Source: an uncultured Winogradskyella sp. (GTDB taxonomy: Bacteria > Bacteroidota > Bacteroidia > Flavobacteriales > Flavobacteriaceae). Taken from it: a DNA stretch of 64,000 bases. Location: assembly GCA_913055905.1 (NCBI GenBank), contig CAJXLB010000003.1, positions 62,001-126,000 of the forward strand. The letters are read 5' to 3'. Below, piece after piece: positions 1-64,000 of this stretch (the stretch's first letter is position 1; each line of letters opens with the position of its first letter). The position numbers were made by a program, and so were the translations under genes. The notes beneath the pieces were generated by a model. It saw nothing but the letters and a program-made list of their open reading frames with translations. It made no database searches and had not been told where the DNA came from.

Positions 1-585
1 TTGGTAACACGTTTTTACGACGTTAACGAAGGCAGCATTTCTATTGATGGGGAAAATATAAAAGGGCTAACCAAACACTCCTTAAGAAACTTAATGGGAA
101 TTGTAACACAAGATTCCATCTTGTTTAATGACACCATTAAGAATAATGTGCTTTTGGGTAAAGAAGATGCAACTGACGAAGAAATCATTGAGGCCTTAAA
201 AATTGCTAATGCTTGGGAGTTTGTAAAAGAGTTACCTCAAGGCATCAATACCAATATTGGCGACTCTGGTAATAAACTTTCAGGCGGACAGAAACAGCGA
301 TTAAGTATTGCCAGAGCAGTTTTAAAAAATCCTCCAATTATGATTTTGGACGAAGCCACCTCTGCCCTGGATACCGAAAGCGAACGCTTGGTGCAAGATG
401 CTCTCGAAAATATGATGAGAAACAGAACGTCTATTGTTATTGCCCACCGATTATCTACGATACAAAATGCAGATCTTATTGTTGTGATGCAAAAGGGTGA
501 AATTGTTGAGCAAGGTACCCATACAGATTTGTTAGCTAAAAACGGTGCCTATAAGAGGCTCGTAGACATGCAGAGCTTCGATTAA
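1..585 (+). CDS. ABC exporter, C-terminal part of the ATP-binding domain (partial)
   Basis: The reading frame is open from the first base, so the true start lies outside the window. The visible 194 residues are the C-terminal part of an ABC ATPase domain. They show the Q-loop (VTQDS, near residue 36), the signature LSGGQ (near 93), Walker B IMILDEATS, the D-loop SALD and the H-loop histidine in AHRLSTI. Walker A must lie upstream and is not visible. The arrangement, and the absence of any domain after the nucleotide-binding domain, fit a fused membrane-ATPase half exporter of the MsbA/lipid A exporter type, which would pump a lipid or hydrophobic substrate across the inner membrane. The substrate cannot be read from this fragment. 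The stop overlaps the stop of the convergent downstream gene by a few bases. Confidence 0.9.
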   Translation: MVTRFYDVNEGSISIDGENIKGLTKHSLRNLMGIVTQDSILFNDTIKNNVLLGKEDATDEEIIEALKIANAWEFVKELPQGINTNIGDSGNKLSGGQKQRLSIARAVLKNPPIMILDEATSALDTESERLVQDALENMMRNRTSIVIAHRLSTIQNADLIVVMQKGEIVEQGTHTDLLAKNGAYKRLVDMQSFD

Positions 586-2186
586 CGGATGCGTTGTATT
601 TCAAAATAAGTTTTACCTGTAAAACTATCAATTTCTACCCCATTGGTTCCATTGGTACCATCATTAATTTGAAAGTTCACGACATAAATTTCTACGAAAT
701 CACCAGCGTTTAAGTTTACCATACAATTGATAGATCGTGCTACATCTCCATTTGAATGGTGATTATAAGTAGATTCTTGATAGATGGAACCATTAATATA
801 AACAGCTATCCCATACAATTGATCATTATCCTGAAAACTTGTATGAAAACCAGCGTTTATCTTATAAAAGCCGGCATTTGCCGCTACAAATCTATTTTGT
901 GCAATGTCAAACTCGGTATTTGTATCGAATGCTACATTATTAAAAACTACTTTCTGCCAACCTCCAGTACCAAGTACTTGATTAGCACTCAAATTAGCAC
1001 GAACTAATGAAAAATTAGCAGAATCTTTATCCACCCAATCCACATTACCTGCACCATCGGTTTGCATAATTTGGCCAGCCGTGCCATCTGAATCTGGTAA
1101 TATATAATTATCAACTCCATTAGTACCTATAGAAACATCACCCAAAAAGTATCCAGCATAACTACCTGATTTTAAAACATTTGAATAAACTCCGTAATGT
1201 GTACCGCCACTTGTCTGACTTATTTCGTTCCAACTTCCATATTTATCGCCATTTCCAGATCCAACTAATAAATTAAATGTTCCATAATGGTTTCCATTAC
1301 CGCCTGATGTTATATTATTATACACTCCATACCCTTGGGCATCGGAATTATGAGCAAGAGTATTCCAAATGCCGTATTTTTCCGATGGTGATGTACCTCT
1401 TAACCAATTCCATATACCTCGTTCTGAATTACCGGCAGAACTATAATTTAATTCGTTTCTTATTCCGATACGTAAATTTCCTACTTGATCGCCATTCATA
1501 ATATTACTCACACCATAGTGATTTCCTGTACCCTGTGTAATCAAATTGGAAACACCTATCTTATCAGATGTGTAATTTCCTACAAGACGATTTCGTACAC
1601 CAAAAACAACCCTACCCCCACCGGCATCCATATCATTATAAAGTCCAGTTATACTATTTGCAACACCTGGATTTTGTGTTCCATTAATGAAATTATTTTG
1701 TGCAATGCGCTCCCCATCAATATTTCCAAATAAATTAATATCAATAACTCTAAGGGCTGTATTTTCGGTTATATCCAATTTGTAATCCGCAGTGGTCTGA
1801 CCAATACCAATATTCCCTTGGGTATACATATCATCAGTAATATCGTTTGGTGCTGTCGTTGTCCCCTCCTCAAAAAAATCGGCATCATCAACCTGTGCTT
1901 GTTGTATGGCTACCCATTGTGCGCCATTAAAAAAGTAGAAGCCTACACCGTTGCCACCAGTAACTGCTGCATTTGTATTCCAAACCAATAAGCCTGTTGC
2001 AGGCGCATTAACAGGTGCTGTCGCATCAGCAACATCCGTTAGACTAACACGAGGAACCAAAACCCCTTGGTTAGTGGCCGTAATGTCTAATACTGCCGAA
2101 GGGTCTGGAGTTGTAGTACCAACACCAACCTGGGGATAAATACAGACCGTAAAAAACAGTGAAAATAGTAAAGCTGAAATTTTCAT
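582..2186 (-). CDS. Secreted C1q-like domain protein with 15-residue repeats
   Basis: A 534-residue secreted protein. I chose the ATG at 2186, which gives a signal peptide (MKISALLFSLFF...) with likely cleavage before QVGVG. A TTG three codons upstream is also possible. The first ~90 residues carry the VGVGTTTPDPSAVLDI and GVLVPR motifs that recur at the N-terminus of Bacteroidota surface and tail-fibre-like proteins. Residues ~180-346 consist of about ten copies of a 15-residue repeat, consensus YGxxNxLxxGxxGxx. The last ~140 residues (from FSLVRANL to the end) look like a C1q/TNF-type jelly roll (FNNVAFD, GFYKINAGFH, YGIAVYINGS, GDFVEIYV). Such proteins are usually exported adhesins or trimeric fibres; the ligand is unknown. 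No T9SS tail is seen. It is convergent with the ABC gene and the stops overlap. Confidence 0.8.
   Translation of the reverse strand: MKISALLFSLFFTVCIYPQVGVGTTTPDPSAVLDITATNQGVLVPRVSLTDVADATAPVNAPATGLLVWNTNAAVTGGNGVGFYFFNGAQWVAIQQAQVDDADFFEEGTTTAPNDITDDMYTQGNIGIGQTTADYKLDITENTALRVIDINLFGNIDGERIAQNNFINGTQNPGVANSITGLYNDMDAGGGRVVFGVRNRLVGNYTSDKIGVSNLITQGTGNHYGVSNIMNGDQVGNLRIGIRNELNYSSAGNSERGIWNWLRGTSPSEKYGIWNTLAHNSDAQGYGVYNNITSGGNGNHYGTFNLLVGSGNGDKYGSWNEISQTSGGTHYGVYSNVLKSGSYAGYFLGDVSIGTNGVDNYILPDSDGTAGQIMQTDGAGNVDWVDKDSANFSLVRANLSANQVLGTGGWQKVVFNNVAFDTNTEFDIAQNRFVAANAGFYKINAGFHTSFQDNDQLYGIAVYINGSIYQESTYNHHSNGDVARSINCMVNLNAGDFVEIYVVNFQINDGTNGTNGVEIDSFTGKTYFEIQRIR
1149..1652 (-). repeat. Tandem 15-residue coding repeats (about ten copies)
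   Basis: Inside the C1q-like gene the protein repeats every 15 residues (45 bp, occasionally 14 or 16 residues). Examples are YGIWNTLAHNSDAQG, YGVYNNITSGGNGNH, YGTFNLLVGSGNGDK and YGSWNEISQTSGGTH. The asparagine at position 5 and the YG at positions 1-2 are nearly invariant. DNA identity between copies is low, so these are old, diverged repeats under protein-level selection. A periodicity of about 15 residues suits a beta-solenoid or a trimeric fibre shaft; that part is inference. Confidence 0.8.
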
Positions 2187-2303
2187 TGTATACAATTTTT
2201 AAATAAGGCTAGGGTAAGATACTGTTTTTATAAATATTCTAAAAAAAAATATCGCGATGATTTTAAATACATCAGTCTACTAGAAGATTGAAGCGCATTA
2301 AAA

Positions 2304-2364
2304 AAGGGTGCACATTTGTACACCCTTCTCATAAATGTTACCAGATTTGGGGACACTGGTAACG
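2304..2364. other. Two intergenic inverted repeats
   Basis: In the 384-bp gap before the sigma factor there are two hairpin-forming sequences. The first (2304-2313 with 2318-2327) has arms AAGGGTGCAC and GTACACCCTT with one mismatch and an ATTT loop. The second (2338-2345 with 2357-2364) has perfect arms GTTACCAG and CTGGTAAC. Neither is followed by a long T run on the plus strand. They could be a terminator, structured leader RNA or operators. The gap contains no convincing gene. Confidence 0.45.
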
Positions 2365-2424
2365 GTTAATAGGTTAAGCAGTTCAAACATATAACAAAAA
2401 AACATACCAAGCAAGAAAAAATTG

Positions 2425-2462
2425 CATTTTATCGATATTTTTTTACATTTTATCGATATTTT
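2425..2462 (+). promoter_or_regulatory. Pair of TATCGATA direct repeats, possible operator
   Basis: The 17-bp sequence CATTTTATCGATATTTT occurs twice (2425-2441 and 2446-2462), exactly 21 bp apart, i.e. two helical turns. Each copy contains the palindrome TATCGATA. It lies about 110 bp upstream of the sigma-factor start. Two phased palindromes in a promoter region suggest a dimeric repressor or activator bound on one face of the DNA. Confidence 0.45.
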
Positions 2463-2531
2463 AAAACTTAAAGTGCTGGTTTTATGGTATTTATATTATT
2501 TGAAAAAATATGTGTTTTTTGGATTAAACCT

Positions 2532-2539
2532 TATCTTTA
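2532..2539 (+). promoter_or_regulatory. Possible -7 box of the sigma-factor gene
   Basis: TATCTTTA matches 7 of 8 positions of the Bacteroidota -7 pattern TAnnTTTG and lies 31 bp before the chosen TTG start. No clear -33 TTG is seen at the usual spacing, so this is tentative. Confidence 0.3.
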
Positions 2540-2570
2540 AATCACGGTCTAAATCAAAAATGATTAGCAT

Positions 2571-3113
2571 TTGAATAAGGAAGCTGAATTTATAGCGCAA
2601 TTGCAAAACCCGGCCACAAAAGAAAGTGCCTTTAGGGAATTAGTGCACCTCTATAAAGAGCGATTATATTGGCACATACGAAAAATTGTCATTAGACATG
2701 AAGATGCTGATGACGTCCTTCAAAATACCTTTATCAAAGTATATCGCAGTATAGAAAAGTTTAAAGGTGAAAGCAAATTGTATTCTTGGCTTTACCGCAT
2801 TGCCACCAACGAAGCCATTACACACATTAACAAACAAGCCAAACGTCTACAGATAAACAATGAAGAGCATAAAGCGAACCTTATAAATAACTTGCAAGCC
2901 GATGTTTACTTTGATGGTGAAGAGATTCAAATTAAATTGCAACAAGCCATCGCAGCACTGCCAGAGAAACAACAATTGGTATTCAACATGAAATACTTTG
3001 ATGACATAAAGTACAAGGATATGGCCAACATCCTAGATACTAGCGAAGGTGCGCTTAAAGCCTCTTATCATATCGCAGTAAAGAAAATTGAAAGTTATTT
3101 ACTGGAGCATTAA
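2571..3113 (+). CDS. ECF-type RNA polymerase sigma factor, TTG start
   Basis: A 180-residue sigma-70 family factor of the extracytoplasmic-function kind. Region 2 is recognisable by ELVHLYKERLYWHIRKIV, EDADDVLQNTFIKVY and KFKGESKLYSWLYRIATNEA. Region 4 shows AIAALPEKQQLVFNMKY and a helix-turn-helix around YKDMANILDTSEGALKASYH. It should direct RNA polymerase to a small set of promoters. The start is TTG at 2571: the nearby ATG at 2560 is out of frame and terminates after four codons, and starting at TTG gives the expected N-terminus. It is followed by a single-pass membrane protein and a Spy-like periplasmic protein, an arrangement that resembles a sigma/anti-sigma/sensor unit. No zinc-binding anti-sigma motif is visible in the neighbour. 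Confidence 0.93.
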   Translation: MNKEAEFIAQLQNPATKESAFRELVHLYKERLYWHIRKIVIRHEDADDVLQNTFIKVYRSIEKFKGESKLYSWLYRIATNEAITHINKQAKRLQINNEEHKANLINNLQADVYFDGEEIQIKLQQAIAALPEKQQLVFNMKYFDDIKYKDMANILDTSEGALKASYHIAVKKIESYLLEH

Positions 3114-3156
3114 ACCAAAACCAACATTTTAAGTCTAAGAACTAGATACATTACGA

Positions 3157-3660
3157 ATGATGAAACCAAACAAACTAAAAGATATAAAAACAACCGGTTT
3201 TAAGGTCCCAAAGGATTACTTTGAAGATTTTGACCAGGGCATGCTCAATAAGCTCAATGAAACTAAAGTACTGGATGAGGCCAAAATAACAGGCTTCAGC
3301 GTTCCTAATGATTATTTTGAAAGCGTTGAAAAGCAAATTATTGAAAATGTAGAAAAGGACAAAGCCCCTGTAATTAAATTAGCATGGCGCAGAAAACTAT
3401 ATTATGTCGCTGGAGTTGCCGCTGCATTGGTTATTGCACTATCCGTTTTTTTAAATAAAAATACAGCGTCAAGTATTTCACCAGAAATGGTTGAGACTTA
3501 CTTTCAAGATTGTGGATTAAATAGTTATGAACTTGCAGAACTGTTAAACGAAGCTGATTTCCTCGACGACAATTTTAATGTCGTAGAACCAGATTATAAT
3601 GAAGATAATTTAGAATCCTATTTGTTAGAACATGTAGATTTAGAAACCATAATTGAATAA
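3157..3660 (+). CDS. Single-pass membrane protein next to the ECF sigma factor, possible anti-sigma factor
   Basis: A 167-residue protein of no recognised family. The N-terminal ~85 residues are charged and carry two related segments, TTGFKVPKDYFEDF and ITGFSVPNDYFESV, which look like an internal duplication. One transmembrane helix follows (YYVAGVAAALVIALSVFL, about residues 88-105), then an acidic C-terminus of about 60 residues. Its position 43 bp after the ECF sigma gene, with the short duplicated motif on the likely cytoplasmic side, suggests it regulates the sigma factor; that is inference. No HxxxCxxC zinc anti-sigma motif is present. Two adjacent ATG codons begin the frame and either could be used. 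Confidence 0.8.
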   Translation: MMKPNKLKDIKTTGFKVPKDYFEDFDQGMLNKLNETKVLDEAKITGFSVPNDYFESVEKQIIENVEKDKAPVIKLAWRRKLYYVAGVAAALVIALSVFLNKNTASSISPEMVETYFQDCGLNSYELAELLNEADFLDDNFNVVEPDYNEDNLESYLLEHVDLETIIE

Positions 3661-3670
3661 AAATAATACC

Positions 3671-4129
3671 ATGAAAAAATTAATCCTTATAACACTCTCA
3701 CTTTTCTGCATGGCAGCAAGTTTTGCCCAAAATGGTGAAAGGATGAGAGAACGCGTTAAAGCACAAAAGATTGCTTTCATTACCGATAAATTAGACCTCA
3801 CACCAGAAGAAGCCACTAAATTTTGGCCTATTTACAACGCTGCCGAAGAACGTATTGAAGCGGTTAGGACTAAAGACATGAGAAGTATTAAATCTAAAAT
3901 TAGACAAAATCCAGAAATGTCTGATGACGAAGCAAACAAGCTTCTTCAAGATTTAATCACTGCCGAGGATGAGATGTATAAGGCAAAAGTAGATTTAATC
4001 AATAATCTAAAGGGTGTAATTCCCGCGAAGAAAATTATTAGGTTAAAACGTGCCGAAGATGAATTTAACCAAAAGCTTTTAGAGCGGTTAAGGGAAATGC
4101 GGAAAAAACGAGGAAAACCAAGAAATTAA
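3671..4129 (+). CDS. Periplasmic Spy/CpxP-like (LTXXQ-type) sensor protein
   Basis: A 152-residue exported protein. I chose the ATG at 3671 because it begins a clean signal peptide (MKKLILITLSLFCMAASFAQ); the TTG at 3653 would only add residues inside the previous gene. The mature part is almost all charged helix with KLDLTPEEATKFWPIYN, which resembles the LTXXQ motif of periplasmic Spy/CpxP and Cnr/RcnR-type sensors. Such proteins act as stress sensors or chaperones in the periplasm. It is the third gene of the sigma-factor unit and its start lies about 10 bp after the stop of the membrane protein, so all three are likely co-transcribed. A role as the signal-sensing arm of the ECF system is inference. 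Confidence 0.78.
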   Translation: MKKLILITLSLFCMAASFAQNGERMRERVKAQKIAFITDKLDLTPEEATKFWPIYNAAEERIEAVRTKDMRSIKSKIRQNPEMSDDEANKLLQDLITAEDEMYKAKVDLINNLKGVIPAKKIIRLKRAEDEFNQKLLERLREMRKKRGKPRN

Positions 4130-4132
4130 AAT

Positions 4133-4158
4133 AAAAAGAAGTCGAAAGGCTTCTTTTT
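4133..4158. terminator. Bidirectional intrinsic terminator
   Basis: Arms AAAAAGAAGTC and GGCTTCTTTTT form an 11-bp stem (one T-G wobble) closed by a GAAA tetraloop, with A and T tracts on each side. It sits between the convergent Spy-like gene and the BNR lipoprotein, so it can end transcription from both sides. Confidence 0.85.
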
Positions 4159-5243
4159 TATTTAAAGGTAATTTTACTAATCCTACCTTTACCTGCGGCA
4201 TACGCTGTACTTTCATCTATAAACCTGATGGTATAATAAGGCTCGTCGCTTAAATGAATCCAAGTATCTCCAGCGTCATTGCTATAATCAATTCCTTTAA
4301 ATCCAACTGCAACTAAAGCCTCCGCTTTACTATTGGGCACATACTGCACGCAACTTCTGTAGCCAGGGCCCTTGCCATCTGCCACAACGTGCCATGTCTG
4401 ACCGCCATCCTTAGTTCTTAATTTATTTTTTGAACTAGCATCAGGTTGGGTGTAATCGCCACCAATGGCAAACCCATTTTTTTCATCATAAAAGTCAATG
4501 GAATAAAGTCTGGTCGTGGTTTTACCCTGAATAATTGGCACCGAAACAGACTCCCAGGTTTTGCCCTCATCTCCCGAATATAAAATCCGACTTGTTTTTC
4601 CGCCTGTAGCCACCCAAGTTTTATCTCCTGCTATTGCAATGTTTGTATCACTTGCCGCAAATGCACCTTCGCCCTCTTTTGCCTCAGGTATTACCTCACA
4701 AGGTATTTTAGTCCAAGTTTCGCCTCCATCTCGTGTTATAATAATACTCATGCAAGTCTCAACTGGGTCACCAATGGCAATACCTTCCTTGTCATTCCAA
4801 AAAGCCATGGCATCATAAAACACCTTCTCACCTATCTCTTCATAAACCAATTTTGGACGGTTAGATTTTCTTCTAAGCCTGTAAAGTCTGGCCGGATTTT
4901 CTATGGATATAGCAAAGAAATCACCATTGACCTCTTCTATGGCTCTAAAATGAAGCGTATCGTTTTTATAAGTGATGTAATGCTTAAAGTGGTGTTTCCT
5001 TTTGTTTGCGGACATTTCATCCAAATCAATCTTAAATTGGGAGGTCAAAGCACGTTTGCCAATATGATCAGCACTGCCATAAAACAGATACTCGTCGTTA
5101 AAATCCAGTGCTCTTACGCTCAATGTAGAATCTTGAAATATATGCTCAAACTCCACACGAGTAATACCCTTAGAACCTTCATAAGCACCTTCACAAGAGA
5201 ATATGAACAACGTAAGAATCAACAATGGTATAATCAATCTCAT
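4158..5243 (-). CDS. BNR/Asp-box beta-propeller lipoprotein (Ycf48-like)
   Basis: A 361-residue secreted protein. I chose the ATG at 5243 because it opens directly on a lipoprotein signal (MRLIIPLLILTLFIFSC); an upstream TTG would add 14 residues. The mature protein contains several Asp-box elements typical of sialidase-like propellers (TRDGGETWTK, SGDEGKTWES, TKDGGQTWHV, SNDAGDTWIH), spaced about 45-55 residues. The blades plus the YEKNGFAIG-like segments resemble Ycf48/photosystem-II-assembly-factor-like propellers, which are common in Bacteroidota without photosynthesis. No catalytic sialidase residues can be identified, so an assembly or binding role is more likely than hydrolysis. It is divergent from the rRNA methyltransferase gene. 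Confidence 0.82.
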   Translation of the reverse strand: MRLIIPLLILTLFIFSCEGAYEGSKGITRVEFEHIFQDSTLSVRALDFNDEYLFYGSADHIGKRALTSQFKIDLDEMSANKRKHHFKHYITYKNDTLHFRAIEEVNGDFFAISIENPARLYRLRRKSNRPKLVYEEIGEKVFYDAMAFWNDKEGIAIGDPVETCMSIIITRDGGETWTKIPCEVIPEAKEGEGAFAASDTNIAIAGDKTWVATGGKTSRILYSGDEGKTWESVSVPIIQGKTTTRLYSIDFYDEKNGFAIGGDYTQPDASSKNKLRTKDGGQTWHVVADGKGPGYRSCVQYVPNSKAEALVAVGFKGIDYSNDAGDTWIHLSDEPYYTIRFIDESTAYAAGKGRISKITFK

Positions 5244-5301
5244 TATAAACTGGATTTTTTCAAATGTAGAAAGAAATAAATCCAAAACTACGCATCATTA
5301 T

Positions 5302-5319
5302 TACATTTGTTTACCTTTG
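5302..5319 (+). promoter_or_regulatory. Two consecutive -7 boxes upstream of the rRNA methyltransferase
   Basis: TACATTTG (5302-5309) and TACCTTTG (5312-5319) both match the Bacteroidota pattern TAnnTTTG perfectly. They lie 20-38 bp before the ATG at 5340, which supports that start over the TTG at 5307. Confidence 0.6.
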
Positions 5320-5339
5320 CACGCTATCTAAAATTAATC

Positions 5340-6554
5340 ATGCGACTACACAGAAATTTATGCTTTGCCGTAATTGATGGACTTCACAAAATCTTCAATG
5401 AAAATGAATATGCCGACAAGGTAGTTCAATCCTTACTAAAGCGGGATAAACGCTGGGGAAGTCGCGATAGAGGTTTTATTGCAGAAACGGTTTACGAAAT
5501 TGTAAGGTATAAAAGGCTATATGCAGAAATTGCAGACGTTAAGGCTCCTTACGACCGAGATAATCTATGGCGCCTGTTTGCTGTTTGGGCCACACTTAAA
5601 GGAATTAAACTTCCGGATTGGAAGTATTTTGAGCACACGCCATCGCGAAAAATAAAGGGACGTTTTGATGAACTTTCAAAAATTAGAAAGTTTTCAGAAT
5701 CCATCCCAGATTGGATGGATGAGCTCGGTGTCGCAGAGTTAGGTGAAGACCTTTGGACTGAGGAAATCGCCAAACAGAACGAACAAGCAGACGTTATAAT
5801 AAGAACCAACACGCTTAAAACCACGAAAGCAAAACTTCAGAAAACCCTAGCTGATGAGGGTATTGTGACCGAATATATTAAAGGTTATCCGTCTGCTCTT
5901 AAACTCACGGAAAGAGCCAATGTCTTTAAAACCGAAGCCTTTAAATTAGGATTGTTCGAGGTACAAGACGCATCATCGCAATTGGTTGCTGAATATCTAG
6001 AGGTCGCACCAGGAATGAAAGTGGTCGATGCCTGTGCAGGTGCAGGTGGAAAGACATTGCACCTTGCTTCCCTAATGAAAAATAAAGGTCAAATCTTTGC
6101 CATGGATATTTACGAGAGTAAATTAAAAAAACTCAAATTACGAGCAAGACGAAACGGTGTCCATAATGTAGAATTCAAGGTTATCGAATCTACCAAACCA
6201 ATAAAAAAGTTACACGGCAAAGCAGATCGCCTACTTATTGATGCACCATGCTCAGGTCTTGGTGTACTCAGACGAAATCCTGATGCCAAATGGAAGTTGC
6301 AACCAGACTTCATCGAGAACATTAAAAACACACAGAAAGAGATCTTAGCCCAATATTCTAAAATGGTAAAACCTGGTGGAAAACTAGTCTATGCTACCTG
6401 CTCTATATTACCATCCGAAAACGAAAAGCAAATTGAAAATTTCTTAACTTCGGAAGCAGGAAAGGATTTCACCTTTGAAAAAGATAAAAAAATACTGGCA
6501 CATCAATCTGGTTTTGATGGCTTTTACATGGCGCTGCTCTCACGTAAAAAATAA
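5340..6554 (+). CDS. RsmB/NOP-family rRNA (cytosine-C5) methyltransferase
   Basis: A 404-residue SAM-dependent methyltransferase that would make 5-methylcytosine in ribosomal RNA. The N-terminal ~140 residues are an RNA-binding helical region. The SAM site is VVDACAGAGGKT. The two catalytic cysteines are visible: C304 in DAPCSGLG and C354 in ATCSI. ATG 5340 is used because two good -7 boxes lie inside the alternative upstream extension. It is likely monocistronic or followed by the endonuclease gene 14 bp downstream. The exact target base is not readable from sequence; RsmB-type C967 of 16S rRNA is the closest guess. Confidence 0.93.
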   Translation: MRLHRNLCFAVIDGLHKIFNENEYADKVVQSLLKRDKRWGSRDRGFIAETVYEIVRYKRLYAEIADVKAPYDRDNLWRLFAVWATLKGIKLPDWKYFEHTPSRKIKGRFDELSKIRKFSESIPDWMDELGVAELGEDLWTEEIAKQNEQADVIIRTNTLKTTKAKLQKTLADEGIVTEYIKGYPSALKLTERANVFKTEAFKLGLFEVQDASSQLVAEYLEVAPGMKVVDACAGAGGKTLHLASLMKNKGQIFAMDIYESKLKKLKLRARRNGVHNVEFKVIESTKPIKKLHGKADRLLIDAPCSGLGVLRRNPDAKWKLQPDFIENIKNTQKEILAQYSKMVKPGGKLVYATCSILPSENEKQIENFLTSEAGKDFTFEKDKKILAHQSGFDGFYMALLSRKK

Positions 6555-6568
6555 TTGAAGATAATCTT

Positions 6569-8416
6569 ATGAAACAATTCTACTTCCTAACATTTTTTGT
6601 TTTAGTTGTTACAACTGGGTTTTCTCAGATCCCAGCAAATTATTATGATTCGGCCAATGGCCTATCTGGTTACGCTCTAAAATCGCAACTAAAACGCATA
6701 ATAAACGATGCCAATGATGGTCTTGCTCCGGAATTTATTCATAATGATCAAGGCGATAACTTGGATGGCCTCTATGGCACAAGTGATTTAGATTTGTATT
6801 ACGAAAATGATGGGTCTATTCTAGATATTTATTCTGAAAACCCAACTGGACCAGACCCTTATAATTACTTCTTTCCTGCAGATGAATGTGCTGGTAATTT
6901 CAGTAGTGAGGGCGAATGCTACAATAAAGAGCATATCATCCCACGCTCTACATACAATGAAGCCAGTCCAATGGTAGATGATGGCCACACCGTTATCCCA
7001 ACGGATGGTAGGGTTAATGGACTGCGAGGTAGCTTTCCTTTTGGCGTGGTTGATGATAATCAATTGATATCTCAAGGTGGTGTAAGCAATCCAACCCTAA
7101 ACGGCTCTAAAGCTGGTGGGAATTTAAATAGCGGTTATTCTGCTGGCTATACAGGAACCGTTTTTGAACCTATTGATGAATTTAAAGGTGATGTCGCAAG
7201 AATGTATTTCTATTTCGTTACACGATACGAAGATCAGGTTGATAATTGGAGTTCCTATCCAATGTTCGACGGTAGTAATGATAAGGTTTTGGCAGACCCT
7301 TTCTTAAATATCTTGTTGACTTGGCATGCCAATGATCCTGTTTCGCAAAAGGAAATCGATAGAAACAATGTGGTATTTAACTATCAAAACAATAGAAATC
7401 CTTTCGTTGATAATCCTAACTATGCTAACTTGATATGGTCTGGTGCTACTGATAATGAAAACCCTGATGCTATTACCGACCTTGTCGCTTCTAATCCTAC
7501 GGATAATTCCATAGAGCTAAACTGGACCGAGCCCTCGGATAATGTCGGTGTCACCTCTTATGACATTTATATTGATGGTAGTTTTTCGGTGAACACCACA
7601 TTAACACAATTCACAGTAACAGGACTTGTACCAGATACCAACTATTGTTTCACTATTAAAGCAAAGGATGCGGCAGGTAACGAATCAGATTTTAGTAATC
7701 AAGCCTGTGAAACCACAACCAATAACGGCTCCGGCACAACCGAATGTGCTTCTGAGGATTTTGAAAATATGCCTGCCAATGATTCGCAGTACACAACCCG
7801 CTCATGGGCTGGTGCAAATGGGACGTGGAACGCCAATGAAGCGCGAACAGACCAAACCATCTCGGGAAGTAGAGCCATAACTATTGATTTTAGAGGTGGT
7901 GATACAGGTTTATTAACATCACCTACCGTTGCTGGCGGAATTGGCAATCTAACGGTTACCACACAGCGCATTTTTTCTGGCACTAATGGTACTTTGGATG
8001 TTTTGGCCAATGGAACGGTCGTTGGCACTATCGCCTATGGGGATGCGGCCCAAACGGTAACAGTAGAAAACATAAATATTGAAGGATCAATTCAAGTTGT
8101 AATTCAAGATAACGACTCAGGAAATGCGCGCGTAGGCCTTGATAATTTATCTTGGACCTGCTTTTCTAACCTCTCTGTAAATGAAAACGATGTTGAGGCG
8201 TTGGTAATGCGTCCGAATCCCGTTAGTGGCAATATGGTATATTTTAACTCGAGCGAAACCATAGAATACGACTTATACTCCATTTTAGGTCAAAAGGTAA
8301 GTAGTGGCCTTATTTTCAATGGAGCTTTCAACGTGAGTAGCCTTAAAAAAGGAATTTATATTATTAAACTTACCATAGCTAACAAAAGCAAAACTTACCG
8401 ATTAATAAAACAATAA
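6569..8416 (+). CDS. Secreted endonuclease I with fibronectin III domain and type IX sorting tail
   Basis: A 615-residue secreted nuclease. It begins with a signal peptide ending at GFSQ. Residues ~22-300 are an endonuclease I (EndA/Vvn) domain with the catalytic EH of KEHIIPRS (E121, H122) and the disulphide-type cysteines around DECAGN and GECYNK. A fibronectin type III domain follows (about residues 304-388, TDNSIELNWTEPSDN). Next comes a beta-rich adhesin-like region (about 395-535). The last ~75 residues are a T9SS type A sorting domain (NPVSGNMVYF... YDLYSILGQKV... LKKGIYIIKL). It should be exported through the Por secretion system and degrade extracellular DNA, for nutrient or phosphate supply. 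Confidence 0.93.
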   Translation: MKQFYFLTFFVLVVTTGFSQIPANYYDSANGLSGYALKSQLKRIINDANDGLAPEFIHNDQGDNLDGLYGTSDLDLYYENDGSILDIYSENPTGPDPYNYFFPADECAGNFSSEGECYNKEHIIPRSTYNEASPMVDDGHTVIPTDGRVNGLRGSFPFGVVDDNQLISQGGVSNPTLNGSKAGGNLNSGYSAGYTGTVFEPIDEFKGDVARMYFYFVTRYEDQVDNWSSYPMFDGSNDKVLADPFLNILLTWHANDPVSQKEIDRNNVVFNYQNNRNPFVDNPNYANLIWSGATDNENPDAITDLVASNPTDNSIELNWTEPSDNVGVTSYDIYIDGSFSVNTTLTQFTVTGLVPDTNYCFTIKAKDAAGNESDFSNQACETTTNNGSGTTECASEDFENMPANDSQYTTRSWAGANGTWNANEARTDQTISGSRAITIDFRGGDTGLLTSPTVAGGIGNLTVTTQRIFSGTNGTLDVLANGTVVGTIAYGDAAQTVTVENINIEGSIQVVIQDNDSGNARVGLDNLSWTCFSNLSVNENDVEALVMRPNPVSGNMVYFNSSETIEYDLYSILGQKVSSGLIFNGAFNVSSLKKGIYIIKLTIANKSKTYRLIKQ

Positions 8417-8425
8417 TTAGTTGCA

Positions 8426-9280
8426 ATGGAGGTTTTGACATCACATTTAGAAGATATCCTCAACACCTCCATTGTTTCTTACAGACCACTATCTGGTGGT
8501 GATATTTCTGCTGTTTTTAAAATTGAAACAAAAACAGGTGCTTATGTCCTGAAATGTGGCGCTAAAGAAAAGACCTCCTTGTTTGAAGCCGAAGCTCAAG
8601 GTCTCAATCTAATTGCTAAGACCCAAACTATTGCTACACCAAAAGTCATTGCAGTAGGTGCTCACCATGAAACACCATACCTGTTAATGGAATTCATTGC
8701 CTCCAAAACTCCTGAAAAAGAAGATTATAATAAATTAGGAAACCAACTCGCTCAATTTCATAATTGTTATGCCGAACAATTTGGGCTATCCTCGGATAAT
8801 TTCATCGGCTCCTTATTTCAAAAGAATACACCTTCAAAAAATTGGATAGATTTTTACAGTATCAACCGTCTTGGTGTTCAGTTTGAGTTGGCTGTTTCTC
8901 AAGGATTATTGAACCCTAAGGAAATACCATCTCAAAAAGAAATTAAAAACGTTCTTAAATCATTGTGCAGCGATGTAAAACCCTCACTACTTCATGGCGA
9001 TTTATGGAGTGGGAATTATATAATTGCAAAAGATGGTACGCCTTACCTTATTGACCCTGCAACCTATTATGGACATGCCGAAGTAGATATTGCCATGACT
9101 AAGCTGTTTGGAGGATTCGGTTCCCATTTTTATGAGGCTTATCACGACGTTATTCCCATTTCCAATCATTATAATGAGCGGATCGACCTATATCAATTGT
9201 ATTATTTATTAGTACATCTCAATCTTTTTGGGAGATCTTATTACAATTCAGTTCAGCGCATTTTAAAGCGCTATTTTTAA
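8426..9280 (+). CDS. Fructosamine kinase-family protein
   Basis: A 284-residue kinase-fold protein. The motif LLHGDLWSGNYI carries the catalytic aspartate, LIDPATYYGHAEVD the metal-binding aspartate, and GAYVLKCGAKE the ATP-site lysine in the N-lobe. These match fructosamine-3-kinase-type enzymes, which phosphorylate ketoamine (Amadori) adducts on proteins so that they break down. It starts 10 bp after the endonuclease gene and may be read through from it, though the functions are unrelated. The substrate could be another ketosamine. Confidence 0.9.
   Translation: MEVLTSHLEDILNTSIVSYRPLSGGDISAVFKIETKTGAYVLKCGAKEKTSLFEAEAQGLNLIAKTQTIATPKVIAVGAHHETPYLLMEFIASKTPEKEDYNKLGNQLAQFHNCYAEQFGLSSDNFIGSLFQKNTPSKNWIDFYSINRLGVQFELAVSQGLLNPKEIPSQKEIKNVLKSLCSDVKPSLLHGDLWSGNYIIAKDGTPYLIDPATYYGHAEVDIAMTKLFGGFGSHFYEAYHDVIPISNHYNERIDLYQLYYLLVHLNLFGRSYYNSVQRILKRYF
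9255..9278 (+). terminator. Possible short terminator overlapping the kinase stop
   Basis: Arms AGCGC (9255-9259) and GCGCT (9268-9272) form a short GC-rich stem followed by TATTTTTAA, which overlaps the end of the kinase reading frame. The stem is short, so this is weak. Confidence 0.3.
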
Positions 9281-9349
9281 TGTCAATTAACGGTGAATAA
9301 CTTCACCTCTGCTCTGCCTATTCCGACATAAAAATCCCATAAAAAAGCG

Positions 9350-9357
9350 TAAATTTG
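9350..9357 (+). promoter_or_regulatory. -7 box of purL
   Basis: TAAATTTG is a perfect match to TAnnTTTG, 33 bp before the purL ATG, inside GCGTAAATTTGCGC. No obvious purine riboswitch or long leader is present in the 109-bp gap. Confidence 0.55.
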
Positions 9358-9389
9358 CGCTTTATTAATCGCATCAATTCCTGCATCTA

Positions 9390-12300
9390 ATGATTCACTT
9401 CTTTGGAAACCAAAACAGCAAAGTTTTTGCCGTTCAAGCCACAAAAGAATTATCTACTGAAACTGTTTCAAAATTAACATGGTTATTTGGAAACCAGCCA
9501 AAAATAGAACAAGCATCGATTGATGCTTTTTTTGTTGGACCAAGAGCTGCCATGATTACGCCGTGGAGTACCAATGCGGTGGAAATTACCCAAAATATGG
9601 GCATTAGCGGCATTATAAGAATTGAAGAGTTTGTTGCCGTAAATGAAAATGACAGCTCTTACGACCCCATGATTTCTGAAAAATACAAGGGTCTTAACCA
9701 GGTTATTTTTGATATTGATATTGAACCAGAAGCTATTAAGGAGATTGATGACATTGCTGCCTACAACGAACAAGAAGGATTGGCACTAAGCGATGAGGAA
9801 ATAAAATATCTGGAAGAGGTTTCCGAACGAATTGGAAGACCACTTACAGACTCAGAAGTTTTCGGCTTTTCTCAAGTGAATTCAGAACATTGTCGGCATA
9901 AAATTTTTAACGGCACCTTTATCATTGATGGAAAGGAAATGCCGTCATCACTATTTAAACTTATAAAAAAGACCTCTCAAGAGAACCCTAACGATATTGT
10001 TTCGGCTTACAAAGACAACGTCGCTTTTATCAAAGGACCTGTGGTAGAGCAATTTGCTCCAAAACGTGCTGATATCCCGGATTTTTACACGACCCAGGAT
10101 TTTGAGTCGGTTATATCCTTGAAAGCAGAAACCCATAATTTTCCAACAACGGTGGAGCCTTTTAACGGTGCAGCTACAGGATCAGGTGGTGAAATCAGAG
10201 ACAGACTTGCAGGTGGAAAAGGTGCACTTCCCTTAGCTGGAACAGCCGTTTACATGACCTCATATTCGCGTTTAGAAGAGAATCGCCCTTGGGAAAAAGC
10301 CTTTCCCGAGCGCAAATGGTTATACCAAACGCCAATGGACATTCTCATCAAAGCGAGTAATGGCGCTTCGGATTTCGGTAACAAATTCGGACAACCTTTA
10401 ATAGCGGGTTCCGTGCTCACTTTTGAGCATAAGGAAGATGCTGAAAAAATTGGCTTCGACAAGGTGATTATGCTCGCTGGTGGAATAGGTTATGGCAAAG
10501 CAGAACAAGCCCTAAAAGATACACCAAAAAAAGGGGACAAAATCGTTATTCTAGGCGGTGACAACTATCGCATTGGTATGGGAGGAGCGGCCGTATCCTC
10601 AGCCGATACAGGTGAATTTGATACAGGTATTGAATTGAATGCCGTACAACGTTCCAACCCAGAAATGCAAAAGCGCGCTGCCAATGCCATCAGAGGTTTG
10701 GTAGAGAGCGAACACAACCCTATTGTATCCATACACGACCATGGTGCAGGAGGCCACCTAAATTGCCTGTCGGAATTGGTAGAGGACACAGGAGGAATAA
10801 TTGATTTAGATAAGCTGCCAATTGGCGACCCAACCCTATCGGCCAAGGAAATCATTGGAAATGAATCCCAAGAGCGCATGGGCTTGGTTATTGGTCAAGA
10901 TAACTTGGAGACACTGCATAAGATTGCGGATAGAGAACGGTCGCCCATATACGATGTGGGTGATGTTACAGGCGACCATCGTTTTACCTTTAAATCGAAA
11001 TCGAAAGGTGATGCACCAATGGACTTGGCACTTTCTGACATGTTTGGGAGTTCTCCCAAAACCATCATGTCCGATAGGACTGTAGTCAAAAAATACGCAG
11101 ATGTCGCTTACAATACAGATAATTTCTATGACTATCTGGATGCCGTGCTTCAACTTGAAGCTGTAGCTTGCAAGGATTGGTTGGTCAACAAAGTTGACCG
11201 CTGCGTTGGTGGCCGTGTGGCCAAGCAACAATGTGCTGGGCCTTTGCAATTACCTTTAAATAATGTCGGTGTTATGGCACTGGATTTTAAAGGTAAAGAA
11301 GGTGTGGCAACCTCAATAGGCCACTCGCCTATTTCCGGTCTCATAGATCCCGTTGCTGGGAGCAGAAATTCAATTACAGAGGCCTTGACCAACATCATTT
11401 GGGCACCTCTTAAAGATGGTCTTAAAAGTGTATCACTCTCAGCAAATTGGATGTGGCCATGTAAAAATGAAGGTGAAGATGCACGACTTTACGAAGCCGT
11501 TGAAGCGGTTTCTGAATTCGCTATTAATTTAGGAATCAATGTTCCTACTGGTAAGGACTCGCTATCTATGAAACAAAAGTATCCAGATGGTGATGTTATT
11601 GCTCCTGGAACAGTTATTATCTCAGCAGGTGCAAATTGTAGCGATATCACCAAGGTCGTTGAACCTGTATTTAAGCGCAATGCTGGCGCCATTTACTACA
11701 TAAATATTTCACAGGATAATTTTGAATTAGGAGGCAGTTCCTTTGCACAAGTCAACAATAAGATTGGAACTAAAGCGCCAACAGTGAAAAGTGCAGACTA
11801 TGTAAAAACCGTATTTAATACAATCCAAAATTTAATAAAAGCCGATAAAATTGTTGCTGGGCATGATGTGGCTTCTGGCGGATTAATCACAACGCTTTTA
11901 GAATTGTGTTTTGCAGACAACAACCTAGGTGCAGAATTAGATTTGACCACTCTTGGCGAAAAAGATTCCTTTAAACTTCTATTTGCCGAAAATGCAGCAA
12001 TCGTTATTCAGGCCGTGGATGACTCCATAGAAGAGGCGTTATCAAAGGCGGAAGTTGAATTCCATAAGATTGGGAAAGTCACAAATTCTGATGTCTTAGG
12101 AATAATTAATGGCAACGATGTCTTTACCATGACTGTCTCAAGACTAAGAGACATGTGGTACAAGACGTCGTATTTATTGGACAAAAAACAAACGGCAAAT
12201 AACCTGGCCGACGAGCGTTATAATAACTATAAAAACCAACCACTAACCTATAAATTTCCTAGTCACTTTACAGGGAAATTAAAAGATATGTTGTCAGTTA

Positions 12301-13103
12301 GAGAGCAGTCGAGACCTCTTGACAACCTTTCGACTGCGCTCAAGGAGACAAAACGCCCTAAAGCAGCTATTTTAAGAGAAAAAGGAAGCAACTCCGAACG
12401 TGAAATGGCCAATGCGATGTATTTAGCTGGTTTTGATGTTAAGGATGTTCACATGACCGACTTAATTTCTGGCCGTGAGACTTTGGAGGATATTCAATTT
12501 TTAGGCGCTGTAGGTGGCTTCAGTAATTCGGATGTCCTAGGCTCTGCTAAAGGCTGGGCTGGTGCAATCAAATACAATGAAAAAGCCAATAAGGCCATTC
12601 AGGATTTCTTTAAACGTGAAGACACCCTTTCTGTTGGTATTTGTAATGGTTGTCAGTTGTTTATGGAATTGGACGAGATTTATCCAGAACATGAAGTGCA
12701 TGGGAAAATGGTTCATAACGACTCCCACAAGCATGAAAGCAGCTTTACCTCTGTTAAAATTCAGGATAATAATTCGGTAATGCTATCAAGCCTAGCTGGG
12801 ACAACATTGGGTGTATGGATTTCCCATGGTGAAGGTAAATTTAGTTTACCTTATGCTGAAGATAAATATCATATTGTGGCTAAGTACGGTTACGAAGGTT
12901 ACCCAGCAAACCCAAATGGTTCTGATTTTAATACGGCTATGTTATGTGATAAAACTGGTAGACACTTGGTGACCATGCCACATATTGAACGCTCTACCTT
13001 TCAGTGGAATTGGGCGCATTATCCTGAAGGCCGAAAAGATGAAGTCTCACCCTGGCTAGAAGCCTTTGTAAATGCTAGGAAGTGGGTTGAAAATCATAAC
13101 TAA
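9390..13103 (+). CDS. purL: Phosphoribosylformylglycinamidine synthase, single large chain
   Basis: A 1237-residue large-type FGAM synthase. It converts FGAR plus glutamine and ATP to FGAM in purine biosynthesis. The order is the N-terminal PurS-like domain, linker and two AIRS-type halves. The ATP/FGAR motifs VNSEHCRHKIFNG and EPFNGAATGSGGEIRD are clear. The C-terminal glutaminase has its nucleophile C1085 in GICNGCQ and the His/Glu pair in MPHIERSTFQW. The single-chain form is the proteobacterial and Bacteroidota type, whereas Gram-positives split it into PurL, PurQ and PurS. The ATG at 9390 lies 33 bp after a -7 box. Confidence 0.98.
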   Translation: MIHFFGNQNSKVFAVQATKELSTETVSKLTWLFGNQPKIEQASIDAFFVGPRAAMITPWSTNAVEITQNMGISGIIRIEEFVAVNENDSSYDPMISEKYKGLNQVIFDIDIEPEAIKEIDDIAAYNEQEGLALSDEEIKYLEEVSERIGRPLTDSEVFGFSQVNSEHCRHKIFNGTFIIDGKEMPSSLFKLIKKTSQENPNDIVSAYKDNVAFIKGPVVEQFAPKRADIPDFYTTQDFESVISLKAETHNFPTTVEPFNGAATGSGGEIRDRLAGGKGALPLAGTAVYMTSYSRLEENRPWEKAFPERKWLYQTPMDILIKASNGASDFGNKFGQPLIAGSVLTFEHKEDAEKIGFDKVIMLAGGIGYGKAEQALKDTPKKGDKIVILGGDNYRIGMGGAAVSSADTGEFDTGIELNAVQRSNPEMQKRAANAIRGLVESEHNPIVSIHDHGAGGHLNCLSELVEDTGGIIDLDKLPIGDPTLSAKEIIGNESQERMGLVIGQDNLETLHKIADRERSPIYDVGDVTGDHRFTFKSKSKGDAPMDLALSDMFGSSPKTIMSDRTVVKKYADVAYNTDNFYDYLDAVLQLEAVACKDWLVNKVDRCVGGRVAKQQCAGPLQLPLNNVGVMALDFKGKEGVATSIGHSPISGLIDPVAGSRNSITEALTNIIWAPLKDGLKSVSLSANWMWPCKNEGEDARLYEAVEAVSEFAINLGINVPTGKDSLSMKQKYPDGDVIAPGTVIISAGANCSDITKVVEPVFKRNAGAIYYINISQDNFELGGSSFAQVNNKIGTKAPTVKSADYVKTVFNTIQNLIKADKIVAGHDVASGGLITTLLELCFADNNLGAELDLTTLGEKDSFKLLFAENAAIVIQAVDDSIEEALSKAEVEFHKIGKVTNSDVLGIINGNDVFTMTVSRLRDMWYKTSYLLDKKQTANNLADERYNNYKNQPLTYKFPSHFTGKLKDMLSVREQSRPLDNLSTALKETKRPKAAILREKGSNSEREMANAMYLAGFDVKDVHMTDLISGRETLEDIQFLGAVGGFSNSDVLGSAKGWAGAIKYNEKANKAIQDFFKREDTLSVGICNGCQLFMELDEIYPEHEVHGKMVHNDSHKHESSFTSVKIQDNNSVMLSSLAGTTLGVWISHGEGKFSLPYAEDKYHIVAKYGYEGYPANPNGSDFNTAMLCDKTGRHLVTMPHIERSTFQWNWAHYPEGRKDEVSPWLEAFVNARKWVENHN

Positions 13104-13147
13104 AGAATTTAGTTTTTCGAGAATAGGATTATAATATCCAAGAAAAG

Positions 13148-14266
13148 ATGCTATTTAAAATGATGGGAGAATTTCCAAATATCAAGAAACCAACCCTCCT
13201 CCTTGATAAAACCAAATGCTTAGCGAATATCAAAAGAATGGCGTCCAAAGCTAAAAAACACCATTTACAGTTTCGGCCACATTTTAAAACGCATCAGTCC
13301 TTGGAAATCGGTCGTTGGTTTAAGGATTTTGGTGTTGATAAGATTGCGGTATCCTCCTTAAGCATGGCCAACTATTTCTCTAAGGAATGGAATGATATTA
13401 CCGTGGCCTTCCCTACCAATATTCTTGAAATTGACACTATTAATTCCCTCGCTTCAAACATCACATTAAACCTAACCGTTGAAAATACAGAAAGTGTTGA
13501 GTATTTAAAAAAACACCTCACGCATAAGGTCAATCTGTTTATTCAAATCGACGTGGGATATGGAAGAACTGGTATTGACCCTTCCAATACCACATACACA
13601 AATGACATCCTTCATGTTATTGATGATAGTAAGATGATGGAGTTCGTTGGATTTCTATACCATGCTGGACATACTTACAGCTGTAGATCCAAAGACTGTA
13701 TAGAAAACATACACCATCACGGCTTAAAGGTAATCAATGAGCTAAAAAACCAGTATCTAAAATCTTATCCTAATCTTATTGTATCCCTTGGTGACACACC
13801 AAGCTGTAGTATTTCAGAAGATTTCCAAAGTATTGATGAAATACGTCCCGGAAATTTTGTGTTTTACGACCTCATGCAACATCAAATTGGCTCTAATGCT
13901 ATAGAAGACATCGCTGTGGCTATGGCCTGCCCAATTGTTGCTAAACATAAAGATCGTTCTGAAATAGTTATTTATGGTGGTGGGATTCACTTTTCGAAGG
14001 ACCGAATTATTGAAAACGGCACCACTATTTATGGAAAGGTGGTTGAGAAAACGGCTTCAGGCTGGGGAAAAGTAGTAAAAGACACTTATTTAAAACGTGT
14101 ATCTCAAGAACATGGTATTGTTAAAGTTCCTTCTGAGGATTTTGACCATTATGCAATAGGCGATTATCTCTTAATTCTTCCTGTACATTCCTGTATGACC
14201 GTTGATGTTATGACGAATTATTTAACGCTTGAAGGACAAGAAATTTCAACATTAAATAGTTTGTAA
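13148..14266 (+). CDS. PLP-dependent D-threonine aldolase / D-serine dehydratase-like enzyme
   Basis: A 372-residue fold-type III PLP enzyme (alanine racemase-like barrel). Lysine in RPHFKTHQS is the expected PLP-binding residue. Near the C-terminus PVHSCMTVD gives the H-x-C zinc ligands described for eukaryote-type D-serine dehydratase and its D-threonine aldolase relatives. It would cleave or deaminate a D-hydroxy amino acid. The exact substrate is not readable. It lies 44 bp after purL and only 30 bp before the succinate dehydrogenase flavoprotein, a spot where flavobacterial operons usually have the cytochrome b subunit. Starts at 13148 and the ATG pair at 13160/13163 are all possible. 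Confidence 0.85.
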   Translation: MLFKMMGEFPNIKKPTLLLDKTKCLANIKRMASKAKKHHLQFRPHFKTHQSLEIGRWFKDFGVDKIAVSSLSMANYFSKEWNDITVAFPTNILEIDTINSLASNITLNLTVENTESVEYLKKHLTHKVNLFIQIDVGYGRTGIDPSNTTYTNDILHVIDDSKMMEFVGFLYHAGHTYSCRSKDCIENIHHHGLKVINELKNQYLKSYPNLIVSLGDTPSCSISEDFQSIDEIRPGNFVFYDLMQHQIGSNAIEDIAVAMACPIVAKHKDRSEIVIYGGGIHFSKDRIIENGTTIYGKVVEKTASGWGKVVKDTYLKRVSQEHGIVKVPSEDFDHYAIGDYLLILPVHSCMTVDVMTNYLTLEGQEISTLNSL

Positions 14267-14296
14267 AAGAATGGTTTTTCGTTTATCTTAGGACTA

Positions 14297-16213
14297 ATGA
14301 ATCCTCAACTAGACCCTAAGATACCAGAAGGGCCATTGGAAAAAAAATGGCAAAACTATCAGTTGAAATCCCAACTGATAAATCCTGCAAACAAAAAGAA
14401 ACTCAACGTTATTGTCGTAGGCTCAGGCCTTAGTGGTGCTGGTGCAGCCGCAACCTTAGCAGAATTAGGTTACGATGTTAAATGTTTCTGCTATCAAGAT
14501 TCCGCACGTCGCGCACACTCCGTAGCAGCACAAGGTGGTATCAATGCCGCTAAAAATTACCAGCATGATGGTGATAGTGTGTATCGTATGTTTTATGATA
14601 CACTCAAGGGTGGCGACTTCCGCTCTAGGGAAGCCAATACGTATCGTCTAGCTGAATTATCCGCGCCTTTGATTGATCATTTTGTACAACAAGGCGTACC
14701 GTTTGCTCGGGAGTATGGTGGCACTTTAGTTAACCGAAGCTTTGGTGGTGTGCAAGTGCAACGTACCTTTTATGCCAGAGGACAAACAGGACAGCAATTG
14801 TTATTGGCCGCTTATTCCCAACTCTATAAAATGATTAGGGCCAAAAAGGTAACCATGTATCCACGAAGTGAGATGATGGATCTTGTGGTTATCAATGGTA
14901 AGGCCAAAGGTATCGTGGTACGCAACTTGGTAACCGGAAAATTGGAACGCTATGCTGCTGATGCTGTGGTTTTGGCTACAGGTGGTTATTCTAGGGTATT
15001 CCGTCTATCTACTTTGGCTATTGGATGTAACGGTAGTGCCATTTGGAAAGCACATAAGAAAGGTGCCTTTTTTGCAGCGCCTAGCTTTACTCAAATTCAT
15101 CCGACAGCTTTACCACAATCTAGCGAGGCACAATCTAAGCTAACGTTAATGTCCGAGTCATTGCGAAACGATGGACGCATTTGGGTACCAAAACAAAAAG
15201 ATGATACCAGAGCGCCCAAAGATATTCCAGAGGAGGAGCGCGATTATTACTTAGAGCGACGTTATCCCAGTTTTGGAAACTTAGCACCGCGTGATATTGC
15301 TTCGAGAGCTGCGAAGGAACGTATTGATGCTGGCTATGGCGTTGGACGATTGAAAAATGCTGTGTATCTCGATTTTAAACATGCCATTGAAAAGTTTGGT
15401 CTTGAAACGATTAAGGACCGTTATGGCAACCTCTTCAAAATGTATAAAAAAATCACGGGAATTGACGCTTACACTACTCCGATGCTCATTTCTCCTGCTG
15501 CACATTTCTCCATGGGTGGTCTTTGGGTAGATTACGAATTAATGACAACGATACCAGGACTTTATGCGGTTGGTGAATGCAATTTTTCCGACCATGGTGC
15601 AAACAGATTGGGCGCTAATTCCCTTTTGCAAGCCAGTGTAGACGGCTACTTCATTTTACCCAATACCATAAATAATTATTTGGCCGACGAAATAAAAAAT
15701 GAACAGGTCTCAACGGAACATCCCGAATTTGAAAAAACGGAGCATGAGGTTGAAGCATCCATAAAAAGAATTCTATCCATTAAGGGAACCAAGACGGTAG
15801 ACCATTTCCATAGGGAATTAGGAAAAATCATGTGGCAGGAATGTGCCATGAGTCGAAATAAAACGGGACTTGAAAATGCCATCTCACAAATAAAACAGCT
15901 TAAGGAAGACTTTTGGACCGATGTAAAAGTTACAGGTAACCAAAACGAAATGAATACCGAATTGGAAAAAGCCTACCGTTTAGCAGATTTTATAGAATTA
16001 GGAATTTTAATGTGTGAAGATGCGCTTCAGCGTGAGGAGTCCTGTGGTGCCCATTTCAGGGAAGAATATCAAACTAAAGATGGAGAGGCCTTACGTGTGG
16101 ACGACGACTATTCCTATGTGTCAGCATGGGAATATAACAATGGTGATTTCAAACTGCATAAAGAGGAACTTAAATTTGAGTTTGTAAAACCAACGGTGAG
16201 AAGCTACAAATAA
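14297..16213 (+). CDS. sdhA: Succinate dehydrogenase/fumarate reductase flavoprotein subunit
   Basis: A 638-residue flavoprotein that oxidises succinate (or reduces fumarate). The FAD-binding loop [19 protein letters not shown] lies near residue 40. The histidine for covalent FAD attachment is H74 in [10 protein letters not shown]. The substrate site shows IHPTALP and [10 protein letters not shown], with a further conserved stretch [12 protein letters not shown]. The length and the ESLR/HPTA forms fit the B. subtilis/epsilonproteobacterial-type enzymes found in Bacteroidota. sdhB follows 9 bp downstream. No sdhC-type cytochrome b gene is present on either side, so the membrane anchor must come from elsewhere, or this copy is soluble or diverged. 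Confidence 0.95.
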
Positions 16214-16222
16214 GATTGAAAG

Positions 16223-16966
16223 ATGAAGGTAACTTTTAAAATATGGCGACAAGATAATCCAGATGCCAAAGGCGAATTTAAAACCTATGAAGTGGATGGC
16301 TTAACAGACGATATGTCTTTCCTTGAAGCTTTGGACCAATTAAATGAGGAATTGGTATTAAAAGATGAAAAAGTCATTGCTTACGAGTATGACTGTCGCG
16401 AAGGTATTTGTGGTCAATGTGGTGTCTTTATCAATGGTAGAGCGCATGGTCCACATCCCAATATGACCACCTGCCAATTACATATGCGCAGTTTTGAAGA
16501 TGGTGAAACCATAACCGTAGAGCCTTGGCGCGCTAAGGCCTTTCCTATAATAAAGGACTTGGTAGTAGACCGTTCTGCCTTTGACCGTATTATTGAAGCT
16601 GGTGCTTACATCAGCTCCAAAACAGGAACCGCTCCAGAGGCCAACGCCATTCCAATCCCTAAAGCCATTGCAGATAAGGCTATGGATGCAGCAGCTTGTA
16701 TTGGCTGTGGTGCTTGTGTAGCCACTTGTAAAAATGCTTCAGCAGCCTTGTTTACCTCAGCAAAAATCAATCACCTCAATAGCTTACCTCAAGGGAAAGC
16801 AGAAGCTTCCGAACGTTTAGAGCAAATGACTTACCAAATGGATTTGGAAGGTTTCGGCAACTGCACCAATACAGGTGCATGTGAGGTAGAATGTCCAGAA
16901 GGCATTTCCATTAAAAACATTGCTGAGATGAATTCGGCTTGGATGAAACAAAAACTATTTGGGTAA
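16223..16966 (+). CDS. sdhB: Succinate dehydrogenase/fumarate reductase iron-sulfur subunit
   Basis: A 247-residue electron-transfer subunit. The [2Fe-2S] cluster ligands lie in [10 protein letters not shown] plus a later cysteine (TTCQLHM). The [4Fe-4S] motif is [11 protein letters not shown], and the third cluster region is [15 protein letters not shown]. It passes electrons between the flavin and quinone. It is co-transcribed with sdhA (9 bp gap) and ends convergent with the V-ATPase operon, with a 47-bp gap and no strong terminator visible. Confidence 0.96.
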
Positions 16967-17013
16967 AACCTAATCCTGGACCCATCAGGTTTAAATAACC
17001 TAGGAATGATTCA

Positions 17014-17478
17014 CTATCCTGGCAATCCAGTCATCGTAAATATCATAACGAAAAGTGCCACGGTTTCAACCACACCGATTATCATAATGTACTTCGCCGT
17101 ATCATTGGCACCAGCAGCAATAGCATCACACGCTCGCGCACCTGCCTTTCCTTGAAAAATGGCAGAACCGGCCATAGCAGCTCCTGCAAACAAACCTATT
17201 ATGATTTGCCAGACATAAGAATCCGGATTTAGATTCGCGTCGGAAATGGCGTTTTTAAGTATCATCCCGTAGATTACTTGAGATAGTGGTGCTCCAACAA
17301 AAATAAGTAGTGCTGTAGCCGCCTTTTGTCCGTTGGTTATCATTTTCTTCCAAGCACCAATAGCCGCCATGCCTGCGATACCAGTTCCTATGGCAGAACC
17401 AATAGCAGCAATACTTAATGACATGCCCATATCGCCAAGTCCTTCAACTGATGTTTGTATAAATGTTAAAAATCCCAT
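17014..17478 (-). CDS. ntpK: V-type ATPase subunit K (rotor ring)
   Basis: A 154-residue proteolipid with four predicted transmembrane helices, the duplicated hairpin form seen in Enterococcus hirae NtpK. It builds the membrane rotor that carries ions across the inner membrane. The single ion-binding carboxylate is E138 in IIGVVETVALF; the first hairpin has no equivalent. The residues that coordinate Na+ in NtpK have counterparts here: S66 and Q67 in APLSQVIYG, and Q109 in AIFQGKAG. This suggests sodium rather than proton transport. It is the last gene of the V-ATPase operon, 41 bp after subunit I. Confidence 0.95.
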   Translation of the reverse strand: MGFLTFIQTSVEGLGDMGMSLSIAAIGSAIGTGIAGMAAIGAWKKMITNGQKAATALLIFVGAPLSQVIYGMILKNAISDANLNPDSYVWQIIIGLFAGAAMAGSAIFQGKAGARACDAIAAGANDTAKYIMIIGVVETVALFVMIFTMTGLPG

Positions 17479-17519
17479 AGTTCGTCTAATTTAAATAGTT
17501 TATTTCTTTTTGTATTGTT

Positions 17520-19337
17520 TTAAATATGCTTGTCCTCTGTTGTTAATTTAAATGGTTTGTAGGCTTCGCCCGAAAATTGAACACCCAAATGTCCAGCAAA
17601 CTCCAACATGTTAAGCCTTATACCGTGTACCATTACAGCCATTAATGCTAAAGCAATGTTCAAGGTATGCCCAAGAAGTAAGGCTACAGCTGCCATGATT
17701 AGGTCCAAGAATCCCATTCCAGAAATGCCATCGGGTAAAGCCATATTGTTAAAGCTTGCTGCTACAGCGGCTGTTGCCATTCCAACGGCGAACAGTCTTA
17801 CGTAAGACACAATATCCGAGAATCCACTGATAAGGCTCAGTGGCAAATTGGCAATGGATGCGCCCATACTTTTAAAGAAATTTGTGCTTTCCTTTGAAAA
17901 CAAAATCACCAAAAGTGCTCCTGCAATAAACAACCACATGTACCAACTTGGCGCCGGTTTTCCTAAAACCAATTGCTCTGTGATAAAGAATAAGCCCCAG
18001 ACTAAACTGATCCAACCGACCTCACTTAACGCCTTTATTGAATTTATAAATTGGAACACACGAATTCCATGAGCAACGGTGAGATGCAGAGCACCAATCA
18101 AAAACGAAAGATGCATCATAAAATTGATGTTGTCTACACCGAAACTTGCAATATTGGGAATCACTAAATCTTTTAAAAAAGGTAATTGGGCAATTTGCTC
18201 CGCACCAAAATAGGTTCCGCTCAAAACACCCCAAACGATTGTGGAACCACTCAACACATAAATCAAGGTACGTAGTTGCGCAGGTATCTTTTTACGTAAC
18301 AAAATAGTTAATATTAAAAAAATAAGGCCGTATCCGGCATCACCAACTAACATGGCAAAAAATAGGGCAAAAGCGATGAGAAAATATATGGACACGTCAA
18401 TTTCCTTATAACCAGGAACAATGTCTATAAATTTCATCATGGGATTAATGATGCTTATCCATTTTGGATTTTTGATATAGACTGGGACATCATCTATATT
18501 CTTAGGTTCTGTTATGGAAAATCCCCAATTTTGAGCATGGGCTAAAGTTTTGAATTCTTCCTCATGTTGCTTTGGAATGTAGCCTTTAAGATATTTTACC
18601 TTTCCCTCAATGTGCCCCATACTACCAAGCGCCTTTTCAGCATTAAGCCTATCGGTTAAAACATCAAGATAAGTTTTTAAGATTGGTAAATAATCTTTTT
18701 GCTGGTTTAGAAACGATGTAATCTGATTGAACTGTCGCTCTTTCCTTTTATAAACCTGTGTAAGATCATTGAATGAAAGTTCTGGTAATGTATCTTCCTT
18801 AAACACCAATTTTTCCTTAGGGTCTTGAGTAAAAAGAGCAATTGGCAACTGACCGTCCTTTTCTGAAAACGCCACCACATGGGCCTTTTTTGGTATGAGG
18901 TCTCTAAGGGAATTGTCTATACGATAGAGACGCACATAAATATTTTTTTTTGCCAAATAGGCAATATCCTGTTTTTTGAAGTTGCTACCCCAAACCTCAT
19001 AAAACCTTAGCTGATCCCGAAGATTATCTAAAGTTTGGACTAAGCTAAATTCTATTTCCTGAGATTTCAGTACCCTATCGATTATTCGTTTAGGATCTTT
19101 GCCATTACTGTCTTTGGGAGCTGAGTTCTTATCCTTACTATCAGAATTGTGGTTTTCCAATATTGATATCGTCTTTTCGGCTGCTTCCAAATTCTGTTGG
19201 CAACGCAATACATCATCATTACTTGGAGTAACCACCTCTTTAATGTCCACTACGCCAATTTCACCAAGTTTCTGAACCGTATCTTCAACGTCACTGGCGC
19301 TTGTAAATAGCAATATTTCCTTCATCCGCACTATCAT
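17520..19337 (-). CDS. ntpI: V-type ATPase subunit I (stator a-subunit)
   Basis: A 605-residue membrane stator. The first ~300 residues are cytoplasmic and largely coiled coil with charged heptads; the rest holds about seven or eight transmembrane helices. The essential arginine region is in SYVRLFAVGMATAAVA, which faces the rotor carboxylate. The ATG overlaps the stop of subunit D by 4 bp, which indicates translational coupling. A KDKNSAPKDSNGKD-type linker near residue 70-85 makes the N-terminal arm slightly longer than usual. Confidence 0.95.
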   Translation of the reverse strand: MIVRMKEILLFTSASDVEDTVQKLGEIGVVDIKEVVTPSNDDVLRCQQNLEAAEKTISILENHNSDSKDKNSAPKDSNGKDPKRIIDRVLKSQEIEFSLVQTLDNLRDQLRFYEVWGSNFKKQDIAYLAKKNIYVRLYRIDNSLRDLIPKKAHVVAFSEKDGQLPIALFTQDPKEKLVFKEDTLPELSFNDLTQVYKRKERQFNQITSFLNQQKDYLPILKTYLDVLTDRLNAEKALGSMGHIEGKVKYLKGYIPKQHEEEFKTLAHAQNWGFSITEPKNIDDVPVYIKNPKWISIINPMMKFIDIVPGYKEIDVSIYFLIAFALFFAMLVGDAGYGLIFLILTILLRKKIPAQLRTLIYVLSGSTIVWGVLSGTYFGAEQIAQLPFLKDLVIPNIASFGVDNINFMMHLSFLIGALHLTVAHGIRVFQFINSIKALSEVGWISLVWGLFFITEQLVLGKPAPSWYMWLFIAGALLVILFSKESTNFFKSMGASIANLPLSLISGFSDIVSYVRLFAVGMATAAVAASFNNMALPDGISGMGFLDLIMAAVALLLGHTLNIALALMAVMVHGIRLNMLEFAGHLGVQFSGEAYKPFKLTTEDKHI

Positions 19338-19945
19338 GACACCTGTGATTTACGTTCTTTTTTCTTTTTTACCAATTTGGCACAACCGATAGCAAGGCGT
19401 TCCACATCGCCCAAATAAATTTCAATCTTTCTAATGTTCGCTTTTGTTTCAGGAATAAAGACTTCCTTCAAGGCATTCTTCATACGTCTGGCTTCTGCCA
19501 GTTCCTCGCGTACACGGTCTAAATTGCCCTGCTCCAATCGTAACATTTCAAGGTTGGTTTTCTGGTCTTTTAAGACTTCCATCGCGGCATCCAGCCATAA
19601 GGGTGTTTCTAGGTAATCAATCTCTTGGGATGTAAAATCAATCGTTTCCAATTGTTCAACGATAACACCGGCTATTTCCCTGGTTTTGGTTTCTAGTGTA
19701 CTTATTTCAATTATGTCATCCAATGCCACCGCAGGTTCTGCCATGACAGCTGCCCAGTCCTTAACCTCGTTGTTGGTGTTTTCAATAGCTATTTTTAAAC
19801 GCTCAACAGCATTTTCAATGCTTTGTATAACCTCCTTTAGTTTTTGCTCTTTCATCTCAAAAACTGGCAAAGCGGTTCGGTACCCTTTTAATTCGTTTTT
19901 GAGGGTAGCCAAGGTATTTTTATTCATTAAAATCTTATCAGCCAT
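19334..19945 (-). CDS. ntpD: V-type ATPase subunit D (central stalk)
   Basis: A 203-residue protein that is almost entirely coiled coil, as expected for the rotating shaft that links the A3B3 head to the membrane ring. The N-terminal NKNTLATLKNELKGYRTALPVFEMK and C-terminal NALKEVFIPETKANIRKI segments match the family. The start overlaps the end of the DUF2764 gene by 8 bp and the stop overlaps subunit I by 4 bp. Confidence 0.94.
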   Translation of the reverse strand: MADKILMNKNTLATLKNELKGYRTALPVFEMKEQKLKEVIQSIENAVERLKIAIENTNNEVKDWAAVMAEPAVALDDIIEISTLETKTREIAGVIVEQLETIDFTSQEIDYLETPLWLDAAMEVLKDQKTNLEMLRLEQGNLDRVREELAEARRMKNALKEVFIPETKANIRKIEIYLGDVERLAIGCAKLVKKKKERKSQVS

Positions 19946-20519
19946 ACACCTCCATTTTTAGGGTTTGCTTAAAGATATTTAATCCTACTTCTTCATTAAA
20001 GCTCCACCACCTCACAAGCAGTTCTAACTTCAATTTGTAAATAAAAAGTGCAGCCAAATCTGAATAATGTCCAATGGAGAGCTCCTCCAATTTATCCCAT
20101 TGTAGCTTTAGCAATTGTTCTTCTGCCTTTAACGGATTATTGCTCAACTCTGGCAGGATATCGAAATTAAGTTTATTAGCATTGAGATCTTCATTCTTTC
20201 TATGCTCTCTAAACCTTTGTACTTCCCTTTTCATTTGATGGTTGAATCTTGAAAATGAAGCAATCACATGCTGCGAGTTATTCTGAAAACGCTCCTGGTG
20301 AATAGCTTTCAAGCTAAGAGCTTTTAAGTCGTTGAACTCTTTTGTAGATAGAAATTTTTCTGCTTCGGCATGAAGCATAAGCACTAAATCTTGAGAAGCT
20401 TCATCAGCAGAATTGTAGGTTTTAAAGAGCTTGGAAACCTCTTTTTGATACGTCTCAGAATTGTCAAACATCAAATCTGGAAGACTACTCATTAAATATT
20501 CGAGATTCCCTGATAACAT
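19938..20519 (-). CDS. DUF2764-type V-ATPase accessory subunit (C-like)
   Basis: A 193-residue helical protein located between subunits E and D, where Bacteroidota V-ATPase operons carry the DUF2764 family. The N-terminus NLEYLMSSLPDLMFD matches the typical start of that family (Y-x-SLPDL). The rest is mostly charged helices. The position suggests it takes the role of subunit C, which joins the central stalk to the rotor; no canonical subunit C gene is present. Functional equivalence is inference. It starts one base after the stop of subunit E. Confidence 0.82.
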   Translation of the reverse strand: MLSGNLEYLMSSLPDLMFDNSETYQKEVSKLFKTYNSADEASQDLVLMLHAEAEKFLSTKEFNDLKALSLKAIHQERFQNNSQHVIASFSRFNHQMKREVQRFREHRKNEDLNANKLNFDILPELSNNPLKAEEQLLKLQWDKLEELSIGHYSDLAALFIYKLKLELLVRWWSFNEEVGLNIFKQTLKMEVYG

Positions 20520-21110
20520 CTATTTATGCTTTAAAATGTCTATCCACTTCTGACTCAAATGTTGACTCAGCAAATCTGAAATGGCTTCTGCGGTTATGTC
20601 GTAACTCCAGCCTTCATCAACTTTAGAAATGGAAAGACCTGATAATAATTTATCGTTCTTTATCACCTCTAGAGCTAATTTAGAGTCCTTCACTTGCTTT
20701 CTAATGGACTCAACCACTTTATCGCTAATAGACTCTGGCAATTCTATTTGCGTATTCTCTCCAATTTTAGTGACCACCAGCTTCACTATCTCGGTGTACA
20801 ATTCTGGCGTAAAGGACGCTTCTATGTTATTCTTGAATACCGCATTGAACAATTTGATAAAATCATTCTTTACTGAAATCTCTAAGTCTCTTCCCGCCTG
20901 CCCTAAGGCAACTTTACCTTTTTCCAAAGTTTGGTTGGCCTCTTCATTTGCCCTAGCAAGAAGCTCTTCTTTTTCGGACTCAGCATTTTTAATGAGCTGT
21001 GATGCTTTTTCCTCAGCATCTCTGATAATTTGCTTTGCTTCTTCCTCGGCTTTATCAATAGCTTCGGATTTTACTTTAGCAATTAAACCGTCTAAGCTGT
21101 TCTCACTCAT
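20520..21110 (-). CDS. ntpE: V-type ATPase subunit E (peripheral stalk)
   Basis: A 196-residue protein. Residues 1-80 are a long charged coiled coil (AEEEAKQIIRDAEEKASQL, NEEANQTLEKG) and the rest is a globular C-terminal domain. It forms the peripheral stalk that holds the head against rotation. A subunit G/H partner is not seen in the operon. Its ATG overlaps the stop of subunit B by 4 bp. Confidence 0.93.
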   Translation of the reverse strand: MSENSLDGLIAKVKSEAIDKAEEEAKQIIRDAEEKASQLIKNAESEKEELLARANEEANQTLEKGKVALGQAGRDLEISVKNDFIKLFNAVFKNNIEASFTPELYTEIVKLVVTKIGENTQIELPESISDKVVESIRKQVKDSKLALEVIKNDKLLSGLSISKVDEGWSYDITAEAISDLLSQHLSQKWIDILKHK

Positions 21111-22435
21111 GCGTTCTGGATTTTTAATATCTTAAAGTCTTCCTTATTTGGCCAATAGCTCTCTACAAGGTCTGATGATAACCCTACCTCTTCTTTTTTG
21201 AAATGCGTAGCCAATATTTCCCAGCACAGGTCTAAGGCATCTTCTAGCTCGAGATATCTAAACGGGTCCATTAATTCTTTCTGAAAGGTCTTACGGTAAT
21301 CTAAAAGCCGCAGGGAATAATCATCTTTAACGGAGCCAAATTTCTGTGCTTTTACGCGTTCTTCGGCTTCTGAAAGAAGTCTCGCCATAGCATTCATAAT
21401 ACTGCGATGATCGTCGCGTGTTTTGTTGTTTACCTGTTGCTTCAGTCGACTCAAAGACCCAAATAATTCGAGATAACCATCCTTCATGAAAAATTGACCT
21501 TCCGTAATGTAACCTGTGTTATCTGGTACAGGGTGCGTAACATCGTCCATGGTTGTTACCCCTAAAATCGTTAAGCTTCCAGAACCCTCAATATCAGCAG
21601 CCTTTTCGTATCGGCTTGCCAACTGTGAGTATAAATCACCTGGATACCCTTGATTCGCTGGAATTTGGTCTTGAGCATTGGCGACTTGTCTTAAATAATC
21701 TGACCATTGGGTCATATCGGAAAGCAACACAAATACATTCTTGCCCTGTAGCGCAAATTGTTCTCCCACGGCAAGAGCTAAATCGGGAACCATAAGACCC
21801 TCTACGATTGAATCTCTGTGCGTATGGACAAACATTATGGTCTTGCTTTTACTTCCAGCGTCTTCTATGCGTTCTTTAAAATAATGGTATTCATCGTATT
21901 TTAATCCTACACCACCTATAATAATTACGTCAGCATCGGTTTGGGTAGCGATATTGGCCAGTAGCCTGTTATACGGTTCTCCTGCTCTAGCAAAAATTGG
22001 AATCTTTTGGGAACGCACCAAGGTGTTAAACACATCAATCATGGGCACTCCTGTTCTAATCATATTCTTTGGAATAAGGCGCTTAACAGGATTAATAGAC
22101 GGCCCAGCCACTCTTATCATATCAGAAACCAATTGCGGACCACCATCGATAGGCTGTCCGTTGCCAGAGTACACTCGTCCCAACATTTGATCCGAAAAGC
22201 CAACTTGTACTGGATGCCCTAAAAAACGAATTTTACAATCTGTGGAGACGCCAAAACCACCGCCAAAGAGCTGCAGTGTTACCTTACTACCGTTCAAGGC
22301 AATAACTTGTGCAAATGCCTTTTGGCCGTTTGGATAGATAACCTCAGCTAGTTCCTTATTGTGAGCGTCTTTGGCCTCAATGGTAAGGATAGCTCTTCCG
22401 ATACTATCAATATTCTCATACGTTTTCCTTAACAT
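21107..22435 (-). CDS. ntpB: V-type ATPase subunit B (non-catalytic head subunit)
   Basis: A 442-residue regulatory head subunit. It has the ATPase fold (FARAGEPYNRLLANIATQT, SDMTQWSDYLRQV, GYPGDLYSQLASRYEKA) but no P-loop lysine, as usual for B subunits. It alternates with A in the hexameric head. The gene overlaps the end of the A gene by 20 bp, so the two are translationally coupled and probably made at 1:1. Confidence 0.97.
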   Translation of the reverse strand: MLRKTYENIDSIGRAILTIEAKDAHNKELAEVIYPNGQKAFAQVIALNGSKVTLQLFGGGFGVSTDCKIRFLGHPVQVGFSDQMLGRVYSGNGQPIDGGPQLVSDMIRVAGPSINPVKRLIPKNMIRTGVPMIDVFNTLVRSQKIPIFARAGEPYNRLLANIATQTDADVIIIGGVGLKYDEYHYFKERIEDAGSKSKTIMFVHTHRDSIVEGLMVPDLALAVGEQFALQGKNVFVLLSDMTQWSDYLRQVANAQDQIPANQGYPGDLYSQLASRYEKAADIEGSGSLTILGVTTMDDVTHPVPDNTGYITEGQFFMKDGYLELFGSLSRLKQQVNNKTRDDHRSIMNAMARLLSEAEERVKAQKFGSVKDDYSLRLLDYRKTFQKELMDPFRYLELEDALDLCWEILATHFKKEEVGLSSDLVESYWPNKEDFKILKIQNA

Positions 22436-24161
22436 TCGCTTTTTGTTTTACCAGATTTATAATTTTGGTCTTTTGCTTTTCGAATTTAGGGTCGTCAAGT
22501 TTTAAATAATTCCAATCTAAAAAGGCTTGTCTTAAAAAATTGAAATGAGACCTGATATCATCTTTGGTTTCTATGTGAAGTGGTGCATCTATTATATACT
22601 TTATTAAGTCGAACATGATGCGCAAACGTTCGGGATTTGTAACGCCATCCACATCATGAAAACTATTCTGTTGAAGAAAAACAGCATCCAATAATTCTGA
22701 TTTTTGGTAGGCGATATAAGCCTCGTTGGTGATACCGCGTTCTCCCATAAGCAAAAGGTTGGAAGCTATGGATTTTCCTTCTTTGAGCACATCCTTTAAA
22801 TACTTTACCTCCTCTTCTGAAATTAATGAAGGGTATTTAGAATTACTATCCAAACGATCAATAGCTGGATATTTTCGTGCATCGGACAACTCACGTGATA
22901 GGCCCAAAAAAGCACCTGTACTCAATAATGTAGCCTGTGTTACGGGCTCATCGAAATTACCACCAGCTGGCGATACCGTACCAATTATACTCAAGGAACT
23001 TTTTTGGCCATTTGGTAATATTTCTACACCAGCCCTATCATAAAAAGCCGAAATTAAAGTTGATATATACATAGGAAAGGCTTCCGGTCCAGGTATTTCT
23101 TCCTTACGACCAGAGGTTTCCCGAAGCGCTTGCGCCCAGCGTGAGGTGGAGTCTGCCAAAATCAAAACATCAAGCCCTTGTTTTCTGTAGTATTCTCCAA
23201 CGGCCGTAGCCAAATAAACAGAAGCTTCTCTCGCAGCAACAGGCATCGAAGAGGTATTACCAACGATATAAGTTCTGTCCATCAATGATTTTCCAGTTCT
23301 TGGATCAATAAGCTCAGGAAAATCCTTGAATACTTCTACCGCTTCACCAGCACGCTCACCACATGCCGCAATTATAACAACATCTGCCCTAGAATGCTTG
23401 GCTATACTATGCTGTAACACCGTTTTTCCCGCTCCGAATGGACCTGGACTACAAGCGGTACCACCATAGGCTATTGGAAAAAGCGCATCTAAAATTCGCA
23501 TTCCTGTGGGCAAGGTCTCCTTGGGAACAGAACGCTTATGAAAAGGCATCGGTTGTTTCACAGGCCAATCGAAAGTCATGTTTAAGGACTTTGTCTGACC
23601 TTTACCATCTTTAATGACAGCTATAGTATCGGTAATGGTGTAGTCGCCTTCCGAGACAATAGATTCTACAATGTAATCTTCGGTAAGGCTAAACGGCACA
23701 AAAATTTTGTGTTCAAACATTTTTTCTGGAACCGTGCCCAATACGGAAGCACCACTGACCGTATCTCCCGTTTTAACTTTAGGCGTAAAGTGCCATTTTT
23801 TAGATTCATCCAATGGCGCAACCACCATGCCGCGTTCTAAAAACCACTCTTTTTTTACTAATTCGTATAAAGGGTTTTGAAGACCGTCAGTTACCGTACC
23901 TAAAATTCCAGGACCCAATCTCACGGACAAAGGAAGACCTGTAAATTCCACTTCATCGCCGATTTTCATCCAAGAGGTATCTTCAAAAACTTGAAGGAAT
24001 ACTCGTTTTCCAGGTTTTACGTCAATAACCTCAGCTTTCAGGCGCTTTCCATCTTCAAGCACAATATAGGCAACCTCTCCATTCATAACAGCCCCTTTGG
24101 TGTTTTCTACACCTACCAAGGATTCATTGACACTGATAACTTTTCCTTTTGCTTTTTCCAA
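22416..24161 (-). CDS. ntpA: V-type ATPase catalytic subunit A
   Basis: A 581-residue catalytic subunit. The P-loop GPFGAGKT is at residues 240-247, followed by the typical IIAACGERAGEAVEVFKDFPEL and NTSSMPVAAREASVY motifs. It contains the A-subunit-specific insertion (non-homologous region, about residues 110-195) that distinguishes it from F-type beta. It hydrolyses or makes ATP in the cytoplasmic head. It follows the Usp-TPR gene by 27 bp and leads the structural genes in the order A, B, E, DUF2764, D, I, K, which differs from the usual Bacteroidota order with E and DUF2764 first. Confidence 0.98.
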   Translation of the reverse strand: MEKAKGKVISVNESLVGVENTKGAVMNGEVAYIVLEDGKRLKAEVIDVKPGKRVFLQVFEDTSWMKIGDEVEFTGLPLSVRLGPGILGTVTDGLQNPLYELVKKEWFLERGMVVAPLDESKKWHFTPKVKTGDTVSGASVLGTVPEKMFEHKIFVPFSLTEDYIVESIVSEGDYTITDTIAVIKDGKGQTKSLNMTFDWPVKQPMPFHKRSVPKETLPTGMRILDALFPIAYGGTACSPGPFGAGKTVLQHSIAKHSRADVVIIAACGERAGEAVEVFKDFPELIDPRTGKSLMDRTYIVGNTSSMPVAAREASVYLATAVGEYYRKQGLDVLILADSTSRWAQALRETSGRKEEIPGPEAFPMYISTLISAFYDRAGVEILPNGQKSSLSIIGTVSPAGGNFDEPVTQATLLSTGAFLGLSRELSDARKYPAIDRLDSNSKYPSLISEEEVKYLKDVLKEGKSIASNLLLMGERGITNEAYIAYQKSELLDAVFLQQNSFHDVDGVTNPERLRIMFDLIKYIIDAPLHIETKDDIRSHFNFLRQAFLDWNYLKLDDPKFEKQKTKIINLVKQKANVKENV

Positions 24162-24188
24162 ATGTCTAAGCTTTTTCCTTTTTTAAAA

Positions 24189-25331
24189 TTACTGCCCTCT
24201 AAGTTTTCTGGCTTCTTCTTCAATTTTAGAATACCATAGGCGCTCCTTGATTTCATTAGCACTCTTACGATATAATGATGCTTTTTCTGGCTCTCCAATT
24301 TTATCGAACAACTTGGCAATGGCACGATACGCCGGCACATGCATGGTATTAATACCTAAACTGGCCTTATACTGTTCTATTGCAACCTCATATAAACCAT
24401 CTTTTTCGAGTTGTTCACCAGCTTCATAGAGCGCTTCAAAATCTTTAATATCTGTTTGCAGTTGAAGGCTTATTACATCTTGGGATTTTAAGGTAAGAAA
24501 TGAACACGGCACCTCGCGAATCACTTTTTCCGTAACGCTTCCAACAATAAGCCTATTTAGGCCAGAACGGCCAGAAGTACCCATGATGAGTAAATCTATA
24601 TGCTTATCCGAGATGGTATTCAATATTTCTTTAGCTGGATTTCCCGAGCGCTCTTCACGCGACCAATTGACGCCTTCTAAATTTAATTTGTCCAAAAAGG
24701 CATCAAACTCTTTGGTGTGAGCTTGCAGGCGTTCTTCATTTTCTTTCTCCAATTCCTCCTTGGAACTAAACCAGGAAGAGGTTGTTGCTTCGGATACACT
24801 TAAAATTATAAGTTCAGCATTGAATCGTCTGGCAAAAATCAAGGCATTTTTGAGTGCTCGCTCCGAGGGGCTAGAAAAGTCTACAGGACATAAAATTTTA
24901 GCTATACTTAAGCTACTGTTTTCCTTTATAACCATAACAGGCTTTTCACTCCTTTGAATAATACGCTCAGTTGTGGTGCCAAGTTTGAATTTTTCACCTG
25001 CATTAGTCTCCCCAGAACCAACCAATATCATGTTGGCATGAACCGATGATGCTGCCATTACAATTTGATCATGAGCCACACCATATTTTATTAGAGGTGC
25101 TTCTACTTTTACACCGCTGTCGCGCAGAGTTTGTGCCGTTGCCTCCAGTCTTGATTTAGCAGTATCATCCAAAAGGTCTTTAACTTTTGGGTTAACTATA
25201 TCGTTAGGCAATACGTGCATTGGCACAATGGTAGATTTGAATGAAGACGCCAAGGACGCAGCTACCGACTCCAATTGTTTTGAAGTGGAGGCGAAATCCT
25301 GGGCAAACAAAATTTTGTCTAAGATTGTCAT
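24189..25331 (-). CDS. Universal stress protein: two Usp domains plus C-terminal TPR
   Basis: A 380-residue cytoplasmic protein. Residues 1-140 and 146-285 are two Usp domains. The nucleotide-binding G-2x-G-9x-G(S/T) motif is clear in the second (GTSGRSGLNRLIVGS) and partly altered in the first (GSGETNAGEKFKLGTT). Residues ~300-375 form TPR-like helices (YEAGEQLEKDGLYEVAIEQY, AIAKLFDKIGEPEKA), a protein-docking addition. It is the first gene of the V-ATPase operon, 27 bp before subunit A. A role in controlling or assembling the ATPase in response to energy state is an inference from position only. A second Usp gene lies divergently upstream. Confidence 0.9.
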   Translation of the reverse strand: MTILDKILFAQDFASTSKQLESVAASLASSFKSTIVPMHVLPNDIVNPKVKDLLDDTAKSRLEATAQTLRDSGVKVEAPLIKYGVAHDQIVMAASSVHANMILVGSGETNAGEKFKLGTTTERIIQRSEKPVMVIKENSSLSIAKILCPVDFSSPSERALKNALIFARRFNAELIILSVSEATTSSWFSSKEELEKENEERLQAHTKEFDAFLDKLNLEGVNWSREERSGNPAKEILNTISDKHIDLLIMGTSGRSGLNRLIVGSVTEKVIREVPCSFLTLKSQDVISLQLQTDIKDFEALYEAGEQLEKDGLYEVAIEQYKASLGINTMHVPAYRAIAKLFDKIGEPEKASLYRKSANEIKERLWYSKIEEEARKLRGQ

Positions 25332-25401
25332 ATATGATTGAAGTTTAGTTTTTTTAAAATGAGAAAAATAAACACAGTTTTATAGCGTGAATAATGTTAA
25401 T

Positions 25402-25474
25402 TCATGAAAAATTATGCTCATAGGATGTACTTCAAATTTAAGATAAATCTTTCAAAAAGTCATGAAAAATCATG
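25402..25474. promoter_or_regulatory. Two CATGA-AAAA-TCATG-type palindromes between the divergent Usp genes
   Basis: CATGA-AAAA-TCATG (25461-25474, perfect arms) and CATGA-AAAA-TTATG (25403-25416, one mismatch) occur in the same orientation, 58 bp apart, in the 349-bp gap between the V-ATPase/Usp operon and the second Usp gene. They flank a -7 box. The geometry (5-4-5) is like that of FNR-type sites but the half-sites differ. No gene is seen in this gap; a 71-codon frame at 25472-25687 has no support. Confidence 0.45.
25433..25440 (-). promoter_or_regulatory. -7 box of the Usp/V-ATPase operon
   Basis: On the minus strand TAAATTTG is a perfect TAnnTTTG match. It lies about 100 bp before the Usp-TPR start, so a leader of about 95 nt is predicted. 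One palindrome is centred 31 bp upstream of it. Confidence 0.45.
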
Positions 25475-25680
25475 TTTAATAATTGTAAAATATTAAGTTA
25501 TTGTATGATTTATGGAACTGTTGTTATTTTTGGATACCTAAATAAATTAAAACTAAAATTTCCTCAAAAATCTGTAGGTAAAATTCATCCAAAATTTTGT
25601 ACCTTAGATACCATTGAAATTCAGCATAAAAAGGCATGGATTTTAAGACTGTTTAACCTAAAAAACCATTTTACAAAACC

Positions 25681-26475
25681 ATGGTAAAAATTCTCGTTCC
25701 TATAGATTTTTCAGATACATCAAAAAATGCCTTGCGCTATGCCTTATCATTATTTGAAGGGAATAAAATTGAAATTACGATAGTGCATATATATGGCGCG
25801 CATTCTACAGCTCTAATGATGAAATCTATAGATGGTATTCTTATAAGGGATGCCGAAAACAAATTGAACGATTTAATTAAAGATATGCAAACCGAAGCTC
25901 CTGATGTAGTATTTAAAACCAAACTAGCAAAAAATTATGCTGTTTCTACAATTGCGACAATGGGAGATAGTGGACATTTTGATTTTATTGTTATGGGCAC
26001 CAAAGGAGTTAGCGGGCTAAAAGAAGTCTTCATGGGTAGTGTGGCTGGCGGCGTAATTTCTAAAACTTCAGCGCCAGTTATCGTAGTACCCTTAGATTAC
26101 AAATTTACCAACTTGGAAAATGTGGTTTTTGCTCTTGGCGACACTAACATCTCATCAAATTCTACCCTTGCGCCTTTGCGCAAGATTGTAGAAGCTCATA
26201 AGTCCAAGCTTGAAGTCGTGCATATTTCTAATTCTAGTGAGCCCGATTTAAATCCAACCTTGGAGTCCCTCGCTGACTTAAATCCAAAAATTTCCAACAA
26301 AAAGGGTGACGGTGATTTAAACCAACAGCTTAACGTCCACATTCAAAATCAAGATACCGATTTGCTGTGCTTGCTTCGTACAAAAAAGGATTTTTTTGAT
26401 AGAATTTTCAGCAATAGTGTAACCTTAAAACAAACCTTTAACAGTCCGGTGCCTTTACTTGTTTTACATAATTAG
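25681..26475 (+). CDS. Universal stress protein with degenerate second domain
   Basis: A 264-residue Usp-family protein. The first domain (residues 1-140) starts with the typical KILVPIDFSDTSKNALRYAL and carries the ATP-binding motif GTKGVSGLKEVFMGS. The second (about 145-264) keeps the fold but lacks the glycine motif. It is divergent from the Usp-TPR/V-ATPase operon and convergent with ppdK, with which it shares a terminator. Its position between two energy-metabolism operons suggests a role under energy stress; this is inference. Confidence 0.92.
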   Translation: MVKILVPIDFSDTSKNALRYALSLFEGNKIEITIVHIYGAHSTALMMKSIDGILIRDAENKLNDLIKDMQTEAPDVVFKTKLAKNYAVSTIATMGDSGHFDFIVMGTKGVSGLKEVFMGSVAGGVISKTSAPVIVVPLDYKFTNLENVVFALGDTNISSNSTLAPLRKIVEAHKSKLEVVHISNSSEPDLNPTLESLADLNPKISNKKGDGDLNQQLNVHIQNQDTDLLCLLRTKKDFFDRIFSNSVTLKQTFNSPVPLLVLHN

Positions 26476-26518
26476 AATAAGACAAATCAAATCTTCTACA
26501 TTTAGAATTACAATAAAA

Positions 26519-26544
26519 AAAGCCTGGAAAAAATTCCAGGCTTT
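26519..26544. terminator. Bidirectional intrinsic terminator
   Basis: Perfect 11-bp arms AAAGCCTGGAA and TTCCAGGCTTT with an AAAA loop, flanked by A and T tracts. It lies between the convergent Usp gene and ppdK. Confidence 0.93.
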
Positions 26545-26563
26545 CTTGAATCAATAATACATA

Positions 26564-29293
26564 TTACATAGTTGATTTTACAGCTGCTTGCGCAGATACC
26601 AACCGTGCAATAGGCACTCGATATGGAGAACAACTCACATAATCCATTCCTGTGTTGTAACAGAACTCCACAGAGGAAGGTTCACCTCCATGCTCACCAC
26701 AGATACCAACTTTTAGATTAGGTTTAATACTGCGGCCACGTTCTGTTCCAATCTTAACCAATTGTCCAACGCCTTCTTCGTCAATAACTTCAAAAGGATC
26801 TACTTTTAGTATACCTTTCTCAATGTAAATTGGGAGGAATTTACTGGCATCGTCTCTAGAATAACCAAAGGTCATTTGCGTGAGGTCATTTGTACCGAAG
26901 GAGAAGAAATCTGCCTTTTCTGCAATAAGATCTGCTATAAGTGCAGCTCTTGGCACTTCAATCATCGTTCCTACAAGAAATTCGATACGATCATTACGTT
27001 CTACAAAAATTGTTTCAGCAGTAGACCTAATGATACCAGCTTGCATTTCAAATTCCTTAACCGTTCCTACTAAAGGCACCATAATTTCAGGTTTACAGAT
27101 GATACCGCGTTCCTTTAAGTTAAGTGCTGCTTCAATGATAGCTCTTGTCTGCATCTCCGTAATTTCAGGATAGGTATTACCTAAGCGACATCCTCTATGA
27201 CCGAGCATTGGATTGAACTCTTCCAGCTCTGCCACTTTATTCTTAACGGCTTGTAAAGGAATGTGCATATCCTCAGCTAGTTCTTTTTGAGTGGCTAATT
27301 GGTGTGGCACAAATTCGTGCAACGGTGGATCTAACAATCTAATAGTTACCGCAAGACCATCCATAGCTTCAAAAATCCCTTCGAAATCAGAACGCTGCAT
27401 TGGAAGAAGCTCATCCAAGGCTTGTTTACGACCTTTAAGGGTATCTGCTAGAATCATTTCACGCATAGCCTTAATCCTATCAACCTCAAAGAACATATGC
27501 TCAGTTCTGGTTAAACCGATGCCCTGAGCTCCAAAATTACGTGCAATTTGAGCGTCTTTTGGTGTATCTGCATTGGTACGGACTTTCATTTCGCCATATT
27601 TATCAGCTAACAACATGAGTTCGGCAAATTCTCCACTCAGTTCAGGTTCCATGGTAGCCACTTTACCTTCGATAATATTACCAGTAGAGCCATTTAATGA
27701 AATCCAATCCCCTTCATGATACTCATGACCATCGACAGTTAAGGTTCTATTCTTATAATCGATTTTTAATGCTCCAGCACCAGAAATACAGCATTTACCC
27801 ATGCCTCGAGCTACAACAGCAGCATGTGAGGTCATACCACCACGAGCCGTTAAAATACCCTTGGCAATGTTCATACCTTCCAAATCCTCTGGCGATGTTT
27901 CTATTCTAACAAGAATACTACTCTTGAATTTGTTAGCTTCATCTGCAAAAAAGACAATTTTACCTGTTGCGGCACCAGGAGATGCTGGCAAACCTTGAGC
28001 GATAACTTTAGCACGTTTTAAGGCTTTTGGCTCAAATATTGGGTGTAATAATTCGTCCAATTTATTAGGCTCGATAAGCAATAAGGCTTCTTTTTCGTTT
28101 ATCATTCCTTCTTTGAGCAAGTCCATGGCAATTTTAACCATAGCGGCACCTGTTCTTTTACCATTTCTCGTTTGTAAAATCCACAGTTTGCCATCTTGAA
28201 TGGTGAACTCCATATCTTGCATGTCGCGGTAATGCTTCTCTAAAATATCTTGATATTCATTCAATTCTGCGAAGATTTTAGGCATAAGCTCCTCTAATGA
28301 CGGATAATTTTCCGCACGATCATTTTCTTCTATCATGGCAAGCTCTGCCCAACGTTGGGACCCTAACTTAGTAATCTGTTGTGGTGTACGTACACCAGCT
28401 ACAACATCTTCACCTTGAGCGTTAATAAGGTACTCTCCGTTGAATATATTTTCTCCAGTACCAGCATCACGGGTAAAACAAACACCTGTTCCAGAATTTT
28501 CGCCCATATTACCGTAAACCATAGCCTGAACATTTACAGCGGTTCCCCAATCTGCAGGATATCCATGCATGTTGCGGTAATAAACAGCCCTATCGCCATT
28601 CCAGCTATTAAATACGGCTATAATCGCGCCCCAAAGTTGATCCCATGGATTGGTAGGAAAATCGTGTCCTGTTCTCTTTTTTACAGCGTCTTTAAAATCA
28701 TAGACCAAGTCCTTTAAATCCTGAACCGTAAATTCAGTATCCAACTCAATACCGCGTTTATGTTTGAGATGCTCCATAATTTCCTCAAAAGGATCAATGT
28801 CATCTTTAGATTCTGGCTTCATGCCCAAGACAACACCACCATACATTTGGATAAATCTACGATAGGAGTCCCACGCAAACTGTTCATTATTTGTGCGCTT
28901 GGCCAAACCAAGCACCACCTCATCGTTTAATCCTAAATTGAGAACCGTGTCCATCATTCCTGGCATAGAAACGCGGGCTCCGGAACGTACGGAAATGAGA
29001 AGTGGGTTTTCCTTATCGCCAAACACAGCTCCCATTTGGGATTCAATATTGGCAATAGAGTCTTCTACTTCCTTTTTAATAAGTTCTATAACGGCCTCTT
29101 TTCCTAGGCTATTATATTCTGTACAAACTTCTGTAGTGATTGTAAAACCTGGTGGAACGGGAATTCCAATTGCGCTCATTTCTGCTAGATTAGCGCCTTT
29201 TCCTCCAAGCAAATTCTTCATTTTGCTATTTCCGTCTGCAGTTTTGTTTCCAAACCTGTAAACTCGAGTCTTAGTTTCTTCGAGTACTTCCAT
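26564..29293 (-). CDS. ppdK: Pyruvate, phosphate dikinase
   Basis: A 909-residue enzyme that interconverts pyruvate, ATP and phosphate with PEP, AMP and pyrophosphate. The N-terminal ATP-grasp domain opens with LGGKGANLAEMSAIGIPVPPG. The phosphotransfer histidine is H490 in MTSHAAVVARGMG, preceded by the threonine that is regulated in plant enzymes. The C-terminal PEP domain has the catalytic cysteine C865 in GICGEHGG. The spacing between H490 and C865 equals that in known PPDKs; the ~35 extra residues lie before the histidine. In fermenting cells it can run from PEP to pyruvate to gain ATP. It has its own promoter and an FNR/CRP-like site upstream. Confidence 0.97.
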   Translation of the reverse strand: MEVLEETKTRVYRFGNKTADGNSKMKNLLGGKGANLAEMSAIGIPVPPGFTITTEVCTEYNSLGKEAVIELIKKEVEDSIANIESQMGAVFGDKENPLLISVRSGARVSMPGMMDTVLNLGLNDEVVLGLAKRTNNEQFAWDSYRRFIQMYGGVVLGMKPESKDDIDPFEEIMEHLKHKRGIELDTEFTVQDLKDLVYDFKDAVKKRTGHDFPTNPWDQLWGAIIAVFNSWNGDRAVYYRNMHGYPADWGTAVNVQAMVYGNMGENSGTGVCFTRDAGTGENIFNGEYLINAQGEDVVAGVRTPQQITKLGSQRWAELAMIEENDRAENYPSLEELMPKIFAELNEYQDILEKHYRDMQDMEFTIQDGKLWILQTRNGKRTGAAMVKIAMDLLKEGMINEKEALLLIEPNKLDELLHPIFEPKALKRAKVIAQGLPASPGAATGKIVFFADEANKFKSSILVRIETSPEDLEGMNIAKGILTARGGMTSHAAVVARGMGKCCISGAGALKIDYKNRTLTVDGHEYHEGDWISLNGSTGNIIEGKVATMEPELSGEFAELMLLADKYGEMKVRTNADTPKDAQIARNFGAQGIGLTRTEHMFFEVDRIKAMREMILADTLKGRKQALDELLPMQRSDFEGIFEAMDGLAVTIRLLDPPLHEFVPHQLATQKELAEDMHIPLQAVKNKVAELEEFNPMLGHRGCRLGNTYPEITEMQTRAIIEAALNLKERGIICKPEIMVPLVGTVKEFEMQAGIIRSTAETIFVERNDRIEFLVGTMIEVPRAALIADLIAEKADFFSFGTNDLTQMTFGYSRDDASKFLPIYIEKGILKVDPFEVIDEEGVGQLVKIGTERGRSIKPNLKVGICGEHGGEPSSVEFCYNTGMDYVSCSPYRVPIARLVSAQAAVKSTM

Positions 29294-29348
29294 TTTATTA
29301 TGTATTTATGATTCGTATTGTTTAAATTGTTTTTCTAAAAACATAGTG

Positions 29349-29394
29349 TAAAGTTATAGGCTGAGACTAAGAAATAAGCTGACAATTATCAGCT
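29349..29394 (-). promoter_or_regulatory. FNR/CRP-like site and -7 box of ppdK
   Basis: On the minus strand the palindrome AGCTGATAATTGTCAGCT (29377-29394) has perfect 6-bp arms and a core TGAT-N4-GTCA. It is followed by TAACTTTA (29349-29356, 7 of 8 to TAnnTTTG). The centres are 33 bp apart, identical to the spacing in front of pflB. This is where a class II activator dimer would sit. The leader would be about 50 nt. Confidence 0.6.
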
Positions 29395-29713
29395 AATACT
29401 AATATTTTTAGGTAATGATAAGTGGTTCAAATATCCAGAAGTACTATTTGTTTGCGATTAGTATGTGCCAATATTTTTTCTGATTCAGTTTCAGATAAAC
29501 AAAATCTAAAAGGTCAATTTTAAAGAGCCAATAAAATCTACCATTCTAAAACTGTGAAATAGTAATCTCTAAATCAGATTTAAGTGAAAATAGACTAAAC
29601 TGTTATGAGCAAATGTGTGTCACTATAAAAGAAGAAAAGCAGGAATAATCGGCTATTTATCCAGATTCCTTTTTCGGGTTGAATTACGGATGCTCAATTA
29701 GGATTCATAGACA
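29395..29713. other. Intergenic region without a gene
   Basis: About 320 bp between the ppdK control region and the end of the OFA transporter gene. I see no open frame with coding character and no clear terminator for the transporter operon. A short perfect palindrome TAAATC-A-GATTTA lies at 29570-29582, and TCTGA/TCAGA arms at 29479-29495 (7-nt spacer). Either could be protein sites. Confidence 0.4.
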
Positions 29714-30985
29714 TTAACATGCCTGAGCCGTATCCTCTATGGACGACTTCCTACTTTTTGCATAGGCCAAATTCACAGAGCGTTTCATAAGTAACGACAC
29801 TACAAATGCGATCATAAATAAACCTGAAAACACCTTTAAGGTAATACCCAATGACCCTGTGGCACTTTTAACCATATCGTAAATTGTAGGACCAATAACT
29901 CCTGCCAAAGCCCAGCCTGCGAGTACCAAACCATGGATTGCACCAAGTTGTTTGGTTCCGAATAAGTCTCCCAAAAATGCTGGTAAGGTAGCAAAACCAC
30001 CACCATACATGGTAATTACGGTAAACAGCACCACTAAAAACAACAGCTCCATTGTAATTTGCGGCAAGAAATAAAAGGCTAAAATCTGAAAGGCGAAGAA
30101 AATCACATAGGTATTGGGACGACCTAAATAATCCGAAAGACTAGACCAGAGTATCCTTCCCAATCCATTGAAAACACCAATGAGTCCGACCACACCAGCA
30201 GCTTGCATAGGTGTATAATTCAATTTTTCTTGCATCATAGGACTTGCAGCTGCGATGATAGCAATACCACAAGTAATGTTAATAAACATCATAATCCAGA
30301 TGTAATAAAAGCGCCTTGAGCCCAGTGCCTCTTTCGCTGTTATATTGGAAATGTCAGCTTTGACGGTTACGGATTCCTCAGTATTGAAGCCAGTAGGTGC
30401 ATAGCCTTTTGGTGGACGTTCAATATATCTTGAAGAAGCCAAAATTAAGACCATATAAATGCCACCTAAAAGATAAAAGGCGTTAGAAATGCCAACGGTT
30501 TCAAAAAATGATTGCATGATTGGACCAAACAGTAATGCCGAAAAACCAAAACCCATGATGGCCATACCTGTGGCTAAGCCGCGCTTATCGGGAAACCACT
30601 TCACCAATGTGCTTACAGGTGTAATATAACCTAGCCCTAATCCGATACCACCAATTACTCCGTAGCATAGATAAAACAAAACGAGAGATTCTAGATGCAC
30701 TGCCAGACCAGAACCCAAAATTCCGACACCATAAAATATACCAGCTGTAGTCCCGCTTACTTTAGGACCTACTTTTTCTACCCAAGGTCCCAGAAACGCT
30801 GCAGAAAAACCAAGAAATAATATGGCAAGTTTGAAGGCCCATTTAATAGTACTGCCTTCAACATCAAAAACCTCTTTAACGGGATTTGTAATTACAGAAT
30901 AGGCATATACAGAACCAATAGCAATATGAATCCCTATTGCCGATAATGCTATGAGCCAACGATTTTTAAGTTTTGCAGTTGCCAT
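29714..30985 (-). CDS. OFA-family MFS anion transporter next to pyruvate formate-lyase
   Basis: A 423-residue membrane protein with about 12 transmembrane helices of the major facilitator type. The start KNRWLIALSAIGIHIAIGSVYAYSV and the central GLGLGYITPVSTLVKWFPDKRGLATG are typical of the oxalate/formate antiporter (OFA) family. It lies 25 bp after pflA, so the likely operon is pflB-pflA-transporter. In enterobacteria the FocA channel holds this position; here an MFS carrier probably exports formate, or moves lactate or pyruvate. The substrate is inferred from context. The protein ends in DTAQAC with a terminal cysteine, which is unusual. Confidence 0.88.
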   Translation of the reverse strand: MATAKLKNRWLIALSAIGIHIAIGSVYAYSVITNPVKEVFDVEGSTIKWAFKLAILFLGFSAAFLGPWVEKVGPKVSGTTAGIFYGVGILGSGLAVHLESLVLFYLCYGVIGGIGLGLGYITPVSTLVKWFPDKRGLATGMAIMGFGFSALLFGPIMQSFFETVGISNAFYLLGGIYMVLILASSRYIERPPKGYAPTGFNTEESVTVKADISNITAKEALGSRRFYYIWIMMFINITCGIAIIAAASPMMQEKLNYTPMQAAGVVGLIGVFNGLGRILWSSLSDYLGRPNTYVIFFAFQILAFYFLPQITMELLFLVVLFTVITMYGGGFATLPAFLGDLFGTKQLGAIHGLVLAGWALAGVIGPTIYDMVKSATGSLGITLKVFSGLFMIAFVVSLLMKRSVNLAYAKSRKSSIEDTAQAC

Positions 30986-31010
30986 GATTTTGAGTTTTTA
31001 GGAATTGAGA

Positions 31011-31760
31011 TTAGTTAATGCTAATTTGTTTAAAATAGGGTTCAAGTATGGTTTGGGCCTTGTGCAGTTCTTCCTTTGTATTTTCCCTGGCGTCTTTGAG
31101 TTGGTATTCCCAACCTAAAGCTTCCCATTTATGAACGCCCAATTTATGATAGGGCTGAATTTCCAATTTTTCTACTGTTTTGTAGTCTTTGAAATAAGCA
31201 CCCAAGGATTCTAACAAATTTGGTTTGTCCGTTAAACCAGGAATTAACACATAGCGCAACCACATAGGCTTACCAGATTTTTCACGATACTCAGAAAAAT
31301 TGAAGGTGGTTTGATTATTCTTCTGGCCAGTGATGTGCTCATAGCCTTCTTCCGTCATGTGCTTAATGTCCAGCATCACCAAATCCGTATACTTATCCAT
31401 CAATTCCATAGCAAAATGATTTAAAATTCGGCCATTGGTATCCAGTGCGGTGTGGATGCCTTCGGCTTTGAGTTTTTTAAACAAAGGAATCAAAGCCTTG
31501 GCTTGTAATAGTGGTTCACCTCCAGATATGGTAACACCTCCTTTTTTGCCAAAATACGGCTTGGACTTCATTATGATGTCAAACAAGGCATCAGTGGTGT
31601 AGGCTTTACCGCCTTCCATAGCAATGGTGTCTGGGTTATGACAATAAAGACATTTTAATTTGCAACCTTGCAAAAAAATGACACATCTTACACCAGGACC
31701 ATCGTGCGTTCCAAAGGTTTCAATGGAATGAACTTGTAATATGTTATCTTGAGTTTTAAT
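31011..31760 (-). CDS. pflA: Pyruvate formate-lyase activating enzyme, apparent ATT start
   Basis: A radical-SAM activase that installs the glycyl radical on PflB. The cluster motif is CKLKCLYC, preceded by the family's N-terminus HSIETFGTHDGPGVRC. That N-terminus is in frame but has no ATG, GTG or TTG in front of it back to the in-frame TAG at about 31800. The first usual start codon (TTG at 31673) would delete the conserved N-terminal segment just before the cluster motif. The best candidate is ATT at 31758-31760, giving 249 residues (family length about 245). It lies after a strong terminator that follows pflB. Low expression would suit an enzyme needed only in catalytic amounts. An assembly error or a recent start-codon mutation cannot be excluded. 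Confidence 0.9.
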   Translation of the reverse strand: MKTQDNILQVHSIETFGTHDGPGVRCVIFLQGCKLKCLYCHNPDTIAMEGGKAYTTDALFDIIMKSKPYFGKKGGVTISGGEPLLQAKALIPLFKKLKAEGIHTALDTNGRILNHFAMELMDKYTDLVMLDIKHMTEEGYEHITGQKNNQTTFNFSEYREKSGKPMWLRYVLIPGLTDKPNLLESLGAYFKDYKTVEKLEIQPYHKLGVHKWEALGWEYQLKDARENTKEELHKAQTILEPYFKQISIN

Positions 31761-31775
31761 GCGCTTTTGAATTAA

Positions 31776-31811
31776 AAAAGCACCTAGAACCTTAAAACCC
31801 TAGGTGCTTTT
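31776..31811 (-). terminator. Intrinsic terminator/attenuator between pflB and pflA
   Basis: Transcribed on the minus strand, the 12-bp stem (AAAAGCACCTAG with CTAGGTGCTTTT) closes a 12-nt loop and is followed by a run of six T. It begins 10 bp after the pflB stop and ends about 16 bp before the inferred pflA start. It should end most pflB transcripts and let only a fraction continue into pflA and the transporter. Confidence 0.9.
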
Positions 31812-31820
31812 ACTGACTAA

Positions 31821-34046
31821 TTACATAGACTCATGGAAGGACCTTGAAATCACTTCCAATTGCTGCTCTCTTGTTAAACGAACGAAGTTAACGGCATATC
31901 CAGATACCCTTATGGTCAATTGAGGATATTCTTCCGGATGCTCCATAGCATCTAGAAGCGTCTCCTTATCCAACACATTTATATTGACATGCTGGGCATT
32001 ATTGTGGAAATAGCCATCTAAAATACTGGTTAAATTATCTACACGTGTTTCTATATCTGAGCCTAAGGATTTAGGTACTATAGAAAACGTATTGGAGATA
32101 CCATCTTGTGCATCTTCATAATTAATCTTTGCTACCGAATTTAATGAAGCGATGGCTCCCATTTCGTCACGACCGTGCATGGGATTAGCACCTGGTGCAA
32201 AAGGTACACCTAGGGCTCGTCCATCTGGAGTAGCACCTGTCTTCTTACCATAGACCACATTAGATGTAATGGTTAAAACAGATAAACTTGGCTCAGCTTC
32301 CTTATATATTGGGAATTGCTTTAATTCATAATTGAAATCGGCAACAGCCTGAGCTGCTAAGCTATCCACTCTATCGTCATCATTACCATATTTTGGGAAT
32401 TCACCTTCTATCTCAAAATCTATTGTTAGACCATCTTCATTCCTAATTGGTTTTACTTTGGCATATTTTATAGCCGACAAGGAATCAGCCACAATTGATA
32501 AACCGGCAATACCATAAGCAATATTTATGTGCGGATTGGTATCGATTAAGGCCATCTGTGCTTTTTCATAATAGTACTTATCGTGCATATAGTGAATAAT
32601 ATTCATAGAATCACTGTAGACACGTGCAATTTCTTGCATGGCTATTTTAAAGTTGGTCATTACGGTATCAAAATCGAGATACTCATCCTTATATTCCGGA
32701 ACACCGTCAAATATTTGCTCTCCCGTTAACTCACATCGTCCACCATTAATGGCTAAAAGTAGTGTTTTGGCCAAGTTTGTACGAGCACCAAAGAATTGAA
32801 TGGACTTACCTAAATCTTGATGGGATACACAACAAGCGATACCATAATCATCAGAACCTCTACTATTTCGCATCAAGGTATCGTTCTCAAATTGTAGTGA
32901 AGACGTTTCTATAGCTACCTTTGCACAGAACTTTTTGAAATTCTCTGGTAAATCTTCAGACCAGAGAACCGTCATATTTGGTTCTGGTGAAGGTCCTAAA
33001 TTATAGAGCGTATTTAAGAATCGGTAAGACGTTTTGGTCACCTTGGTACGGCCATCGCTAAACATACCACCAATAGCTTCAGTTACCCAAGTTGGGTCAC
33101 CTGCAAAAATTTCGTCATAGGCTTGCATTCTTAAATGCCTTACCACGCGAAGCTTCATTACAAACTGATCTATATATTCTTGAGCTTCTTCTTCGGTAAT
33201 TAGCCCTTCTCGTAGATCGTTTTCAATAAAAATATCCAAGAAGGTTGAAACGTTACCAAGTGACATGGCCGCACCATCCTGCTCTTTTACGGCTGCGAGA
33301 TAAGCCATATACGTCCACTGAACAGCTTCTTGAGCGTTTTCCGCTGGTCTAGATAAATCTAAACCGTACTTAGATCCTAAAATCTTCATTGATTTTAGAG
33401 CTTTGATTTGCTCAGAGACTTCCTCTCGTAAACGAATGACCTCATCAGTCATTGGTCCGGTAATTGCCTCTAAATCCTCTTTCTTTTGCTCAATTAAAAA
33501 ATCAAGACCATAAAGGGCTAAACGACGATAATCTCCAATAATACGTCCTCTTGCATAATTGTCTGGCAAACCAGTAAGAATACCCAAGGAGCGGTATTTT
33601 TTAATTTCGGCATTGTAAGCATCAAAAACACCATCGTTATGGGTTTTAACATACTTAGAAAACAATTCGGTTATTTTCTCATTTGGCGCTACGCCATGCT
33701 CGGATAGTGCTTTTTCTACCACCTTGAACCCACCAAAAGGTTTCATGGCACGTTTTAAAAGCTCGTCGGTCTGCAATCCCACAATGACTTCGTTGCCCTT
33801 ATCAATATAACCAGGTCCAAAGGCCTCGACCGTAGAGATCGTATCCGTATCTAAGGAGTGAACACCGTTATTGGCGCGTTCTTCTTCCATGGCCTTAAGG
33901 CAAATGTCCCAAATGGCCTTGGTCCGCTCTGTTGGTCCAACCAAAAAAGAAGATGGTCCTGTGTATGGTGTAATATTCTTAAACACAAAATCCCTTACGT
34001 CAACGGTTTTTGTCCAATTTCCACCTATGAATTCTTTTACTTCCAT
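31821..34046 (-). CDS. pflB: Pyruvate formate-lyase (formate C-acetyltransferase)
   Basis: A 741-residue glycyl-radical enzyme that cleaves pyruvate with CoA to acetyl-CoA and formate without oxygen. The catalytic cysteine pair is C405-C406 in [10 protein letters not shown]. The radical glycine is G716 in RVSGYAVNF, 25 residues from the C-terminus as in E. coli. It heads an operon with pflA and an OFA transporter. Upstream there is a perfect -7 box and an FNR-like palindrome in class II position. Glycyl-radical enzymes are destroyed by oxygen, so its presence implies hypoxic or anoxic phases in the life of the host. Confidence 0.98.
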
Positions 34047-34098
34047 GATTTAATGTATTTAGTAGTCATAAAAAGAAAATTTCTCATTTTCTCGTTTA

Positions 34099-34142
34099 CA
34101 AAATTAAAGGCCGGCTTGTCCAATTTTGATGATATTTATCAT
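34099..34142 (-). promoter_or_regulatory. FNR-like site and -7 box of pflB
   Basis: On the minus strand ATGATAAATATCAT (34129-34142) contains TGAT-N4-ATCA, the core of an FNR box. It is followed 22 bp later by TAATTTTG (34099-34106), a perfect TAnnTTTG -7 box. The centre-to-centre distance is 33 bp, placing the activator near -41. The predicted leader is about 45-50 nt. The rest of the 334-bp gap to the acyl-CoA ligase shows no gene. Confidence 0.68.
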
Positions 34143-34380
34143 GTTTGAACTTTAGAAAGGCATTCATTCTAAAGGGATTGCCCACGAAAACGTTTGAAAT
34201 AAGACTCCGATTGCAAAACGTTGATAAGGAATTTTTTCAAATTATTTTTTCGATTGGGTTTGAAACACAAAAGCTCTAAATTTTTGTTAAAAAAACAGCC
34301 TTGATTTTTAACACTTCTTAATAAAAGGGTTTATTTTCCTATTTTCGTAACAACCCAACTAATTTTTTGCTAATTTGATT

Positions 34381-36159
34381 ATGACTGAAATAACCCGTCT
34401 TTTCGATTTCCCTTACTACCAATTAGAGCACAAACCAAACGATACATGTTTGGTTACCAAGTACGATGGTAAATGGACGCCAATGTCTACCAAGGAATAT
34501 TTAGATAAAGCCAATGCTGTGAGCAGGGCCCTCCTTAGAATGGGAGTAAAAAAGAATGATAAGATTGCGGTTATTTCTACGACAAACAGAACGGAATGGA
34601 ATATTATGGATATTGGCGTTCTTCAGGTGGGTGCTCAAAATATTCCTATTTACCCGACAATCTCAGCAGAAGATTACAAATATGTTCTTAACCATAGCGA
34701 ATCTATTTATTGCTTTGTCTCTGACGAAGAAGTATTGGAAAAAGTAAGACAAGTACAATCAGAAACAAGCCTTAAGGAAGTATATTCCTTTAACCACATC
34801 AAAGGTTGCAAGCACTACTCAGAACTTTTTGAACTGGGGAAAGACGATAGTAATCAGGCCGAAGTTCAGGAAAGAATGGATGCGGTGAAGCCAGATGATT
34901 TGGCTACTATTATCTATACTTCAGGAACCACAGGAAAACCTAAAGGCGTTATGCTAACGCATTGGAACATTACTAGCAATGTCTTAGATAGCTCGCCAAG
35001 GGTACCACTGCCACCTTCTGGTGAGACCCGCGTTCTTAGTTTTTTACCAATTTGCCACATTTTTGAAAGAGTACTTATTTATGTCTATCAATATGCAGGA
35101 ACCTCTATTTATTTTGCCGAAGCTCTAGATAAAATTGGTGATAATGCCAAGGAAATTAAACCCAACCTTATGAGTGTGGTACCAAGACTTCTAGAAAAAG
35201 TATTTGATAAAATAATGCTTAAAGGAGAAGAGCTCACTGGTATAAAAAAAGCCCTTTTCTTTTGGGCCGTAAGACTCGGTGAAAAGTGGGAACCGTACGG
35301 CAAAAATGGTAGTTGGTACGAGTTTAAACTTAAAATTGCCAATAAACTTATTTTTAGCAAATGGCGTGAAGCCCTGGGTGGAGAATTAGGTACTATGGTT
35401 TCAGGTAGTGCGGCACTGCAACCAAGACTTGCGCGTATATTCGGCGCTGCCAATATGAGAGTTATGGAAGGTTACGGTCTCACTGAAACATCGCCAGTGG
35501 TCTCTGTTGGTCTTTATGAAAATAACATGTATAAGGTTGGCACTGTTGGTAAACCTATACCAAATGTAGAGGTTAAAATCGCTGATGATGGTGAGATTCT
35601 CATCAAAGGACCTAATGTAATGAAAGGGTATTACAAAGACCCTGAAAAAACAGCTAGTGTCATGACTGGTGAGTATTTTCATACTGGCGATAAAGGAGAA
35701 TTGGATACAGATGGCTTTTTAAAAATTACTGGTCGTAAAAAAGAGATGTTTAAAACATCTGGAGGTAAATATATCATACCTACCTTATTAGAAAATGACC
35801 TAAAACAATCCTTGTTTATAGAGCAGGTTATGGTAATCGGTGAAGGTGAAAAAATGCCAGCGGCCATTATTCAACCCAATTTTGAGTTCATTAGGGATTG
35901 GATTGACCATAAGGAATATAATGATATAGGCAAATCTGAAAAAGAGATAGCCAATTCTGAAAAAGTGATAAACCGTATCCAAAAAGAGGTTGATAAGTAC
36001 AATCAAAACTTTGGAAAGTGGGAACAGATAAAACGATTTGAACTCACTGAAGATGTCTGGAGCATAGATGAAGGACAACTTACACCCACTATGAAAATGA
36101 AGCGAAGTGTGATTAGGGAAAAATATAACGACCTCTACGAAAAAATCTACAGATCATAG
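34381..36159 (+). CDS. Long-chain fatty acid-CoA ligase (AMP-forming)
   Basis: A 592-residue adenylate-forming enzyme that activates fatty acids to acyl-CoA. The P-loop is IIYTSGTTGKPKGVMLTH (about residues 177-194). The A5 motif is EGYGLTETSP. The A7-A8 region is YFHTGDKGELDTDGFLKITGR, followed by a conserved KEMFKTSGGKYI. The late A10 lysine is in LTPTMKMKR. ATG 34381 is preferred to the TTG two codons upstream. It is divergent from pflB and lies upstream of the beta-oxidation operon, which it would feed. Confidence 0.95.
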   Translation: MTEITRLFDFPYYQLEHKPNDTCLVTKYDGKWTPMSTKEYLDKANAVSRALLRMGVKKNDKIAVISTTNRTEWNIMDIGVLQVGAQNIPIYPTISAEDYKYVLNHSESIYCFVSDEEVLEKVRQVQSETSLKEVYSFNHIKGCKHYSELFELGKDDSNQAEVQERMDAVKPDDLATIIYTSGTTGKPKGVMLTHWNITSNVLDSSPRVPLPPSGETRVLSFLPICHIFERVLIYVYQYAGTSIYFAEALDKIGDNAKEIKPNLMSVVPRLLEKVFDKIMLKGEELTGIKKALFFWAVRLGEKWEPYGKNGSWYEFKLKIANKLIFSKWREALGGELGTMVSGSAALQPRLARIFGAANMRVMEGYGLTETSPVVSVGLYENNMYKVGTVGKPIPNVEVKIADDGEILIKGPNVMKGYYKDPEKTASVMTGEYFHTGDKGELDTDGFLKITGRKKEMFKTSGGKYIIPTLLENDLKQSLFIEQVMVIGEGEKMPAAIIQPNFEFIRDWIDHKEYNDIGKSEKEIANSEKVINRIQKEVDKYNQNFGKWEQIKRFELTEDVWSIDEGQLTPTMKMKRSVIREKYNDLYEKIYRS

Positions 36160-36233
36160 AACTAGGCCATTTTTAGTCCCTGTTTAGGTCGTTTTTCAGT
36201 CCAATTGAATTTTTCTAAAGACGAAGTAGGCCT

Positions 36234-36241
36234 TAGTTTTG
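36234..36241 (+). promoter_or_regulatory. -7 box upstream of the small secreted peptide
   Basis: TAGTTTTG is a perfect TAnnTTTG match, 29 bp before the ATG at 36271. A TTG lies further upstream at 36205-36207, though the spacing is longer than usual. Confidence 0.5.
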
Positions 36242-36270
36242 TGTTGTTAACTTAAAAATTTAGACTCCTA

Positions 36271-36432
36271 ATGAAAACAATTCAAAACCAAATGACCTTA
36301 CCGTTCGTTCTAGCATTTTCCTATATAGGTTTTGCACAAGACTCAACATTTAACCTTCGCAGAGAAATTCAGTTAAATAATAATGACAAGGAGGTGAAGC
36401 TCCTCCTGCAAACTCTATCTGTTCAAAACTAA
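36271..36432 (+). CDS. Small exported peptide (53 residues)
   Basis: A 53-codon frame with its own good -7 box. Residues 1-23 look like a signal peptide (MKTIQNQMTLPFVLAFSYIGFAQ, with an A-x-A-like end before DST). The mature peptide would be about 30 residues and polar (NLRREIQLNNNDKEVKLLLQ). No family is recognised. It could be a secreted signal or inhibitor, or the stub of a decayed longer gene; there is no further coding frame after it before the next gene. Confidence 0.5.
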   Translation: MKTIQNQMTLPFVLAFSYIGFAQDSTFNLRREIQLNNNDKEVKLLLQTLSVQN

Positions 36433-36558
36433 AAATTAAGTCTAGAAAAGAGGTCTTCAGTCTATAAATATACGATTTCTGTAATACTTTACTTACTGAA
36501 ATACAGCTATTTACGTTTTATTTGTTTACATTTAGATTACTAACTAAATCTTTCAATT

Positions 36559-36954
36559 ATGAAAACAAAAACGTTTATTGTCTCCGGATTAGTCGGTGGT
36601 GTTGTAGATTTTCTACTGGGCTGGGTCTTTTATGGACTTCTGTTTGCTGATTTTTTTCCTCAACCTGAGGAATCAAGCACCATGATGGTCATTATTTTCT
36701 TAGGGTGTCTAACTTTCGGTTTTTTTGTGTCTTACATTTACAACCATTGGGCACAAATAGCTACGGCTGCCACTGGTGCTAAAGCAGGAATTATTATTGG
36801 GTTCTTTATGGGAGTCTATTTTAATTTGTTCAATCTTGCCATGGAACCCGAAACAACCTATGAAATGGCTGCCTTGGATGTAGCCATTAGTATCGTAATG
36901 ACAGGGATTATTGGAGCTGTAATTGGCGCAATAAATGGTAAAATGAACAAATAA
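36559..36954 (+). CDS. Small membrane protein with four transmembrane segments
   Basis: A 131-residue hydrophobic protein of no assigned function. Four membrane segments are visible: residues ~5-27, 42-62, 72-92 and 105-125, rich in glycine (IVSGLVGGVVDFLLGWVFYG, GAKAGIIIGFFMGVYF). A possible -7 box TACATTTA (36527-36534) precedes it and a strong terminator follows, so it appears to be monocistronic. Confidence 0.82.
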   Translation: MKTKTFIVSGLVGGVVDFLLGWVFYGLLFADFFPQPEESSTMMVIIFLGCLTFGFFVSYIYNHWAQIATAATGAKAGIIIGFFMGVYFNLFNLAMEPETTYEMAALDVAISIVMTGIIGAVIGAINGKMNK

Positions 36955-36977
36955 AACGTTTTAGAATTTACGAAAAC

Positions 36978-37006
36978 AAACCCTACCGACATGGTGGGGT
37001 TTTTTT
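36978..37006 (+). terminator. Intrinsic terminator
   Basis: Arms AAACCCTACC and GGTGGGGTTT (one T-G wobble) with a 5-nt loop GACAT and a run of T. It separates the small membrane protein from the beta-oxidation operon. Confidence 0.9.
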
Positions 37007-37022
37007 ATTCTTTCCCTTAATT

Positions 37023-37066
37023 ACTATGCGTGCATAATTTTTATAAATTTACTATGCGTGCATAGT
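37023..37066 (+). promoter_or_regulatory. Twin MarR-type operators
   Basis: The palindrome ACTATGC-GT-GCATAGT (37051-37066) has perfect 7-bp arms. A second copy (37023-37038, ACTATGC-GT-GCATAAT) differs by one base. Centres are 28 bp apart. They lie just upstream of the -7 box and of the MarR-family gene, and are very likely its own binding sites, controlling the whole operon. Confidence 0.8.
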
Positions 37067-37075
37067 ATTTTTTAT

Positions 37076-37083
37076 TATATTTG
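37076..37083 (+). promoter_or_regulatory. -7 box of the beta-oxidation operon
   Basis: TATATTTG is a perfect TAnnTTTG match, 10 bp after the second operator and 18 bp before the MarR ATG. A repressor bound at the operator would cover the -33 region. Confidence 0.7.
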
Positions 37084-37100
37084 ATTTCAATTTTTAAAGG

Positions 37101-37565
37101 ATGAAAGACAAAACCATAGATTATGTTCTGAGAACCACGTGGTTGGCCGTAAATAAAATGTACAATGAAGAAGCTGCCAAGTTTGATACTACCATGGCCA
37201 CAGGTTTTGCCTTATTAAGCATCGACCCTGAACATGGGACACCTTCCACTTCCTTGGGTCCAAAAATGGGAATGGAGGCCACAAGCCTATCCCGAACACT
37301 TAAAACCATGGAAGAAAAAGGACTCATTGAGCGTAAACCAAACCCCGAAGATGGACGCGGTGTTTTAATTCATCTCACGGATTTTGGAAAGGAAAAAAGA
37401 GAGTATTCCAAAGAGCGCGTGTTAATTTTTAATGAGGCCGTTAGAGCCAATGTTGACCAAAAAAAACTCGAACATTTTTTTGAAGTCACAGAGGCCATAA
37501 GCAATATGATTTCAAATAAAAAAATATATAACCAAAACGAACACATTTTAAAATACGATGAGTAA
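37101..37565 (+). CDS. MarR-family transcriptional regulator of beta-oxidation
   Basis: A 154-residue winged-helix protein. The DNA-binding part is around STSLGPKMGMEATSLSRTLKTMEEKGLIERKPNPEDGR, with the typical wing D-G-R. It is the first gene of an operon with the fatty-acid degradation genes, whose next gene overlaps it by 8 bp. Twin palindromes lie in its promoter, so autoregulation is very likely. The probable ligand is a fatty acyl-CoA; this is inference from context. Confidence 0.93.
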   Translation: MKDKTIDYVLRTTWLAVNKMYNEEAAKFDTTMATGFALLSIDPEHGTPSTSLGPKMGMEATSLSRTLKTMEEKGLIERKPNPEDGRGVLIHLTDFGKEKREYSKERVLIFNEAVRANVDQKKLEHFFEVTEAISNMISNKKIYNQNEHILKYDE

Positions 37566-39966
37566 ACGTAGAATAAAAAAAATAGCCATTATAGGTTCGG
37601 GTATCATGGGTAGCGGTATCGCTTGCCATTTTGCCAATATTGGTGTAGAGGTATTACTACTAGATATAGTGCCTCGCGAATTAACCGATAAAGAAAAAGC
37701 AGCAGGATTAACCCTAGAGGATAAGGTTGTAAGGAATAGACTTGTCAACGATGCTCTAGCCACTGCCCTTAAATCCAAACCCTCTCCTATTTATCACAAA
37801 AAATTTGCAGACAGAATTACCACAGGAAATCTCGAAGATGATATTGCCAAGGTAAAGGATGTCGATTGGATTATGGAAGTTGTTGTAGAGCGGTTAGACA
37901 TCAAAAAGCAGGTTTTTGAAAAGTTGGAAAAGCACAGAACGCCAGGAACCCTTATAACTTCGAACACCTCAGGAATACCTATTAAATTTATGAGTGAAGG
38001 CAGAAGTGAGGACTTCCAGAAACATTTCTGTGGAACACACTTCTTTAACCCTGCACGTTACTTGAGACTTTTTGAGGTCATTCCAGGACCTAAAACCGAT
38101 CAAGCTGTATTAGACTTTTTAAACGGCTACGGCGAGCAGTTCCTTGGTAAAACATCTGTTGTTGCAAAAGATACACCAGCTTTTATTGGAAACCGTATCG
38201 GTATTTTCAGCATTATGAACGTGTTTCATATTGTCAAGGAACTTGGCATGACCATAGAAGAGGTGGATAAATTATCTGGTCCAGTTATAGGAAGACCTAA
38301 ATCGGCAACCTTCCGAACTATTGATGTTGTTGGGTTAGATACCTTAGTTCATGTGGCCAACGGAATTAAAGATAATTGTCCTGATGATGAACGTCAAGAT
38401 TTATTTAATATTCCGGACTTTATAAACACGATGTTAGAGAATAACTGGCTTGGAAGTAAAACTGGACAAGGGTTTTACAAAAAGACCAAAAATGCAGAGG
38501 GTAAAAGTGAAATTCTGTCCTTAGACCTAGATACTTTAGAATATCGCCAGAAGAAGTTGGCCAAGTTTGCTACCCTAGAACTTACAAAGTCCATAGATAA
38601 TGTTGTGGACAGATTTGAAGTTTTGGTCAATGGTAAAGATAAGGCGGGAGATTTCTACAGAAAGCACTTTGCGGCTTTGATGGCCTATGTGTCCCACAGA
38701 ATTCCTGAAATTACCGAAGAGCTTTATAAAATCGATGATGCCATGAAGGCAGGTTTTGGATGGGGCCACGGACCATTCCAGATTTGGGATGCCATCGGTG
38801 TTGAAAAAGGTATCGAATTTATAAAAGCCGAAGGTCTGGAACCTAATGCTTGGGTCACAGAGATGTTGGCCTCAGGAAGCACATCCTTTTATTCTGTTAA
38901 AGATGGTGCCACCTATGCTTACGATATCAAGAAAAAATCCCACGAGAAGATTCCAGGACAGGATAGCTTCATCATTCTAGATAACATCAGAAAATCCAAT
39001 GAAGTCTTTAAAAACTCAGGCGTTGTTGTTGAAGATTTGGGCGATGGCATCCTAAATTGTGAATTCCGTTCTAAGATGAATACCATAGGTGGTGATGTGT
39101 TGGCCGGACTGAATAAAGCGGTCGATTTAGCCGAAAAGGATTTTGATGGATTGGTCATAGGAAACCAAGGAGCCAATTTCTCTGTTGGTGCCAACATCGG
39201 AATGATTTTTATGATGGCCGTCGAGCAAGAGTATGATGAGCTTAACATGGCCATTAAGTACTTCCAGGATACTATGATGCGCATGCGCTATTCTGCCATA
39301 CCAACAGTTGCAGCACCGCATGGCATGTCCTTAGGTGGCGCTTGTGAATTGTCCATGCATGCCGATAAAGTTGTAGCCGCTGCGGAAACTTATATCGGAC
39401 TCGTGGAGTTTGGTGTAGGCGTTATTCCAGGCGGTGCAGGTTCTAAGGAAATGGCTTTAAGGGCATCTGACACCTTCCACAAAGGTGATGTAGAATTAAA
39501 CGTTCTTCAAGAGTATTTCTTAACAATTGGTATGGCCAAGGTAGCCACTTCAGCTTACGAAGCTTTTGATATGGGAGTACTTCAAAAAGGAAAAGATATT
39601 GTTGTAGTAAACAAAGACCGACAAATTGCAACAGCAAAAGCTCACGCACGATTGATGGCCGATGCTGGTTACACCCAACCAGTGAAGCGTAAAGACGTAA
39701 AAGTATTAGGTAAGCAAGCCCTTGGTATGTTCTTAGTAGGAACCGATTCTATGGAAGCTAGCCACTACATTAGCGAGCATGACCAAAAAATAGCTAACAA
39801 ATTGGCGTACGTTATGGCTGGTGGTGATTTATCCGAACCAACATTAGTTACTGAGCAATACTTATTGGATTTAGAGCGTGAAGCCTTCTTAAGCCTTTGT
39901 ACAGAGCGCAAAACGCTTGAACGTATTCAACACATGTTAAAAACTGGTAAACCGCTTAGAAACTAG
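37558..39966 (+). CDS. 3-hydroxyacyl-CoA dehydrogenase / enoyl-CoA hydratase fusion
   Basis: An 802-residue bifunctional beta-oxidation enzyme. The N-terminal dehydrogenase has the NAD-binding loop IGSGIMGSGIACHFA and the C-terminal helical domains follow. The hydratase (crotonase) part lies at the C-terminus, with the oxyanion region GANFSVGANIG and both catalytic glutamates visible in GGACELSMHAD and LVEFGVGVIPGGAGS. The order dehydrogenase then hydratase is the reverse of E. coli FadB/FadJ. It overlaps the regulator by 8 bp and is followed by the four-helix-bundle unit, then thiolase. Confidence 0.96.
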   Translation: MSKRRIKKIAIIGSGIMGSGIACHFANIGVEVLLLDIVPRELTDKEKAAGLTLEDKVVRNRLVNDALATALKSKPSPIYHKKFADRITTGNLEDDIAKVKDVDWIMEVVVERLDIKKQVFEKLEKHRTPGTLITSNTSGIPIKFMSEGRSEDFQKHFCGTHFFNPARYLRLFEVIPGPKTDQAVLDFLNGYGEQFLGKTSVVAKDTPAFIGNRIGIFSIMNVFHIVKELGMTIEEVDKLSGPVIGRPKSATFRTIDVVGLDTLVHVANGIKDNCPDDERQDLFNIPDFINTMLENNWLGSKTGQGFYKKTKNAEGKSEILSLDLDTLEYRQKKLAKFATLELTKSIDNVVDRFEVLVNGKDKAGDFYRKHFAALMAYVSHRIPEITEELYKIDDAMKAGFGWGHGPFQIWDAIGVEKGIEFIKAEGLEPNAWVTEMLASGSTSFYSVKDGATYAYDIKKKSHEKIPGQDSFIILDNIRKSNEVFKNSGVVVEDLGDGILNCEFRSKMNTIGGDVLAGLNKAVDLAEKDFDGLVIGNQGANFSVGANIGMIFMMAVEQEYDELNMAIKYFQDTMMRMRYSAIPTVAAPHGMSLGGACELSMHADKVVAAAETYIGLVEFGVGVIPGGAGSKEMALRASDTFHKGDVELNVLQEYFLTIGMAKVATSAYEAFDMGVLQKGKDIVVVNKDRQIATAKAHARLMADAGYTQPVKRKDVKVLGKQALGMFLVGTDSMEASHYISEHDQKIANKLAYVMAGGDLSEPTLVTEQYLLDLEREAFLSLCTERKTLERIQHMLKTGKPLRN

Positions 39967-39973
39967 TTACGAA

Positions 39974-40385
39974 AGTATTGAGATATTAGAATTGAGTAGT
40001 TAGATATGCACAAAGTAGAAGATTTAAAGATATGGCAAAAGTCAATGAAATTGACTAAAGCTGTTTATATGCTCACATCTCAATTACCTTCTGATGAAAA
40101 ATACGGATTAGGCTCTCAAATTAAAAGGAGTTCTATTTCAATACCTTCAAATATAGCTGAAGGTGCGGGAAGAAACTCAAATAAAGAATTTAAATATTTC
40201 TTGAGTATTGCAAATGGTTCTGCTTATGAACTTCAAACGCAACTTCTTTTATTGACAGAATTGAATTTAATTAATAAAGATAAAGTACAACCGAATATTG
40301 AGTCGTGTATTGAAATACAAAAGATGATTTATGTCTTTCAGACTAAGATATAATTCTCAATACTCACGTCTCAATACTCAATACT
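39974..40385. mobile_element. Four-helix-bundle insertion unit with inverted TATTGAG repeats
   Basis: A ~412-bp unit lies between two beta-oxidation genes. The left end has AGTATTGAG (39974-39982) plus degenerate copies (AATTGAGTAG). The right end has three copies of the inverse, CTCAATACT (40356-40364, 40370-40378, 40377-40385, the last two overlapping). The four-helix-bundle gene sits inside. Ends in inverted orientation around a single small gene suggest a non-autonomous mobile or passively moved unit. No transposase and no target-site duplication are seen. Confidence 0.55.
40006..40353 (+). CDS. Four-helix-bundle protein (23S rRNA intervening-sequence family)
   Basis: A 115-residue all-helical protein of the S23/IVP family. 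Diagnostic motifs are DLKIWQKSMKL, QIKRSSISIPSNIAEGAGR and FKYFLSIANGSAYELQTQL. The family was named from insertions in 23S rRNA genes and is related to Avd, the accessory protein of diversity-generating retroelements. It binds nucleic acid through a positively charged surface; its cellular role is unsettled. Here it stands alone, without a reverse transcriptase, between two beta-oxidation genes and inside a pair of inverted short repeats. Confidence 0.93.
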   Translation: MHKVEDLKIWQKSMKLTKAVYMLTSQLPSDEKYGLGSQIKRSSISIPSNIAEGAGRNSNKEFKYFLSIANGSAYELQTQLLLLTELNLINKDKVQPNIESCIEIQKMIYVFQTKI

Positions 40386-40393
40386 AAAACAGA

Positions 40394-41584
40394 ATGAAAA
40401 CAGCATATATAGTTAAAGGATACAGAACCGCCGTAGGAAAATCAAAAAAAGGTGGTTTTAGATTTAAAAGAGCAGACGAATTAGCTGCCGAGACCATTCA
40501 GTATATGATGGGGAAACTTCCAAACCTTGACGTTAATCGTGTAGACGATGTCATCGTTGGGAACGCCATGCCAGAAGGATCACAAGGTCTTAATATGGCA
40601 CGTATCATTTCGCTCATTGGATTGAATACCGTGGATGTTCCAGGAGTAACCGTTAACCGTTTTTGCTCTTCAGGATTGGAAACCATTGCAATGGCCGTGG
40701 CTAAAATTCAATCTGGAATGGCAGAATGCATTATTGCAGGTGGATCAGAAAGTATGAGTTCTGTCCCCATGACAGGTTTTAAACCCGAACTCAATTACGA
40801 TATCGTTAACTCTGGCCATGAGGATTATTACTGGGGAATGGGTAACACCGCAGAAGCTGTGGCTGAGAAGTTCAATGTTTCGAGGGAAGATCAAGATGAG
40901 TTTGCATACAATTCCCACATGAAAGCTTTAAAAGCGTTGGACGAAGATAGATTTCAAGATCAAATCGTTCCTATTGACGTAGAAGAAACTTATGTAGATG
41001 ACAATGGTAAAAAAGCGACCAGAACATTTACCGTTAAAAAAGATGAAGGGCCAAGACGTGGCACCAGCAAAGAAGCCTTAGCTAAATTACGTCCCGTTTT
41101 TGCCCAAGGTGGTAGTGTTACCGCTGGAAATTCCTCCCAAACAAGTGATGGTGCAGCTTTTGTCTTAGTTATGAGCGAAGACATGGTTAAGGAATTAAAC
41201 CTGGAGCCAATAGCACGTCTTGTAAGTTATGCCGCTGCTGGTGTGCCACCACGAATCATGGGTATAGGGCCAGTTGCCGCTGTGCCTAAAGCATTGAAGC
41301 AAGGTGGCTTATCCCAAAGCGATATAGACTTGATAGAACTTAATGAAGCCTTTGCGTCGCAATCAATAGCCGTAATACGAGAACTAAACCTTAATCCAGA
41401 TATAGTTAATGTTAATGGCGGTGCCATTGCGTTAGGTCATCCTCTAGGATGTACAGGTGCAAAACTATCGGTTCAGCTTTTTGATGAAATGCGAAAACGT
41501 GAGATGAAAAATAAATACGGCATGGTAACCATGTGTGTAGGTACAGGTCAAGGTGCTGCAGGTATATTCGAATTTTTAAACTAA
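40394..41584 (+). CDS. Acetyl-CoA C-acyltransferase (thiolase)
   Basis: A 396-residue thiolase that performs the last step of each beta-oxidation cycle. The nucleophilic cysteine is in NRFCSSGLE (about residue 90). The C-terminal signature NGGAIALGHPLGCTGAK and the second catalytic cysteine in CVGTGQGAAG are present. It belongs to the MarR-led operon. The four-helix-bundle unit now separates it from the upstream hydratase gene, and its ATG lies only 9 bp after the last repeat. Confidence 0.96.
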   Translation: MKTAYIVKGYRTAVGKSKKGGFRFKRADELAAETIQYMMGKLPNLDVNRVDDVIVGNAMPEGSQGLNMARIISLIGLNTVDVPGVTVNRFCSSGLETIAMAVAKIQSGMAECIIAGGSESMSSVPMTGFKPELNYDIVNSGHEDYYWGMGNTAEAVAEKFNVSREDQDEFAYNSHMKALKALDEDRFQDQIVPIDVEETYVDDNGKKATRTFTVKKDEGPRRGTSKEALAKLRPVFAQGGSVTAGNSSQTSDGAAFVLVMSEDMVKELNLEPIARLVSYAAAGVPPRIMGIGPVAAVPKALKQGGLSQSDIDLIELNEAFASQSIAVIRELNLNPDIVNVNGGAIALGHPLGCTGAKLSVQLFDEMRKREMKNKYGMVTMCVGTGQGAAGIFEFLN

Positions 41585-41611
41585 ATAAAAACATATCAAA
41601 CTATAAAAGTG

Positions 41612-43414
41612 ATGGAAACAATAGAAAAAGAATTATTACGAGGTGGTCAGTTCTTGGTTAAGGAGACCAAATGCGACGATGTCTTTACGCCAGAGGATTT
41701 TAACGAAGAACAAACCATGATGAAGGAAGCGGTTATCGAATTTAATGACCGTGAAATCATAGCACATAGAGAACGTTTTGAGAAAAAGGATTTTGCCTTT
41801 ACAGAAGAGTGCATGAAAAAGGCTGGAGACTTAGGATTTTTAGGTGTTGCCGTACCTGAAGAATATGGTGGCATGGGAATGGGATTTGTTTCAACCATGT
41901 TAGTCTGTGATTATATCTCAAGTGGTACAGGCTCCTTCAGTACAGCATTTGGTGCCCATACTGGTATTGGAACCATGCCAATAACCCTTTACGGCACAGA
42001 AGAACAGAAACAAAAATATGTCCCAAAATTAGCGACTGGTGAATGGTTTGGTGCCTATTGTCTTACAGAGCCCGGTGCTGGTAGTGATGCAAACTCAGGT
42101 AAAACAACCGCTGAGCTCACAGAAGACGGTAAACACTACAAAATCAATGGCCAAAAAATGTGGATATCCAACGCAGGCTTTTGTAAACTATTTATTGTGT
42201 TTGCCAGAATTGAGGATGATAAAAATATCACGGGATTCATCGTAGAGAACGACCCCGAAAATGGCATCACCTTAGGTGAGGAAGAACACAAACTAGGTAT
42301 TAGAGCAAGTTCTACCAGACAAGTATTCTTTAATGACTGCATGGTGCCTGTTGAAAATATGCTAGCAGGTCGTGGTGAAGGCTTTAAAATTGCCATGAAT
42401 GCCCTTAACGTGGGGCGCATAAAATTAGCGGCAGCTTGTTTAGACTCACAAAGACGTATTACCACTACTGCCGTACAATATGCTAATGAGCGTAAGCAAT
42501 TTAAAACTGCTATTGCAGATTTTGGCGCCATCAAAGCTAAGATTGCAGAAATGGCAACAAGTGCGTACGCTGGTGAATCTGCCTCTTACAGAGCGGCAAA
42601 AAATATTGAAGATCGCATTGCATTGCGAATAGAAGCCGGTAACTCACACCAAGAAGCTGAGCTTAAAGGCGTAGAGGAATATGCTATTGAATGCTCAATT
42701 TTAAAAGTGGCCGTTTCAGAAGACGTACAAAATTGTGCGGATGAAGGTATCCAGATTTTTGGTGGTATGGGCTTCTCTGAAGAAACACCGATGGAAGCTG
42801 CCTGGCGCGATGCTCGTATTGCACGAATCTATGAAGGCACCAATGAAATTAACCGTATGCTCTCTGTTGGTATGCTGGTTAAAAAAGCGATGAAAGGTCA
42901 TGTAGATTTATTAGGGCCTGCCATGGCTGTTGCGGATGAGCTAATGGGAATTCCATCATTTGATGTTCCTGATTATTCAGAATTATTTTCTGAGGAAAAG
43001 GATATGATTGCCAAACTTAAGAAGGTCTTCTTAATGGTTGCAGGTTCAGCTGTACAGAAATTTGGTCCTGATTTAGAAAAACACCAGCAATTATTGTTGA
43101 ATGCCTCCAATATCCTTATTGAAATTTACATGGCAGAATCGGCTATATTAAGAGCTGAGAAAAATGCAAAACGATTTGGCGAAGAGGCTCAAAAAGAGCA
43201 AATAGCCATGGCTAAGTTGTATTTATTCAATGCTGTGGAAATTATTAAGAAAAACGGTATGGAAGGTATTGTTTCTTTCGCTGAAGGTGATGAGCAAAAA
43301 ATGATGCTCATGGGCTTAAAGCGTTTTACCAAATACACCAACTTCCCAAATGTTGTTGAACTGAGAAATACAATAGCCGAAAAAGTGAAAGCAGAGAACA
43401 AATACTGTTTCTAA
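41612..43414 (+). CDS. Acyl-CoA dehydrogenase, long form
   Basis: A 600-residue flavoprotein that makes the first double bond of beta-oxidation. The FAD/substrate region shows YCLTEPGAGSDANS and KMWISNAGF, and the catalytic-glutamate motif is IYEGTNEINR. The C-terminal ~170-residue extension makes it like VLCAD/ACAD9 rather than the ~385-residue short enzymes. ATG 41612 is preferred over the GTG one codon upstream. It is the last gene of the operon and is followed by a strong terminator. Confidence 0.95.
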   Translation: METIEKELLRGGQFLVKETKCDDVFTPEDFNEEQTMMKEAVIEFNDREIIAHRERFEKKDFAFTEECMKKAGDLGFLGVAVPEEYGGMGMGFVSTMLVCDYISSGTGSFSTAFGAHTGIGTMPITLYGTEEQKQKYVPKLATGEWFGAYCLTEPGAGSDANSGKTTAELTEDGKHYKINGQKMWISNAGFCKLFIVFARIEDDKNITGFIVENDPENGITLGEEEHKLGIRASSTRQVFFNDCMVPVENMLAGRGEGFKIAMNALNVGRIKLAAACLDSQRRITTTAVQYANERKQFKTAIADFGAIKAKIAEMATSAYAGESASYRAAKNIEDRIALRIEAGNSHQEAELKGVEEYAIECSILKVAVSEDVQNCADEGIQIFGGMGFSEETPMEAAWRDARIARIYEGTNEINRMLSVGMLVKKAMKGHVDLLGPAMAVADELMGIPSFDVPDYSELFSEEKDMIAKLKKVFLMVAGSAVQKFGPDLEKHQQLLLNASNILIEIYMAESAILRAEKNAKRFGEEAQKEQIAMAKLYLFNAVEIIKKNGMEGIVSFAEGDEQKMMLMGLKRFTKYTNFPNVVELRNTIAEKVKAENKYCF

Positions 43415-43432
43415 ATGTTTAAATCTTTATTG

Positions 43433-43466
43433 AAAAGCCGATTCATTAGTTTGAATCGGCTTTTTT
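43433..43466 (+). terminator. Intrinsic terminator of the beta-oxidation operon
   Basis: Perfect 12-bp arms AAAAGCCGATTC and GAATCGGCTTTT with an 8-nt loop and a following T run. Confidence 0.93.
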
Positions 43467-43502
43467 ATTTTACTATTTTTAGGACAGAAAACCCTCACTA
43501 AG

Positions 43503-44723
43503 ATGAAATCTTTAATCCAACTTGCTATTCTTTTCGCTATTTGCTTCAGCTCTGCCCAAACAAATACCGAAGTTGTTCTTTTTGACCTAGAGATCAGACC
43601 GAGACTGGCTTTATCAAATTTCAAAAATATATCCACTAATGAGGGTTACGACAATCAGCCTTCTTTTCTAAGTGAAACCCGTATCCTTTTTGCATCTACA
43701 CGGAATGGCCAAACCGATATTGCTCAATATTTTGCCGATTATGATTCTAAAACTTGGGTTAATTCATCCTCTGGCAGTGAGTACTCTCCACAGAAAAGAC
43801 CTGCGAAAAATGAAGTGTCCGCAGTTCGCTTAGACTCAGATGGTAAACAAGCTCTATATGCTTATAATTTGGACAATGGCGAAGCTTCATTACTTATAGA
43901 CGATTTAGTCGTTGCCTATTATGTTTGGGTTAATGAGACGACTATTGCTTCAGCCGTTATCGAAGATGAACAACTAAATCTTTATGTGAGCAACCTACAA
44001 ACAGGAACGCATACAAAATATGCCGAAAACGTAGGACGCTCCATACATTTGATTCCCGATTCAGAAATAGTAAGTTTTATCTCAAAAACCAACGAAAAGC
44101 AATGGGAGATCAAGTCTCTAAATCCAAAAACGGGAGCAACTAGGTTACTAGCCAATACTATAATTGGAGTTGAAGATATGTGTTGGCTAAACCAAAACAC
44201 CATACTTGCCGGCAAAGACGCTATCCTTTATAAATTGACACTAAAAAGCGACTATAATTGGCGCAAGGTGGCCGATTTATCCCAATATGATGTATCTAAT
44301 ATTTCGCGCCTCGCCGTCAATATAACTACAACAAAGCTTGCTATGGCTGTAGAATTGAAACCAGGTGATAAAACAGGTATAGGCACCACTGACCCTTCCG
44401 TAGCCGAAAGTATAGTACAAAAGCAGCTCGATGCCTACAACAAACGTGATATTGATGCATTTATGGCTACCTATTCAGATAATATTAAGCTTTACACCTA
44501 TCCCAATACACTAAGAACAGGTGATAGACGTCAAATGAAGGCTTCTTATGAATATCTTTTTGCCAACACGCCGGATTTAAAGGCAGAAATTAAGAACCGT
44601 ATTGTTTTAGGCAATACCGTTATCGATGAAGAACACGTTATCATGAATGGGCAAAAATTTAAAGCCGTTGCCATATATGAGGTTGAAAATGGACTAATCA
44701 CTAAGGTCACTTTTATACAATAA
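43503..44723 (+). CDS. Exported TolB-like propeller fused to an NTF2/SnoaL-like domain
   Basis: A 406-residue exported protein. It has a signal peptide ending near CFSSAQ. Residues ~35-300 resemble a TolB/WD40-like propeller (NQPSFLSETRILFASTRNG, IHLIPDSEIVSFISK). Residues ~305-406 form an NTF2/SnoaL-type domain (VQKQLDAYNKRDIDAFMATYSD, GRDR-like TGDRRQMKASYEYLF). The two parts are joined by a GTGIGTTDPS-rich linker. Its function is unknown. The combination of a propeller with a SnoaL domain is unusual. It stands alone after the operon terminator. Confidence 0.78.
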   Translation: MKSLIQLAILFAICFSSAQTNTEVVLFDLEIRPRLALSNFKNISTNEGYDNQPSFLSETRILFASTRNGQTDIAQYFADYDSKTWVNSSSGSEYSPQKRPAKNEVSAVRLDSDGKQALYAYNLDNGEASLLIDDLVVAYYVWVNETTIASAVIEDEQLNLYVSNLQTGTHTKYAENVGRSIHLIPDSEIVSFISKTNEKQWEIKSLNPKTGATRLLANTIIGVEDMCWLNQNTILAGKDAILYKLTLKSDYNWRKVADLSQYDVSNISRLAVNITTTKLAMAVELKPGDKTGIGTTDPSVAESIVQKQLDAYNKRDIDAFMATYSDNIKLYTYPNTLRTGDRRQMKASYEYLFANTPDLKAEIKNRIVLGNTVIDEEHVIMNGQKFKAVAIYEVENGLITKVTFIQ

Positions 44724-44807
44724 GTGCCGTTTTATTTAAAAAAGTATTCAGTCTCTAGCTTCATTTTACCATATTTGACGAAACTTGCATTTTAAAACCA
44801 CATCAAC

Positions 44808-44999
44808 ATGGGACTATTTTGGGATTTAATCCAACAAAGCCAACTCGACGAACAACAAGGAAAGGCGGAATCACTTGAAGAGCGGGTAAAACTGCTCGAA
44901 GCTGAACTGGACAAAACCAAAGCGCTTTTGTTACAGACATTAAAAGTTTTGGAGCAACGCTCGGGCAAAGACATTAATAACGATGGTGTTATAGGTTAG
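44808..44999 (+). CDS. Small coiled-coil protein with C-terminal EF-hand-like loop
   Basis: A 63-residue protein of no recognised family. Most of it is a charged helix (GKAESLEERVKLLEAELDKTKALL) likely to form a coiled coil. The C-terminus GKDINNDGVIG resembles a calcium-binding D-x-N-x-D-G-x-I loop, as in dockerins and EF-hands. No signal peptide is visible. It precedes the PycTM-like gene by 90 bp on the same strand. Confidence 0.7.
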   Translation: MGLFWDLIQQSQLDEQQGKAESLEERVKLLEAELDKTKALLLQTLKVLEQRSGKDINNDGVIG

Positions 45000-45089
45000 C
45001 AAGTATTCGTATCATCTAAGTTGAATTCACTTGAGTTTTTTGAAACTAAAGAAACCTGTTGTACTTTACAAACATAAATACATGTAGCC

Positions 45090-45647
45090 ATGGAGGCCAA
45101 TCAAAAAATCAACCTAAAAACCAACTTAACCAACCATACCGAAGATTTAATTGACCACTATTGGTACACGATAAGCTATTTATCGGCATTGATAAAAGCT
45201 TCAGAATTAAAGGCAGGACTTATTCTATCATTTTACGGTATAGTACTCAACTTCGTTTACCAAGGTGCCCAGACCATAGGCCGTGAAGTCATAGAAGACA
45301 GAATCCTTTTAAGTTTTGTTATCATCTGGATGCTAATCACCGGACTTTCCATTTTCTTCTGCATTCGATGTTTTATTCCCAAAATAGAAGGCAATTACAG
45401 TAAAAACATGTTCTTCTTCAAAGATATTATCAGTCATTTTGGACCGATAAAAGAATTCTCTAAATCCTTTTTTAAAATGAGCATTAACGAGGACGAGCTA
45501 TTCCTACAGTTAGGAGAACAGGTATTTATCGTCTCAAAAATTGCCGACTGGAAGTTTAAAAATGTAAAGCGTGCCATAAACTTTTTAGCTATTGGCTTAG
45601 TGGTTTTTGCCTTGGGCGGACTTTATGTGTTCTTTCTTTTTGTCTAA
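45090..45647 (+). CDS. PycTM-like membrane protein (Pycsar effector family), without adjacent cyclase
   Basis: A 185-residue membrane protein. Two N-terminal helices (about 45-62 and 75-97, LILSFYGIVLNFVYQG, SFVIIWMLITGLSIFF) and one C-terminal helix (FLAIGLVVFALGGLYVFF) enclose a cytoplasmic part. The pattern ASELKAGLILSFYG, then CFIPK..., FFFKDI, and a final QVFIVSKIADWKFKNVKRAI matches the PycTM/DUF5706 effectors of Pycsar anti-phage systems, which disrupt the membrane when a cyclic nucleotide is made. No nucleotide cyclase gene is next to it, so it is an orphan, or it has a housekeeping role. Family assignment is by eye. Confidence 0.75.
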   Translation: MEANQKINLKTNLTNHTEDLIDHYWYTISYLSALIKASELKAGLILSFYGIVLNFVYQGAQTIGREVIEDRILLSFVIIWMLITGLSIFFCIRCFIPKIEGNYSKNMFFFKDIISHFGPIKEFSKSFFKMSINEDELFLQLGEQVFIVSKIADWKFKNVKRAINFLAIGLVVFALGGLYVFFLFV

Positions 45648-45811
45648 AATTCCCATTTGATAGCTTTAAATTGCTATTCTTAGTCTCAAATAGCATATAA
45701 AAATAAGTACAGGATCCAATTTTTACCCAAACTTACCTATCTTTAAAGTATCCTAGACCCTACCCTACTGACCCTTATTGGTAAAAGCTACTAACCAAAA
45801 CCATATTACAT

Positions 45812-46147
45812 ATGCTGTCTCAACCTAACCAATGGGATAAATCAGATTTACAACTCTACATTTTATTGCTGTGCGCCAACGCCGATAATAAGGAAACCGA
45901 GAAAGAACTTAATATTATTAAATCTAAGGTCAACGGTGCAAAATTTAATTCGATTTACAGCGAATTTAAACGAGATAAGCCTGAAAATCGCCTTGGAAAA
46001 ATTGAAAAATCCATAAATGCCCACCACTTTACAACCATGGAGCTCAGTGCCTTTAGAACCGAAATCCATGAGATTTTTATGTCGGATGGCCACCTGAGCC
46101 TTTATGAAGGACGCTTGGATAAAATTTTAGACAACATCCTCTATTAA
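45812..46147 (+). CDS. Small TerB-like protein of unknown function
   Basis: A 111-residue helical protein. It has two acidic segments, CANADNKETEKEL and MSDGHLSLYEGRL, in positions that resemble the two metal-binding loops of TerB-type domains (A-D-G-x-x-x-x-E-x). Assignment to that family is tentative. No signal peptide. It lies 164 bp after the PycTM-like gene and 58 bp before the DUF6090 gene. Confidence 0.72.
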   Translation: MLSQPNQWDKSDLQLYILLLCANADNKETEKELNIIKSKVNGAKFNSIYSEFKRDKPENRLGKIEKSINAHHFTTMELSAFRTEIHEIFMSDGHLSLYEGRLDKILDNILY

Positions 46148-46205
46148 GAATAACGATTGTTTTTTTAAAATGCTGTGCAATCGTTAAATTCCAATTCTTT
46201 TTTCC

Positions 46206-46952
46206 ATGTTTAAAATCTTTAGGCAAATACGTTATAAGCTAATGAGTGAAAATAAAATATCGCGCTACCTAAAGTATGCGGTTGGTGAAATTATCCTTGT
46301 AGTTATTGGAATCTTGATTGCACTCCAAATCAATAACTGGAATGAAGCCAGAAAGGACATAAACCTTAAAAACAACTACTTAAATCAGCTTCTAAATGAC
46401 TTGGAAAATGACACACGCGCAATTAACTTTCAAATTAATCGCATTACACGAAATATGGCCGACTATGAGAATTACCTAGAGGAATTAGAAGCTCCAAACC
46501 TTCCCATTGACAGCATACTAAATCATTTGAAAAAGATCAACTTCACCTTTCAATCTGCCAATTTTAATATGCAGACCTTTAATGTATTAGAAAGTACGGG
46601 CGATTTAAGATTGTTTGATGAGACGCTTAGAAATAATTTGATGGCCCTAAATACGGCCCAATTATCCTTTAAGGAAACACAAAATACCAACTTTGGACTT
46701 TACGGAGATATTTCAAAGGATATCTATCTGATTTTCAAAAATGATTATTTAAAGGAAATGACAACCCAAAAACTACTGTACCAAAATTTAGAATCAAATC
46801 ATCAGCTTCCTAATGAGATTATAAAATTAAATCATGCACTAAGATTTAAAAATTTTAGCCAACGCAATATGATAATGCTCCTAAATAATATTCTTAATCA
46901 AACAGAAGAGTTAATAGCACTTATTAAAGAGACCCCAGGGCTAAATCATTAG
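46206..46952 (+). CDS. DUF6090-family membrane protein
   Basis: A 248-residue protein with the family's N-terminus: MSENKISRYLKYAVGEIILVVIGILIALQINNWNEARK, here quoted in part as YLKYAVGEIILVVIGILI. It has one transmembrane helix at about residues 26-47, then a ~200-residue helical, probably periplasmic part. The family is very common in marine Flavobacteriia and its function is unknown. The first ATG (46206) or the ATG at residue 13 (SENK) could start it. Confidence 0.85.
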   Translation: MFKIFRQIRYKLMSENKISRYLKYAVGEIILVVIGILIALQINNWNEARKDINLKNNYLNQLLNDLENDTRAINFQINRITRNMADYENYLEELEAPNLPIDSILNHLKKINFTFQSANFNMQTFNVLESTGDLRLFDETLRNNLMALNTAQLSFKETQNTNFGLYGDISKDIYLIFKNDYLKEMTTQKLLYQNLESNHQLPNEIIKLNHALRFKNFSQRNMIMLLNNILNQTEELIALIKETPGLNH

Positions 46953-46967
46953 GTTATGTTAGGTAAA

Positions 46968-48320
46968 CTATAATTTGAATGATTTGCTTGCAATCAAAAT
47001 CAAGTCCTCTTGAGGTTCAATTAAATATTCAGCGCCATCTTCGTTTACAACAGCCATCTCTTCAACAGATATCGTTTTAGTGCCTCCATTTGGTAATGTC
47101 CATGCATGAAAACCATCAAAAGCAAAGGTCATTCCAGCTTTTAATTCTTTTTGCGAGGCTGGCCTTACATGAGAGGCTTGAGAGCCGCCTAGATTAGGAC
47201 CCACATCATGCGCCACATAACCTACTGGGTGCCCTGTACTCCACATCACATAATCCGAGCCTGCCTCTTCCATGAGTACACGTTGCGCTCTATCAACATC
47301 AACACCTTTTACGCCAGGCTTCATGGCTGCCAAAGCGGCACGATTTCCTGCCTTGCCACTTTCCCAATAATGCAAGATATCTTTTGGCGCTTCCGTTTCA
47401 CCTTCTTTTAAGACATAGGCAAAGCGTTGGATATCGCTGCACCAGCGGTCAAAAACTTTAATTCCAAAATCAATCTGAATCACATCACCAGGCATAATCA
47501 CTTTGTTGGTAGCGTGAGAGTGGCCTCGATCAGGTCCAGAATTGACGTTAGGGTTTTGGTCTGGTGCCCAGGCATCCGTAACACCGTATTCTGCCATTTT
47601 CTTCTTCAAGAATTTAGCAATATCTGCATCTGTAGATTTTCCTGGCACTACTTGCTTATAGGCTTCAATTTGCCAATCGGCCGTTAACTGTGCCGCTTTT
47701 CGTAATATCGCAACTTCTTCTGGTAATTTTATAGACAACCATTCATAAACCAATTCGGTAGAAGGGACTAACCTTTCGGAAAATTCACCAAGCTTAGCTT
47801 CCAGGTCTTGCCGTTGGGTATAACTCAAACCATCTGCCATGGAATTACTAGTAGAAGAGTTTACAGCAATGGTTTCAAAATCCTGTTCCTTAATAAACTC
47901 TGCTGCCATACCCACGGCAGACGTACCGCGTTCTACAGAGACCACCTTATCATGGATATCCAAATCGTCTAAAGCCGCACTCTCTCCCGAAGGCGAAAAT
48001 ACCAAGGAGTGGAAACCAACGCCATCATTATAAAATAAAAATACCGCGGTACCACCAGCGTTTTCGCCTCCAATATGGTCTGCAATAGGGTCGTTGTTAT
48101 TTTCACGGCAAATCACCAGCCAGCAATCCACTCCAGCGGCTCGCAATGCCTTAGGCAGCAATTTATTGATACGCTTTTTTCTAATCTCCGGCCAAGGGTT
48201 TTCGCCCCAAAAGGCTTCAGCATTAAAGGCAGTTTTGGGAGTGATGTCCTTTTCTTTTTGTTGACAACCATTTAAGGCAACTATTATAGTTAGTAGTAGT
48301 GCAATTTTTGTAACTTTCAT
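46968..48320 (-). CDS. M24-family metallopeptidase lipoprotein (Xaa-Pro aminopeptidase-like)
   Basis: A 450-residue lipoprotein (signal MKVTKIALLLTIIVALNGC). The creatinase/prolidase fold is recognisable. Metal ligands appear as QIDFGIKV (Asp), CSDIQR (Asp), GHPVGYVAHD (His) and ISVEEMAV (Glu). The glutamate of the canonical E-P-G motif is replaced by aspartate in FAFDGFHAW. The enzyme would remove residues before proline outside the cytoplasm. It is convergent with the DUF6090 gene (15-bp gap) and divergent from the CBM9 gene. Confidence 0.88.
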   Translation of the reverse strand: MKVTKIALLLTIIVALNGCQQKEKDITPKTAFNAEAFWGENPWPEIRKKRINKLLPKALRAAGVDCWLVICRENNNDPIADHIGGENAGGTAVFLFYNDGVGFHSLVFSPSGESAALDDLDIHDKVVSVERGTSAVGMAAEFIKEQDFETIAVNSSTSNSMADGLSYTQRQDLEAKLGEFSERLVPSTELVYEWLSIKLPEEVAILRKAAQLTADWQIEAYKQVVPGKSTDADIAKFLKKKMAEYGVTDAWAPDQNPNVNSGPDRGHSHATNKVIMPGDVIQIDFGIKVFDRWCSDIQRFAYVLKEGETEAPKDILHYWESGKAGNRAALAAMKPGVKGVDVDRAQRVLMEEAGSDYVMWSTGHPVGYVAHDVGPNLGGSQASHVRPASQKELKAGMTFAFDGFHAWTLPNGGTKTISVEEMAVVNEDGAEYLIEPQEDLILIASKSFKL

Positions 48321-48388
48321 TGACTTTAAAATTGAATCTTATGGTAAGATAGTCATAAGCCTACCAATTCCGCAAGTCTATTAACACT

Positions 48389-49525
48389 ATGAAAACATTA
48401 CTACGGCTATTTTTATTTTTTCCGTTATTGGCATCGGGACAAGACACACTGCAACCAAAGCTAGAAAATATAGCCTGGATTTCTGGGACATGGCATGGTG
48501 AAGCCTTTGGCGGCCAAGTCGAGGAAATCTGGAGCAACCCGTCTGGAGACTCCATGATGGCCACGTTCAAACTTACTGTGGATGGAAAAGTTCAATTCTA
48601 TGAGATTGAAATCATTAGGGAAATTGAAAACAATTTAATCTTACAACTCAAGCATTTCAATAATGATCTTAAAGGGTGGGAAACCAAGGACGAAACCGTT
48701 GATTTTCCATTAAAATATATCACCAAAACCAAAGCGGTTTTTGAGGGCATGACGTTTGAAAAAATTTCTGACCGTCAAATGAATGTCTATGTCGATATTG
48801 AAACTGAAGATGGGAAAGTGGAAACGATGGCGTTTAACTATTTTAGAAACACAAAACCCTTTAAAATACCAACTGAAATTGCTAAAACCACAACCAAAAT
48901 AACTATTGATGGTAAAGCGAATGAACCAATATGGCAGAACGTTGATTGGCTGCCCATAGATCAATTGTGGCTAGGCGAGCCTTTTTCAGAAGATGATTTC
49001 TCTGGAAGATATAAATTAACATGGGCTGAGGATGCCCTATACCTTTTAGCGGAAATTACCGATGATGTTTTATTGGACAAGGAAAGCGACCATTTAAAAT
49101 CGTGGTGGGATGACGATTGCCTTGAAATCTTCATAGATGAAAATAACAGTGGCGGTGACCACCAGTACAATCACAATGCGTTTGCCTACCATGTGGCGCT
49201 TGATGGCAATGTTGTGGATATGGCCACGGATAAAACTGGTAAATTATACAATAGCCATGTAACGTCTAAGCGCATAACCACAGGTAATGTGAGTCTTTGG
49301 GAAGTAAAAATCTTGTTATATGACGATTCCTATTCAGATGAATCTGGAGGAAAACCGGTAAAACTAGTACCTCACAAAAAAATAGGTTTTGCCCTAGCCT
49401 ACTGCGATAATGATAGCAGTGCGCATCGAGAAAACTTCATAGGTTCTTCCCAAAATGAAGGATTTAAACAAGATTTAGGGTGGAAAAATGCTGATGTTTT
49501 TGACACGATTATTCTAAAGGATTGA
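48389..49525 (+). CDS. DUF6265 and CBM9-like carbohydrate-binding domain protein
   Basis: A 378-residue exported protein with a signal peptide ending near LLASGQD. Residues ~25-165 match the DUF6265 domain (ISGTWHGEAFGGQVEEIW, SGDSMMATFKL). Residues ~175-378 are a CBM9-like/DOMON-type sugar-binding domain (ITIDGKANEPIWQNV, YKLTWAEDALYLLAEITDD, WWDDDCLEIFIDENN). It may bind a polysaccharide in the envelope. No catalytic site is apparent. It is convergent with the GH15 gene. Confidence 0.85.
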   Translation: MKTLLRLFLFFPLLASGQDTLQPKLENIAWISGTWHGEAFGGQVEEIWSNPSGDSMMATFKLTVDGKVQFYEIEIIREIENNLILQLKHFNNDLKGWETKDETVDFPLKYITKTKAVFEGMTFEKISDRQMNVYVDIETEDGKVETMAFNYFRNTKPFKIPTEIAKTTTKITIDGKANEPIWQNVDWLPIDQLWLGEPFSEDDFSGRYKLTWAEDALYLLAEITDDVLLDKESDHLKSWWDDDCLEIFIDENNSGGDHQYNHNAFAYHVALDGNVVDMATDKTGKLYNSHVTSKRITTGNVSLWEVKILLYDDSYSDESGGKPVKLVPHKKIGFALAYCDNDSSAHRENFIGSSQNEGFKQDLGWKNADVFDTIILKD

Positions 49526-49527
49526 CA

Positions 49528-51345
49528 TTATCTGATCACACTTTTCAATTTCTCCTTCTTAACTCCAGAAGAAAAGTTAATTGCCGTTTCTATCAATGCT
49601 AAATGCGAATAAGCCTGAGGGAAATTCCCGAGTAAACGCTTGGATTTAAAATCGATATCCTCACTAAATAGCCCAAGGTGATTGCTGTAGCTCAACAACT
49701 CTTCAAACATTTTTTTGGCGCGTTCCTCCTCTCCTATTTTGTACAAACTATTTATAAACCAGAAGGTACAGATTGTAAACGATGACGATGGCAGACCAAA
49801 GTCATCCTTATTTTTGTAGCGATATAGCAATCCTTCATAGCACAGCTCACGCTCAATAGCCTTTACGGTACTTATATATTTTGGGTGCTTGGCATCTATA
49901 AAACCATAGGACTCCATCAATAAAACCGATGCGTCCAAATCCTCTGACCCATAAGCTTGCGTAAAGGCTTGTACCTCTTCGTTCCAAGCATTCTCCATGA
50001 TATCTTCCCTAATGTTCTCTTCTAGCAATTGCCAGCGTGCAATTTTAGATGTTTTATTTAAAAGTCCAGCTACTTTTAGGGCCTTATCCACAGCTGTCCA
50101 ACACAAAACCTTAGAAAAGGTAAAATGTTTGTCCTCATTTCTAAATTCCCAAATCCCTTTATCGGGTTCGGTCCAGTGCCTATTTACTACCCATACGATT
50201 CCTTTGGTAATGGTCCATAATTCCTCCCTATGATCAACGTCACTTCTAAAATTGAGAAGAAGCTGGTAAATCACATCCATTAAAATACCGTAGATATCAT
50301 TTTGCCTTTGTTTATAAGCTGCATTACCTATGCGCACGGGCTTTGAATTTTGATACCCTGAAAGATGGTCTAGAGTATACTCGGTAAGTCGTTTTTCCCT
50401 ATCTATACCATACATAATTTGGAGTTTCTCATCCTTATCGGGAATAAGGTCAATGATAAAATTGAGGTAGCGCTTACTGATATTCTTATGGCCTAATTGA
50501 TTCATGACCTTTATAACCATGGACGCATCTCTTATCCAACAGAAACGATAATCCCAATTTCTAACTTCACCAATAGTTTCTGGCAAGCTCGTTGTCGCAG
50601 CCGCCAATACCGCTCCCGTTTTATCATAGCTAAGAAGTTTTAGAGTAATAGCACTGCGGGAAATGATGTCATTATAATATTCAAATTCAGACGTGCGCTC
50701 CATCCAATTTAGCCAATACACCTTGGTACGCTCATATTCTAATTGAACTTCCTTAACATCGGGTTTTACCAATTTCTCATTATAACTAAACCATAAAAAA
50801 TAATCTCTGTCCAGATGAATTTCGGTTCCTTTGACTACAGCATCATAGTTGAAATCGGTATATAAAAAAAGTGTATCATATACTTCTTCATCATTTATGC
50901 TTACAATGAAGTCGTGCTTAATGTAAGTGGTCGTCTTCCCTATACCGTATTCCAATCTAGGATCGTATTTAATTTTAAAACTTGGTTTTCCAGAGGTTAA
51001 CCTTATCAAACGTAAAACCTCAGGAGGCTTATGGTATTTATTTTGTGCCTTGTAGTAGCGTGGCATAAAATCGTGCACCTCAAAAGAATCAAGACCATTA
51101 CTAAATCGTGTGACCAAAATAGCGGTATCAGGGAGGTATTTTTGGGTGATATTGTAACTTTCATCAACTTCGAATCCAAAATAGCCACCTTCTTTTTCGT
51201 CTAAAATACGTGCAAAAACTGAAGGCGAATCAAACTTGGGCAAGCAACACCAATCTATAGAACCGCCTTTAGAAACAAGTGCGGCACTCTGGCAATTTCC
51301 TATGATACCGTAGTGTAAATTATTCATTAATTCTTCTTTATTCAT
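49528..51345 (-). CDS. Glycoside hydrolase family 15 protein (trehalase/glucoamylase type)
   Basis: A 605-residue cytoplasmic GH15 enzyme. Hallmarks are the N-terminal GIIGNCQSAALVSKGGSIDW, the signature RNWDYRFCWIRDAS and the C-terminal LLGNFPQAYSHLALIETA. The family contains glucoamylases and bacterial trehalases. ATG 51345 is used; a TTG 4 codons upstream is less likely. It is divergent from the otsA-otsB fusion, with only 56 bp between them, which makes trehalose the most likely substrate; that is inference from context. Confidence 0.92.
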   Translation of the reverse strand: MNKEELMNNLHYGIIGNCQSAALVSKGGSIDWCCLPKFDSPSVFARILDEKEGGYFGFEVDESYNITQKYLPDTAILVTRFSNGLDSFEVHDFMPRYYKAQNKYHKPPEVLRLIRLTSGKPSFKIKYDPRLEYGIGKTTTYIKHDFIVSINDEEVYDTLFLYTDFNYDAVVKGTEIHLDRDYFLWFSYNEKLVKPDVKEVQLEYERTKVYWLNWMERTSEFEYYNDIISRSAITLKLLSYDKTGAVLAAATTSLPETIGEVRNWDYRFCWIRDASMVIKVMNQLGHKNISKRYLNFIIDLIPDKDEKLQIMYGIDREKRLTEYTLDHLSGYQNSKPVRIGNAAYKQRQNDIYGILMDVIYQLLLNFRSDVDHREELWTITKGIVWVVNRHWTEPDKGIWEFRNEDKHFTFSKVLCWTAVDKALKVAGLLNKTSKIARWQLLEENIREDIMENAWNEEVQAFTQAYGSEDLDASVLLMESYGFIDAKHPKYISTVKAIERELCYEGLLYRYKNKDDFGLPSSSFTICTFWFINSLYKIGEEERAKKMFEELLSYSNHLGLFSEDIDFKSKRLLGNFPQAYSHLALIETAINFSSGVKKEKLKSVIR

Positions 51346-51401
51346 AAGGGAAAGCAATCATTTTTGCTTAAATTAACGAAATAAGAATAGCATTACAAAA
51401 T

Positions 51402-53606
51402 ATGAGCAACCCTAAAACGATTATTGTTTCAAATAGACTACCATTACAAATTTCAATTGAAGATGACAAACTAGAGGTATCACCCAGTGTAGGAGGCTTG
51501 GCAACAGGCATGAAATCAGTACATTCTGAAGGCAACGGTGTTTGGGTAGGTTGGACAGGCATTACCGACGAAGAGCTTAACCCCAAATTAAGAGACAAGG
51601 TAGAAAAACGGATTGCTGAAGAACAATGCGTCGCCGTAAATCTTACCGAAAATGATATCGAAGAATACTATCTAGGATTCAGCAATAAAACGCTTTGGCC
51701 CTTATTTCATTATTTTATGGAGTATACGGTTTTTGAGACCAAGGAATGGGAAACTTACGTTCAGGTTAACCAGAAATTTGCTGATGCTGTTATAGAGCAG
51801 ATAAATGAAGGCGATACCGTTTGGGTTCATGATTATCAATTACTTTTGGTCCCACAAATGATAAAGGCCAAAAAGCCCAATATTACTATTGGCTTTTTTC
51901 TTCATATCCCATTTCCATCGTATGAAATCTTTAGGACATTCCCTTGGCGGAGTGAGGTTTTGGAAGGTATGCTAGGTGCAGACCTTATTGGTTTTCATAC
52001 CTACGATTACGAACGTCATTTCCTGAGTTCTATTAAACGTATTCTCCGATTGGATGTTAATTTCAATGAAATCAGTTATCACAATAGAGTCATTAAAGTT
52101 GATTCCTTCCCTATGGGTATTGACTATCAAAAGTTTTGGGAGGCCGCTTTAAAGCATAACAATGAAACAGAAGAAAAATCCGATTTACAGAAACGTTTAG
52201 ATGAACACATCGACCCTAAACAAAACAAAAAATTAATTCTTTCCATAGACCGGATGGATTATACCAAAGGCATACCCAACCGCATTAAGGCCTTTGAATA
52301 TTTTTTGAACACCTACCCAGAGTATAAAGAAAAAGTTCGGCTGGTAATGTTGGCCGTGCCTTCAAGGTCCAATGTACCTCAGTACATAAAGTTAAAACGT
52401 GAGACTGACGAACTCGTTGGACGTATCAATGGGCAATTTGCCACGGTGAGCTGGACACCTATTTGGTATTTTTATAGGTCTTTACCTTTTGACAATCTTA
52501 TAGATTTATACACATCGGCAGACGTAGCGCTCATAACACCTGTAAGGGATGGTATGAATCTGGTTGCCAAGGAATACGTAGCCACGAGAACCAATACCGA
52601 TGGCGTGCTTATTCTCAGCGAGATGGCTGGTGCAGCTAAAGAAATGAATGAAGCCTTGCTCATTAACCCAAATAGTTATGACGATTTTGCCGATACGCTG
52701 AAACGTGCCCTACAAATGCCTTTGGCCGAACAGAAAACACGAATGAAATTTTTACAGAAACGCCTAAAGCGATATGACGTAGAAAAGTGGGCCAAGGAAT
52801 TTCTTAATGCGCTAAATGCCACTAAAGAATTACAAGAGGTCATTGTAGCGAAGGAATTGACCGAAGCAGATGCCTCAAAAATTAAATCTGATTACGAGAA
52901 AGCTCAAAAAAGATTGGTTCTCCTTGACTACGACGGTACACTAACTACCTTTACAGACAACCCACAAGACGCCAAACCTGATAATGAACTCTTTCAATTA
53001 CTAGACACGTTGGAAGTTGATAGTAAAAATAATCTGGTATTAATAAGTGGGCGCGATAAAGAAACGTTTAAAAAGTGGTTTAAAAATAAACCGTACAACT
53101 TAGTCACAGACCATGGTGTTTGGCTTAGACATAACAATGAATGGGTAGAGTTAGAACGACTCAAAACCGATTGGATGACTCGTTTGTTACCTATCTTAGA
53201 AACCTTTGTAGACCGTACTCCAGGAACCTTTATTGAACGAAAAAATTACTCCTTAGCATGGCACTACAGAACTGCAGACCCTGAGCTGGCACAAATTAGA
53301 ACCACAGAACTTAAAACTGTAGTTACGAGCATGATTGCAAATAATGACCTCTCTCTATTGGAAGGAAATAAGGTCATGGAGATTAAGAGCAGTAATGTTA
53401 ATAAAGGCCGTGCCACAAATAAGCTCCTAATGGAAGCCGATTACGATTTTGTTATGATTTTTGGTGACGATTGGACCGATGAATATATGTTTGAGGAAGC
53501 ACCAAGCGATGCTTATACCGTTAAAGTGGGCTATAAAAAAACAAAAGCTAGATATCAAATAAAATCTCCTATTCAAGTAAGAGCGTTCCTAAAAGAATTA
53601 GATTAG
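51402..53606 (+). CDS. Bifunctional trehalose-6-phosphate synthase / phosphatase
   Basis: A 734-residue fusion. Residues 1-~475 are the GT20 synthase (SNRLPLQISIED, VWVHDYQLLLVPQMI, GFFLHIPFPSYEIFRTFPWR, LSIDRMDYTKGIPNRI). Residues ~500-734 are the HAD phosphatase with the nucleophile D509 and general acid D511 in LLDYDGTLTTF and the late FGDDWTDEYMF. It makes trehalose from UDP-glucose and glucose-6-phosphate for osmotic or stress protection. It shares a short divergent promoter region with GH15. Confidence 0.96.
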   Translation: MSNPKTIIVSNRLPLQISIEDDKLEVSPSVGGLATGMKSVHSEGNGVWVGWTGITDEELNPKLRDKVEKRIAEEQCVAVNLTENDIEEYYLGFSNKTLWPLFHYFMEYTVFETKEWETYVQVNQKFADAVIEQINEGDTVWVHDYQLLLVPQMIKAKKPNITIGFFLHIPFPSYEIFRTFPWRSEVLEGMLGADLIGFHTYDYERHFLSSIKRILRLDVNFNEISYHNRVIKVDSFPMGIDYQKFWEAALKHNNETEEKSDLQKRLDEHIDPKQNKKLILSIDRMDYTKGIPNRIKAFEYFLNTYPEYKEKVRLVMLAVPSRSNVPQYIKLKRETDELVGRINGQFATVSWTPIWYFYRSLPFDNLIDLYTSADVALITPVRDGMNLVAKEYVATRTNTDGVLILSEMAGAAKEMNEALLINPNSYDDFADTLKRALQMPLAEQKTRMKFLQKRLKRYDVEKWAKEFLNALNATKELQEVIVAKELTEADASKIKSDYEKAQKRLVLLDYDGTLTTFTDNPQDAKPDNELFQLLDTLEVDSKNNLVLISGRDKETFKKWFKNKPYNLVTDHGVWLRHNNEWVELERLKTDWMTRLLPILETFVDRTPGTFIERKNYSLAWHYRTADPELAQIRTTELKTVVTSMIANNDLSLLEGNKVMEIKSSNVNKGRATNKLLMEADYDFVMIFGDDWTDEYMFEEAPSDAYTVKVGYKKTKARYQIKSPIQVRAFLKELD

Positions 53607-53675
53607 AGATAAACTCGGCGAATAGCGTGAAATAGATATAGCGTTGGTCTTTATTAAGGTGTTAACAGTTCTTTA

Positions 53676-53692
53676 TACAAATACAATTTGTA
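53676..53692 (+). promoter_or_regulatory. Perfect palindrome upstream of the M28 peptidase gene
   Basis: TACAAAT-ACA-ATTTGTA has perfect 7-bp arms and a 3-bp spacer. A possible -7 box TAATTTTA (53699-53706, 7 of 8) follows, 25 bp before the ATG at 53731. It could be an operator for the peptidase operon. Confidence 0.45.
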
Positions 53693-53730
53693 AAAGTTTA
53701 ATTTTACCTACAACTAACAATATTCTCTTT

Positions 53731-55077
53731 ATGAAACTTTTTTTCTCCCTCGTGATGTTGGCATGTTTTGGTGTCGCGTCTTCCCAAACCGATACAAAAC
53801 TTTATGATATTATTGATGCTGTTTCTGAGGAACGCCTTAGAAAAGATGTTAAAACCCTTGCTGATTTTGGTACAAGACATACACTTAGCGACACAGTTTC
53901 AGAAACAAGAGGGATTGGTGCTGCAAGACGCTGGATAAAAAAAGAATTTGATAACATTTCTTCCCAATGCAACAATTGTCTTGAAGTCTTCTACCAAAAT
54001 AATTTTTACGAAAAAGGAACTAATCAGCGCATTATAAAAGACGTTAATATCGTAAACGTTGTTGCTATTCAACGCGGGACAAAATATCCAAACCGCTTTG
54101 TTATAATGAGTGGTGATATAGACTCAAGAGTTTCCGACCCAACAGATTTTACCTCAGACTCCCCTGGAGCCAATGATAATGCCACAGGAATGGCAGGTGC
54201 TATTGAAGCTGCTCGCGTCCTTTCAAAATATAAATTTGAAAACAGTATTATCTACGTTGGACTATCTGGAGAAGAACAAGGATTATTTGGTGGACAAGGT
54301 CTGGCCAAATACGCCAAAGACAATAATTGGGATATCATCGGCGTACTCAACAACGATATGATTGGTAACATCGAAGGTGTTGATGGCGTCATAGATAATA
54401 GAACCTTTAGGATTTTCTCCGAACCCATCACTACAGATGTTACGGACCCAAATGTTTTGGCAAGGCAGGCAAGAGCAAGACGCTTTTATGGTGGTGAAGT
54501 TGATGGCACTTCTAGGCAATTAGCGCGATATGTCTACAAAACTACTAAAACCTATATGCCCGAAATGAACCCTATGATGGTCTATCGTCTAGACCGCTTT
54601 GGACGTGGAGGACATCATAGACCTTTTAATGACTTGGGGTTTGCAGGGATAAGAATAATGGAAGCCCATGAAAATTACACCCAACAACATCAAGACATAA
54701 GGACCGAAAATGGCATCGCTTATGGTGATACTTTTGAGCACGTCAACTTTCCATACTGTAAAAAATTGACTGCTGTTAATGCCATTACGCTTGCAAGCTT
54801 AGCCTCTGCGCCACCAGCACCAGAAGATGTTAGTATTGGTGGTATCGTTGAACCCTCTGCAAAACTAAAATGGAGCAAGGTAGAAGGTGCTAAAGGCTAT
54901 AAAATTTATTGGAGAGCAACGACATCACCAACCTGGGACCATAGTAGATACGTAGGAGATATAACTGAATTTACGCTAGAAGGAATTGTAATCGATAACT
55001 TCTTTTTTGGGGTAGCTGCAGTAGGTGAAAATGGACACGAAAGTCTAGTCGTTTTCCCTAACCGTATCATGAGATAA
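53731..55077 (+). CDS. Exported M28-family zinc metallopeptidase
   Basis: A 448-residue exported protein. ATG 53731 gives a clean signal peptide (MKLFFSLVMLACFGVASSQ); an upstream TTG at 53644 would add 29 unlikely residues, and a -7 box lies in that stretch. The peptidase motifs are SPGANDNATGMAGAIE (metal Asp), YVGLSGEEQGLFGG (catalytic Glu/metal) and VLNNDMIG (metal Asp). The C-terminal ~90 residues form a fibronectin-III-like domain (KLKWSKVEGAKGYKIYW). The M1 peptidase gene follows after 4 bp, so they form an operon for extracellular peptide breakdown. Confidence 0.92.
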   Translation: MKLFFSLVMLACFGVASSQTDTKLYDIIDAVSEERLRKDVKTLADFGTRHTLSDTVSETRGIGAARRWIKKEFDNISSQCNNCLEVFYQNNFYEKGTNQRIIKDVNIVNVVAIQRGTKYPNRFVIMSGDIDSRVSDPTDFTSDSPGANDNATGMAGAIEAARVLSKYKFENSIIYVGLSGEEQGLFGGQGLAKYAKDNNWDIIGVLNNDMIGNIEGVDGVIDNRTFRIFSEPITTDVTDPNVLARQARARRFYGGEVDGTSRQLARYVYKTTKTYMPEMNPMMVYRLDRFGRGGHHRPFNDLGFAGIRIMEAHENYTQQHQDIRTENGIAYGDTFEHVNFPYCKKLTAVNAITLASLASAPPAPEDVSIGGIVEPSAKLKWSKVEGAKGYKIYWRATTSPTWDHSRYVGDITEFTLEGIVIDNFFFGVAAVGENGHESLVVFPNRIMR

Positions 55078-55081
55078 ATGT

Positions 55082-56716
55082 ATGAAGGTTCAGTTAATCA
55101 TCATTTTAGCTTTATTCACTTTAGGGCCTTGTGCGGCTCAGACCGTAACATCAACCAAAGTCAAATTCAACAGGCAAGACACGCTTAGAGGGAGCATAAC
55201 GCCAGAACGCGCTTGGTGGGATTTAACATATTACCATCTCGACATTGAGGTGAAACCAGACGAAAAATTCATCTTCGGAAAAAACACGATCCAATACCAA
55301 GTATTAGAACCTTACCAAATACTTCAGGTTGATCTACAAAATCCTATGACTATAAAAAAGGTAATGCAAAATGGAACGGCCTTGGATTTTAAAACAGAAG
55401 GGAATGCCCATTTTATTACCTTAAAAGAGAACCAAAGAATCGGCGAAATTAATACAATCGAAGTATACTACGAAGGTTATCCTCGCGAAGCAAAACGCGC
55501 TCCTTGGGATGGTGGATTTTCATGGAAAAGGGACGAAAATGGCAAGCATTTCATTGCGACCTCCTGTCAGGGTCTAGGTGCTAGTGTCTGGTGGCCGAAT
55601 AAAGACCATATGTATGATGAAGTGGACAGTATGCTCATTAGTGTAACCATTCCCAAAGGATTGACCAATGTTTCTAATGGCAGACTAAGAAAGCTTGAAG
55701 AATACAATGATAAAGTAACCTCACATTGGTTCGTTTCTAATCCCATAAACAATTATGGGGTAAATATTAACATTGGTGACTACGTTAATTTTTCAGAAGT
55801 GTATGAAGGCGAAAATGGGCCATTGGATATGGACTACTGGGTGCTTTCCTATAATCTTGATAAAGCTAAGGAACACTTTAAAGATGCGCCAAAAATGATG
55901 AAAGCCTTTGAGCATTGGTTTGGACCCTATCCTTTTTATGAAGATAGCTTCAAACTTGTAGAAGTGCCTTACCTCGGCATGGAACACCAAAGCTCTGTCG
56001 CTTATGGAAATCAATATAAAAAAGGATATTTAGGAAATGATTTATCCAGAACGGGATGGGGCTTAAAATTCGATTTTATTATCATACATGAAGCTGGCCA
56101 TGAATGGTTTGCCAATAATATCACCAACAGAGACATTGCCGATATGTGGATACATGAAGGTTTCACAGCCTATTCCGAAAATCTATTCTTAGACTATTAT
56201 TACGGTGAACAAGCTGCGGCCGACTATGTCATAGGAACTCGTGCCAATATTAGAAATAACAAACCCATTATTGGCCAATACAATGTAAACAATGAAGGTT
56301 CGGGAGACATGTACTACAAAGGTGCCAATATGTTGCACACATTAAGGCAGCTCATCGAAGATGACAAAAAATGGCGTGCCATACTTCGTGGTTTAAATGA
56401 AACATTTTATCACCAAACGGTAACTACAAAACAAATTGAAGACTACATAAGCCGCGAAACCAATAAAGATTTATCTACCTTTTTTAACCAATATCTAAGG
56501 GATACACGCATACCTACACTGGAATACAAAATTGAAGAAGGTAAACTATCTTACAGATATGTTGATATTGTAGAAGGTTTTGATATGCCAATTGAAATTG
56601 TGATTGATGGTAAGTCCCAATGGATATTCCCAAATTCATCATGGCAGTCTATGCCTTATTCAGGTTCAACGTTTAAAGTGGACGAGGATTACTATATTTA
56701 TTCCAAGCAATTGTAA
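55082..56716 (+). CDS. Exported M1-family metallopeptidase
   Basis: A 544-residue exported peptidase with a signal peptide ending in GPCAAQ. The zinc site is complete: HEAGH at residues 336-340 and the third ligand E359 in WIHEGFTAYSE. The substrate-binding G-x-M-E-N-type motif appears as LGMEHQSSV. The N-terminal ~240 residues are the usual beta saddle. It would trim N-terminal residues from peptides in the periplasm or outside. The M28 gene lies 4 bp upstream. Confidence 0.95.
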   Translation: MKVQLIIILALFTLGPCAAQTVTSTKVKFNRQDTLRGSITPERAWWDLTYYHLDIEVKPDEKFIFGKNTIQYQVLEPYQILQVDLQNPMTIKKVMQNGTALDFKTEGNAHFITLKENQRIGEINTIEVYYEGYPREAKRAPWDGGFSWKRDENGKHFIATSCQGLGASVWWPNKDHMYDEVDSMLISVTIPKGLTNVSNGRLRKLEEYNDKVTSHWFVSNPINNYGVNINIGDYVNFSEVYEGENGPLDMDYWVLSYNLDKAKEHFKDAPKMMKAFEHWFGPYPFYEDSFKLVEVPYLGMEHQSSVAYGNQYKKGYLGNDLSRTGWGLKFDFIIIHEAGHEWFANNITNRDIADMWIHEGFTAYSENLFLDYYYGEQAAADYVIGTRANIRNNKPIIGQYNVNNEGSGDMYYKGANMLHTLRQLIEDDKKWRAILRGLNETFYHQTVTTKQIEDYISRETNKDLSTFFNQYLRDTRIPTLEYKIEEGKLSYRYVDIVEGFDMPIEIVIDGKSQWIFPNSSWQSMPYSGSTFKVDEDYYIYSKQL

Positions 56717-56721
56717 AAGCA

Positions 56722-57540
56722 TTGAAAATTTCAGAATTACAAGTTAACGGCAGTATAAAATGCTTTCGGTGGTTTGTGCCATATCACAATCAGCGAAATG
56801 TATGTAATCTCTTGAGCTATTTCTTTAAGCATAAACCGATAACAACAGTCATAATTGTTGCGCTTTTATTCAAAGCTCCAATTAATGGCCAGTCCTATGA
56901 TTTAAAACGAATAAATACATCTGAACTTTGGACTGATATGACTTTGAATAAATCCATCGCTGAAAAATGGGAAATAGGCGGTGATTTTGGACTTAGGACG
57001 GCACTTAGTGACACCAAATTCTGGCTATTCTATTTAAGACCAAATGTAAATTACAAACCTGCGCATCATCTTAAATTTACCCTTGGTCTGGGCAGCTTCA
57101 ATGCGTTTAGTGATGAACTCTTTAACAGCTATGAGATAAGAGTTTACCAAGATGCTCTTTTACACTGGCCCAAACTTGGGCTGTTCAACTTTTCGCATCG
57201 TTTACGGTTCGAAGAACGCTTTTTATCATTTAGCGAAGCCTCTATTGATAACGATTTTAGATTTCGAGGACGATACCTTCTTGGTGTTCGTACCGATAGA
57301 TTTAGTTTGGGCGGAGCTCCTAATTGGGCAGTTTTTGGAAGTATAGAACCGTTTTTTAGGCTCAACGGAAAAGATAACTTTGTGGCCAATAATTTCCGCT
57401 GGGATACGGCCTTGTCTTATCAGGCTACCCAACATCTCAGAATAGAACTGCATTATATACTACAATCCTCAGAATTCTTTTTCGACAATAGGCAAACTCT
57501 CGAAAATATTTTCAGAATACGTGTCTTTCAAGACCTTTAA
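56722..57540 (+). CDS. DUF2490-family outer-membrane-like protein, non-ATG start
   Basis: Up to 272 residues. No ATG is available. The frame opens at TTG 56722, 5 bp after the M1 stop, or at TTG 56812, which starts just before a signal-peptide-like segment (ITTVIIVALLFKAPINGQ). The second start gives a more normal signal. The mature part (about 215 residues) has alternating beta segments and ends in aromatic-rich FRIRVFQDL, consistent with a DUF2490 beta-barrel protein. Function unknown. Its stop overlaps the stop of the convergent MoxR-type gene by 4 bp. Confidence 0.78.
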   Translation: MKISELQVNGSIKCFRWFVPYHNQRNVCNLLSYFFKHKPITTVIIVALLFKAPINGQSYDLKRINTSELWTDMTLNKSIAEKWEIGGDFGLRTALSDTKFWLFYLRPNVNYKPAHHLKFTLGLGSFNAFSDELFNSYEIRVYQDALLHWPKLGLFNFSHRLRFEERFLSFSEASIDNDFRFRGRYLLGVRTDRFSLGGAPNWAVFGSIEPFFRLNGKDNFVANNFRWDTALSYQATQHLRIELHYILQSSEFFFDNRQTLENIFRIRVFQDL

Positions 57541-59000
57541 ATCCCTTTGATAAAACTGCCATAGGGATCCTGGAACTTCATACCTTCAGAATAACGATAT
57601 TTACTTAGCTTTTTAAACTGTACAAGTCCCCAAAGGATAAACTCTTTTTCAAAATGAATATCGCGTTCATCAATATCTGGTTGATATTCCTTAACCAATT
57701 CGTCCAATGGTGCGATTTCATCTAATTTGGCTTTGTAGGTGGCATCGTCGTAATCGTCTAATAACTGAAAACCATCATTGTTAAAAAACCAAGAAATAAG
57801 GTCGTCATAAGGTGTTTCTTCATCCTGTTTTTGAAGCTTCTCAATTTTAGGGAAATATTGCGGAAATAGGGTTTTAATGGCATTATCCATTAAGGTCTGC
57901 GCCACAAAATCGGCACCTTCTTGTTCACCTTCATAAACCAATTCCACCTTTCCTGTTATACTTGGAATGACACCGACAAAGTCTGAAAGCCTCACTGTAG
58001 TATCTGCTTCTCCAGCAAGGAGGGCTCGACGCTCGGCTGTACTCAACAGGTTTTCATAGGCCGTAATACTCATGCGCGCACTTACACCACTCTTTACATC
58101 AATGAATTCACTTTCTCTAGCCTCAAAACTTATTTGTTCTAAAAGGTCTTTTGCTAAATCCGGAACGTAAATATGGTCTTTCTGATCTTTACCGGAATTG
58201 GCTTCTTGCGCTGTAATAATGCGAGCTGTTTCTATGGTCTCCGGATAATGCGTTAAAATTTGGGAACCTATTCTATCCTTTAATGGTGTAACTATACTTC
58301 CGCGATTAGTATAGTCCTCTGGATTGGCTGTAAACACAAACTGCATATCCAAAGGCAACCTAAGCTTAAATCCACGAATCTGGATATCCCCTTCTTGCAA
58401 GATATTGAATAAAGCCACCTGTATCCTAGCCTGTAAATCAGGTAATTCATTTATAACAAAAATACAACGATTGGCACGTGGTATCATTCCATAGTGAATG
58501 ACTCTATCATCGGCATAACTCAGTTTTAAATTTGCAGCCTTTATAGGGTCTACATCTCCTATGATATCTGCCACAGTGACATCTGGTGTAGCTAATTTTT
58601 CTGCAAAGCGTTCACTTCTATGTAACCAAGCAATTGGCGTTTTGTCTCCTTTCTCTTTGATAAGCTCTAAGGCATAACGCGATATAGGGTTAAACGGATC
58701 ATCATTTATTTCTGAACCTTCAACATACGGCACGTATTCATCTAATAAATTTACCATCATTCGGGCCAAGCGTGTTTTTGCCTGTCCTCTCAATCCTAAT
58801 AAATTAATATTATGGCGTGATAGTATAGCTCTCTCCAATTCAGGGATTACAGTATGTTGGTATCCATGTATGCCTTCGAAAGAATTGACCTTGTTTTTTA
58901 TATTTCCAATCAAGTTATCTCGTAACTCATCTTTAATACTTTTACTTTGATAACCTGACTTTTTTAATTCGCCTAGTGTATTAATACTATTCATTTCCAT
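57537..59000 (-). CDS. MoxR/magnesium-chelatase-type AAA+ ATPase
   Basis: A 487-residue AAA+ ATPase. The P-loop is GLRGQAKTRL (about residues 93-102) and Walker B is IFVINELPDL, followed by the family's NANPEDYTNRG-like sensor region. It resembles subunit I of magnesium chelatase and MoxR proteins, which remodel or insert metal into partner proteins together with a VWA-domain subunit. The VWA gene is directly upstream with a 2-bp gap, so both form a pair. No chlorophyll or cobalamin genes are nearby, so the target is unknown. Confidence 0.9.
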   Translation of the reverse strand: MEMNSINTLGELKKSGYQSKSIKDELRDNLIGNIKNKVNSFEGIHGYQHTVIPELERAILSRHNINLLGLRGQAKTRLARMMVNLLDEYVPYVEGSEINDDPFNPISRYALELIKEKGDKTPIAWLHRSERFAEKLATPDVTVADIIGDVDPIKAANLKLSYADDRVIHYGMIPRANRCIFVINELPDLQARIQVALFNILQEGDIQIRGFKLRLPLDMQFVFTANPEDYTNRGSIVTPLKDRIGSQILTHYPETIETARIITAQEANSGKDQKDHIYVPDLAKDLLEQISFEARESEFIDVKSGVSARMSITAYENLLSTAERRALLAGEADTTVRLSDFVGVIPSITGKVELVYEGEQEGADFVAQTLMDNAIKTLFPQYFPKIEKLQKQDEETPYDDLISWFFNNDGFQLLDDYDDATYKAKLDEIAPLDELVKEYQPDIDERDIHFEKEFILWGLVQFKKLSKYRYSEGMKFQDPYGSFIKGI

Positions 59001-59002
59001 TC

Positions 59003-60145
59003 TTATCCTTTAATTCTTCTTTTTCTATTGTTTTCGTAGTCTTCAAAAATCATTTCACCTAATCCTTTTAATCCTGTATAGAAGGCTTTACCTCTATTTG
59101 CTTTGGTAAACTCCCTAATAAACCGCATTAGATAAGGGTCCTCTGCAATCATAAACGTTGTAATAGGTATGTGCAATCGTCTAGCCTGCTGTGCCATGGC
59201 ATAGCATTTATTGGTAATGAACGGGTCTAGACCATTACTATTCTTGTAATATTGACCATCTGGCATGCGCAAACAGCTGGGTTTACCATCCGTAATCATG
59301 AATATTTGCTTATTGGTGTTTCGTTTGCGACGCAACATGTCCATTGCCAATTGTAGTCCTGCCACTGTATTGGTATGATAAGGGCCTACCTTGAGATAAG
59401 GCAAATCCTTTATCTTGATGGGCCAAGCATCATTACCAAAAACTAAAATATCCAAGGTATCTTTAGGATAGCGCGTCATAATCAATTCAGATAAAGCCAT
59501 GGCCACTTTCTTGGCAGGCGTGATACGATCTTCTCCATATAGAATCATACTGTGACTTATGTCTATCATAAGTACAGTACTCATTTGACTTTTATGAAGC
59601 GTTTCTTCAACAACCAAGTCATCTTCGGTGAGATTAAAATCCCCTACACCATGATTGATTTGTGCGTTTCTCAAGCTTTCCGTCATTGAAACTTTTTCCA
59701 AAGCATCCCCAAAATGATAACTTCTAAACTCTCCTGTATGCTCATCGCCTATCCCAACACCCTTACTCCTGTGGTTGCCAGCACCGCTGCGCTTTATTTT
59801 GCCAAAGATTTGTTCAAGTGCCTGTTTTCTAATGGCACGCTCTGTCTTTTCTGTAATTGTTAAACGTCCCTTACCGTCACCTTGTCCATCAACATTAGGG
59901 TCAAGCTCTTCCCGAATGTAACCCTTGTTTTTAAGATCTTCAATAAAGTCATCAATGGTGTAATCTGGCGTTGTCAGATTGTATTCTTGGTCGAGTTGTT
60001 TCAACCACTCAATGGCCTCATCAAAATCACCTGACGTATACGTAATGAGTTCCTTGAAGATTTCAAACAGTTTTTCAAAAGGCGATTGGTCCGGTGCCTC
60101 GTATGATGTAAATACAAAACCTGATTTTCTCTTTTCCTGTTTCAT
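59003..60145 (-). CDS. VWA-domain protein paired with the MoxR-type ATPase
   Basis: A 380-residue protein. The C-terminal half is a von Willebrand A domain with the metal-ion site D-x-S-x-S (MIDISHSMILYGE), then T in HTNTVAGL and D in MITDGKP. The N-terminal ~150 residues are charged helices. It lies 2 bp upstream of the AAA+ ATPase, matching the ChlD-ChlI and MoxR-VWA arrangements, where the VWA subunit binds the substrate. The protein has no signal peptide and is cytoplasmic. Confidence 0.92.
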   Translation of the reverse strand: MKQEKRKSGFVFTSYEAPDQSPFEKLFEIFKELITYTSGDFDEAIEWLKQLDQEYNLTTPDYTIDDFIEDLKNKGYIREELDPNVDGQGDGKGRLTITEKTERAIRKQALEQIFGKIKRSGAGNHRSKGVGIGDEHTGEFRSYHFGDALEKVSMTESLRNAQINHGVGDFNLTEDDLVVEETLHKSQMSTVLMIDISHSMILYGEDRITPAKKVAMALSELIMTRYPKDTLDILVFGNDAWPIKIKDLPYLKVGPYHTNTVAGLQLAMDMLRRKRNTNKQIFMITDGKPSCLRMPDGQYYKNSNGLDPFITNKCYAMAQQARRLHIPITTFMIAEDPYLMRFIREFTKANRGKAFYTGLKGLGEMIFEDYENNRKRRIKG

Positions 60146-60236
60146 TGCAGTACTAAAATAATGCTTTTAAAGCTGCGATTCATAGCAATTCTTGTTTCTA
60201 ACATTTTATTAACTTTACCTAAGAAATTTATATCCC

Positions 60237-60836
60237 ATGGCAGAGAACGAGGAAACCGAACAACCCAAACCTAAACGCAAAATAGATTGGAACACCGAAA
60301 AGATTATGAGTTCATCTGCGCTTTTTATTAGCGTTATTTCCTTAATTGCCTTATTATATCAATCCTACTTAGCAAGGGAAGAAAACAAACTCATTCAAAT
60401 GCAGCAAAGTGCCTCGGTTTTGCCTCACCTAAATCAGTGGTATAGCGACTATAATAACTTATTTACATTCGTGGTAGGCAATAAAGGGGTTGGACCTGCT
60501 TTTATTGAAGATGTAGATATCACTTTAGAGGATACCTACGAGTTCAACAATACGAACGATTTGTTCCATCATATTTTTAGCACAACTAAAGCATTAGACA
60601 CCATACCCTATATTACAAGTACGCTAATAGAAGGGTTTGTATTGCCAGCCAATGAGAAAATTGATATCCTTGAAGTTAGAGGATCAAACAATATAAAAGT
60701 CCTAAAAGAGGTCCTTGACACTAAATCTATTGTTTATAAAATAAAATATAGAGATGTCTATGGATCGGAGTGGCTACTTTCCAATGAAAATTATAATAAT
60801 CGTAGCGAGACCATACCTGTTTCAGTCAAAGAATAA
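60237..60836 (+). CDS. Single-pass membrane protein of unknown function
   Basis: A 199-residue protein. An acidic then basic N-terminus (~30 residues) precedes one transmembrane helix (ALFISVISLIALLYQSYLA, residues ~28-46). The rest is a soluble beta-rich domain (TFVVGNKGVGPAFIEDVDITL) of no recognised family. It is divergent from the VWA/MoxR pair with a 91-bp gap. Confidence 0.78.
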   Translation: MAENEETEQPKPKRKIDWNTEKIMSSSALFISVISLIALLYQSYLAREENKLIQMQQSASVLPHLNQWYSDYNNLFTFVVGNKGVGPAFIEDVDITLEDTYEFNNTNDLFHHIFSTTKALDTIPYITSTLIEGFVLPANEKIDILEVRGSNNIKVLKEVLDTKSIVYKIKYRDVYGSEWLLSNENYNNRSETIPVSVKE

Positions 60837-60916
60837 ACGGCACCTTAACATCTCTTTTAGATTTGGCATGTGATATTTCATTATTTTTAGCCATCACTAA
60901 ACTAACCCTGTATAAA

Positions 60917-63900
60917 ATGACACGATTTTTCTCTATGGTTATGCTCTTCTGCATAACACTTCTTTCTGCACAAGACTTTTCAATGGATATGATTAAAAAC
61001 ATGGCTCCGAGAAATATTGGCCCTGCCGGTATGTCTGGACGTGTTACGGCTATTGATGTTGTTTTAAACAACCCAGACGTAATGTACGTTGGCACTGCAT
61101 CGGGCGGTCTATGGAAGTCTACTTCGGGAGGAATTAAATGGGAGCCTATTTTTGATAATGAATTAACGGCATCTATAGGTGCGGTTGAAATACAACAGTC
61201 TAACCCTAGCGTAATTTGGGTCGGAACCGGTGAAGGTAACCCTAGAAACTCATTAAATGGAGGTTACGGCGTTTACAAATCCTTGGATGGAGGAAAAACA
61301 TGGAAATGCATGGGTCTTGAAAAAACAAGACATATCCATAGAATCATCGTAGACCCAACAAATCCAGATGTCGTTTACGTCGGTGCCATAGGGTCGCCGT
61401 GGGGCGAGCACCCAGAGCGTGGTGTTTTCAAAACCACTGACGGTGGAGAAACCTGGAATAAAATACTATTTGCAAATAATAAAACAGGTGTTGCAGATAT
61501 GGTGATGGACCCAACCAATCCTAATAAACTAATTGTGGCTATGTGGGAACATAAACGCGAGCCTTGGTTTTTTAATTCGGGCGGTGAAGGTTCTGGTTTG
61601 CACATGACACACGATGGCGGTAAAACATGGAAAAAACTTACCGATGAAGACGGTTTACCAAAAGGGGATTTAGGACGAATAGGAATCGCCATTGCTGCTG
61701 GAAAACCCAATATCGTATATGCCTTAATAGAAGCTAAAAAAAATGCCCTTTATAAAAGTGAAGACGGTGGCTTCAATTGGAAAAAGATTAATGACAAGAG
61801 TGACATTGGTAATAGACCGTTTTATTATTCTGAAATCTACGTCGATCCCCAAAATGAAAATCGCGTGTATTCTGTATTTACCTATGTAAATGTTTCCGAA
61901 GATGGTGGTAAGAATTTTGATGGCTTAATGCCTGCTTACGGTGTGAGCAATGGTGTTCATCCAGACCATCATGCATGGTGGATACATCCAGAAGATGGAA
62001 GCTTTATGATAGACGGTAACGACGGTGGTATGAATATTACACGAGATGGTGGTAAAACATGGCGTTTTATAGGTAACATTCCCGTGGCACAGTTCTATCA
62101 TATCGCAGTTGATAATGAAATCCCTTACAATGTCTATGGTGGTATGCAGGATAATGGGTCATGGCGAGGGCCGGCTTATGTTTGGAAATATCAAGGAATT
62201 AGGAACAGCTATTGGCAGGAGATTAGTTTTGGCGACGGCTTCGACGTTGTACCAGATAGAGACGATTCGCGTTATGGCTGGTCCATGAGCCAACAAGGCT
62301 ATGTAAGTCGTTATGATTGGAAAACAGGAAACAATTATAGCGTTAGACCAACGCATCCAGACCCTGATGTGCAATTGCGCTTTAATTGGAACTCGGCCAT
62401 TAATATCGATCCTTTTGACAATAGCACCATTTATTTTGGAAGTCAATTTGTTCATAAATCCACAGACAAAGGTGAAACGTGGACCGTTATTTCTCCCGAT
62501 CTTACGACTAACGACCCAGAGAAACAAAAACAATCAGAAAGTGGCGGACTTACCATGGATGCCACAGGTGCTGAAAACCACACCACAATTCTAGTAATAG
62601 AACCTTCTCCTGTCGAGAAGGATATGCTCTGGGTTGGCACAGATGATGGACGTGTGCATTACACTACCAATGGTGGTGGAGAATGGATTGATGTGTCTAA
62701 AAATCTCAAAGGCTTGCCTGAAGGTAGTTGGATTGCTCAAATAAAGGCTTCAAACAAAAATAAAGGCGAGGCTCTTTTAATTGCCAACGACTACAGACGT
62801 TTTAACTACACACCTTACGCATATAGGACCAAGAACTACGGAAAATCTTGGGAACGAATTGTTGATGAAGACGACGTACAAAGCTATACACTAGCCATAG
62901 TTGAAGATTTAGAAGAGCCCAACCTCATGTTTTTAGGTACCGATGATGGCCTTTACATTTCCATCGATGCGGGAGAAACATGGACCAAATGGACAGAGGG
63001 TTTCCCAACAACTTCCGTTAAGGATTTGGTTATTCATCCTAGAGAACATGATTTGGTAATTGGTACTTTTGGACGTGCCGCTTGGGTGCTGGACGATATC
63101 AGACCTCTCAGGGAAATTGCCAAGAATAAAGCCGTAATGACTTCTAATATTACTTTATTTGAACCGCCTACTGCCTATCAAGCGGCCTATCAGCAACCTA
63201 CAGGAAGCCGTTTTGGAGCTGATGCCATGTACCACGGTGAAAATCGCAGTGGAGGTGCACGATTCACTTATATGTTCAACAAAAAGGATATGCCTAAAAA
63301 AGAAGAAAAGGAAGAAAATGAGGAAGACAAAGAAGACATGGCATCTGAAAAAGCGGAATCTAAAGTAAATTGGGACTCGCTAACCTTGAAGATTTATGAT
63401 GGTGATCGGCTAATTAGAACCCTAAAGCGAAAAGCACCCAAGGATAATGGCCTTCATAAATGGACGTGGTATATGGATGAAAAAGGTGTTGATTATCCTT
63501 CAAGACGAATTCGAGAGCGAAATAGAGAACCTGGAGGCGTAGACGTTAAACCTGGAACGTACAAGGCTGTTTTACATTATGGAGATATGATGTCCGAAAC
63601 CATGGTAAAAGTAGAATCTGATCCAAGGCTAGATGTGTCGCAAAAGAATATCAACGAAGTCTATGCAGCCCTCAAAGGTTTAGAAAAATTGCAACAGACC
63701 TCAGCAGATGCTGTTAAACAACTCATTGAAAGCAAAACGATAGCTGAAAATTACAGCGAACAACTAAGCAAACTCGATAAGGAGAGCTATAAGGACCAAA
63801 TAAAGGCATCAAAAGAAATGGTTAAATCTATTGACAGTATAGTTGACAAATATCTTGGAAAAAGAGACAGACGTCAAGGGATAACTAGAAGTCCAGAAGT

Positions 63901-64000
63901 GACACCTCTACAGCGTTTAGGAACGGCGCGCAGTTATGTAAGTAACAGTCAAACGGGATTAACCTCGACGGAAACCACATTAATCAAACAGGCAAAAGAT
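60917..64000 (+). CDS. Large exported BNR/sortilin-like beta-propeller protein (partial)
   Basis: An open frame of 1028 codons from ATG 60917 that runs off the window with no stop. It starts with a signal peptide (MTRFFSMVMLFCITLLSAQ). Many Asp-box repeats follow (SLDGGKTWKC, TTDGGETWNK, THDGGKTWKK, SEDGGFNWKK, TRDGGKTWRF, STDKGETWTV, SIDAGETWTK), spaced about 45-60 residues, as in VPS10/sortilin-type glycosyl hydrolases. Near residue 795-820 an acidic and lysine-rich linker (EEKEENEEDKEDMASEK) separates the propellers from a C-terminal Ig-like and helical part. Such ~1050-residue proteins are common in marine Bacteroidota. A role in peptide or glycan binding is likely, but catalysis is unproven. 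Confidence 0.88.
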   Translation, partial: MTRFFSMVMLFCITLLSAQDFSMDMIKNMAPRNIGPAGMSGRVTAIDVVLNNPDVMYVGTASGGLWKSTSGGIKWEPIFDNELTASIGAVEIQQSNPSVIWVGTGEGNPRNSLNGGYGVYKSLDGGKTWKCMGLEKTRHIHRIIVDPTNPDVVYVGAIGSPWGEHPERGVFKTTDGGETWNKILFANNKTGVADMVMDPTNPNKLIVAMWEHKREPWFFNSGGEGSGLHMTHDGGKTWKKLTDEDGLPKGDLGRIGIAIAAGKPNIVYALIEAKKNALYKSEDGGFNWKKINDKSDIGNRPFYYSEIYVDPQNENRVYSVFTYVNVSEDGGKNFDGLMPAYGVSNGVHPDHHAWWIHPEDGSFMIDGNDGGMNITRDGGKTWRFIGNIPVAQFYHIAVDNEIPYNVYGGMQDNGSWRGPAYVWKYQGIRNSYWQEISFGDGFDVVPDRDDSRYGWSMSQQGYVSRYDWKTGNNYSVRPTHPDPDVQLRFNWNSAINIDPFDNSTIYFGSQFVHKSTDKGETWTVISPDLTTNDPEKQKQSESGGLTMDATGAENHTTILVIEPSPVEKDMLWVGTDDGRVHYTTNGGGEWIDVSKNLKGLPEGSWIAQIKASNKNKGEALLIANDYRRFNYTPYAYRTKNYGKSWERIVDEDDVQSYTLAIVEDLEEPNLMFLGTDDGLYISIDAGETWTKWTEGFPTTSVKDLVIHPREHDLVIGTFGRAAWVLDDIRPLREIAKNKAVMTSNITLFEPPTAYQAAYQQPTGSRFGADAMYHGENRSGGARFTYMFNKKDMPKKEEKEENEEDKEDMASEKAESKVNWDSLTLKIYDGDRLIRTLKRKAPKDNGLHKWTWYMDEKGVDYPSRRIRERNREPGGVDVKPGTYKAVLHYGDMMSETMVKVESDPRLDVSQKNINEVYAALKGLEKLQQTSADAVKQLIESKTIAENYSEQLSKLDKESYKDQIKASKEMVKSIDSIVDKYLGKRDRRQGITRSPEVTPLQRLGTARSYVSNSQTGLTSTETTLIKQAKD

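Follow-up and report, generated by a model that had tools for sequence, protein, structure and literature searches.

Putative operators of an FNR-like activator lie at a fixed distance from the -7 box upstream of pflB and ppdK in a flavobacterial genome

The window, by which we mean the whole 64-kb stretch of DNA that was analysed, carries pflB and ppdK on the same strand, together with pflA and an MFS transporter gene (Table 1). The listed pflA open reading frame enters the TIGR02493 profile at position 22, and the true start probably lies upstream of it, near 31758-31760, at a non-AUG codon. Both pflB and ppdK are preceded by a palindrome and a -7 box, which the first-pass annotation had described as separated by an identical 33 bp. 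Measured from centre to centre, the palindrome does lie 33.0 bp upstream of the box in both cases. The symmetry is imperfect: in the pflB palindrome the middle two bases are not self-complementary, and the ppdK palindrome has one mismatched pair (T/G).

Table 1. Genes, putative operators and promoter boxes discussed in the text
Feature	Position	Strand	Remarks
pflB, formate C-acetyltransferase (pyruvate formate-lyase), 741 aa	31821..34046	-	TIGR01255, 1126.8 bits (cut-off 994.2)
pflA, pyruvate formate-lyase activating enzyme	31011..31673 (ORF as listed)	-	TIGR02493, 250.3 bits (cut-off 231.75)
MFS transporter (L-lactate / oxalate-formate type)	29714..30985	-	between pflA and ppdK; NF049980, 402.3 bits (cut-off 320)
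ppdK, pyruvate phosphate dikinase, 909 aa	26564..29293	-	TIGR01828, 1311.6 bits (cut-off 843.45)
pflB operator (putative) ATGATAAATATCAT	34129..34142	-	core TGATAAATATCA at 34130-34141; predicted centre at -41.5
pflB -7 box TAATTTTG	34099..34106	-	fits the published flavobacterial consensus TAnnTTTG
ppdK operator (putative) AGCTGATAATTGTCAGCT	29377..29394	-	core TGATAATTGTCA at 29380-29391; predicted centre at -41.5
ppdK -7 box TAACTTTA	29349..29356	-	
FNR-like protein gene (fnr)	contig C3:127350-128027		1.35 kb past the window end; a metal P-type ATPase gene and a cbb3 oxidase cluster run divergently to it
Receiver-cNMP-HTH (receiver-Crp) fusion gene	contig C4, L003:664-1713		

According to the excerpted text of a study of F. 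psychrophilum, the flavobacterial -7 box has the consensus TAnnTTTG and spans -12 to -5 (PMC9723704). With a box in that position, a spacing of 33 bp would place the centre of the pflB and ppdK palindromes at -41.5, the position of a class II activator, the transcription start being taken from the published box. Seven TGAY-N4-RTCA sites occur in the window. A TAnnTTTn box follows within 28-39 bp at three of them, at 33 bp for pflB and ppdK and at 29 bp for the site at 44522, and the other four have no such box in that range. The TAnnTTTR form occurs in the window at a frequency of 0.0014 per position and strand. A motif this short, with a core found seven times in 64 kb, might meet a box by coincidence in an AT-rich genome.

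A genome scan had been proposed in the first-pass annotation. When the host genome was scanned by pattern, a TAnnTTTR box was found 32-34 bp from 40 TGAY-N4-RTCA sites. The spacing histogram comprises 66 place-gap pairs, of which 32 fall at exactly 33 bp, four at 32 and four at 34; the remaining 26 are spread over 28 other spacings (about 0.9 each). One palindrome (C2:356536) is counted at two spacings in this merged histogram because the two scans give different boxes for it.

The arrangement is also conserved in relatives. In the 641 kb that make up 37 flavobacterial pflB loci, a strict site at 33 bp stands before pflB in 22 cases, before ppdK in 12 and elsewhere in 2, whereas 43 pflB loci from other Bacteroidota have no strict site at 33 bp before pflB. 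A recognisable combination of palindrome and box is missing from 6 of 38 pflB upstream regions, and one more is doubtful. Every ppdK upstream region examined has the palindrome (23/23), with the box at 33 bp in 20 and absent in 3. Both the palindrome and the spacing are thus kept before the two genes in most of the relatives examined, as the first-pass annotation had anticipated. On the scale of whole genomes, the pattern was matched 995 times in 36 flavobacterial genomes against 98 times for the reversed pattern (gap counts come from two of these genomes only, with 63 matches). In 13 genomes of other Bacteroidota the figures were 74 and 27, with a flat spacing distribution; the reversed pattern is thus too mild a control, because it yields this excess even in Bacteroidota that lack the regulator described below. 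Coincidence is contradicted by the spacing peak at 33 bp, by the relatives and by the contrast between flavobacteria and other Bacteroidota, and the spacing histogram and the relatives together rule out chance for all practical purposes.

A candidate regulator is encoded just outside the window (Table 1). By its domains the FNR-like protein belongs to the Crp/Fnr superfamily, with a cNMP-binding-type sensor (PF00027, 69.9 bits, cut-off 27.5) and a Crp-type HTH (PF13545, 51.4 bits, cut-off 27); it scores 91.2 bits with the NCBIfam Fnr model, below the cut-off of 228. Orthologues are present in all 36 flavobacterial genomes (44-71% identity). In the 13 other Bacteroidota, the best match listed has 30-37% identity in 12, and none is listed in 1. 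A search of the 80 pflB loci with this protein gave a sole match, 30% identical, in locus L060, and a scan of viral contigs for its relatives gave none. The presence of a Crp/Fnr regulator in the genome was another point on which the earlier proposal depended; the gene found here lies beside cbb3 oxidase genes.

Four cysteines of the FNR-like protein, Cys4, Cys7, Cys53 and Cys106, are invariant in 37 of 37 orthologues. We take the cluster ligands of FNR to be the cysteines at positions 20, 23, 29 and 122. In a phmmer alignment Cys4, Cys7 and Cys106 align with C20, C23 and C122 of FNR, and FNR Cys29 has no counterpart, so that a cluster in the FNR-like protein is not certain. Two flavobacterial paralogues (L188 and L189) have an N-terminal CxxCx4C and a cysteine at the FNR C122 position. 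Their layout is nearer to FNR than that of our candidate, which makes them rivals in the relatives that carry them; paralogues of this type are absent from the host genome.

The missing ligand is one reason to consider that the FNR-like protein binds these sites in response to a signal other than oxygen sensed through an iron-sulphur cluster, such as NO, disulphide redox or haem. Thiol chemistry would be possible with a further pair, Cys29/Cys59 of the FNR-like protein, which is Cys/Cys in 27 of 31 orthologues and Ser/Ser in the other 4. However, this co-variation breaks in 3 of 6 more distant orthologues, which keep only Cys59, and we have discounted it as evidence for that reason. Three of the four invariant cysteines occupy FNR ligand positions, and a usual low-oxygen set of genes lies downstream of the sites, so we consider a different signal unlikely; it is from the target genes and the cysteines that we infer oxygen as the signal.

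The genes downstream of the sites, picked by length and nearness for 36 of the 40, include those for the cbb3 oxidase (CcoNO), hemN, PFL, PPDK and formate-THF ligase (FTHFS), as well as tpiA, mdh, Hsp20 and universal stress genes. Because some of them begin 200-470 bp away, an individual site may have been assigned to the wrong gene, and for 3 of the 36 sites no 60-aa ORF begins within roughly 900 bp. In F. psychrophilum, oxygen limitation raises the cbb3 oxidase and haem-synthesis enzymes, according to the excerpted report (PMC9723704). The pflB and ppdK promoters are thus members of a set of about 40 across the genome, and the FNR-like protein most likely turns these promoters on when oxygen is low.

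The host genome encodes five Crp-like proteins, and an E..xxIR recognition helix is found only in the FNR-like protein and in the receiver-Crp fusion. The fusion could be the main activator of pflB and ppdK, acting as the output of a two-component system, with the FNR-like protein serving only the cbb3 and haem genes. The recognition helices of the two proteins are similar (ATETFIR and ATESAIR), and contig C4, which carries the fusion gene, holds 17 of the 40 sites, many of them around that gene. By eye, however, many of these nearby sites differ, having RTCATT at the 3' side and a centre with bases other than A and T; the pflB and ppdK sites look like the cbb3/hemN type. Across 36 genomes, RTCATT sites rise in number with the fusion genes (Spearman rho 0.60, p 1e-4), a closer relation than that of the remaining sites (rho 0.38, p 0.02), the gene counts in both tests being "at least" values. 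In addition, no receiver-sized Crp protein passes the cut-off in Sediminicola luteus, which nonetheless has both palindromes at 33 bp. We therefore regard the fusion as an improbable main activator of the two genes and suggest that it is probably a second regulator that uses a variant motif.

On balance, we read the pflB and ppdK palindromes as operators of an FNR-like activator of the Crp/Fnr superfamily, with a probability of roughly 85%. The earlier idea of one Crp/Fnr regulator for both genes is supported by the conservation and by the regulator itself, but part of the wider set probably falls to a second Crp-type regulator. When oxygen falls, an iron-sulphur cluster on Cys4, Cys7, Cys53 and Cys106, with Cys53 and Cys106 in proximity, would let the dimer bind [AC]TGAY-N4-RTCA. 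Bound at -41.5, the dimer would contact RNA polymerase in the class II manner and activate promoters with a TAnnTTTR -7 box. A common activator at such promoters would mean that the high-affinity oxidase is induced together with anaerobic haem synthesis and with fermentation (PFL, PPDK).

The regulator may also act on its own gene. A site lies between fnr and the divergent ATPase gene, and in all 22 loci with this site NAnnTTTG stands at 33 bp on the ATPase side, always lacking the consensus first T (22/22). A box on the fnr side is found at 19 bp in 19 of the 22, and in 9 of the 31 fnr loci no strict site occurs close to fnr. From this geometry the operator would activate the ATPase gene and, centred at about -27.5 with respect to fnr, would repress fnr. 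As with this repression, we infer the binding, the cluster, the oxygen signal and the activation attributed to the FNR-like protein. The odds seem to us about even that the Flavobacteriaceae have their own branch of oxygen sensor, with [4Fe-4S] ligands from CxxC, Cys53 and Cys106, a site of neither FNR nor CRP type, a core low-oxygen regulon with rigid -41.5/TAnnTTTR promoters, and a shared operator that activates the metal ATPase gene and represses fnr.

Among the main degraders of algal polymers in the sea are the Flavobacteriaceae. The literature that we searched held no described system by which they sense falling oxygen, though papers beyond it may describe one. For one genome, our analysis yields a regulator, a site, a geometry that is fixed and some 40 candidate promoters, each of which can be tested directly. 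It also offers a regulon prediction for a family with a TAnnTTTG promoter, unlike the bacteria on which the class II mechanism was established. Should Cys53 prove to be a ligand, an FNR cluster could be built in a second way.

Other Crp/Fnr-family regulators are known in Bacteroidota, among them MalR of Bacteroides and BT4338, which we take to be one protein. In the excerpted sources, these are concerned with carbon use and carbon limitation (PMC8510549, PMC6989115), as opposed to the low-oxygen set here, and a homologue in a Flavobacteriales MAG was assigned to MalR (PMC8510549). HcpR and HcpR2 (Bacteroides, Porphyromonas and others) likewise belong to the family; in the excerpted text HcpR2, whose common motif is GTAAC-N4-GTTAC, has hcp as its target (PMC1274295), and the P. 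gingivalis HcpR is described as haem-dependent (PMC12750200). The former motif differs from the site here, and we rejected an HcpR assignment on that ground. The delta-proteobacterial HcpR variant, wyTTGACnnnnGTCAArw, has a TGAC-N4-GTCA core like the present sites, as given in the same excerpt (PMC1274295).

Among 32 pflB sites, the base before TGA is C in 16, A in 15 and G in 1, and the base after it is C in 17 and T in 15. FNR sites have T before TGA and CRP sites have G, and the E. coli FNR site is TTGAT-N4-ATCAA. A CRP assignment was rejected on the motif, as TGTGA-N6-TCACA needs the G found in only 1 of the 32. None of the 32 corresponds to the FNR sequence either: of the FNR/CRP-like palindrome first described, the shared site stands, but with A or C before TGA and T or C after it, it is not the E. 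coli FNR box.

The closest known system is nevertheless FNR of Escherichia coli and Aliivibrio fischeri (5cvr, 5e44), with which the candidate is alignable over residues 4-222, including the HTH. It differs in its site, [AC]TGAY-N4-RTCA, in its -7 box, TAnnTTTR, in scoring below the NCBIfam Fnr cut-off, and in its cysteines, of which position 29 is missing and Cys53 is invariant instead. It resembles FNR in three aligned cluster cysteines, in the class II position (33 bp to a -7 box placed as in F. psychrophilum) and in its predicted targets, with sites before the oxidase, haem and fermentation genes (CcoNO, HemN, PFL and PPDK).

The palindromes before pflB (TGATAAATATCA) and ppdK (TGATAATTGTCA), which encode pyruvate formate-lyase and pyruvate phosphate dikinase, were re-read on the minus strand, and the letters, coordinates and distances in the first-pass annotation were correct for both. 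In each case the palindrome centre precedes the centre of a TAnnTTTR box by 33.0 bp; the shared palindrome and spacing are genuine. The strict pattern TGAY-N4-RTCA occurs seven times in the window: a TAnnTTTn box lies at 33 bp in two cases (pflB and ppdK) and at 29 bp in one, and the remaining four have no such box at 28-39 bp. Searching the 2.95 Mb assembly, in which the window is C3:62001-126000, for TGAY-N4-RTCA, 22-24 bases and TAnnTTTR gave 40 matches, against one for the pattern read backwards. Because the reversed pattern undercounts the background (74 forward against 27 reversed matches even in 13 genomes of other Bacteroidota, which lack the regulator described below), the spacing histogram of the genome itself is the better control. 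When gaps from 9 to 39 were scanned, gap 23 (a centre distance of 33 bp) held 32 matches, gaps 22 and 24 held four each, and the other 28 gaps together held 26. Given 0.93 matches per gap, the Poisson chance of at least 32 at gap 23 is about 1e-37. The genome scan for sites like the pflB/ppdK pair has its peak at 33 bp.

Downstream genes were fetched for 36 of the 40 sites, and no open reading frame was called at three of these 36. Besides pflB and ppdK, they include genes for a fused cbb3 oxidase CcoNO, HemN, malate dehydrogenase, triosephosphate isomerase and formate-THF ligase, for several universal stress proteins and Hsp20, and for polyphosphate kinase 2, MlaE, CBS-domain proteins, an ABC1-type kinase and a flavoprotein reductase (Pyr_redox_2). 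An adenosylcobalamin-type ribonucleotide reductase is truncated by the end of the stretch, and its model match is below the cut-off. In Flavobacterium psychrophilum, the cbb3 oxidase and haem-synthesis enzymes increase under oxygen limitation (PMC9723704, excerpt).

To follow the sites in relatives, we took the best 80 of 584 loci from a PflB search of named genomes: 37 from Flavobacteriaceae or close kin (two being MAGs named only Bacteroidia) and 43 from other Bacteroidota. The proposed conservation is found in most of the flavobacterial loci. Upstream of pflB (38 regions, window included), the strict palindrome with TAnnTTTR at 33 bp occurs in 23; the box lies at 32 bp in three, all Lutibacter; TAAC replaces TGAY at spacing 33 in four; in Sediminicola the box at 33 is altered, and one further region has a doubtful pair at 34. 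The other six show no recognisable pair, two of them still with a strict palindrome. At all 13 ppdK genes close to pflB, that of the window among them, the palindrome is present with a box at 33 bp. The gene was also found in 10 of 24 further genomes searched, with the palindrome in 10/10 and the box at 33 in 7/10. Strict matches at 33 bp in the 37 flavobacterial loci (641 kb) number 22 before pflB, 12 before ppdK and two elsewhere; the 43 other loci (682 kb) have none before pflB. In an alignment of 32 pflB sites, each column of the palindrome holds 1 to 2 bits and the spacer columns 20-35 hold no more than 0.63 bits, apart from one G near -17 (0.94); the bases from about -33 to -29 are rich in T.

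The pattern gives 995 matches against 98 reversed in 36 flavobacterial genomes. Two Aestuariibaculum genomes, listed in full, have gap 23 in 54 of 63 matches, and the 74 matches of the 13 other Bacteroidota divide into 21, 28 and 25 over gaps 22, 23 and 24, so that their spacing is flat. Among 119 genomes drawn across the order, with the excess over the reversed pattern judged by eye, there is an excess in much of the family, weak in some members (for example, 13 vs 6); it extends to some other families but not to those with small genomes.

For CRP and FNR, the classical class II position is -41.5. A transcript-start map of F. psychrophilum places the TAnnTTTG box at -12 to -5 (PMC9723704, excerpt). 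The box centre is then at -8.5 and a point 33 bp before it at -41.5, so that the pflB and ppdK palindromes would occupy the class II position if the distance to the start is the same as in that species.

The genome encodes three proteins with a Pfam Crp-type HTH, and it has seven cNMP domains; four cNMP proteins do not match the Pfam HTH, and the ends of two of these form a Crp-like HTH whose recognition helix differs. A Crp/Fnr regulator of the kind that the first-pass annotation had called for is present, as an FNR-like gene adjoining metal-ATPase and cbb3 genes (Table). The ATPase gene scores over the TIGR01494 cut-off and is ccoI-like by position; after it come ccoNO, a gene resembling ccoP (below cut-off) and ccoG.

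Table. Positions of the features discussed (C3, contig of the window; C4, another contig; L001 and L003, stretches read from the genome)
Feature	Stretch	Contig or window positions	Strand	Remark
FNR-like protein	L001:1489-2166	C3:127350-128027		225 aa; divergent from metal P-type ATPase gene
fnr/ATPase operator region	L001:2166-2300	C3 about 128027-128161		palindrome also in 21 orthologous loci
Receiver-Crp fusion	L003:664-1713	C4:151335-152384		receiver domain + Crp/Fnr-type protein
pflA start region		window 31674-31760	minus
MFS transporter		window 29714-30985	minus	lactate / oxalate-formate type
Universal stress protein gene		window 24189-25331	minus	beside ppdK
Universal stress protein gene		window 25681-26475	plus	beside ppdK, divergent
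V/A-type ATPase subunit genes		window 21107-24161	minus	near fermentation genes

Residues 4-222 of the FNR-like protein can be aligned with FNR of A. fischeri. Orthologues occur in 36/36 flavobacterial genomes (44-71% identity); among the matches listed for 13 other Bacteroidota, the best has 30-37% identity in 12, and one has none. Cys4, Cys7, Cys53 and Cys106 are invariant in all 37 flavobacterial sequences, and the N-terminal CxxC pair is in none of 11 best matches read from other Bacteroidota (L177-L186, L190). We take the cluster ligands of FNR to be at positions 20, 23, 29 and 122; Cys4, Cys7 and Cys106 align with 20, 23 and 122, and ligand 29 has no partner. Cys53, presumably on the strand adjoining that of Cys106 in the jelly roll, is probably the natural fourth ligand. 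A second FNR-like paralogue of about 250 aa in two relatives (L188 from G019, L189 from G018) has an N-terminal CxxCx4C and a Cys at the FNR C122 position, a layout nearer to FNR; the search for Crp-type HTH proteins found none of this type in our genome, and many flavobacterial genomes have a match of this size among those listed. Glu and Arg of the recognition helix, which read TGA in CRP and FNR, are kept in the FNR-like protein, with Thr in place of CRP Arg180. That position has been linked to the base preceding TGA (PMC1274295, excerpt); 31 of the 32 pflB sites carry A or C at this base.

Of 31 loci, 22 have a single palindrome in the interval that separates fnr from the ATPase-type gene, and the N-terminus of the divergent gene is similar in 21 of these 22. 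Towards the ATPase gene, an NAnnTTTG box stands at exactly 33 bp in 22/22, its first base never the consensus T; towards fnr, a TAnnTTTR box stands at exactly 19 bp in 19/22. A geometry fit for activating the ATPase gene would put the protein at about -27.5 on the fnr promoter, which suggests that it represses its own promoter.

The receiver-Crp fusion is a less likely activator of pflB and ppdK. Its gene lies near universal stress genes carrying second-type sites (freer centre, RTCATT), and across 36 genomes RTCATT sites become more numerous with the number of fusion genes (rho 0.60, against 0.38 for other sites; gene numbers are lower bounds, among the matches listed). Some relatives have more than one copy among those matches. 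In Sediminicola luteus, none of the four Crp-type HTH proteins over the cut-off is receiver-sized (one 346-aa frame is below it), and yet the pflB and ppdK palindromes are both at 33 bp, making the FNR-like protein the better candidate for these promoters. Among the three of these four whose ends were read, the recognition helix described above is seen in the FNR-like one only.

The translation start of pflA, the gene for the PFL activating enzyme, seems to be a non-AUG codon. Ten codons before the conserved HSIESFGTHDGPG, 38 loci (window and 37 relatives) have ATC (24), ATT (8), ATG (2), CTA (2), ATA (1) or GCA (1), and 12 of them, the window included, lack ATG, GTG, TTG and CTG between the preceding stop and the HS of pflA. 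AUC and AUU start codons are rare and would limit the amount of activating enzyme. In 25/37 flavobacterial loci pflA is followed by an MFS transporter gene; of the 12 loci that include ppdK, nine have this gene between pflA and ppdK. The two universal stress genes adjoining ppdK have no strict palindrome nearby, unlike several such genes on C4.

Among the titles and abstract starts listed by full-text literature searches, none describes a regulon or site of FNR-like type for Flavobacteriaceae; in a MAG of the Flavobacteriales, a Crp/Fnr homologue has been assigned to MalR and carbon sensing (PMC8510549, excerpt). The original proposal, that one Crp/Fnr-type regulator switches on both pflB and ppdK under low oxygen, has good support within the limits of what sequence can show. 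To the same extent, the system would represent class II activation as by FNR, with a site and promoter geometry specific to the family and, probably, family-specific cluster ligands.
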